The translations under genes were made by a program, and so were the position numbers. Under the pieces are notes generated by a model. That model saw only the letters and a program-made list of their open reading frames with translations. It was not told where the DNA came from and searched no databases. From positions 1 to 34,803 of IMG/VR virus record IMGVR_UViG_3300030328_003953: DNA of 34,803 nt. The stretch is one strand, 5' to 3'. The stretch is from a virus. Below are positions 1 to 34,803 of the stretch, in pieces (positions within the stretch are counted from its first letter, which is position 1; each line of letters opens with the position of its first letter).

Positions 1-31
1 CACGACGAGCCATTTTTCGTTGACAGGATCT

Positions 32-45
32 CTTGACATGTCAAG
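32..45. promoter_or_regulatory. Perfect 14-bp palindrome over the -35 box (operator candidate)
   Basis: CTTGACATGTCAAG reads identically on both strands and contains the -35 hexamer of the candidate promoter. A dimeric regulator bound here would occlude RNA polymerase, so it is a natural operator candidate. The regulator is unknown. The nearby HTH protein at 472 is one possibility, but nothing in the sequence proves it. Confidence 0.45.
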
Positions 46-61
46 TTTTGTTGATTGTAAA
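33..61 (+). promoter_or_regulatory. Candidate sigma70 promoter for the replication genes
   Basis: A perfect -35 box TTGACA lies at 33-38. It is followed by a 17-nt spacer and a 4/6 match to the -10 box, TGTAAA, at 56-61. A second TTGACA is at 20-25 without a matching -10. Transcription from here would run rightward through the repeat-rich leader into the HTH gene at 472, leaving a leader of about 400 nt. This is a motif match only. Confidence 0.4.
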
Positions 62-193
62 AGTCTAGTTTCGTCCGTTGGGTAGTACGATATACGCGTC
101 CCTCAAAACCCTATATTGTCCCCACATTGTCCTCGGAGAATAATGGTTTGAATTGTATAGTTTTGGTGGAGGACAATATGACAATGGTTTCAA

Positions 194-230
194 GTTACAC
201 ACATACCCACGCACACACACACGCCCACAC
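194..230. repeat. CA-rich alternating purine-pyrimidine tract
   Basis: The stretch is dominated by CA dinucleotides, with an uninterrupted run ACACACACAC around 213-222 and flanking variants. Such tracts can adopt Z-DNA or unwind easily. It lies in the middle of the iteron cluster. Confidence 0.6.
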
Positions 231-275
231 GTATGAGAGCGTATACACCCCATGTACGCTATAGGCCACTCATAC
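231..275. repeat. Nested inverted repeat within the iteron region
   Basis: Outer arms GTATGAG (231-237) and CTCATAC (269-275) are exact complements. Directly inside, AGCGTA (238-243) pairs with TACGCT (255-260), leaving an 11-nt loop and an 8-nt bulge on the 3' side. A 45-nt structure with 13 pairs could form as a hairpin or cruciform. It sits between the iteron copies at 169 and 288. Confidence 0.5.
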
Positions 276-461
276 TTTTTTGTGTCAATATCGTCCTCGT
301 TTTGATTAACCTGGTTTTGTCGGTCAGAATCAGAGGACAATATCGAAAAAAGATCGTCCTCCTGGGACACAGAGTTTGTCCTCCCCTTGAAATCCATTGT
401 AAATGTGTGTGAAGGGGTTGCATTCTGTAAGTCGTCATGGTAGTGTTCTTGGACCTTACCC

Positions 462-467
462 AGGAGG
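462..467 (+). promoter_or_regulatory. Ribosome binding site AGGAGG fixing the start at 472
   Basis: A perfect AGGAGG lies 4 nt before the ATG at 472. It favours this start over the upstream in-frame ATG at 403, which has no comparable site. Confidence 0.75.
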
Positions 468-471
468 TGTC

Positions 472-696
472 ATGTCTGAGAGCAGAGAAGCATTCAAGTA
501 TGGTGCGCAGCCTACCGAATCGTGCTTATCGGTAAAAGAAACAGCAAGGCGTTTGGGCGTATGTGCTCACACGGTATACACGATGGTGCGCGAGGGTGAA
601 CTGCCCGCTTTTCGTGTACGCAACCAATGGCGAATTAACGAATCTACTCTAAGCGAGTACATGCAGGCCCAAAATATTCCCTCTTCTGCCCCGTAG
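472..696 (+). CDS. Excisionase/MerR-like helix-turn-helix DNA-binding protein
   Basis: A 74-aa protein of the HTH_17/excisionase-domain type. Residues 19-55 hold the signature: L-S-V-K-E-T-A-x-x-L-G (first helix and turn), a recognition helix with H-T-V-Y-T-M, then E-G-E-L-P-A-F-R-V and Q-W-R-I, the usual wing and end of the family fold. These proteins bind short DNA sites as recombination directionality factors or small regulators. No integrase is seen in the window, so a regulatory or origin-binding role is as likely as excision. The start at 472 is chosen for its AGGAGG; an ATG at 403 would add 23 residues that look non-coding. The stop lies 6 nt before the primase-helicase start, so the two are probably co-transcribed. 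The upstream repeats and palindrome are candidate targets. Confidence 0.8.
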   Translation: MSESREAFKYGAQPTESCLSVKETARRLGVCAHTVYTMVREGELPAFRVRNQWRINESTLSEYMQAQNIPSSAP

Positions 697-702
697 GATC
701 TC

Positions 703-3195
703 ATGCACAATTCCCAACAGTCTATTCTCCAGGCTTCCCAACAGGAGATTCGGGCCGCTCTTGGTGCCCTCTTCGCAGCAGGCGATATAGTCGAGCTACG
801 TGCGTTTATACCTTCGAACTATTCTAGTAAGCCCAACATTCTTGCGGGATATTTTGATGACTTCGACGTTCTTTCCAAAACAGCAGCCAACCTATCCAAT
901 AATGGCGCGTATGGATTGTACATTACACCTCAAGAAATCAATTCCGACCTACTCGCCCGCGCACTGAACAAGACGAAGAAAGGAATTAAGACTACATCGG
1001 ATAAAGATGTTACGCGGTATAGATATTTACTAATAGATCTAGACGCTAACCGCGTATCTGGCGTTTCATCTACATTAGAAGAGAAGAAAGCTGCGTTCGA
1101 TAAGCTACGTGAAGTCTATAGCTACCTCAAAAGCCAGGGCTGGCCAGAGCCCATCTTTGGGGATAGCGGAAATGGGGCACATCTTCTCTATCGTGTAGAC
1201 TTAGCTCCCGATTCGGACCTAATCGAGCGATGCTTGCGGGCTCTTTCCTTTATGTTCGACACAGACAAAGTAATCGTCGACCAAACCGTCTTCAATCCGT
1301 CCCGTATCTGGAAGCTCTACGGAACAGCTACCCGAAAGGGGGACTCGACCCCCGAACGTCCCCATCGGAAAGCTCGATTACTAAAGGCCCCCGAAAAAGC
1401 GGAGAAAGTTTCCCAGCGTCTACTCCATAAGTTGGCAAAACGTGTACCGGCAGAGCCTCAGCGCGCGAAATTGGGGTCAGCAGGAACAGAACGAGCTAAG
1501 CTAACTACCTGGGTTCATCAGCATTTATCTGACACCGTAGTTGGGCCTATATCATGGCCTGGTAAAGGTGTTCGTTGGTTATTCGACGAGTGTCCCTGGG
1601 ATCCAACCCATACAGATCGAAGTGCTTTTATCGTTCATTTTGATCGCGGAGGTATCGCAGCAGGATGCCACCATGAGGATTGTCCAGGTAATAAGAGCAA
1701 TACCAAGAAGAATGATACAGGATGGGACCGCTTACAGGCCAAATATACCAAGTTAAAGCCCCCGAAGCCCCCAAGCCCACCCGATTCCATGGGACCTATT
1801 GTCCCTCCGAGCCCTAATAGCCCCGGATATACCGATACAGGTAACGCTTTGCGCCTAGTTCGTGCCCATCAAGCTAACATTCGCTACGTTCCTAAGTGGC
1901 AACGGTGGCTAGTCTACAGTGGAAGACGCTGGGCCGTGGACGATTCGCAGCAAATCATGCAATATGCGAAGAATTCTATCGATGCAATGTACGTTGAGGC
2001 TGCAGGTCTCGCTCAAACCGACCCGGCTACGGCGAACAAGCTGTTTAAGTGGGCGGTTAAGTCGGGTTCAGCCTCTTCTCGGCGTAACATGATCAGCCTA
2101 GCGGAGTCAGAACCGGGTATCCCTATCCAGACAGCGGAGTTAGACCGAGATCCTTGGAAGCTTAACGTCTTAAACGGTACTCTAAACCTAAAAACTGGCG
2201 AACTAGCCCCACATTCTCGCACAGACCTCATCACTAAAGTGGCAAAAGTAGAATACGACCCAGCGGCTAAATGCCCCACATGGGATGCGTTCATGTTGAC
2301 TGTCATGGGGGACAAACAACACCTAGTAGACTACTTGCATGCCTATATTGGCTATTCACTAACCGGAGTTATTACAGAGCAAACGCTAGCTTTCCTCCAC
2401 GGGACTGGTAGCAATGGTAAATCTACTTTTCTATCCACCATACAAAAGCTCATGGGGGACTATGCACGGCAGGCTGCCCCCGAACTATTATTATCGAAGA
2501 CTACTAGTGACCATCCAACATCCATTGCAGATCTTCAAGGTGCTCGTTTTGTAGCTACTTCAGAGATTGACCGAGGGAGGCATTTTGCGGAAGCCCTTAT
2601 CAAACAACTCACAGGCGGGGAAACAATCAAAGCGCGATTCATGCGGCAAGACTTCTTCGAGTTCGACCCCACGCATAAGCTCTGGATTGCAGCTAACCAT
2701 AAACCGATCATCAAAGGAAACGACTGGGCTATCTGGCGAAGAATTCGACTTATCCCCTTTGAAGTCACAATTCCCGACGACAAACAAGACAAGAACCTGC
2801 CCCATAAACTCACAGCCGAACTGCCCGGAATCCTAAATCGTTTTGTAGAAGGCTGTCTGCTTTGGCAGTCAGGAGGACTCAAGCCTCCCCCCGAAGTTAT
2901 GGTTGCAACTGAAGAATACAAAGATGAGATGGACCTACTGAAGGACTTCTTGGATGAGTGGTGTGTTCAGCGCGAAGGAGTACGCGTTGAGGTATCTGTT
3001 CTTTATGAGCGTTACCTTGACTGGTGTGAAATTACGGGTGACCGCAAGCCTATCAACAAGAAGTACCTAGGAAGGTTACTAAAAGAGCGTGGATTTAAGC
3101 AGTGCAAGAAAGGCGGTCATAGAGCTTGGGAAGGTATTGCATTAAAACCTCATAACCCCGTGAGCGCAAAGTCTTCACAGGCACGGTGGAACTAA
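703..3195 (+). CDS. P4-type phage/plasmid primase-helicase
   Basis: An 830-aa replication initiator with an N-terminal archaeo-eukaryotic-type primase domain and a C-terminal superfamily 3 helicase. Primase signs: metal-binding D112-x-D114 in L-L-I-D-L-D, the S155-G-N-G-x-H160 motif, and N198-P-S-R-I-W-K-L-Y-G. Around residues 290-330 a segment with several Cys and His could hold a metal. Helicase signs: Walker A G567-T-G-S-N-G-K-S-T575, Walker B ending E621-I-D623, and motif C K659-L-W-I-A-A-N665. The C-terminal 100 residues resemble the winged-helix tail of D5/P4 primases. Proteins of this family prime DNA and unwind the origin; phage P4 alpha also recognises origin repeats. The iteron cluster upstream fits that role. 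The start has AGGA 4 nt upstream. No DNA polymerase gene is present in the window. Confidence 0.9.
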   Translation: MHNSQQSILQASQQEIRAALGALFAAGDIVELRAFIPSNYSSKPNILAGYFDDFDVLSKTAANLSNNGAYGLYITPQEINSDLLARALNKTKKGIKTTSDKDVTRYRYLLIDLDANRVSGVSSTLEEKKAAFDKLREVYSYLKSQGWPEPIFGDSGNGAHLLYRVDLAPDSDLIERCLRALSFMFDTDKVIVDQTVFNPSRIWKLYGTATRKGDSTPERPHRKARLLKAPEKAEKVSQRLLHKLAKRVPAEPQRAKLGSAGTERAKLTTWVHQHLSDTVVGPISWPGKGVRWLFDECPWDPTHTDRSAFIVHFDRGGIAAGCHHEDCPGNKSNTKKNDTGWDRLQAKYTKLKPPKPPSPPDSMGPIVPPSPNSPGYTDTGNALRLVRAHQANIRYVPKWQRWLVYSGRRWAVDDSQQIMQYAKNSIDAMYVEAAGLAQTDPATANKLFKWAVKSGSASSRRNMISLAESEPGIPIQTAELDRDPWKLNVLNGTLNLKTGELAPHSRTDLITKVAKVEYDPAAKCPTWDAFMLTVMGDKQHLVDYLHAYIGYSLTGVITEQTLAFLHGTGSNGKSTFLSTIQKLMGDYARQAAPELLLSKTTSDHPTSIADLQGARFVATSEIDRGRHFAEALIKQLTGGETIKARFMRQDFFEFDPTHKLWIAANHKPIIKGNDWAIWRRIRLIPFEVTIPDDKQDKNLPHKLTAELPGILNRFVEGCLLWQSGGLKPPPEVMVATEEYKDEMDLLKDFLDEWCVQREGVRVEVSVLYERYLDWCEITGDRKPINKKYLGRLLKERGFKQCKKGGHRAWEGIALKPHNPVSAKSSQARWN

Positions 3196-3330
3196 ATGCC
3201 TAAAAATGCCAGTAATCGTGGCGTTGTTTCACGCTCTCCCCGTCATGGTGAATCGATACGTAAGTTTGCAACGGGCTGCTGCAACTATCCGTCGACAGCA
3301 TGCATCCACCATGTTTTGCATATTGCACTT

Positions 3331-3354
3331 CACTTCAAAAGCGAAGTGCCTTTT
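3331..3354 (+). terminator. Weak candidate rho-independent terminator
   Basis: CACTTC (3331-3336) pairs with GAAGTG (3343-3348) across a 6-nt loop and is followed by CCTTTT. The U-tract is short and the stem only 6 bp, so termination would be partial. The position, about 135 nt after the primase-helicase stop, fits the end of that transcript. Confidence 0.3.
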
Positions 3355-3373
3355 GTACTGTATTCTACAAAAG
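3350..3373. repeat. 8-bp inverted repeat downstream of the hairpin
   Basis: CTTTTGTA (3350-3357) and TACAAAAG (3366-3373) are exact complements around an 8-nt loop. This is either a second RNA hairpin or an operator-like site before the packaging genes. Confidence 0.45.
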
Positions 3374-3426
3374 CAATGAAACAGCTTCTCTTTACGATGG
3401 GGCAGATCCGAGGTGACTATCGTACT

Positions 3427-3431
3427 GGAGG
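3427..3431 (+). promoter_or_regulatory. Ribosome binding site GGAGG deciding the start at 3442
   Basis: GGAGG lies 10 nt before ATG 3442. It supports this start over 3196, where the site is weak and the extra residues look non-coding. Confidence 0.5.
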
Positions 3432-3441
3432 TTACGTTACT

Positions 3442-4077
3442 ATGGAAGGTAGCGATAACCTTGAGCTTACTAATTGGATAGAATCTACGCCTGTTTTTAA
3501 AAAATGGCTCATGTCTTCTCAAGCGTTTGTGGCTCCAGCAGCATGGCCAGGGGACGTTGAAAAGATGTTTCGGTTACGAGGGGAGGTACCTACTCCCTAT
3601 GAGGTAGCAGGATTACGCAGTAGCAGCCATGTTAAACGAGGCCTATGGCACTGTCATGAAGTATCTGTTTTGATTGCCTACAGTTTTGGTATGTCTGTCC
3701 AACTTATGGCAGAAGGTATGGAGACGGATCCTACCTATATTCTCGCTGATATGATTCAGGGCGTAGAGAAACTATGTTCTATACCTCAGTTTCGCCTTTG
3801 GTGTTGGAATTTAGATCTGAACTTAATTCCTCTTCCACCTCTAGAAGGCTACTCTCTAAATGATCGCCTCGAGATTTTTGAGGCATTGCGGGATCATCCT
3901 TTTAATGTCAAAACAGCAGCCTGCAAAGCGTTGCTGGATGCACCGTTTTTTAAGTCGTATGCTAAACTTAAATTGCTTCCACCTAAATTGAAACACCGAC
4001 CCCGAATGGGCACCCCTCTGGTAGGCCCACCTAAATTAAGGAAAACAAATGGCAAGAAAAAAGACTCCAGTTCGTAG
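3442..4077 (+). CDS. HTH-like protein upstream of the terminase genes, function unassigned
   Basis: A 211-aa protein from the start at 3442 (293 aa if translated from 3196). I do not recognise a named family. The middle (W-H-C-H-E-V-S, then L-I-A-Y-S-F-G-M-S-V-Q-L-M-A-E-G-M) has the spacing of a helix-turn-helix: a helix, G-M-S turn, and a recognition helix. The C-terminus is Pro/Lys-rich and ends in a basic tail (K-K-K-D-S-S-S). It overlaps the next gene by 29 nt, so the two are translated together. Its place as first gene before the terminase pair makes a DNA-recognition role in packaging, or control of late genes, the best guess. It could be the true small terminase instead of the next gene. 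Confidence 0.55.
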   Translation: MEGSDNLELTNWIESTPVFKKWLMSSQAFVAPAAWPGDVEKMFRLRGEVPTPYEVAGLRSSSHVKRGLWHCHEVSVLIAYSFGMSVQLMAEGMETDPTYILADMIQGVEKLCSIPQFRLWCWNLDLNLIPLPPLEGYSLNDRLEIFEALRDHPFNVKTAACKALLDAPFFKSYAKLKLLPPKLKHRPRMGTPLVGPPKLRKTNGKKKDSSS

Positions 4078-4462
4078 GTCTCCGCCAGCTAGTGACGGAG
4101 CAGACTACTCTGCATGGTTGAATACAGTTCCTACGGATAAACGTGAGGTTATATCTAAATTTTTACGGTCAAACCCACTTAATGACTACGATGATGTGCT
4201 TAGTTTTGGTCAGTTTCTTTTAGCTGAACTAATGGAAGGTAACATTACACCTGTAATTGCACGCGAAGCTCGTAGTTATCTTGAGTTCTTGTTTACAATT
4301 ATTGCTACTAAGAACTCAGCTATGGGTACACCAGGCGATGCTTACACTGACATTATCGGTGCTTTGATTACGGTGAAACAAAGTTCTCCCAAGTTGGTGG
4401 GTAGCTATGCAAATCAAGAAGATATTATCGAAGTTGAAGCGGAAAAGGTTAAAGTAGGATGA
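4049..4462 (+). CDS. Candidate small terminase subunit or packaging accessory
   Basis: A 137-aa protein, basic at the N-terminus (A-R-K-K-T-P-V-R-R) and otherwise predicted mostly helical, ending in an acidic/valine tail. AAGGA at 4038-4042 gives a good start at 4049. It overlaps the large terminase gene by 4 nt (ATGA), the classic arrangement for TerS-TerL pairs. There is no clear HTH at its N-terminus, unlike many TerS proteins, so the assignment rests on position, size and helical content. The upstream HTH-like protein is a rival candidate. Confidence 0.5.
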   Translation: MARKKTPVRRSPPASDGADYSAWLNTVPTDKREVISKFLRSNPLNDYDDVLSFGQFLLAELMEGNITPVIAREARSYLEFLFTIIATKNSAMGTPGDAYTDIIGALITVKQSSPKLVGSYANQEDIIEVEAEKVKVG

Positions 4463-6192
4463 CGAAGAAGGCCGATCCCAAAGAGGCCCAAGAGGCTTTA
4501 AAAGCACTGGCTGATCCCGCGATCAGTCTACGTGCGTATGGCTCGGTGCATGATCAATCTTCCGGTCGGGCAGTTCCTTATGATCCATTTAAAATTACCA
4601 ATCAACTTCAAGCTACGATATTAGCTTATTTTTCTAACCCCCCTAAAACGTCTACCGGCCAAAACAAATGGCTAACTTTATTGGGCTATCGTCAAGGGGG
4701 TAAGTCACTAACCGCAGAATTATGTGGGTATGCAAAAGCTGCCTACACGCCAGGATGGGATCATGTCTGTATTGCAGACAACAAAAAACGTGCGGAATAT
4801 CTGCACAGTCGTGTTCACTTTTGTCATGGCCGTTGGCCTGAGACTATTCGGTCTCCTACAATACCTAATCGTGAGGCACGTCAGCTTACGTTTGATTCCA
4901 AATCGGGTGGAAAGATGCGCGTCTTGTCGGGAGAGTCAGGCGCAGTCGGTATCGGTCAATCACCTGATTCGTTCCATGCTTCAGAAGTCCCTTACTTTGC
5001 GGACGCAGCAGCACAATTTACCTTAATCTATCCTTCTATGATTAACCGAGATCACTCGCTTATGTTGCTAGAGTCTACTCCAGCACCAATGGATGCCCCT
5101 TCTGCAGAATGGTGGCACGATCAATGTCGGGATGCAAAGTTAGGTACGGCTAGGCACCTTTATGCTTTTTTCCCTTTTTGGGACGGCGTACTTAATTCTC
5201 GCCCATGGCCTAAAAATTCTGTACTCGATACGGATGAGGTTAAGTTCTTAGAGAAGTTTGGCCCGCTAGGTTTAAGAAAAGAAAACTTGGCTTTCCGTAG
5301 GTTGATGATGGAAATTGACCCTGAGATTAGGCGTAACCCTGATCTATTTCAGGTTTATTATCCTTTTGATGACTTGTCCTGTTGGTTTTCTGCCTCGAGT
5401 TCTGTCATTCATCCTGACCTAATGAAGAGACATAAAGAGGCGAAGCTAACCCCTTGGGTACCGCCTTATATGGAATATGAGCAACCTGAAGCTGGAGCTA
5501 TTTATGTCATCGGAGTTGACCCTGCTGGTTATGCTGCTCGCGACCATGCTGCATTCCAAGTTCTCAAAGTATACGATGGGGAGTGGACTCAGGTGGCTTG
5601 CTATGCTGATCATACGGCTCCTATACCGTTTTCGAAAAAGATAATGGAAGTCCATCAGAAGTATAACAATGCAATCGTAGCGGTAGAATCAAACGGGGTA
5701 GGCGCCGCCGTTATTGCTCTCCTCGAAGAGATGGAATGTCGCAAGCTATTCTATGAGAAAGCATATCGTCCAGGTATTGCTTCTACTTCTAAATCAGTTG
5801 ATCAGATGCTCTCTTACCTGCAAGATAGTCTTAGAGATGACTTATTTTTTAATGATGAAGACACAGTGTCCCAACTAATCACTTACAAACACGATAAACG
5901 AGTAGAGCGGGCGGCCTCAACCGAGATCTTATTAGGGGGAGGATCGGGTAAAAGAAGGCGCGATCGGCATCACTGGGATAAAATCTCCGCGTTACAGATG
6001 GCGATTGTTGCGGCACGTCGGTGTCCTCGGCGCTTGAAAGACTCAAGTACCCCAGAGGGTCTGGAGAATGTTGTATTGTTTAGAGATATGACATACGATC
6101 AGATTCAGACATATAGGAAAAAAGAAGCGGATAAGGATTTGAAATCTCGCCGCAAGTTTAATTATCGTAGCATTCGCCGTAGGAGGAAATAA
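4459..6192 (+). CDS. Terminase large subunit
   Basis: A 577-aa packaging motor with an N-terminal ATPase and C-terminal RNase H-like nuclease. Walker A is G76-Y-R-Q-G-G-K-S83, an R-x-G-G-K-S form common in TerL. The Walker B/catalytic glutamate is at F-H-A-S-E176. Nuclease acidic residues are visible at G-V-D354-P-A-G, V-A-V-E410-S-N-G and W506-D507 in the H-H-W-D-K-I-S-A-L motif. The length is normal for the family. It translocates DNA into the prohead through the portal and cuts concatemers. The start overlaps the preceding stop as ATGA. The Arg-rich C-terminus (R-S-I-R-R-R-R-K) is unusually basic and may contact DNA or the portal. Confidence 0.93.
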   Translation: MTKKADPKEAQEALKALADPAISLRAYGSVHDQSSGRAVPYDPFKITNQLQATILAYFSNPPKTSTGQNKWLTLLGYRQGGKSLTAELCGYAKAAYTPGWDHVCIADNKKRAEYLHSRVHFCHGRWPETIRSPTIPNREARQLTFDSKSGGKMRVLSGESGAVGIGQSPDSFHASEVPYFADAAAQFTLIYPSMINRDHSLMLLESTPAPMDAPSAEWWHDQCRDAKLGTARHLYAFFPFWDGVLNSRPWPKNSVLDTDEVKFLEKFGPLGLRKENLAFRRLMMEIDPEIRRNPDLFQVYYPFDDLSCWFSASSSVIHPDLMKRHKEAKLTPWVPPYMEYEQPEAGAIYVIGVDPAGYAARDHAAFQVLKVYDGEWTQVACYADHTAPIPFSKKIMEVHQKYNNAIVAVESNGVGAAVIALLEEMECRKLFYEKAYRPGIASTSKSVDQMLSYLQDSLRDDLFFNDEDTVSQLITYKHDKRVERAASTEILLGGGSGKRRRDRHHWDKISALQMAIVAARRCPRRLKDSSTPEGLENVVLFRDMTYDQIQTYRKKEADKDLKSRRKFNYRSIRRRRK

Positions 6193-6488
6193 TGCCACAA
6201 GATCTACCTAAAGATTATAGCTTAGATGAACTCGTTGAGTACTTTCGAGCGGGCCTTCAAGCTCTTGAGAAGATGCAGATGGATGCGCCAGCAGAAGCAC
6301 CCGCAGGTGAAATGATGGAAGAAGCTGCCGTCGAAGAGATGCCCGGCGGGGAGATGGTAGGTGAGATGATGGCAGAAGAGTCCGCGCCTGACATTGGTGC
6401 GATGCTTGAAGCTGAAGACGAACCACAAATGCCAGAAATCAATCTTGAGGAACTGACAGCTAAAGCTGCCAAGAATGCGCTAGCCTAA
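6192..6488 (+). CDS. Small acidic Met/Glu-rich protein, unassigned
   Basis: A 98-aa protein, strongly acidic. After a short helical head (L-D-E-L-V-E-Y-F-R-A-G-L-Q-A-L) the middle is an imperfect run of G-E-M-M/G-E-M-V units, then a final helix ending N-L-E-E-L-T-A-K-A-A-K. AGGAGG at 6181-6186 precedes the ATG, whose A is the last base of the TerL stop. I recognise no family. Its position between TerL and portal suggests a packaging or head-assembly accessory. An acidic, low-complexity partner of basic TerL or of DNA is one possibility. Confidence 0.6.
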   Translation: MPQDLPKDYSLDELVEYFRAGLQALEKMQMDAPAEAPAGEMMEEAAVEEMPGGEMVGEMMAEESAPDIGAMLEAEDEPQMPEINLEELTAKAAKNALA

Positions 6489-6497
6489 AGGTGTGTT

Positions 6498-7844
6498 ATG
6501 GCTGAGTCTAGAGAACTTCTGCTTAAAAAGCTAAGAGAAAAGGCTGCTACCAATGCAGTGGCTCAAGATGCGTTGGAAGCGGATAAGCTTATCAAAGGTC
6601 CGTTTGCAGAGTCGCAAGCGTGGGCTCTGGATAACCCAGATCCTGAGACCGAAAAGCAAGCTCAACTAGATGAAGCCCCCTCAATTCAGTCTGGGGATGT
6701 AGGTCAACGTATGCTTACCCCAGAAACCCGACATGAAGCGAATAAAGATTATGTGGAGGCTGCCGCTACAGAGGTTGCCGCTAACGCGGCATTAGGTGGA
6801 GCAGGGAAAGCTGCACAAGCTGTATTACCTTTTATCCCCTGGAAGCCAGCTTTGGTCAGAGACTTATTAGGCCATCTTCAAGAGACAGCACAAGCAACTT
6901 CGCGATTCCGGCTTCCCTCTACGGCACCATCGAGTCGCGTAAGTCGGGCCATAGACGAGCATTTTACATCAAGTCTCGCAGAAGCCACACAAACAAAAAG
7001 GGTACCTTACCCAGATCCCGAATTAAATACCGCTATTCGCGAATATTATACGGCGCTCGGGAAGCTAAGAGACTTGGAAGAGGGCACTATAGGTCCCCAA
7101 GAATTTTTTGAACGCAACAAAATTCTTGACGCCGCCAAAGAGGCAATAGACGACTCCCTGGAAAGGGTGGAAGCGCGGGGCAAAAAGTTAGGTCTCCCAG
7201 AGTTATCCAAGGATTACCAACGGCTCTTAGGGGATAATCAATCTACCCTTCCTGTACCCTATTCCTCCCAAGCAATTCCACCTACAGAGAGTGCTTCAAC
7301 TGCTGCGGCGAGACTAAACCACCCCAGTCCGAGTTTGTCCCCTCAAGACAAAGCAAAACTTAGTTCTCAGTTAGAGCGGACCCCCGGTTGGAGTAAAACC
7401 TCGGAAGGTTTTTGGGAGCATAGTGACTCTCCTTGGGAGTGGCATGAGGGCCGATACCGAGATCGGACTACTCAGCGTTTAGCTAATTTACCGGGCCGGA
7501 AGATAGCGATCGAGGAGGCCGGACCTGCTTTCCCTAGAACCCGGTTAGGCCCCATGAATACAACTATATCGGCTGACTTAGGTGTGGACTATGGTCCAAG
7601 GACTAGCTTCAGAAGGGGCCTCCCCACCGTCGAGTCCCAGCGTGAATCCGCTAGAGCACTAGCTAGACTTGATCCCGCAGATTTGGCAAAGCTGGAGAGC
7701 AGCGAAAAACGGAATGAGGCTTTCTTGTCCGAGTTTGAACAGGCACTTAAGTTAATTGGTCACGATCCATCTAAACCGCTAACTGCAAATGAAGTAGAAG
7801 AGCTAACCGAAAAACTGAATGCGCTCGGCAGGAGTAACCGATAA
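6498..7844 (+). CDS. 448-aa protein between terminase and portal, unassigned
   Basis: This protein is not recognised. The N-terminal third is helical and Ala-rich, with an A/G-rich stretch near residues 90-110. Residues 170-240 look like a coiled-coil or helical hairpin. About 293-325 is a Trp-rich segment (P-G-W, F-W-E-H, P-W-E-W-H-E). The C-terminus is again helical (E-V-E-E-L-T-E-K-L-N). There is no signal peptide or enzymatic motif I can name. The gene ends by overlapping the portal start by 1 nt (TAATG), so it belongs to the head operon. A head-internal or minor structural protein is plausible. Confidence 0.6.
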   Translation: MAESRELLLKKLREKAATNAVAQDALEADKLIKGPFAESQAWALDNPDPETEKQAQLDEAPSIQSGDVGQRMLTPETRHEANKDYVEAAATEVAANAALGGAGKAAQAVLPFIPWKPALVRDLLGHLQETAQATSRFRLPSTAPSSRVSRAIDEHFTSSLAEATQTKRVPYPDPELNTAIREYYTALGKLRDLEEGTIGPQEFFERNKILDAAKEAIDDSLERVEARGKKLGLPELSKDYQRLLGDNQSTLPVPYSSQAIPPTESASTAAARLNHPSPSLSPQDKAKLSSQLERTPGWSKTSEGFWEHSDSPWEWHEGRYRDRTTQRLANLPGRKIAIEEAGPAFPRTRLGPMNTTISADLGVDYGPRTSFRRGLPTVESQRESARALARLDPADLAKLESSEKRNEAFLSEFEQALKLIGHDPSKPLTANEVEELTEKLNALGRSNR

Positions 7845-9670
7845 TGGCACTAACAGGGCAGCAGCTTCGTGGGATCATTGATACCCATCAAGCTAAGATG
7901 AGAAAAGAGCGTCGTCGCTGGGATAAATACCGTTCGTGGTACCTCGGAGAATTCTGGGGGAACCTAGAAGAAGACTTACCTCAAGGGGCTAGTACATTTA
8001 CTGAGACCAATGAGGATGTGACTCTTGAGACTAACTATCCTTATGCTTACATCGACACGATGATTGCAAATGTTTGTCCTACAAACCCGCAGATTACAGT
8101 TAATGCGAGGCGAGACAAGTTACGTGAGGCGGCCTACTACAGGGAGGCATTGGTTAATGATGCATTTAATCGGCTTAAGATGCACACAATCCTTTGGAAT
8201 TTGTCTTCTCATGCTGCCATTTGCGGTCGCGCTTTCCTTAAAACTGTCTGGAATTTTAAGCGCCAGTCTCCAGACTTTTTTTCCGTAGATCCTCGCTTTG
8301 TATTTTTTGATATGTCCGCTCAACGTTGGGAGGATATTCGGTATCTAGTTGAGGTTACGGTTTTAACTCGAGCCGAATTTGAATCCCGAACTAAAAAACG
8401 AGGCAAGCAGGATGGTAAGTATAATAAAAAAGTGGCCGAACAGGCTTCGTTTGGCGGTTATCCTAGTTGGTTACGTGACTTTTCTACTGACCAGTCTATG
8501 TTTAACACTGCTTCTAAAGATGTTTACGAATGGGTAACTGTTTATGAGTTTTACGACTTTGATGGGGAAGGTCGTTATTTTCATATGCTGGAAGATGTAG
8601 ACGAGCCCCTGTTTGAGGGTGAGCTACCGTACACCTATCAACGTAATCCTTTTATCTGCTTAACCTTTAACGAGAACATGATGGATCTTGGGGGTCTAAG
8701 CGACATAAAATTAATTGCTTCTGTGCAAGAACGGCTTAATGAACTAGACACACTTGAACTGTGGCATGCTCAGTCGAGCATTCCTGTTATGATGGTCAAC
8801 ACGGGCATGGTAGACAACCCTGAGATGATTTTAAATGCACTTCGGAACGCTACTGAACCAGGTTCGATGATTGAAATTGCGGGTACGGCCAATGCACCCC
8901 TAAGAGATTTAATTGATACTACTCCTACACCTCAACTTCAGCCTGGTTTCGATCGAATGAGGGAAAGGGCGGTCCAAATTATCGAGTTTGTATTAGGTAT
9001 TCCTCAATACAGTCGTGGCGTAGTAGGTGTAACTGACGTAGCGACAGAGGTGGCTTTGGCGGATACAGCTACTCGAACTCGCAATGGTAGGCGTATTCGG
9101 AAGCTAGAAGACATGATTCAATGGGCGGCTGGAGCCATCATTTCTCTTTATGATGAATTCTTACCTGCAGATAGTTTGCTTCCTATCCGTCTAACGGACA
9201 GTACTAAAGTTATTGAGGCAAATAGGGAAGCATTAAAATTACGAAATCTAAATGAAACTCAAGGTGCTAGTCCACTTGAGTATGATTATGAAGCAATTGC
9301 TTACTCTCCTACTGAGAATCATCGTCTTATTCAGCTAAGAAATATTCAGCAATATCTTCCGATGTTAATGGAAGCGCCTAATATTGATAAAGAAAAGTTA
9401 GTTGTAAAGCTCTTAGATTTACTCCTCATGCGAGACTTAGCAATGGAGGCTGAACAGGCAGATGCCCAAATGCCACCAGGTGCAGGTTTTGCTCCTATGC
9501 CACCCTCTCCTGATACACTAGCTACGGGAGCGTTACCGCCTGGGGTTCAGGAACCGGTGACTCCGCCATTACCTGGCGGTGGTCCAGGGTCGCCAATGCC
9601 TTCGGTCGAAGGTGGTTTTCAAGGGGCAGGCTCAGGTTTTGAAGGGGCAAATTTCCCAGGAGCTAAGTGA
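7844..9670 (+). CDS. Portal protein
   Basis: A 608-aa protein with portal features: an N-terminal helical region rich in Arg/Trp, a segment near residues 66-140 with N-Y-P-Y-A-Y-I-D-T-M and a long helix, then D-P-R-F-V-F-F-D followed by W-E-D-I-R-Y-L-V, the wing region typical of portals. A central stem-like part has repeated long helices. The last 70 residues are Pro/Gly-rich and probably disordered. The portal is the dodecameric ring at one head vertex, docking the terminase and later the adaptor. Size and location after TerL and before the scaffold agree. The start overlaps the previous stop by 1 nt. Confidence 0.85.
   Translation: MALTGQQLRGIIDTHQAKMRKERRRWDKYRSWYLGEFWGNLEEDLPQGASTFTETNEDVTLETNYPYAYIDTMIANVCPTNPQITVNARRDKLREAAYYREALVNDAFNRLKMHTILWNLSSHAAICGRAFLKTVWNFKRQSPDFFSVDPRFVFFDMSAQRWEDIRYLVEVTVLTRAEFESRTKKRGKQDGKYNKKVAEQASFGGYPSWLRDFSTDQSMFNTASKDVYEWVTVYEFYDFDGEGRYFHMLEDVDEPLFEGELPYTYQRNPFICLTFNENMMDLGGLSDIKLIASVQERLNELDTLELWHAQSSIPVMMVNTGMVDNPEMILNALRNATEPGSMIEIAGTANAPLRDLIDTTPTPQLQPGFDRMRERAVQIIEFVLGIPQYSRGVVGVTDVATEVALADTATRTRNGRRIRKLEDMIQWAAGAIISLYDEFLPADSLLPIRLTDSTKVIEANREALKLRNLNETQGASPLEYDYEAIAYSPTENHRLIQLRNIQQYLPMLMEAPNIDKEKLVVKLLDLLLMRDLAMEAEQADAQMPPGAGFAPMPPSPDTLATGALPPGVQEPVTPPLPGGGPGSPMPSVEGGFQGAGSGFEGANFPGAK
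9658..9662 (+). promoter_or_regulatory. Ribosome binding site AGGAG for the zinc-ribbon gene
   Basis: AGGAG lies 7 nt before ATG 9670 and within the last portal codons. It favours that ATG over the in-frame GTG at 9667. Confidence 0.55.
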
Positions 9671-10062
9671 TGCCACTTTACGATATTAAATGTTTAACAT
9701 GTGAAGCTAGAACTAATGACATATTCTTCCGACTCGATGCCAAAATCATCTGCCCCATATGCGATGCACCTGCTCGTGCTCTTATCAGTCCCGTTCTTGC
9801 TGTGGGGCCATTGCCGTCAAAACCAATCAAGATGGAATCGATCGGTCGAGAGTTCACGTCTAACTCGGAGCTTAGGGCGTATAAAGAAGCTAACCCAGAT
9901 TTAGCTTTTCATTCTAAAAATGATACTAGCTGGCGCAACCATGTTGACATGGCTAAGAACAAAGCAGAAAGAGTCGCGAAAGCTCAAGGCCACAAGGATT
10001 TAGCCGCTAAAAAGGCTTATATCAAAAAAGAAACCAAACGTAAAAATGAGTTGTCGAATTGA
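9670..10062 (+). CDS. FmdB-like zinc-ribbon protein
   Basis: A 130-aa protein that opens M-P-L-Y-D-I-K-C-L-T-C, the pattern of FmdB-type zinc ribbons. Cys8, Cys11, Cys28 and Cys31 form two C-x-x-C knuckles suited to one zinc. The remaining 90 residues are Lys-rich and helical (K-K-E-T-K-R-K-N-E). I start it at 9670, where ATG overlaps the portal TGA by 1 nt; GTG 9667 is also in frame. The role is unknown: a nucleic-acid contact, a regulator, or a head-assembly factor. A zinc ribbon between portal and scaffold recurs in phages, but I know of no proven function. Confidence 0.7.
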   Translation: MPLYDIKCLTCEARTNDIFFRLDAKIICPICDAPARALISPVLAVGPLPSKPIKMESIGREFTSNSELRAYKEANPDLAFHSKNDTSWRNHVDMAKNKAERVAKAQGHKDLAAKKAYIKKETKRKNELSN

Positions 10063-10104
10063 CTTACACAATTCTTTTAAGTAAAAAGGTGTGGGGGTTT
10101 ATCC

Positions 10105-10362
10105 ATGGAAGATAGCCAATGTGAAATGGCAGATAATCATGAAAAGGAGCACGAGGCTAGTTCGCCAAGTGAAGCTATTGGGCACTTAATGTCTTCTCCT
10201 CCGTCTAGTCCTGAAGAATTTATAGCTAAACTTAAAGAAAGTGGCTATGAATTAAAGCCCGTTAAAGACCACAGCGTACATGAACGTCACGGTTTTCTAC
10301 CTCCTCCACCTAAAATGGTTATCGTTCGTTTGGACGCGGCCCGTAATGCACTAAAAGGATAG
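10105..10362 (+). CDS. Small acidic protein before the scaffold, unassigned
   Basis: An 85-aa protein. The first 45 residues are acidic and Ser/Pro-rich. The second half has a short helix (E-E-F-I-A-K-L-K-E-S-G-Y-E-L-K), then P-P-P-P-K-M-V-I-V-R-L-D. AAGGTG and a G-rich run lie upstream. An ATG eight codons in is an alternative start. It stops 4 nt before the scaffold gene, so it is probably translated with it. No family is recognised. Confidence 0.55.
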   Translation: MEDSQCEMADNHEKEHEASSPSEAIGHLMSSPPSSPEEFIAKLKESGYELKPVKDHSVHERHGFLPPPPKMVIVRLDAARNALKG

Positions 10363-10366
10363 GCTC

Positions 10367-11257
10367 ATGAGTGATACCCCAGAAGCTCCTGTACCTGTTG
10401 CGGAGGCACCTGTCTCTGCTCCCGTTGCAGAAGTTGCACCTACTGAATCTCCTGCTGTTTCGTCTTCAGAAGCAGCGGCATCCTCATCAGAGGCGCCCGT
10501 TGCCGCAGAGGTTTCCGCTTCTTCGTCCGAGCCCGAGCTTACACATGAGTCGTTTGAGTGGGATTCATGGGAAGGCGGTGTTGACACATTCCCCGAATCA
10601 GTTCGTCCTTGGGCTCAAAGTGTTTCAGACTACTATAGCACTAGGTATGGTAAGCTTGAAAATCAACACAAAAATCTTCAAGCACTATATGATTCGGTAT
10701 TAGTAGGCGGAGAAGATCCTCGGATTAAGCAATACGAGACTGATAGGACAAGTTGGCAGACTGAACGTGAGCAATACGAGGCTAAACAACAAGAGCTTCA
10801 AGCGTCTTGGGACAATGATAAATCCCAGTTTGATGCCTACGAAAAGGCTGTTTATCAGTATCATGTTGACCAAGCTGGAAAGCAGCTTGAAGAATTTGTT
10901 AATGCTCGGCCTGAAATTTTAAATGATGAAGTTAAATACGAGTTATTTTCATCTTTGTTAGATGAAAAGTGGGATCTGTCTTCCGCAGGTAAGCTCTTAG
11001 ATATGCCCGAAGCGGCAGTTGAGATAGCGCGGAAAGCGCGAGCCGAAGGAGTTCCTCCCGCATACGCCCTTAGATTTGCAGAGAAACAAGCTCCTCCCCA
11101 GGTGCAAAAACCGCAACCTCGTCCTGCGGCGACGATCACATCTGGGGCAGTCAGTAGAACTACTCCGCATGTATCTACCCGTGGGATGGGGGACGCAAAA
11201 TCTTTAGAAGAAAGTCGAGCTATGGCATCTGCTAGAGCTTTAAAAATCCACAAATGA
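10367..11257 (+). CDS. Capsid scaffolding protein (probable)
   Basis: A 296-aa protein placed directly before the major capsid gene. The first 58 residues are low-complexity Ala/Pro/Ser/Glu-Val, which would be flexible. Residues 60-90 contain a conserved-looking W-D-S-W-E-G-G. Residues about 95-165 are a charged coiled coil with many Gln/Glu. The C-terminal part ends in a basic helix (S-A-R-A-L-K-I-H-K), fitting the capsid-binding end of scaffolds. Scaffolds assemble inside the prohead and leave before packaging. I see no protease motif. Confidence 0.75.
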   Translation: MSDTPEAPVPVAEAPVSAPVAEVAPTESPAVSSSEAAASSSEAPVAAEVSASSSEPELTHESFEWDSWEGGVDTFPESVRPWAQSVSDYYSTRYGKLENQHKNLQALYDSVLVGGEDPRIKQYETDRTSWQTEREQYEAKQQELQASWDNDKSQFDAYEKAVYQYHVDQAGKQLEEFVNARPEILNDEVKYELFSSLLDEKWDLSSAGKLLDMPEAAVEIARKARAEGVPPAYALRFAEKQAPPQVQKPQPRPAATITSGAVSRTTPHVSTRGMGDAKSLEESRAMASARALKIHK

Positions 11258-11269
11258 TAGGGGGAGACA

Positions 11270-12334
11270 ATGGCTATTTCGCCTGATGTCCTAGCAACCG
11301 CACTTGAAGAGTTGATGCCGTCATACTCGGAACTTTTTGTTTCTTGGCATCCAGTGTTGGAAAATGTAGTTAACAAGGGTAACCTTTCGCGGGAAACTCT
11401 TAAGGGTCCATACCGTGAGTTTGCGGTAGTTACTGATGGTCCAGGTGATGTTACTCAAGTCCTTACGGGATCTGAGGTTATCGCTGGTGGTCGTCGTCAA
11501 AACGCGGTTCGTGGTAACACGTATGCGCCTCGTTTAATTTATGCGTTTGACGTTCCTGGTAAAGACCTTGCAGAAGCAAACGGGGAAATGGACCTTGCGC
11601 GTATTCTTAAGAACTATCCTGAGCTTGCGCTTAGTGATTTTCACGAGCGTATTGCCGATCAGGTAGCTACGGGTAACGGTACCAACGTAGGTGGTTTTCT
11701 CACTTTTAACGGTGATACTACTTACAATCCCGATGGTACTGCACGATTCGGTGCGTTTGAGTTTAATGCTCCAGCGGCTCAAACTTTGACTCGTTTTGGG
11801 CTTGACCCCGCGTCAGTACCGGGTTGGCACAACCAATATGGTCAGATCACTTCGTTTGCTGTGGACGGTAAGTCTACGATGCGTCGTGTCTATTATGCTT
11901 GTTCTCGTCAAGGAAAGACGCTGGGTCCGGTGGATTTGCTTCTCGGTGATGAGGAAAGCTATCTCAACTATATCGAGGACTTGGATGATCAAGTTCGCGT
12001 TAGCAAAGTTGAGGGCGATAAAGCGCCATCAAATGTTCGTCAAGGTACTAAGTTCCTCGACGCGGACTTCTACTTGGAAGACTCAATTAATCCTGCACTA
12101 TTTAATGCTGGCGCGGGACGAAACGGTGTCATCTACATGTTGAAGACCGGAACCTGGCACGCTTACACTATGGGTCATGATGCAAATCGTGAAACCAAGG
12201 GTGATTTTGCTGTCCGTGGTCCTTTCCGTATCCCAGAGCAAGATCTGTGGCGTTATGAAATTGTACTCATGATGGGTATGCACACTACTCAACTTCGCGC
12301 TAACGGCGTCATCGAAGGTGGCTCTATCCCATAG
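11270..12334 (+). CDS. Major capsid protein, HK97-like fold
   Basis: A 354-aa protein with an AGGGGGAGA ribosome site. Location after the scaffold and overall pattern identify it: an N-terminal helix (L-A-T-A-L-E-E-L-M-P), a loop region with T-G-S-E-V-I-A-G-G-R-R-Q, a spine-helix region, a P-domain pattern around D-L-L-L-G-D-E-E-S-Y, and an end strand with W-R-Y-E-I-V-L. There is no N-terminal extension to be cut off, in line with a separate scaffold gene. It builds the icosahedral shell. Confidence 0.82.
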   Translation: MAISPDVLATALEELMPSYSELFVSWHPVLENVVNKGNLSRETLKGPYREFAVVTDGPGDVTQVLTGSEVIAGGRRQNAVRGNTYAPRLIYAFDVPGKDLAEANGEMDLARILKNYPELALSDFHERIADQVATGNGTNVGGFLTFNGDTTYNPDGTARFGAFEFNAPAAQTLTRFGLDPASVPGWHNQYGQITSFAVDGKSTMRRVYYACSRQGKTLGPVDLLLGDEESYLNYIEDLDDQVRVSKVEGDKAPSNVRQGTKFLDADFYLEDSINPALFNAGAGRNGVIYMLKTGTWHAYTMGHDANRETKGDFAVRGPFRIPEQDLWRYEIVLMMGMHTTQLRANGVIEGGSIP

Positions 12335-12358
12335 GGGTAGAGTTATAGGAGAAATATT

Positions 12359-12859
12359 ATGTCACAATCAGCAATGGGTATTGATATTACCCTCGTATCT
12401 ACGGATCAGCAGATGCCATTGGGCTTCATTTATGTTGACCCAGCTTCAGCAAATCAAGCCATCGGAAGCCAAGGCCGTAAAGAATATATTTACGTCAAGG
12501 CCTCCGAAAATATTGGGATTTATGACGTCTGTGTCCGTCTAAGTGGGACTCCGAACTATGGTGATCCTTCAACACTCGGAACAGGTATCGCTCAAAGTAA
12601 TAGCGGTGAAGCGCTTAAACGCGTTGTTGGTGTGGCTATTAAAGCCATTCCAGCTAACAGCTACGGCTTTATTCAGCGCAAAGGTATTGGTTGGGTCGTG
12701 TCTCATGCTGCTTTTGCTGTAGACGGAGGTCTTATTCCACAGGCTGCGGGGCGTGCTGACGATAATGCGGGAATTACCGATGTTTCGTTTGGAATTGCTT
12801 TAGCTCCCGCCGGTGCAGCGGGAATTGTGATTCCTGCCTACCTTGACTGCGAAGGCTAA
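12359..12859 (+). CDS. Probable head decoration/stabilisation protein
   Basis: A 166-aa protein, predicted all-beta. It shows the pattern of small capsid-surface proteins: E-N-I-G-I-Y-D-V-C-V-R, then V-G-V-A-I-K-A-I-P-A-N-S-Y-G-F-I-Q, and near the end G-I-A-L-A-P-A-G-A-A-G-I-V. The gene starts 25 nt after the capsid stop, the usual place for such proteins. It resembles the layout of the genes at 31387 and 33150. It may bind capsomers and strengthen the head. The identification is by position and fold pattern, not by a named family. Confidence 0.6.
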   Translation: MSQSAMGIDITLVSTDQQMPLGFIYVDPASANQAIGSQGRKEYIYVKASENIGIYDVCVRLSGTPNYGDPSTLGTGIAQSNSGEALKRVVGVAIKAIPANSYGFIQRKGIGWVVSHAAFAVDGGLIPQAAGRADDNAGITDVSFGIALAPAGAAGIVIPAYLDCEG

Positions 12860-12887
12860 ACTTCACTCAGAGTAAGGAAAGGGGCAG

Positions 12888-13457
12888 ATGAACCTTGGTG
12901 AAATCAGGACGAGAATATTTAATCAGATTGACTGGTCGCCAACGACCAGTGCTGAAGCGGTAACTCGTACAAATGGTTTCATTAATCGTGCTTACGAGCA
13001 ACTTTGTTTAGAAGCTCCTTTCCTTTTCTTTGAATCTGAAGTTAAACTGGCTACTAAGCCAGATGTTGTGTCGAAAGACACAATTAAGGGGGTTGCTGTT
13101 ATCCCCGGTGCTACCCCGGTTTTACCTGGCACGGAGCATTACGATCGTTTAGTTTTTGGAAACGATATAGCAGCACCTACCCAGCGGTACCTTGACGAGA
13201 TTAATGGGGCTACTGCGGCTCCTGCCACACTCCCAATTGGGGCTACTACTACACAGAAACAAAATGAAAGTGTAGACTCGTATCGAGGAAGCCCTTGGGT
13301 ATTTAGGTGGAATCTATTCGGTACAGATGCTAACTGGCAGGCTTTTGTAGATGGGGCGTTGTGCCTCCAATTGATGGTTCTTGGGACGGTCGATCAATCG
13401 ATCTACAGGCTACTGATGGTTCCTGGCACGAAAATCGAGTTCGAGAAATCTGGGTAG
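12888..13457 (+). CDS. Tail adaptor protein, 5' part of a frameshifted gene
   Basis: A 189-aa frame after AAGGAAAGG. The N-terminus (E-I-R-T-R-I-F-N-Q-I-D-W, then F-I-N-R-A-Y-E-Q-L) is the helical start common in gp11-like podovirus adaptors (gatekeepers), which bind the portal and connect it to the nozzle. The frame reads well to about F-V-D-G-A (residue 157), but the last 32 residues look unrelated. The sense of the protein continues in the -1 frame, which is open from 13334 and runs to 14845. Together they would make one protein of about 650 aa. Confidence 0.65.
   Translation: MNLGEIRTRIFNQIDWSPTTSAEAVTRTNGFINRAYEQLCLEAPFLFFESEVKLATKPDVVSKDTIKGVAVIPGATPVLPGTEHYDRLVFGNDIAAPTQRYLDEINGATAAPATLPIGATTTQKQNESVDSYRGSPWVFRWNLFGTDANWQAFVDGALCLQLMVLGTVDQSIYRLLMVPGTKIEFEKSG
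13334..13457 (+). other. Window for the -1 frameshift joining the adaptor parts
   Basis: The -1 frame opens after TAA 13331-13333 and the 0 frame closes with TAG 13455-13457, so any switch must fall here. Protein sense places it near 13350-13370. No canonical X-XXY-YYZ slippery heptamer is obvious. A lost C in CTCC at 13365-13368 would also restore the frame, so a one-base deletion or sequencing error is an alternative. Confidence 0.5.
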
Positions 13458-14845
13458 AGCGGACTACCGTCGGTGGTGCTTATAAATATACGTATGTAGT
13501 TGCACTCTGGGAACCGTTTCCGATGGAGCAGTTTGATGTAACAACTGCTATGTTTAAGTATCGCATTTATACTGAAGAATATTACTTCCCTGACGATGTA
13601 ATTAAAACACATTCTCTTGTTTTAAAAGATGATCAAAGGAGTTATCCTTTAGATGTTCTTTTACAGGAAGAAGCTGAACAGTTTTCACTTACAGATCATT
13701 TTGAGATGGCAAGTGGTACTCCATCTGTGGCTTATCGCAGGGCACACTTTCAATTACCTGCTCCGAACACGGCTCCTTTGACTTCTTTGTTCAACTGGGC
13801 GTCGCCTAAACTGTGGCGTGGACCGGAACCAGCGGGCGCATTTAGTTACGTTGTTACTTACTGTATCGGTCAAAGAGATCTCTACTACCGGAATCCTGGT
13901 CCCGGTATGTTTGATGAAAGCTATACCAATACACTTTTACAGAATGGTCAGTTTGCCCCAAGCGCCGACCCTACTGCTCCTGGCCCGGCTCCAGGTTCAA
14001 GTGTATACCCGAATGCGGTAGCGTCTAATCGATTCCGGGAACCCCTCTGGGAGTCTGCTCCGTCCCCTGTGTCCTCAAAGGTTGAAGTTAAACTTTCAGG
14101 GGAAACATCGGGAGCAACTTTAGCAGTTACACTTCAAGTCCCGAACATTACATTTATGCTTGGAATGCTTGGTGGCGGCAGTTACTGGAGATCAGCCGTG
14201 GGCGCTGCTGATGATTTTAGTCAGGCGTTTGGTGATCATTCAGGTGTTCGCGTTCGGATCTACCGACGAAGATGGACACAAGACTGGACAGGCTACAATC
14301 TGCTAAACAATAACACTTTTAAGGGAGCGCACTATACGTCACTTGTAGGGGGAGCTAATGTCCCAACAGGGCATATTGAAGTATCAGACGCTTACTATCT
14401 TTTGGGTGAAATGCAGGTTACTCATAGTAATCGAGGTATATTTATTGACGATGGTCAGGTAACCCCTGACTATAATCGTCGGCTAAGAGATGTACATGGT
14501 TATCAGTCAATGGGCTTATACCCTGTACCTAGTAAACGTTTTGAATTTAAAATTCGTTGTTTACGGCGGCCACCTAAACTTGTAGACGACCAAGACGCCC
14601 CACTAGTGCATGCGGAAGCATGTAACTTACTTGTTGATCTGGCTGCTTCTTATTGGTACGAGGCACAAGGCGCTATGGGCTCATCGAATCGTATGCGTGA
14701 GCGTTATGACCGAGCCTTATTTGACTTGAAGAAAAGGTATGGTAACTTACAGAGCCAAGCAAATCCTCACTTAAAGAGGTTGTCTCGAGCACGAGCAGGC
14801 TTTAGAAGGACTCGTCCTTTACGTAAGTGGTGGACGCTACCCTAA
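13361..14845 (+). CDS. Tail adaptor protein, 3' part (readable from GTG 13361)
   Basis: A 494-aa frame if started at GTG 13361, whose upstream GGGG is a poor ribosome site. From its first residues it is clearly protein-like: P-P-I-D-G-S-W-D-G-R-S-I, then W-H-E-N-R-V-R-E-I-W-V, and further on Y-R-I-Y-T-E-E-Y-Y-F-P-D-D-V. These fit a beta-rich adaptor/gatekeeper continuing the frame that begins at 12888. The C-terminal 130 residues contain a long helix (L-V-D-L-A-A-S-Y-W-Y-E-A-Q) and a basic end. It either arises by frameshift from the upstream start, or is translated separately. Confidence 0.7.
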   Translation: MPPIDGSWDGRSIDLQATDGSWHENRVREIWVERTTVGGAYKYTYVVALWEPFPMEQFDVTTAMFKYRIYTEEYYFPDDVIKTHSLVLKDDQRSYPLDVLLQEEAEQFSLTDHFEMASGTPSVAYRRAHFQLPAPNTAPLTSLFNWASPKLWRGPEPAGAFSYVVTYCIGQRDLYYRNPGPGMFDESYTNTLLQNGQFAPSADPTAPGPAPGSSVYPNAVASNRFREPLWESAPSPVSSKVEVKLSGETSGATLAVTLQVPNITFMLGMLGGGSYWRSAVGAADDFSQAFGDHSGVRVRIYRRRWTQDWTGYNLLNNNTFKGAHYTSLVGGANVPTGHIEVSDAYYLLGEMQVTHSNRGIFIDDGQVTPDYNRRLRDVHGYQSMGLYPVPSKRFEFKIRCLRRPPKLVDDQDAPLVHAEACNLLVDLAASYWYEAQGAMGSSNRMRERYDRALFDLKKRYGNLQSQANPHLKRLSRARAGFRRTRPLRKWWTLP

Positions 14846-14848
14846 CCC

Positions 14849-14853
14849 AGGAG
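14849..14853 (+). promoter_or_regulatory. Ribosome binding site AGGAG deciding the start at 14860
   Basis: AGGAG lies 6 nt before ATG 14860. It favours this start over the in-frame GTG at 14827, which overlaps the previous gene. Confidence 0.65.
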
Positions 14854-14859
14854 AAGACA

Positions 14860-15105
14860 ATGGATTTTATTTGTGGTGCAATTTACCGCGTAAAAGGTCA
14901 AGAAGAATCGTTTGGTATAATGCTGGCAACCGAGAAGAAAGCCGGTAAATCTCAAGGTTTATTTCAGCGTTTTGGTCATGCGGCTGTACGCATTTGTGAT
15001 GAATACAATGGTGGAATGGACTTAGAATTAGTTTCTGTCCCTGGCGCACAAGTACCTGTTAAAAAAACTTCGGGCCGGAAGAAACGCCTTGCCCTAGAAA
15101 AATAG
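14860..15105 (+). CDS. Small protein between adaptor and nozzle genes, unassigned
   Basis: An 81-aa protein starting M-D-F-I-C-G-A-I-Y-R-V-K-G. The body is of mixed alpha/beta type, and the C-terminus is Lys/Arg-rich (K-K-T-S-G-R-K-K-R). No family is recognised. Neighbours on both sides are virion connection proteins, so a minor structural or assembly role is likely. Confidence 0.6.
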   Translation: MDFICGAIYRVKGQEESFGIMLATEKKAGKSQGLFQRFGHAAVRICDEYNGGMDLELVSVPGAQVPVKKTSGRKKRLALEK

Positions 15106-15114
15106 GGAGGGGCT

Positions 15115-17463
15115 ATGGCCATCAAGCGTAATCGGTCCACTTCCGGTACGTTACAGATCCGAGTTGAGAGTGGTAAATTTGTCTTAGCTGATAATATTGC
15201 TTCGAAAATAAGTAATATGAGACCTACAGAAGAAGGCACTTTACGCAGCTTGCGTGGCCCATCGCCCTATCTCCCGTATTATCCTGCGTTTACGCCTCCG
15301 TCTGGCGTTTACCCTATGCAGTTAATGGGCCTCCCTCGGGGTTTATTTCATGCAATTATTAAGCGTTACAACCGGGACATTTTGCTTCTAGATTCAGGCG
15401 GTAATATCTTTGAGCTTCACGGCTGGTCTCATGGGTGGAAACCTTTGATAGGTACTCTAGCAGGTGTGCAGATTCAGGCCGACATTGTATCGGATATTCG
15501 TCCTCGATTCCCTACCCAGTTTGAGGCTACCGACCAGGGCGTCATTATCGTACCGCAAGAAGGCCGTGCTTACTTTTATGATGGTAAATGCGTAGCTCCA
15601 TTAGGTTACACTGAAGTTCCAGGACCACCTACAGGGCATGGCCCTAGATCAAAAGAAGACTTTGTTACGTTTGCTCGGTTGCAACGAGGTGCGTTTGTAG
15701 CACCTGCTACATACAATTCAGATAAGTATATCTATGGTGAAGAGATTGATTTAGGTGCTAAAGAGGGCGAAGCCGATCCTTTGCTTAACAATCTAGATTA
15801 TGCTCACGATGCCCAACAAGGGTTTAAAACCTCAATGCATAAAGACTTTGGCGTTTGCCGGGTAGGCACCGTAGCCCCTAATCCCGGAGATGTAGGTGTT
15901 GAAGGTATCGTTAAAGATTCTAGGTTTAGAGCCGCCGTGCAGTGGATTGACCGTTGGGGCAATCTGTCACCTATAGGTGGTCAAAGTGATGATGTATATA
16001 TTACTGAGCAGCCTTCTTTTACGTATTCAGGTGATCCCTCAGCAAGCCCCCCTACAACAGCAGTTGGTCCCGGCAAGGTTGATTTAGTACTAAAACAAAT
16101 TGCGTGGACCAATATTGAGCCCGGACCAGAACGAACTATTGGCCGTGTACTATGCCGGACAAAAGATTTAAACAACTCGGGTACGGCTAAACTGTTTAGT
16201 TTGAGAGCCTATGCCGCCGAGGGGGGCCAGAACTTTGCTACGATCCCTGACAACGAAGCTACACTATTTCCTGATAATGTACCTGATGCATGGTTGTTTA
16301 ATAATCCGCCTTCACCCCTGCCTATTCCAGCTTTTAAATTAACAAGGCTAGCGTTTGGCCGTCATTTTATAGCGAACATTGACGCAGAAGATGGCCTTGT
16401 TCGTTGGTCAATGCCAAACAAATGGGGCACTTTTTTACCTGATGACTTTATTTTTCCAGATGCAACGGGTAAAGAGATTACAGGCCTTTGGCGCTGTAAG
16501 CAAGGTTTGCTAGTTTTCACCTCTGACAGCACCTACCTAGTTACGCCGAATGATTCCGGGCAAGGCTTTAGGAGTCAAACAATTAGTGCTACCGTAGGTT
16601 GTAGTGCTCCTAGTTCGTTAGCCACTTTAGAAGACGGTACTTCCGTCTGGCTGGGCCGGTACGGTTTTTATGCATTTACGGGCGAAGGTGTACGTCTTAT
16701 TAGTGATCCTATTGCACGTACAATCAACACCCTCAACCAAGCGCGTCTAAGGCAGGCCTGTGCCGCTGTAGACTTAGAGACGGGGGAATACCGCTGCTGG
16801 GTGCCGCAGTACTCTTCTAGGGCCAATACGCTGTGTTTAATCTATGATGGAGTGGGTTGGCGCGAACGTACAGATGTGACTGCAGCATCTGTGTGCGTAA
16901 CCCGAGACCACCGGCATTATATGCTCGCAGCGGGTATAAGTGCGGGGACGTTTAGTCCAGCCCCTCCATCTCCCCCCGCTTATAGCGTATGGACGTTAGA
17001 CCACGAAAACCAAGCTTTTGTACCTAATCGAGGTGAAGCAGTAGTCGAGACAGCATGGTTAACTGGTTTAGCTGATAAAGATCGAGCAACTCCTTTAACT
17101 GTGTACTTATGGTTACGTGAGACGAAAAGTAAACTAGCGGTAACTCCTAACTTTGATAGCTCTAGTCCGACCTTAACCCTAGAGGTTGCGCGGGATTGGC
17201 GGGAAACTACAATCCAAACGGTAACTGCGAATTTAATTCCTGATGATGACGTACCACCTTTTTACGCAGAGACGATTCTAGGTAGCGGTTCAAGCTGGGT
17301 ACGAAGGCGTCCTTATTGGGTTCGTGCTATGATCTATGTCCCTTCTTGCGAGGTCTTTAAGTTACGCCTAAAGAATAAGGGAGATTGGGAATTTTTAGGT
17401 CTAGTCTTCGATGAGCAGCCCAAGAAAAGCGGTGGTGCCCGTATTCCAATTTCAAATAGTTAG
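15115..17463 (+). CDS. Tail nozzle / tail tubular protein B-like
   Basis: A 782-aa protein, beta-rich with many Trp/Gly and repeated propeller-like blades: G-L-W-R-C-K-Q-G-L-L-V-F-T-S-D-S-T-Y, S-V-W-L-G-R-Y-G-F-Y-A-F-T-G-E-G, G-E-Y-R-C-W-V-P. This is the look of podovirus nozzle proteins (T7 gp12 family), which extend the adaptor ring and carry fibres. The length is close to T7 gp12 (794 aa). The N-terminus is basic (A-I-K-R-N-R-S). AGGGAGGGG precedes the start. Propeller-type baseplate proteins are an alternative, but the neighbours favour a nozzle. Confidence 0.7.
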   Translation: MAIKRNRSTSGTLQIRVESGKFVLADNIASKISNMRPTEEGTLRSLRGPSPYLPYYPAFTPPSGVYPMQLMGLPRGLFHAIIKRYNRDILLLDSGGNIFELHGWSHGWKPLIGTLAGVQIQADIVSDIRPRFPTQFEATDQGVIIVPQEGRAYFYDGKCVAPLGYTEVPGPPTGHGPRSKEDFVTFARLQRGAFVAPATYNSDKYIYGEEIDLGAKEGEADPLLNNLDYAHDAQQGFKTSMHKDFGVCRVGTVAPNPGDVGVEGIVKDSRFRAAVQWIDRWGNLSPIGGQSDDVYITEQPSFTYSGDPSASPPTTAVGPGKVDLVLKQIAWTNIEPGPERTIGRVLCRTKDLNNSGTAKLFSLRAYAAEGGQNFATIPDNEATLFPDNVPDAWLFNNPPSPLPIPAFKLTRLAFGRHFIANIDAEDGLVRWSMPNKWGTFLPDDFIFPDATGKEITGLWRCKQGLLVFTSDSTYLVTPNDSGQGFRSQTISATVGCSAPSSLATLEDGTSVWLGRYGFYAFTGEGVRLISDPIARTINTLNQARLRQACAAVDLETGEYRCWVPQYSSRANTLCLIYDGVGWRERTDVTAASVCVTRDHRHYMLAAGISAGTFSPAPPSPPAYSVWTLDHENQAFVPNRGEAVVETAWLTGLADKDRATPLTVYLWLRETKSKLAVTPNFDSSSPTLTLEVARDWRETTIQTVTANLIPDDDVPPFYAETILGSGSSWVRRRPYWVRAMIYVPSCEVFKLRLKNKGDWEFLGLVFDEQPKKSGGARIPISNS

Positions 17464-17471
17464 GAAATAAT

Positions 17472-18368
17472 ATGGCTTGGAAACTCTCATTACACAATAT
17501 GAAAGATCGCCATGCGCTTTCAGTTACAGATATAAATGATAACTTTACAACGGTTATTGACGAAGTAGGTTTTCTTAATGAGCACAATTGGACGCGAAGA
17601 TCTTTCTATCGAGTAGGCGGCTTTAATGTTGTACGTGACGTGAAGCCGGATGCTGCTTTTGTAATTAACCAGACGAGCGTAGAGAAGAATCCTAATGAAG
17701 ATCTTGAGAATGACTTAAACCTCATGAATTTAGATCCTTCAGGCAAAGGCTTTAAAATACCCGCCACTGCGGGTTGGGAGCATGTCCCGACACAAAGCGG
17801 AACTCAAGGCGATACAATGACCATTACCACTAAGGGTGGTTTATTATGGATTATGGCCTCGTTTCAACACAGCAGCGGCACAGCCTGGTGGGGCGTTCCC
17901 CTTTCTAGACAGCCTACGGCAACAACTCCTGCAGGCTACGAAACGGCGTTACTAGCGGTAAGCCCTTACTCGGTAGGTGCGGAGTATGCGTTACAACTAG
18001 ATGGGTCGATTATTCCCGAATCAATACTCGGGTCCGGTGAAAATACCGTTCAAGATAAAGCAGAATTACGCAGTACTAAACTTACCATTAGTGGAGTAGA
18101 ATACACTGTTGGCCGTGTCAAGGGCTCTACTCCAGGCTGTTATGGTGAGCGGCTCCCGTGCGTAGTTGAAGCCGTAATACCCGTCCCTCCAGGGGTGCAT
18201 ACAATCCGTTTAATGGCTCGAGTACCAAATGCAGATGCAGGTGAGGAATCTCCTCAAATTTTTGAGGCCGCTAAAGCCACAGGTGGCGGACTGATTACTG
18301 ATACAATCTTTACACCCCTAAACTGGTGTACGAACCGAGAACTTATTGTTTTTGAATTAACGAGGTAA
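17472..18368 (+). CDS. Virion surface protein A of a three-gene family
   Basis: A 298-aa protein. The N-terminus carries V-T-D-I-N-D-N-F-T-T-V-I-D-E-V, a short pattern shared in spacing with the genes at 18603 and 19602 and common at the base of phage fibres, where it anchors the protein to the tail. The rest is predicted beta: T-M-T-I-T-T-K-G-G-L-L-W-I-M-A-S and, near the end, G-V-H-T-I-R-L-M-A-R-V, finishing N-R-E-L-I-V-F-E-L-T-R. No enzymatic motif is seen. It lies 8 nt after the nozzle gene. Confidence 0.55.
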   Translation: MAWKLSLHNMKDRHALSVTDINDNFTTVIDEVGFLNEHNWTRRSFYRVGGFNVVRDVKPDAAFVINQTSVEKNPNEDLENDLNLMNLDPSGKGFKIPATAGWEHVPTQSGTQGDTMTITTKGGLLWIMASFQHSSGTAWWGVPLSRQPTATTPAGYETALLAVSPYSVGAEYALQLDGSIIPESILGSGENTVQDKAELRSTKLTISGVEYTVGRVKGSTPGCYGERLPCVVEAVIPVPPGVHTIRLMARVPNADAGEESPQIFEAAKATGGGLITDTIFTPLNWCTNRELIVFELTR

Positions 18369-18370
18369 AG

Positions 18371-18610
18371 ATGCCAATACCGCCACAAGTAGTTTTAATG
18401 GGAGTTCAAGCGCTTCAATCCCTAGCTAGTGACTTTGGACAGAAACAAAAGTTAAAGGAGATGAAAGGACAAGCTTCGACTCCAGGGGCACCTGAGATGG
18501 GAGTCTTAGCTCAGCAGGCGGCGACCACTGCGTCCGACCTACAAGACCTACAGACGAGTTTAAGAAATAAGGCAGAAGACGATACCATGGAGGATGCGTT
18601 AGATGCCTGA
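18371..18610 (+). CDS. Short helical protein, possible small internal virion protein
   Basis: A 79-aa protein. The first 20 residues are Pro/hydrophobic (P-I-P-P-Q-V-V-L-M-G-V-Q-A-L), followed by Gln/Lys-rich helix and a final acidic helix. GAGGT is upstream. It overlaps the next gene by 8 nt (ATGCCTGA). The size and helical pattern are like small core proteins of podoviruses, but I cannot assign it. Confidence 0.55.
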   Translation: MPIPPQVVLMGVQALQSLASDFGQKQKLKEMKGQASTPGAPEMGVLAQQAATTASDLQDLQTSLRNKAEDDTMEDALDA

Positions 18611-19595
18611 AATTACCTTTGTACCCTACATTGAAGGCGAAGTCTATGATGCTTCGTCTTTAAATACACGGTTTACGGCTGTAAAGACTGGCCTTGAAGG
18701 AATTACACCTGATGGTTTAGGTCCAGCCGCGCTTGGCTCCGAGCATGTCCCTGCACTAGCAGGGTATACAGAAAAAGCTACTACACCTCAAACGCCACAT
18801 TTAGTTTCAATTGAGGGCACAACTTATACCCATTTTAACCACACTAGTAATCAGCATTTACCTACAGTAAACCTAGCTGAAAATCCTGTGAGATGGCCAT
18901 CCGGTGGTGGTGGTGGTGGTAATGCTTACGGTTCGAATCCAGGTTCATGGATTCCAATTCAAGTAGGCAGCACACCTACACCGCTTGAAGTGTACTTTGA
19001 AGATGCAACCACTCTTTACCCTATTCATTTAAAACGGGCAGCAGCGTTAGCCGAGAGCAAGCCCTGGGCGCAGGGACTTGTAGTTATGCTAAACGTACAT
19101 TTCCACAAGCTTATTCGAGATACCTCTACTACGATTAAATCTGAATCACGTTTATATGCGGCCTTTTGTATCCAGGTATTTGTGGGCGATACGATTGAGG
19201 CAGGCTCGTGGTATATTATTAAGCGTTCAATTCGTTTCTTATCCGAAAAAATCCTTCCTACCTATAAAACGGCTACGTTAGGAATTCCTTATGCTAGCGA
19301 ATATGCTAAAATAGAGAGTTGGATCGATGTACCACTTCGTACAGTTATCCGTCGAGAAGACCTAATTGACTTTGGTTTCGCGGATAATGCTACAATGCCT
19401 CCTGTACTAGGTGTCCGTGCTTGTGTCGGAAAATGGGAAGTCAGAGCAGGCCCGGTTCAAGCCGGGTCTTATGGTGGGGCGGCCCCTTCAGGCCAGCCAA
19501 TTGTAGGCTCAACGGCTAAAATTGCAATTAGACAAGGCAACATGACTATTTTTCCTATGCACGCTGCGGCAGGGGTTACCACTTTTGTAAAGTAG
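18603..19595 (+). CDS. Virion surface protein B of a three-gene family
   Basis: A 330-aa protein beginning with the shared pattern Y-D-A-S-S-L-N-T-R-F-T-A-V-K-T-G-L. Around residues 101-106 is a six-glycine linker encoded by a GGT microsatellite. The remainder is beta-rich (G-L-V-V-M-L-N-V-H-F-H-K-L) and ends in a strand with A-I-R-Q-G-N-M-T-I-F. A fibre-base or adhesin-like role is inferred from position and pattern. No signature of a known enzyme is present. Confidence 0.55.
   Translation: MPEITFVPYIEGEVYDASSLNTRFTAVKTGLEGITPDGLGPAALGSEHVPALAGYTEKATTPQTPHLVSIEGTTYTHFNHTSNQHLPTVNLAENPVRWPSGGGGGGNAYGSNPGSWIPIQVGSTPTPLEVYFEDATTLYPIHLKRAAALAESKPWAQGLVVMLNVHFHKLIRDTSTTIKSESRLYAAFCIQVFVGDTIEAGSWYIIKRSIRFLSEKILPTYKTATLGIPYASEYAKIESWIDVPLRTVIRREDLIDFGFADNATMPPVLGVRACVGKWEVRAGPVQAGSYGGAAPSGQPIVGSTAKIAIRQGNMTIFPMHAAAGVTTFVK
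18903..18920 (+). repeat. (GGT)6 microsatellite coding a poly-Gly linker
   Basis: Six perfect GGT units in frame give six glycines in a row, joining the N-terminal part of the protein to its main beta domain. Such runs can vary in length by slippage. Confidence 0.8.
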
Positions 19596-19601
19596 GGTCA
19601 A

Positions 19602-20507
19602 ATGACGACAATTAATCTTAATGCATTTACAGATGGCCTTACTGCAACTGGTACTGATGTTAGTGAAAATTTCTATGATCCTCAAGCAGCAGTAGTGGCT
19701 ACTTCGTTTGAAGCTTTAAATGGTTGGCTCGATTCAGGAAATGTTGAAGCAAACTGGCAAATGGATACTTATCATATTCAACCTAATGCTTTGTCTGAAG
19801 GCAAGATGGTAGGGGGCACCGTCGACCAAGATTATTTTGGCAATGCTTTTTTTGATCGCTTTAACGCCTATGAAAAGATTAATGGTGCATGGACCTGGGT
19901 AGGCGACGAAGGTAACTTAGGTGCCGGATTTACCCCTGCCCAAAGTAGACCTAATGCAGAGCACAGGTTCTTCCAAGCTATTCCTGGCGGGGGCATTACA
20001 TTCTACGTTCCTTATGAAAATGCATTCGTATTACTTACTTGGAATATTCGTTGGACTCATGACGGGGAAGCTACCATGAATCTAGATAACCCTGAAAATC
20101 CTACGGCTTTAGATGAGCAACGAGCAGCTATTCGACTTTTTGTCAAAACCCCTACCGACGAGGCACCTAGGCCACCAGGATCTTTGTACGCAGATAATTA
20201 TCGACGTGTTGCGGGTCAGGTAAATATTCAAGGAGGCGCCACTTTACCAGATGAAACTCCATCGGCGCGATTTGATTTTAACCGGCATCGAGAATGGTCC
20301 GGTCATTATATTATAGGGGCGGCTGGCACAGGAATAATTGAAGGCACCGGCGACCCCGTTCGTTACGGACCAGGTGCGAATACAGGTACGACTCGCGGTT
20401 GGTATAGTGCAAGCTTGAGAATCGCCACTTCAGCAAAACAAGCACGTGTGCAAGTGCGCTCAATGCGCTATATTTGTTTCAAATTAGAAGCACCTACAGC
20501 TTCATAG
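19602..20507 (+). CDS. Virion surface protein C of a three-gene family
   Basis: A 301-aa protein with T-G-T-D-V-S-E-N-F-Y-D near residue 20, then E-A-L-N-G-W-L-D-S-G-N-V, the shared N-terminal layout. The middle has aromatic-rich strands (L-L-T-W-N-I-R-W-T-H-D-G). Later comes R-H-R-E-W-S-G-H-Y-I-I-G-A-A-G, and a final strand V-R-S-M-R-Y-I-C-F-K-L-E. A surface-exposed, probably trimeric or jelly-roll protein is my reading. It may act in host contact. Confidence 0.55.
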   Translation: MTTINLNAFTDGLTATGTDVSENFYDPQAAVVATSFEALNGWLDSGNVEANWQMDTYHIQPNALSEGKMVGGTVDQDYFGNAFFDRFNAYEKINGAWTWVGDEGNLGAGFTPAQSRPNAEHRFFQAIPGGGITFYVPYENAFVLLTWNIRWTHDGEATMNLDNPENPTALDEQRAAIRLFVKTPTDEAPRPPGSLYADNYRRVAGQVNIQGGATLPDETPSARFDFNRHREWSGHYIIGAAGTGIIEGTGDPVRYGPGANTGTTRGWYSASLRIATSAKQARVQVRSMRYICFKLEAPTAS

Positions 20508-20516
20508 GGGTACGAC

Positions 20517-21278
20517 ATGGCAAAAAGTAAGGAACAACGTCAGGCAAACCGGGACGCTCGGTCATGGAACAAGATGAGTACTGACGGGGAAGTGACAAGT
20601 ATTCCAGCTACAACACGTAAATCTATGGATGAGTTACGAGATATTGCAAACCGAGCCCTTGCAGGTCAAGTTGAATATGACCGAGCGAAGACTGCAGGTA
20701 CGCTAAAAGACAGTGCCGAGACTATGGTGCGTCCAACGTCAGCGCCCCACAAGGACTTTAGAGATATGCCCGGTGGCTATTCCTATCGTTTGTACGATGA
20801 TGGTGCGCTTGAGATCATTGAGGTTCCCGCTGGAAAGGAGAAGTTTCTCAATTCTTTTCCAAAGCAAGGAGGGGTGTCGTACAAAGCAATCTTTAAGCAG
20901 GTTACAGGATCTCCTCCAGAAGCAAAAGCGGTACAACCTGCTGTTGCATCCAAAGCGGCTATTCCAGAACCACCTAGTATGCAATCGCCTGCCAGAGCGG
21001 CTGCACTAGATTTAGGTGAAGCTACAATTACTCCAGACAGTGCTTATGAAGGTGCTCCTGACGGGGTGTATAGCGACCCAGGTCCCGCAATGCCTAAGGC
21101 GCATAAGCGTCGTAAGGCGCGTAAATTCACTGGGGGCGGTCGTACCAGTCCTGTTCCTGTCACTCCTGTTCAACAGGCGGAGAATTATATAGCAACAGGC
21201 TTGGGGAATCTTCGGGATGTGGCCCGACGTGCCCTGAGCGCGTATGCATCCGAGACTGAAGAAGATGAGGTGGAGTAA
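20517..21278 (+). CDS. Candidate internal virion protein 1
   Basis: A 253-aa protein. The N-terminus is basic and helical. Residues about 86-125 form a small beta domain with Y-S-Y-R-L-Y-D-D-G-A-L-E-I-I-E-V-P-A-G-K, a pattern I associate with proteins encoded beside podovirus ejection proteins. A linker rich in Pro/Ala follows, with a basic patch (K-A-H-K-R-R-K-A-R-K) near residue 200 that could touch DNA. The stop overlaps the next start by 1 nt. It lies just ahead of two helical genes and the giant gene. Confidence 0.5.
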   Translation: MAKSKEQRQANRDARSWNKMSTDGEVTSIPATTRKSMDELRDIANRALAGQVEYDRAKTAGTLKDSAETMVRPTSAPHKDFRDMPGGYSYRLYDDGALEIIEVPAGKEKFLNSFPKQGGVSYKAIFKQVTGSPPEAKAVQPAVASKAAIPEPPSMQSPARAAALDLGEATITPDSAYEGAPDGVYSDPGPAMPKAHKRRKARKFTGGGRTSPVPVTPVQQAENYIATGLGNLRDVARRALSAYASETEEDEVE

Positions 21279-22009
21279 TGGCTAATGGGCGTCAAGAGGG
21301 TACGGTTGATCCAGATGGATACGCGAAGAGAGGTCCTTTCCAAACAGGGAAGACCGAATTGTCCAACACCCAGGCTTCGGGCGATTATGGGGACGAGTAC
21401 CTGAAAAAGAGGCAAAAAGAAAAGCTTGCTGATTGGGAGGGAAATCCCAACAAAGCTTGGAAAGCAGAGAAGAAAAGACAGAAGTGGCTTGAGAAGCAAG
21501 CGCCTAACTATGACTTTTTGAAAAGTCAGTACGGAGATCAGGTCGCACTCGACATGTTTGATCGTTACCGTAATATGCAGGCGGATATGCTAGCTGGAAA
21601 AGGTGTTAAATCTGATGCTGAGATGCGTCAGGAATTAGACCGGATCCGTACAGCAGCAATGCAGGAAGAGGCTGCGAAAGCAGAGGCTTTAGAACAAGGG
21701 ATGTTATCTCAAGGTCAAAACGCTGCTATGTCTGCTGCCCTCAAAGCGATGCAGATGAAGAATCGTGGAGGAGAAGTCTCTGCTAAGGCTGCTCGGGATG
21801 TAGAGGTGTTATCTGACGCGGCAGATGCTCAACGGGCACAGCAATTTAACGCGTTAGGCTCGGCTTTAACTTCGGCTTATGGGGGCCAAGAAGGTCAGAA
21901 TACAGGTATGACTCCAGGTCAACAGGCCCTACTAGGCTTTGCTCAAGGGGCAGGTGCTGGCGGCGCACTAATGATGGAAGACCTTATTGAAAAATCTTCA
22001 GGCGCTTAA
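21278..22009 (+). CDS. Candidate internal virion protein 2 (ejection-type, helical)
   Basis: A 243-aa protein. The first half is charged and aromatic. Residues 110-205 are an Ala/Gln/Met-rich helix (E-Q-G-M-L-S-Q-G-Q-N-A-A-M-S-A-A) with a pattern seen in T7 gp14-like ejection proteins. The C-terminus has a Gly/Ala-rich hydrophobic stretch (A-L-L-G-F-A-Q-G-A-G-A-G-G-A-L) that could insert in a membrane. T7-type proteins of this kind leave the head and form a channel in the cell envelope. The match is by look and position. Confidence 0.5.
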   Translation: MANGRQEGTVDPDGYAKRGPFQTGKTELSNTQASGDYGDEYLKKRQKEKLADWEGNPNKAWKAEKKRQKWLEKQAPNYDFLKSQYGDQVALDMFDRYRNMQADMLAGKGVKSDAEMRQELDRIRTAAMQEEAAKAEALEQGMLSQGQNAAMSAALKAMQMKNRGGEVSAKAARDVEVLSDAADAQRAQQFNALGSALTSAYGGQEGQNTGMTPGQQALLGFAQGAGAGGALMMEDLIEKSSGA

Positions 22010-22023
22010 GGTAGAACTAAATT

Positions 22024-23562
22024 ATGGCAACGGAAAAATCTAGCATTACTAACGAAGAGCTATCTAATCTTTCTTCGGAAGAGCAGACAGGTCTAGAAGA
22101 TCAGTCTAAAGTCATTCGTGATCTTCGACGCAAAGTGGGCAGTGCTCGTGCAATGCAAGTGGTAGGTTCTATTCTGGCCATCCTGGGTAATCGCCCTGAT
22201 CTTATCCCCCGTTTAAAACCAAAGTTCGGGCTAACTCGAGACGAGGTTGCAGCCAGGCAGCAGGCTCTCAGAAAAGAACGTTTTGGCTTGATGAAGGATG
22301 CGGATGAGGCAAACCGTGAAATATTGAAGCTTCGAGCAGATTTAGGCAAGGGTCAGCAGCAGGCTGAAAAATCGTTGTTTGAAACAATGCAACGAATGTA
22401 TACCGGCCTAAGTAATAATGCTTCAAGGGAGTCTCAAAAAAGAGGCGACATTCGCGCCCGAAGGGCTTCCGAACTGTTAGACCAAAAAGATAAAATTCGT
22501 GCAATGCTCGTACCATCGGACTCTCGTGGTGCTCTTAATGTAGCAGCGGCTGCAGATTCTTTGGACGTGGCCTTGGGAGGCAAGTTACTGGGCAACGAGC
22601 AAACTGTATCGGGATTTACTCCTGCAGATCTCGCGGAGATAAATAAACAGGCAGCAAAGCTAAAAACTCCAGGTGAAAAGCGTTTCTTCTATAATCAAGT
22701 CGTCCCCGGACTGGTTAATGCTAAAGATCCGCTTAACAGCCGACTCATGGGTACTTTTAAAGGTCTTCCAGTAGCGGAAGCAAACCAACTTTCACTCATG
22801 AAAGGGATGTTAACGGAAGACTTAGAGAGACTGCAGGAAGTTAACGCAGAAAAAGCAGCCCTGACGAAAAAGGCCACTGATGAGTATGAAGCTGCTTTCC
22901 GTTCAGTAGGAGGCGGAGGCCGATTTAACCAAGGTCAGTTTGATCAAATAAAAGAGGCTATTCTAGGTGTCAGACAGGCCTCAAACACACAAGAATCGGA
23001 TGCTGTTTTAACTAAACTTCTTGCTGATCTAGAATCGCCCTCGGAATACCAATCCGCAAGACAGCAAGAAATTGAGAGATTACGTCTAATGGAGCAGGCT
23101 CTGGATGATGAGCTTGGCCCACAACCTGTGCGGGAAGCTATTCGCCGCATGGAAGAATCGCCTGCAACACAGAAAATGAAGCGTCAATTGGCAGATCGCG
23201 GTTACAAACTAGACGATCGTTCTGTGGTTCGACTGATTATGCGTAACACTCGCATGCAGATGGAGGCAGGTACCGACAAAAGTGCGGCGGACATGAGCCA
23301 ACTAAACAGCATGATTTCTCAAGGTAAAAATATTACGGACGTAGATTTACCCATTAAAACGGAAGATGTTGAGGTAGAGGCTACTATGCAGCAACCTGCT
23401 GAGTCTAACCGAGTGGAAGCTTTGAAAGTAAAAGCGAAGACGAATGTAGATGTGCCTACTAGTGCAAGTTTAGTTCAAGGATCCGAACCGGATACGGAGC
23501 AAAAGAAGAAGAAGAAGCTTGAGGATACAGGTCTAGGTGACTTAAGCCAAGAAGATCTATAG
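22024..23562 (+). CDS. Candidate internal virion protein 3 (coiled-coil)
   Basis: A 512-aa protein with high predicted helix content and charged coiled coils (residues about 70-160 and 255-370). Towards the end is a linker with many Val/Ala/Glu, then a Lys run (Q-K-K-K-K-K-L) and an acidic C-terminus. No enzyme motif is seen. It directly precedes the 2491-aa gene, the relation of T7 gp15 to gp16, which suggests a core or ejectosome partner. It could also be a chaperone of the giant protein. Confidence 0.5.
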   Translation: MATEKSSITNEELSNLSSEEQTGLEDQSKVIRDLRRKVGSARAMQVVGSILAILGNRPDLIPRLKPKFGLTRDEVAARQQALRKERFGLMKDADEANREILKLRADLGKGQQQAEKSLFETMQRMYTGLSNNASRESQKRGDIRARRASELLDQKDKIRAMLVPSDSRGALNVAAAADSLDVALGGKLLGNEQTVSGFTPADLAEINKQAAKLKTPGEKRFFYNQVVPGLVNAKDPLNSRLMGTFKGLPVAEANQLSLMKGMLTEDLERLQEVNAEKAALTKKATDEYEAAFRSVGGGGRFNQGQFDQIKEAILGVRQASNTQESDAVLTKLLADLESPSEYQSARQQEIERLRLMEQALDDELGPQPVREAIRRMEESPATQKMKRQLADRGYKLDDRSVVRLIMRNTRMQMEAGTDKSAADMSQLNSMISQGKNITDVDLPIKTEDVEVEATMQQPAESNRVEALKVKAKTNVDVPTSASLVQGSEPDTEQKKKKKLEDTGLGDLSQEDL

Positions 23563-23575
23563 ACTGGAGTGACTT

Positions 23576-26500
23576 ATGGCGGAACCAACTAATCCTAAGC
23601 CTACTTCTCCGTTCCTAACTGATCAGATGGCGCTTGAACGCTCAGAAATTGATGAGTATAGTGCAGGTTTAAATAGGTGGGCTGCAAGTCGAGCCCAACA
23701 ACTTGAGCCTGCGGAGCCTGCGGAGCCTGTAGATCTGCCCGAGTCAATAGGGGCTAAAGTTAGTCCTTCGGTCGATACGCCAGAGCCCATGCCTGCAGAC
23801 GACTCTGTGTTTGTCTCACAAAAAGATTCGGATGAGCTAGAAGCGAAGCAAAGACACCTCATCGAGGGCCTTACGAAGGCGGGTTGGAAAGACTTAAGCC
23901 TAGATACTTTGCGCTCTCGTATCTCAGCAGGAATTGCCGAACAGTATCCTAAAACAGCTTCTGCTCCCAAAAGGAAAGGCTTTAGTACAACAAGCTTAGA
24001 ACAGTCCTCTTACGGTCCAAAAGCTTGGGTTCGAGATGCGCAGAACTATATCGATCCTGAAAATAACTATCCTGCAACAGAGTTGCCCTACTATGGTCAG
24101 AGCAGAGGGTTTAACCGCCCCATTGGCTGGTTATTTGGCAGAGAGGGGTTTACCGGCGTACAAGAAGGGGAAGAGCCCGCACCTAAACTTGAAAATTTAC
24201 AAGCTCCCACGGCCCGTGAATTAATCGGACAGGCACAAGCAAGTATCCGAGAAGAAGAAGACGGCCTTAGCTTTGAGAACTTTGAGCCTTTAATGATCAC
24301 TCCAGGAGCCTTGAAAGTTCTACGCTTAGACTTAAGGCGGATGGGAATTCCAGAGCAGCAGGCTGAAGCCATTCCTTTAGAGTATGTAGCTCCTTTATGG
24401 GACCGTGTTCGAAAGCAGAACAGGCAAATCTCTAAACAACTTAAAGAAGCCGACAAGATTTCCGACATAAACCTAGTTGGTTCGGCGCGTGTCTTAGGTC
24501 AAAAAGAAACAAAAGAAGTTCAAGCCAAGCTGTCTTCTGATCCCGATGTACAAGCCTTTCAAAAGGCCGTACTAGCATCGAAGCCAACCAAAGGAGCAAA
24601 AGATGCGCTATTAAACGCAGGCTTTACAGATCGAGACCAAGACTTGCTAGATGCGTATGAAGCTTTTGAGATTCAAAATATTGATTCCTACCAGGACTAT
24701 GCACGAAAAGTTGAGTCCAAGCCGAAAGTTGTAGGGGAGAATAGAGTTAAGTACGGTTCCGTTAGTCCAATCGAAGGTAAAGTGCCTCTCGTCTATATTA
24801 AAGACAAAGGTTGGAATATCGATGCAAACAAGATTCATCAAGCCTTAAGCTTTCGTCGGCATCAAGAACTGTGGGCCGATGAGTTAGAACGTCTTGAAGG
24901 AGAGGGCCTTACTACAGAAACAGCTATGCAGCAGATCCGTAAGGACGAACCCTTCTTACTTGATATTAAGAAGAAAGCGGAAGATTATGCATATAAAAGA
25001 ATTCTGACTTTTCTAGGACAAAGGTCTGGTTCGGTTACACCCGTATTTTACCAACAGGAGGGAGGCTCTAACTACACCTCAGAATATTACGACCCGTATG
25101 ATGTGCCCTCACCACCGCCTGGCGCGCCAATGACCCCGGCTCAAGCACTCAAGTTTGTAGGCCCTTTTGTTGTTGGTTACAAAGCGCCTTGGGTTAGTAC
25201 GTCGTCTACCCCCATCTCTCCGGGCAACATCTACGAAGGGAGAAATATTCAAAATATTTCGAAGGGCCAACTCTCTGAGTTTTTACGTTCGGCTTCTTCC
25301 ACAATAATTGGTAGTCACCTTTTAAGTTGGAGCCCCCCAGATTCGTCCGATCCACAGGTTGTATGGGAGTCCCTATGGGAACACTGGGGTTCGCCAGAGC
25401 ACTATGAGGAACTAACTACTGGGCAGTTTGATCTGACAGAACGATTTTATGACGTAGGGGACAGAACAACACAACTATTGCAAGCAACTCCGGGCGTAGG
25501 CAACTACGTTCCAGACTTTGAGTACTTAGGGAAGAAACGACTTGGCTTAGCTTTGGGATTACCTATCCTTTTGACTGACTTCGATTACCTAGCTTTAACA
25601 AGCTTTGGTCTAGGTAGAGTCCTTAAACCGGTTGCTCGTGGTATTCGCATGGTTCAGAATAGCAATACGATTGAGGCACTAGAATCAATAGCGAAAACAA
25701 TGGCGGATACGCCTGTACTAGCGAGAAAAGAGTTACAAACAAAGGTAGCAAAGTCAAAAAAGGGTACAGTTAGTCCTCTCCTTAAACTTATTGATGCTAG
25801 TGTCGGTTCTAAGCTTCAACGAAATGACGTGAATAGTGTCTTTGCTCTTAGCGATGAGATCAAGAGGACACAAGATGCGGTAGTCTCTGCGGAGAAAAAA
25901 TTAGATGAGGCTAAAGCTGAACTTAATCAGGCGAATATTGCAGCCGCCCAGCGAGAAGTGAACTTAGCTAAAAAGGAAGCATTTGATGCTCAAGTTGATG
26001 CCTCTGCAAACATCCAAGCATTGGCCGAGCAAGAGTTAAAGGTAGCTCAACGGGTCGAAAAAGACGCGTTCGTAGGTCTACCTAAAGTCAAGCTTACAGA
26101 CGCCGCCGATATAGACAAAGTACATGAGGCCGCAAAGTTAAATTTTTCCTCTCTGCTTGAGGAGCCCTTACCTGGTGGCTCGCTTAAGTCTGAGGTATGG
26201 AAGGTTGAGTCGGAATACCAAGTAAAACGGCGTCAGTTGATTTCCGACATTGCAGATACTTTATCCGCTCAGGAGAAAAAAGCGGGCAGAGTTCTGCGCC
26301 GTACTGCGGCAGAAGTAAGAGCCGAAGCCAACCTTACAGATCTTAGTCGAAAGATCGCACAAACTGAAAAGTTGATTGAAAGCTTATCTGCGGCAGCTAA
26401 GCCATCTGAAGCTATGGTAGAAACGCGAAAACTACTAGAGCAAAAGGAGAAGGACCTTGCTAAGGCATTAGAGCCTGATCTTAAGATCATAAACAAGCTA

Positions 26501-29500
26501 GGCTACAGTAAGCGTCTACCGGTGCAAGAACGATGGGAGCGTTATCTCGCCGACTATCCCAAGAATACCCGGCCTAAAAGGATTGCCGCACTAAGATCCG
26601 AGATTCAATCTCTCAATGATGTTCTCTCTACTGAGGCACAGCGACTAGCAAAGGCAGACAACAAAGCCGATCTAGGCATAGCGCAAAATACGTTAGAACG
26701 CCTTAGATTAGAACAGAGAAAAGCTCTGTACACATTAAGAGATCGACAGCAAACTCGCTTTAAACGTCAGCCTGTCTTCGGGGAAGAGCTTTTAGAGCCT
26801 GAACAGGTACCCTTCAAAGAGACTTTGGAGAACCTGAACAAGGACGAGAAGTCCGCATTTATTAAGAAAATTCAGCGAGCATACGCGGACGAGAGCGGCA
26901 TTTGGCGTGGTCAGATCACACGACGCACGCAAGGTAAAACGTACTACTCAAAGCCTGTTCAGGTTCAAATTGAGGGTGGTCAAATTCTAATCGGCAGAGG
27001 CTCTGCCATGGATGCTGCGCCTGAGTTTAGACCTGTAAGTCGTGCGGAGTTGCAACAGAAAGGGATCGAAGTTCCTACGATTGACCCTAAGCGCTTCGAG
27101 GGAAAAGCCGCTGAAATTCCTGAAATGGTTACGGCACGAGCCGAGTTCAGGGAAGCCCTGGCAGAGGTCGAGGCTACTCGTTTAAAGGAGTTAAAAGCCT
27201 TGGGGCTGACGCCAGAAGATCCTGTTTTGCGTGAGTTGACTAATGCCGCAAAAGCCCTCGATAGGGCTACCGCACAGCGTTATGCGCTTCAGCGCTCTGT
27301 TGCCAGATTGATTGCAGAGGAGAAACTAAAAGAAGCTAAGGCTGCTTTTAAGGCGTTAGTTAATAAAAAAGTTTCCCCTATCGACGGACAACTCTTACGA
27401 GCTAACGCTCAAGAGTCCCTGATAAATGCGCAGAAACTACTACAGGCCAAAAAATTAGCGGCTGAACGTACACAGAATATTCTTCGTGAGACTCTTACTG
27501 AAATTGCGGACTCGTTACGTGCGGAGAATCGACTTCTAAGAACGGGCGGTAAACGCTACTCTAATTTCTTTGAAGATATGGTTCAGCGCCTTCCGGTTGG
27601 AAGTGTAGCATTTGCTCAGGCCGCGTTAGGTAAACAGGCCAATCGGTCTTTGCTGGATGTTTATTCCGATGCAGCCCTCTCTATTCCCGACTATGTGAAA
27701 TACCGTATTAATGGGCTAGGAGGTATCAACATTGAGCGTGTGACGCCTGATCCTATAATCACTTCTCTTTTAAAAACGGATGAAGGCGTAGGCCTTGTTG
27801 ACGAAGGGGCAGAGGCAGTCATCTCCGCAAAAGAGTTGCGTAGTGGATTAGAAGATCGATATGGAAAACGTGTCGTTAAGGATTTTATTGCCGCGTCAGA
27901 AAAGGGCGAGCAGCGGGTACCTGACTGGTACACAGGAAGATCATATAAGGAATTGTTGGATTCAACTGAGACCAAATTTAAGATTGAACCACAGGAAATT
28001 GCCTTACTGCAATTGGTAGAAGACAAGCTAGCCGTCAACGCCAACGCCTTCTGGAGACAAAGTCAAAACTTAGATCTAGCTTACCAGCTTAAGATAATGG
28101 AATCCTCTTTTGCTCGAAGCGGCGTCTTCGGATTTATAAGAAACGTGTTTAGATCAGGCGCTCTAGCTGAAAGAGACATGAGTGACGAACTTAGACTGGT
28201 CATGCAGGAAGTGGAGAACCTGTCTAGTCGAGGACGAGAAGAACTAGAGTCTCTGATTCGATCTTCGATTGATGAGGGCCTTGATACTTCCGAAACTGTA
28301 CGCGTTCTTAAGAATTACATGGACGGTACGGCCATCAGAATAGGCTCAGAGCGCAATAAGATGGGAGAGACCTACATAAATCAGGGCGTGAACTTATGGC
28401 AATCAGTACGCACCAACTTACTTAACGACGCTGTATGGACAGGCGAAAAAGCAGGTAAAAAATTCCTTGTTGGCCGTCGAGGTGCAGAGGCAAAGGCCGA
28501 AGCTCTTGCTCGTCTGGAGAAGAGAGGAATTACTGAGGAAGATGTTATTGCTAAATACATCGAAGGTAAAGAAGTTGATGGCGTTCTACCTGACTCGGTA
28601 CAGGCAGAGGCTCAAGCTGAATGGACAAAGACACTGGCAAAAGAATTTGAAAAAGTTCTAGGTATAGACTCAATCCCTTGGGCAAAAGGAGCGACAGATG
28701 CACCTAAAAGTTTGTTAGCACTCTCAAAAGTATGGTATCCGCGAGGGGTAACTGCTCCGATACCCGCCGATAAAATGCTTCGGCATGCATATACGGCTCT
28801 CCACGCAGCACCTGATTTTCCATCTTTTATGACTTATATGAAGAAGAAGATGTATGCGCCTACAACTAGTGGCGGGATAGGCGCTGGCGACCAAGAAGAC
28901 TTGCTAAGGGCATACCATGGCGCGGTATTAGCCTCTATACACGCTAAGGTTTACACGGAAGGTATCTTGCGAGTAGCTGAAATAGCGGGACCTCGGTTGA
29001 ATGAGCAGCAAGGAGAGGCAGTTAAAGCATTAATATCAGGCAACTGGTCTAAAGCTACAGGTGGTAAAGAGGCTTTTGTATCCGCTTTAACTCAACTAAA
29101 CCAATTAGGTATCCCCATCAATACACAAATGGTAGGTGAACAAGTAGACAAGGCTACACGCCTATCACGTCAACTAACAAAAGTTAGCAATAACCCTAAT
29201 GGTATGGATGCGTATGCGCCTACAGATATTATCTCGAGCTTGAATGAGGCACTAGGGGCTATTGAAAAAGAGATTGAATTAAATATTAGTTATACGAAGA
29301 CCGAGAAGTTTATTAATGCAGTGGGAGAAGTCAATGTCATAGGTCCGGTCGCCGCCTGGGCACTCACGCGTCTCCATAACATTTTTGGGACATGGCGAAG
29401 GGGTCTTGTCACAGGGCTACTCTTACCTAATCCTCGACATTGGACAAATACCTCTACAGGTAACTTTTTCCAAGATTGGCAAGAGCAGGGCCTTGCAGCC

Positions 29501-31051
29501 GCAATGCGTTATGGGTTTCAGTCATTACCTACAAACGTCCCCTTTATAGGGCGGGCGATGCAGGATGCAACCTCTCGAGCCTTTGCAGAAGGTAGATTAG
29601 GTACACGCATCGGATCTTTGTACAATACGCGACTCCACGACTTTTGGTCGATGCCTACAAGTGAAGCTAGAAAAACCTTTATCCGTGATAGGAAGGGAAG
29701 ACTCCATAATATTTTAGACCTTCGTATACGTGCTGCACGAGATGGGATCCTAAGTACATTTGAGGCCGAACGGGGCCTTCTTAGTACAGCAACTTTGAGG
29801 GCGGTTAGGGGAGAAGAGTCCTTCGCAGGCAAGCTGACGCGTCGAACGGATGACTGGAATAATTCAATTGCTCAGATGATGGTATATGCAGAACAGCGTA
29901 ACCGAACAGCCTTCTGGTTAGATCGTATTATTAGAGAGGGTGACTCTTACGCAGATGCGAGAATTGCAACCTTGAACGCACGTTATGACTGGAAGCATGG
30001 TATATCTAGATTTGAAAGAGCCAAGCTAGTACACTTGGCCGCGTTTTGGCGCTGGTTCAGTTTAGCTGTACGTAGACACCTAAGTGCTATATCGGATAGT
30101 TTTACGGGCAAGCCTGGTCTTCTCCGAACACTTACGGGGACAGATAAACTAGGTCGAATACGTCGTCAGCTTAACGTAGCAAAAGCGATAAAAAACTATT
30201 CGCGAGAGGACTCCCCCGAACAGTACGATTCTCCAGAGGCGCAGTGGGATGATTTGATGTTGCACATCGATCAGTGGTGGGCAGATTCACATGTTACCGG
30301 GGGGCAAACAACAGCCCCGCTGGATTCTACAGTTTACTGGAAAGATCTTACAGGTAAAACTTATACCCACACTGTCATTGCGGGTCCGGCTATCCCTGCA
30401 GCGGAAATGACAAACTATTTTTTAAGTACCGCTAGTGGACTATCCGGTCTAGGTGCATTGCTTACTAATAGTACGGCTTCGGCTCTTGGGCAGGAGCCAC
30501 CTTTCCTCCTTACAGGTGGGGATAGTAAATACGGAAAACCTGGTTTTGTTGCTAGTGCCGCTAGTGTACTTGATCCAGTTATCGATCAGTTTCTTCCGCC
30601 ATTACAGACTATTTTCCAACAGGAGTTGGGAGGCTATCGTACAAGTTACAGGTCTCGGCCTATAAATATAGGAGAGGCGGCTGCACTCGAGACCTTTGGC
30701 GGGAAGGATCTTTTTAACTTATTCGGTATGGATGTTCATATTGGTGATGACAACCGGTGGCGTGCAAATGCTCAGGCGCTTGCTCTCGCTCGTCAACTTC
30801 CTTACTGGACTCAGTACACCGCGTACTTGAGTAACTACTATACTGCTAAGCAAGATCTTCAACGCAACTATTATCTCGGTGCTGCTACTGTATTAGGTAA
30901 CTTTTTAGGTATTAGGAAAGTACCGTTTAGTCCTGAAGAACAGCTTAAGTGGGATATGCGTAAGATTCAAAATGAATTGAAGGAAGAAGTCGAAGCTGCT
31001 AGACTGCCTATGGAACGAATTAAAGTTAGTTCTGATTTAGGATTTGATTAA
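23576..31051 (+). CDS. Giant internal virion / ejection protein, 2491 aa
   Basis: A 2491-aa protein taking up a fifth of the window. The N-terminal 600 residues are mixed, with Pro/Glu-rich stretches. A hydrophobic segment lies near 655-690 (L-G-L-A-L-G-L-P-I-L-L). Residues about 760-1450 are mostly charged coiled coil. The last 900 residues are a large helical region, with aromatic-rich parts near 1940-1970 (T-G-L-L-L-P-N-P-R-H-W-T-N-T) that recall large polyvalent virion proteins. I found no lytic transglycosylase motif and no single-subunit RNA polymerase motifs (N4 vRNAP type). The likely role is that of T7 gp16: packed inside the head and ejected with DNA. A tape-measure role is less likely in a short-tailed phage. 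Confidence 0.6.
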   Translation: MAEPTNPKPTSPFLTDQMALERSEIDEYSAGLNRWAASRAQQLEPAEPAEPVDLPESIGAKVSPSVDTPEPMPADDSVFVSQKDSDELEAKQRHLIEGLTKAGWKDLSLDTLRSRISAGIAEQYPKTASAPKRKGFSTTSLEQSSYGPKAWVRDAQNYIDPENNYPATELPYYGQSRGFNRPIGWLFGREGFTGVQEGEEPAPKLENLQAPTARELIGQAQASIREEEDGLSFENFEPLMITPGALKVLRLDLRRMGIPEQQAEAIPLEYVAPLWDRVRKQNRQISKQLKEADKISDINLVGSARVLGQKETKEVQAKLSSDPDVQAFQKAVLASKPTKGAKDALLNAGFTDRDQDLLDAYEAFEIQNIDSYQDYARKVESKPKVVGENRVKYGSVSPIEGKVPLVYIKDKGWNIDANKIHQALSFRRHQELWADELERLEGEGLTTETAMQQIRKDEPFLLDIKKKAEDYAYKRILTFLGQRSGSVTPVFYQQEGGSNYTSEYYDPYDVPSPPPGAPMTPAQALKFVGPFVVGYKAPWVSTSSTPISPGNIYEGRNIQNISKGQLSEFLRSASSTIIGSHLLSWSPPDSSDPQVVWESLWEHWGSPEHYEELTTGQFDLTERFYDVGDRTTQLLQATPGVGNYVPDFEYLGKKRLGLALGLPILLTDFDYLALTSFGLGRVLKPVARGIRMVQNSNTIEALESIAKTMADTPVLARKELQTKVAKSKKGTVSPLLKLIDASVGSKLQRNDVNSVFALSDEIKRTQDAVVSAEKKLDEAKAELNQANIAAAQREVNLAKKEAFDAQVDASANIQALAEQELKVAQRVEKDAFVGLPKVKLTDAADIDKVHEAAKLNFSSLLEEPLPGGSLKSEVWKVESEYQVKRRQLISDIADTLSAQEKKAGRVLRRTAAEVRAEANLTDLSRKIAQTEKLIESLSAAAKPSEAMVETRKLLEQKEKDLAKALEPDLKIINKLGYSKRLPVQERWERYLADYPKNTRPKRIAALRSEIQSLNDVLSTEAQRLAKADNKADLGIAQNTLERLRLEQRKALYTLRDRQQTRFKRQPVFGEELLEPEQVPFKETLENLNKDEKSAFIKKIQRAYADESGIWRGQITRRTQGKTYYSKPVQVQIEGGQILIGRGSAMDAAPEFRPVSRAELQQKGIEVPTIDPKRFEGKAAEIPEMVTARAEFREALAEVEATRLKELKALGLTPEDPVLRELTNAAKALDRATAQRYALQRSVARLIAEEKLKEAKAAFKALVNKKVSPIDGQLLRANAQESLINAQKLLQAKKLAAERTQNILRETLTEIADSLRAENRLLRTGGKRYSNFFEDMVQRLPVGSVAFAQAALGKQANRSLLDVYSDAALSIPDYVKYRINGLGGINIERVTPDPIITSLLKTDEGVGLVDEGAEAVISAKELRSGLEDRYGKRVVKDFIAASEKGEQRVPDWYTGRSYKELLDSTETKFKIEPQEIALLQLVEDKLAVNANAFWRQSQNLDLAYQLKIMESSFARSGVFGFIRNVFRSGALAERDMSDELRLVMQEVENLSSRGREELESLIRSSIDEGLDTSETVRVLKNYMDGTAIRIGSERNKMGETYINQGVNLWQSVRTNLLNDAVWTGEKAGKKFLVGRRGAEAKAEALARLEKRGITEEDVIAKYIEGKEVDGVLPDSVQAEAQAEWTKTLAKEFEKVLGIDSIPWAKGATDAPKSLLALSKVWYPRGVTAPIPADKMLRHAYTALHAAPDFPSFMTYMKKKMYAPTTSGGIGAGDQEDLLRAYHGAVLASIHAKVYTEGILRVAEIAGPRLNEQQGEAVKALISGNWSKATGGKEAFVSALTQLNQLGIPINTQMVGEQVDKATRLSRQLTKVSNNPNGMDAYAPTDIISSLNEALGAIEKEIELNISYTKTEKFINAVGEVNVIGPVAAWALTRLHNIFGTWRRGLVTGLLLPNPRHWTNTSTGNFFQDWQEQGLAAAMRYGFQSLPTNVPFIGRAMQDATSRAFAEGRLGTRIGSLYNTRLHDFWSMPTSEARKTFIRDRKGRLHNILDLRIRAARDGILSTFEAERGLLSTATLRAVRGEESFAGKLTRRTDDWNNSIAQMMVYAEQRNRTAFWLDRIIREGDSYADARIATLNARYDWKHGISRFERAKLVHLAAFWRWFSLAVRRHLSAISDSFTGKPGLLRTLTGTDKLGRIRRQLNVAKAIKNYSREDSPEQYDSPEAQWDDLMLHIDQWWADSHVTGGQTTAPLDSTVYWKDLTGKTYTHTVIAGPAIPAAEMTNYFLSTASGLSGLGALLTNSTASALGQEPPFLLTGGDSKYGKPGFVASAASVLDPVIDQFLPPLQTIFQQELGGYRTSYRSRPINIGEAAALETFGGKDLFNLFGMDVHIGDDNRWRANAQALALARQLPYWTQYTAYLSNYYTAKQDLQRNYYLGAATVLGNFLGIRKVPFSPEEQLKWDMRKIQNELKEEVEAARLPMERIKVSSDLGFD
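23705..23729 (+). repeat. 9-bp tandem repeat coding Glu-Pro-Ala units
   Basis: Unit GAGCCTGCG occurs 2.8 times in a row, in frame, giving E-P-A-E-P-A-E-P in the N-terminal linker of the giant protein. Confidence 0.75.
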
Positions 31052-31119
31052 CTGGTCTGAAGAAAGATCAGCAGCTTTAGGCGAAGAGCCTTCTGGAACC
31101 TTGAGGAGAGGAGAAATCA

Positions 31120-31377
31120 ATGCCGCCACTGTTTAACGGACGTTATGTACAGCAACTACCGACCAAGAGCGCTCCTAAGAAAGAGGCGCCTGCGTTGGAA
31201 TCAGAAGATTTAGATTTAGCAGAAATAACTCAAACAATCTCTGCTATAAAAGCTTGGTTAAAAACTACTCCGTCCCAAGAAGAGGCGATGGAAGTTTTTC
31301 AATATGAACTTGATCACTTAAACCGTAGCGGAGCAGTAGGCCCGAGCGGGTGTTTAACTACTTACTTAGAGAAATAG
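31120..31377 (+). CDS. Small protein after the giant gene, unassigned
   Basis: An 85-aa protein. The N-terminus is basic/Pro-containing; residues 30-75 are two acidic helices. GAGGAGAGGAG lies before the start. The 68-nt gap upstream contains a weak inverted repeat (CTGGTCT/AGATCAG) but no clear terminator. No family is recognised. Confidence 0.55.
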   Translation: MPPLFNGRYVQQLPTKSAPKKEAPALESEDLDLAEITQTISAIKAWLKTTPSQEEAMEVFQYELDHLNRSGAVGPSGCLTTYLEK

Positions 31378-31386
31378 GAGGCTCTT

Positions 31387-31824
31387 GTGCCTAGCGTAAA
31401 AAATAAATGGGTCAAACCTGGAGGCGGATTTAACTACACAGAAGGTGTGCGAGTTAAGAACGCGACCGGAGCAACAATTCCTAAACATTCTATCGTACAG
31501 ATTCGGGGTGTAGCGGGGGATGTAGGTACAATAGAAAAAGCTAACGCCGCTGCTTTAGACACTCTTAGTGGGCGTCTACTGACACTTCGTCATGATATTC
31601 CTGCGGGCCGTTATGGTGTAGCTACTCCTTGGATTATTATTTCGGCCAATACTGCTGCGGGTGGTGCTCATGCTAAGTGGTATGTAGATCAGGGTGCAAA
31701 TGCCGGAAAGATCTCCTTGACCGCTCCATCAGGCGCTGGCGGTCAAGACCGCGTAATTGGCTACACATTAGGTGCTCCTTCGGCCACTGGGCATATCCTG
31801 CTTGCTGATACTAACGCTATCTAA
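31387..31824 (+). CDS. Beta-barrel-like minor virion protein (GTG start)
   Basis: A 145-aa protein starting at GTG 31387, with AGGAGG at 31376-31381. It is predicted all-beta with the layout V-R-V-K-N-A-T-G-A-T-I-P, D-I-P-A-G-R-Y-G-V-A, and V-I-G-Y-T-L-G-A-P-S. This resembles the genes at 12359 and 33150, and small head-surface or fibre proteins. A decoration or fibre-base function is my inference. Confidence 0.6.
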   Translation: MPSVKNKWVKPGGGFNYTEGVRVKNATGATIPKHSIVQIRGVAGDVGTIEKANAAALDTLSGRLLTLRHDIPAGRYGVATPWIIISANTAAGGAHAKWYVDQGANAGKISLTAPSGAGGQDRVIGYTLGAPSATGHILLADTNAI

Positions 31825-31844
31825 GCAAGATCTAGGGGGTCACC

Positions 31845-32345
31845 GTGTCTAACTCATCTTTTCCAAGGATGCGCTACAGCGATGTAGTTGAGCAACAAGT
31901 CCTAGATGCAAGTGGTAATTTCTATGCAACGGCTGCGGGTGCTCCTACTGCGGAGCTTCAAGCGGGTGCGCAGACAGCCGCTGTTAGCATTGCTGGTTGC
32001 ACTCAGTTGGATATCTTTGTCAACGTTACTGACCTTTCGACTGCAACTAAACTGTACATTAAAGTACGCTTCTCCGGGAAGCAGACGCCAAGCATTGCAA
32101 CTAACACAGACTGGGGCTACATCCAGATTGATAATATTGCGGGAGCAACCGGAATTAGTTCCGTTCAAGACTACATGATTGAGATTGATTTGAGGAATGT
32201 CAACGGGATAGCTTCAGCTAACCCTCGCCGTTACATCTCACGGATTCAACAGATTAGTGGTCGACATGCAAGTGCCATTGTCTGGGCCGACCAAGGCGAA
32301 CCTAAAGGTGCAGTCTACTTTATGCGACAGGGTGGTAGTATGTAG
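31845..32345 (+). CDS. Small beta-rich virion protein (GTG start)
   Basis: A 166-aa protein from GTG 31845 with AGGGGGT upstream. It is beta-rich (T-Q-L-D-I-F-V-N-V-T-D, K-L-Y-I-K-V-R-F-S-G) with a basic C-terminal part. No family is recognised. It lies among fibre/decoration-type genes and is probably a structural protein. Confidence 0.55.
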   Translation: MSNSSFPRMRYSDVVEQQVLDASGNFYATAAGAPTAELQAGAQTAAVSIAGCTQLDIFVNVTDLSTATKLYIKVRFSGKQTPSIATNTDWGYIQIDNIAGATGISSVQDYMIEIDLRNVNGIASANPRRYISRIQQISGRHASAIVWADQGEPKGAVYFMRQGGSM

Positions 32346-32359
32346 CCCAAGGGGGGCGA

Positions 32360-33139
32360 ATGTCTATAAGTACGGACTTACTTGCATACTATCGTTGCGC
32401 TAACGCTAATGACGAGCAAGATACTTACAATGCAACCCTTTCGGGCGTCACTATTACTGCCAATGGTAAGTATGGTGACGGCTGGTTGTACACGGGTAGT
32501 GTTAACGACGTAGCTACTACGCCGAACATTACGGTTAACACGGCAGCGTCGGGCTATTCTGCGTCGTGTTGGGTATACAACATTAACAATGGTGCCGCAG
32601 GTGCAGGTAACGCTACCTCGTTCTTAACTGACACTACGACGAATGCCGCGTATATGCCGTTCTATTTAGGCTATAACTTTTCCGGTGCGAAGAAAGTCTT
32701 TGCACATGTCGAAAGCGGCGGATCCGGCTACTACGAGCCGGTCAATTTAATTGGGACCAGTACTCAATTGATAATTGATGGTAGTGCTGCTCCGTATGTT
32801 AATGCCTGGACTCACATAGCAATTGTGGCCTCGGGAACTACCATTACCTACTACATCAACGGGGTAGCAACGGCCAACGTGACACTTGCCGCTTTGTCTG
32901 GCAGTTTTGACCTTACCAGAATCGGTAACCTAACCTCGAATTGGTCCGGCAAGCACACCTTTGGAGATCGCATGGACGAGATCGCCATATGGGGTCGGGT
33001 GCTTTCTGCCTCTGAAGTTACAGAGATATATAACAACGAGATCCACACGCTTATTAGCGGGGGAACCGTTATACTTTTACCCCAAGGTTCTAACAGTCAA
33101 AGTCGTTTCACCCAGGGCTATGCACTTCAGGCGTCGTAG
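32360..33139 (+). CDS. LamG/concanavalin-like lectin-fold virion protein
   Basis: A 259-aa protein with the LamG (laminin-G-like jelly-roll) pattern: an opening L-L-A-Y-Y-R-C, S-A-S-C-W-V-Y, W150-T-H-I-A-I-V-A-S-G, Y-Y-I-N-G-V, and the closing D206-E-I-A-I-W-G-R-V-L-S motif. Such domains bind sugars, so this is a candidate receptor- or glycan-binding protein. The last 40 residues leave the fold and may anchor it. The start is ATG 32360 after a G-rich site. Confidence 0.75.
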   Translation: MSISTDLLAYYRCANANDEQDTYNATLSGVTITANGKYGDGWLYTGSVNDVATTPNITVNTAASGYSASCWVYNINNGAAGAGNATSFLTDTTTNAAYMPFYLGYNFSGAKKVFAHVESGGSGYYEPVNLIGTSTQLIIDGSAAPYVNAWTHIAIVASGTTITYYINGVATANVTLAALSGSFDLTRIGNLTSNWSGKHTFGDRMDEIAIWGRVLSASEVTEIYNNEIHTLISGGTVILLPQGSNSQSRFTQGYALQAS

Positions 33140-33149
33140 GAGGTAATCT

Positions 33150-33614
33150 GTGCAAGGCAATTCCCTCCAGGGCGGCTGTGGCGGAAGCGACGGTGGAGGC
33201 GGAGGTGGGAGCACTTTCCTTAGCTTTACGGCGGGGGGTACAGTCAGTATTGGAGATGTTCTAGTTTTCAATAACGTAGGCCGTGTCATTCGAGGAAGTG
33301 CGTCAAACCCTGCAGCTTATAATTCTCACGCGCCCTATCACATTGTAGGGATAGCTAAAGAAGCTGCAACCAATGGAGACACGATTAGTGTTGCGTCTCA
33401 GTTCGGGACGTCGATTGCGGTAAACTTTGCTTCAACGGTCAGTACTGGAGACATAGGTAAACTTGCTTATTTGACAACTAGTGCAGGTACGTGTACCTTT
33501 ACGGCACCAACTAGCAGCGCCGCTGTGATTGAGGTTGGTCTCATCTATTCAGCTAGTGGTTCCACCACAGCTAACTTACTTTTCTACCCCAGATTCACTA
33601 TGTTAATCCCCTAA
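33150..33614 (+). CDS. Gly-rich N-terminus plus beta-barrel, minor virion protein (GTG start)
   Basis: A 154-aa protein from GTG 33150; AGGAGG at 33138-33143 overlaps the previous stop. Residues 7-21 are Gly/Ser/Asp, a flexible linker. The rest is beta-rich: T-V-S-I-G-D-V-L-V-F, H-I-V-G-I-A-K-E-A-A-T-N-G-D-T-I-S-V, V-I-E-V-G-L-I-Y-S-A. It resembles the proteins at 12359 and 31387 and small head-fibre proteins. Confidence 0.6.
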   Translation: MQGNSLQGGCGGSDGGGGGGSTFLSFTAGGTVSIGDVLVFNNVGRVIRGSASNPAAYNSHAPYHIVGIAKEAATNGDTISVASQFGTSIAVNFASTVSTGDIGKLAYLTTSAGTCTFTAPTSSAAVIEVGLIYSASGSTTANLLFYPRFTMLIP

Positions 33615-33629
33615 ATTCTGGAGCCTCTA

Positions 33630-34803
33630 ATGGCAACCTATTCAAATCAGTTTGCACTTTTCGACAAAACAAACGCGAAGTACATTCTACCCGATACAGA
33701 CGATACTATCACGTTAGACATTTCTGCTCTAACGCTGGATGCAAACACTACAGTTAGTGGCAATCTTACCATTGACGAAAACCTAACCGTCAAAGGTACG
33801 ACGACTACAGTCCATTCCGAAACTGTTCTTATTCAAGATAACTTTCTTGATCTAAATCACGGTTATAGTACAGATACTGCCCAGCAGGGTGGTCTTACAA
33901 TCAACTATCAGCCTCTGCTCGCAAGTCCTCCGGCATCGGCAAGTTTTACTGCGGGTGTTACGGGCGGGAGCGCCGCCGCGCCTATCATCACTGTGGCCAG
34001 TGGTGGTGGTAGTAACTTTTCTGTAGGTGACATTATCCAAGTTAGTAGTGCAACTAACGTTGCTAACGATGGTTTATATCTCGTCGCTAGTAAGTCAGGT
34101 GATGCCCTTAGCATCTATGGTACAGGGGGGACGGCAGTTCCTGCGATCCATTCTTGGGCTAAAAACGATGTTACTACTGCTACAGATACTGCGGCTACTG
34201 TTACTAAGGTAAAGCTTTCTATCTTGAAAGTTACTACTTCTGGTGTCTGGCAAGTTGGTAGCGGTCAAACCATCGCTTCCGGTGGTGAAGGTGAGATTAG
34301 CTACGCTGCGCTTCAAACAGGAACCGATTCGACAGAAACACTTCAGACTGTGTATACGAACGGTAATGAAATTGCCACTGACGGAAATGGTGCGGTTATT
34401 ATCTCTGGAAGTCAAAGCCTTAGCGTTTCTGCTACAGGTGGTGTTGATATTTCAAGTGGTGGCCTTCAGATAACTGGTGGTGCCCTAGATATTGACACAA
34501 CTGCAGACTTCAACGTCACTTCTTTTGATGTTGAGGTAAGTGGTGCCGGTTTCAGCATCGATGGTGCAGGCGCTTCGAATGTGACTACTTCAAGTGGCAA
34601 CCTGACGCTAACGTCAGCAGCAACCATGGATATGGATGCCGTCACTCTTGACCTGGATTCAACCGGTGCGACTGATATTTTGGCAGGTTCAACTCTTAGC
34701 GCAAAAGGCGCGACGGGGGCAAGCTTTGGTGATGATACAGGAAGCTGGGAATTTAACGGTTCCGGTGCTGTTACCGAAACTGGCATGACTAGTCTAGCCG
34801 TCA
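33630..34803 (+). CDS. Tail fibre protein, N-terminal part (runs off the window)
   Basis: The frame is open from ATG 33630 (GGAG at 33620-33623) to the window end, at least 391 residues, with no stop. Residues 44-61 read G-N-L-T-I-D-E-N-L-T-V-K-G-T-T-T-T-V, followed by V-L-I-Q-D-N-F-L-D-L-N-H-G. This is a motif I know from tail fibres of marine phages. The rest is Ser/Thr/Gly-rich with repeated short strands (D-I-S-S-G-G-L-Q-I-T-G-G, N-L-T-L-T-S-A-A), suggesting a beta-helix or trimeric fibre shaft. The receptor-binding tip lies outside the window. Confidence 0.75.
   Translation, partial: MATYSNQFALFDKTNAKYILPDTDDTITLDISALTLDANTTVSGNLTIDENLTVKGTTTTVHSETVLIQDNFLDLNHGYSTDTAQQGGLTINYQPLLASPPASASFTAGVTGGSAAAPIITVASGGGSNFSVGDIIQVSSATNVANDGLYLVASKSGDALSIYGTGGTAVPAIHSWAKNDVTTATDTAATVTKVKLSILKVTTSGVWQVGSGQTIASGGEGEISYAALQTGTDSTETLQTVYTNGNEIATDGNGAVIISGSQSLSVSATGGVDISSGGLQITGGALDIDTTADFNVTSFDVEVSGAGFSIDGAGASNVTTSSGNLTLTSAATMDMDAVTLDLDSTGATDILAGSTLSAKGATGASFGDDTGSWEFNGSGAVTETGMTSLAV

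Follow-up and report, generated by a model that had tools for sequence, protein, structure and literature searches.

The window analysed here, a stretch of DNA of 34,803 bp, covers part of the genome of an uncultured phage (IMG/VR record IMGVR_UViG_3300030328_003953); the left end of this fragment falls just before an array of short repeats, or iterons, and its right end within a structural-type gene region. The array is followed, on the + strand throughout, by a candidate promoter, a gene for a small HTH_17 protein, a primase-helicase gene and then genes for terminase, portal and head proteins (Table 1). The two ORFs of 74 and 830 amino acids were found as the sequence-only reading had described them. 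Further downstream, positions 23576–31051 encode a protein of 2491 aa that matches nothing in PHROGs and is probably a very large structural or tail component. Rfam and tRNA searches returned no matches, and among cultured phages neither a close terminase nor a full-length match to the primase was found. A close relative of the record is ~54 kb long (G002, ~54.5 kb), and the G002/L006 primase is 81% identical to that of the window. The G002 array lies at ~31.9–32.2 kb within a run of + strand genes, ~2 kb after a strand switch, and the opposite-strand block encodes a UDG/family-A polymerase protein and an SNF2-type helicase. The former (L164:15576-18026) is an 816-aa protein that combines a uracil-DNA-glycosylase-like domain, a 3'-5' exonuclease and a family-A DNA polymerase.

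Table 1. Features of the candidate origin locus (positions in the window).
Feature	Position	Strand	Basis
Weak candidate outer iteron ATATCGTACTA	83–93	-	Motif search; aligns with a better site, GGGACAATAT, in L006
Iteron, left half-array, outer	113–123	+	Motif copy search
Iteron, left half-array, outer, 11-bp period	124–134	+	Motif copy search
Iteron, left half-array, inner, exact copy	169–179	-	Motif copy search; kept in L006
Site-free core, candidate melting region	180–287	.	Relatives' cores similar in length
Iteron, right half-array, inner	288–298	+	Copy search and L006 alignment
Iteron, right half-array, exact copy inside GAGGACAATATCGAAAAAA	333–343	-	GAGGACAATATCGAAAAAA identical in L006/G002
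Iteron, right half-array	351–361	+	Copy search and L006 alignment
Iteron, right half-array, outer	373–383	+	Copy search and L006 alignment
Candidate sigma70-type promoter TTGCAT-N17-TAGTGT, HTH-primase operon	419–447	+	Outside the array
74-aa HTH_17 protein	472–696	+	Pfam HTH_17, E 1.8e-16
830-aa AEP primase + D5/SF3 helicase + C-terminal winged helix, proposed initiator	703–3195	+	Pfam D5_N, DUF5906, Pox_D5
D5/RFX-like winged helix, residues 739–815, proposed iteron reader	2917–3147	+	Model, fold match and Pfam
Wing, residues 796–812, stretch tracking the repeat word	3088–3138	+	Identity scans and structure model

The motif ATATTGTCCTC occurs seven times at ≤2 mismatches between 113 and 383, each copy having zero, one or two mismatches; all seven, in both orientations and with two at an 11-bp period, lie where they had been claimed to lie. 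Counted across the full 34.8-kb record, copies with ≤1 mismatch (5/7) are confined to this region, and the reversed pattern used as a control gives 0 copies in the whole record. In a chance test unbiased over all 11-mers (≤2 mismatches, 271-bp windows), the best 11-mer reached seven copies in the region against at most four in 251 other windows of the record and at most five in 1000 Markov shuffles. Three copies (113, 124 and 169) form a left half-array and four (288, 333, 351 and 373) a right one, with a core of ~108 bp between them. The spacing is 11 bp for 113/124 and 22 bp for 351/373, while the inverted pairs 124+/169- and 288+/333- are each 45 bp apart, the pair recurring at an offset of 164 bp.

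The arrays of related phages keep this layout and change its words. L006/G002 align with the window through the whole array and retain the sites one by one; substitutions within them fall mostly on the T/C position and the final two bases, while the spacers have diverged. About 30 further relatives, with primases 42–50% identical to that of the window, carry an array at the same place and with the same layout built from other words: TGTAACC, TGTCTAC, CGTCTAC, TTTGTGGTT, TTTGTAGTT, TGTTACA, TGTCAAG, TGACTAC, TTCTACG and TGCTACC, the word groups having been assigned by us from motif searches. TGTAACC is the word of one clade and recurs in L196 and L200. When read in a single direction, most words consist of a variable stretch followed by a rather constant ACA (or ACG). 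In the common layout one helical turn separates the outer sites, the inner sites or doublets point towards each other in inverted orientation, and the two half-arrays face each other across a site-free, usually AT-rich core of mostly 83–118 bp, whose boundaries vary with the mismatch threshold; the whole array spans ~240–400 bp. The window, the TGTAACC group, L252 and L118 all have a step of ~44–46 bp between outer and inner sites, and the array of the window is a sparse version of this family layout. A window-wise repeat search in four long genomes ranked the array as the top repeat region, or near the top in G002, where the exact-7-mer measure does not discriminate.

L314, a Gammaproteobacteria MAG with six copies of CGTCCTC, was excluded despite its window-like word, its copies being one-stranded, its primase having a different C-terminus and an HTH gene being absent. 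Upstream of the L008/L192 primase (46% identical), at which no HTH gene was detected, lies a possible further word, AGTGAAC/GTTCACT. L255 has six copies of CGTCAAC exactly 12 bp apart upstream of its primase (-368 to -308), a strictly tandem and different arrangement.

The core has an AT content of 0.53 in the window and 0.56 in L090; in most relatives it is about 0.58–0.81, against locus means of 0.39–0.54. Purine/pyrimidine alternation in the window core is 0.69 versus a background of 0.47, above all 2000 random samples. The CA-rich tract pointed out in the sequence-only reading is real (about 194–230), but as a conserved element it was rejected, since it has diverged in L006/G002 and is absent in L006. 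Cumulative GC skew, suggested as an additional indicator, tracks gene strand and gives no consistent mark at the array in the window and four long relatives.

The 830-aa protein unites primase, SF3 helicase and C-terminal winged helix. Walker A and the primase motifs D112/D114 and DSGNGxH160, which we take to be those of an AEP, are invariant in the alignment. The primase had been called P4-type; P4 alpha has a Toprim-type primase, however, whereas the invariant AEP-like motifs place the primase half of the present protein in the AEP type. The C-terminal 141 residues gave a predicted structure with a pLDDT of 85.6, in which two helices (model positions 75–89 and 97–106) are followed by two strands (110–114 and 117–121) that form the wing, residues 799–810. 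Across 20 family members, Pfam detected Pox_D5 in all 20 and RFX_DNA_binding in 12. The top PDB fold match of the model was the RFX1 DNA-binding domain on its X-box (E 7e-4), followed by full-length PrimPols. In RFX1 it is wing W1 that contacts the major groove, with helix 3 touching the minor one (PMC8998557, PMC2533330), a mode of contact which fits a conserved helix combined with a word-dependent wing.

Among pairs of phages whose primases are 60–90% identical overall, wing identity is 0.76 when the word is the same versus 0.45 when it differs. The corresponding values are 0.76 and 0.71 for the body of the winged helix, and 0.56 and 0.57 for the HTH protein. In scans along the primase a segment within residues 796–808 ranks first both family-wide and within clade B, some AEP segments scoring nearly as high as the wing. 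L198 and L118 illustrate the pattern: the winged-helix body and the HTH protein are each 88% identical between these two phages, which share 82% overall, whereas the wing reaches only 38% and the words are different (TTTGTGGTT and TTTGTAGTT). L131 shares its word with the TGTCTAC phages at ~40% overall identity and has a wing identity of 0.50–0.54 to them. L196 and L200, on the other hand, have the word GGTTACA in common, yet their wings are just 38% identical. With overall and body identity controlled, 19 representatives gave a partial r of 0.41 (p 0.0002) for the wing and 0.08 (p 0.22) for the HTH protein, the p values coming from label shuffling, by which the effect of relatedness is only partly removed. 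In a stricter test with 14 clade-B representatives the wing–word association was not significant (p 0.16–0.25). With whole-word similarity in the collapsed clade B, p was 0.25 for the wing, and the AEP domain scored higher, probably through relatedness. The association is thus suggestive to strong in the sequence comparisons; it is confounded by relatedness and falls short of proof.

We consider it probable that the array, at ~83–383, is the replication origin of the phage and that its iterons are bound via the C-terminal winged helix of the primase-helicase. An origin with initiator-bound iterons, as first proposed from the sequence, is the best-supported reading: position and dyad layout are kept in about 30 phages as the word changes, and the wing follows the word. 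From these comparisons we infer iteron binding, core melting, priming and origin function as follows. Through its D5/RFX-like winged helix the primase-helicase would bind the iterons, with an oligomer probably forming on each of the two half-arrays. The SF3 helicase would then open the ~108-bp core and the AEP primase would make the first primers, to be extended by a DNA polymerase (the relative G002 encodes one of family A). As the wing would set the word, wing and all iterons would change together between related phages.

For the small HTH_17 protein a role as regulator or accessory factor is probable; a PDB sequence search with it found no match. Its gene lies between array and primase in 34/37 loci, and this position would suit a scheme in which both proteins bind, the HTH protein as co-initiator or origin remodeller while the primase reads the words. 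The C-termini QLDLF, QLDLFN, QLNLF, PLDLF and QFDLF of the HTH proteins of L196, L202, L252, L203 and L118, which presumably resemble the bacterial sliding-clamp-binding motif, would also suit it. However, the HTH proteins of the window and L090 end in SAP and lack such a tail, and no separate conserved motif was identified for the HTH protein, so that we regard joint binding as possible but rather unlikely.

Less likely still is an operator array of BldC type, on which the HTH_17 protein oligomerises to control the HTH-primase operon or a neighbouring unit. Such an array would explain why the HTH gene adjoins the repeats and why several iterons are about one helical turn apart. Against it, the identity of the HTH protein does not follow the word, being 88% between L198 and L118 with their different words and only 34–64% among the phages with the common word TGTAACC. 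The idea is further weakened by the conserved promoter downstream of the array, which lies 36 bp past the last site in the window and ~110 bp past it in L096. L090 has a promoter-like element of equal spacing (TTGCAT-N17-TAGGCT), and comparable elements occur in many relatives; a stricter generic consensus promoter scan did not list 419–447. Further, a dyad around a core with outward orientations is untypical of an operator. A packaging (pac/cos) or partition site, which could likewise appear as repeated sites in a non-coding phage region, is highly improbable given that the large terminase gene lies ~4 kb from the array, that the array follows the primase C-terminal type and not the terminase, that terminase relatives without this primase have no array or unrelated repeats (tandem-like and near no primase in L136 and L153), and that no par genes were found.

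The link between arrays and the C-terminal domain is also seen outside the family. In a set of 122 full-length AEP-D5 primases, adjacent arrays (within 1 kb of the primase gene) accompany 31/41 with the domain versus 6/81 without it (Fisher p 1.5e-14); outside the family the counts are 3/8 and 5/79 (p 0.023). There the arrays lie mostly downstream of the gene, several, those of L204, L270 and L243 among them, having the same mirrored layout, and we liken these downstream arrays to the origins of PICIs (PMC6092414). The words ATGGATA, AACGTCA, AGCCGGG, CGTACCA and GAGACCA make up mirrored arrays downstream of the primase in L204, L270, L243, L266 and L256, loci on other viral contigs and on elements carried by MAGs (Poribacteria, Chloroflexi, Thermaerobacter).

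Read as an initiator-bound origin, the array can be compared with several known systems. The proposed initiator is, like P4 alpha, a single protein with primase, SF3 helicase and C-terminal winged helix; it differs in its AEP-type primase, and the fragment contains no second repeat cluster. In iteron plasmids and lambdoid phages, the iterons diverge in step with their initiator, so that origins are specific to the replicon, and the iterons of lambda lie inside gene O. The initiators of these systems belong to different families from the AEP-D5 protein of the window, and iteron plasmid origins have DnaA boxes beside the iterons, whereas the record contains 0 matches to TTWTNCACA. pRN1 ORF904 and the replication protein of Bordetella phage BIP-1 likewise combine an AEP primase with an SF3 helicase and a C-terminal winged helix, and in pRN1 too a small regulator gene (orf56) precedes orf904. 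For both, a large stem-loop downstream of the gene was proposed as the origin, and the authors found no iteron origin (PMC4234260). In the window, by contrast, the iteron array lies before the gene and no long stem-loop was found 3' of it, where the next ORF starts at 3196 and only a 14-nt overlapping palindrome occurs at 3489–3508. The pri-rep-ori modules of PICIs/SaPIs have two iteron sets flanking an AT-rich region proposed to melt; the rep-ori is functional in plasmid tests, such as those done with EcCICFT073, and the origin lies 3' of rep in these integrated satellites (PMC6092414). Two element-specific iteron sets around a central region, beside a primase/initiator gene, are common to both. 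However, the array of the window is 5' of the HTH and primase operon instead of immediately 3' of rep, its core is not AT-rich (the cores of most relatives are, as given above), and the phage has its own terminase, portal and head genes. The locus would work like PICI and P4 origins yet belongs to neither, being set apart from P4 alpha by its primase domain and from PICIs by position and lifestyle.

The differing words may allow a phage to initiate its own replication and no other. Tentatively, and with slightly less than even confidence, the family could be seen as a fast-diversifying, wing-coded replicator: on a fixed dyad layout, the RFX-like wing and all ~7–13 iterons would switch together, yielding many mutually exclusive origin specificities. 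The word would then be roughly a variable tetramer beside a more constant ACA/TGT, and the driver would perhaps be competition among co-infecting relatives or origin-hijacking satellites. The family offers a natural set of pairs, each an initiator wing with its iteron word, on a constant layout of the proposed origin, and wing swaps could thereby test directly how AEP-SF3-winged-helix proteins recognise an origin. Repeated concerted word switching would be a clean case of a change in replicon identity, relevant to phage co-infection and satellites.
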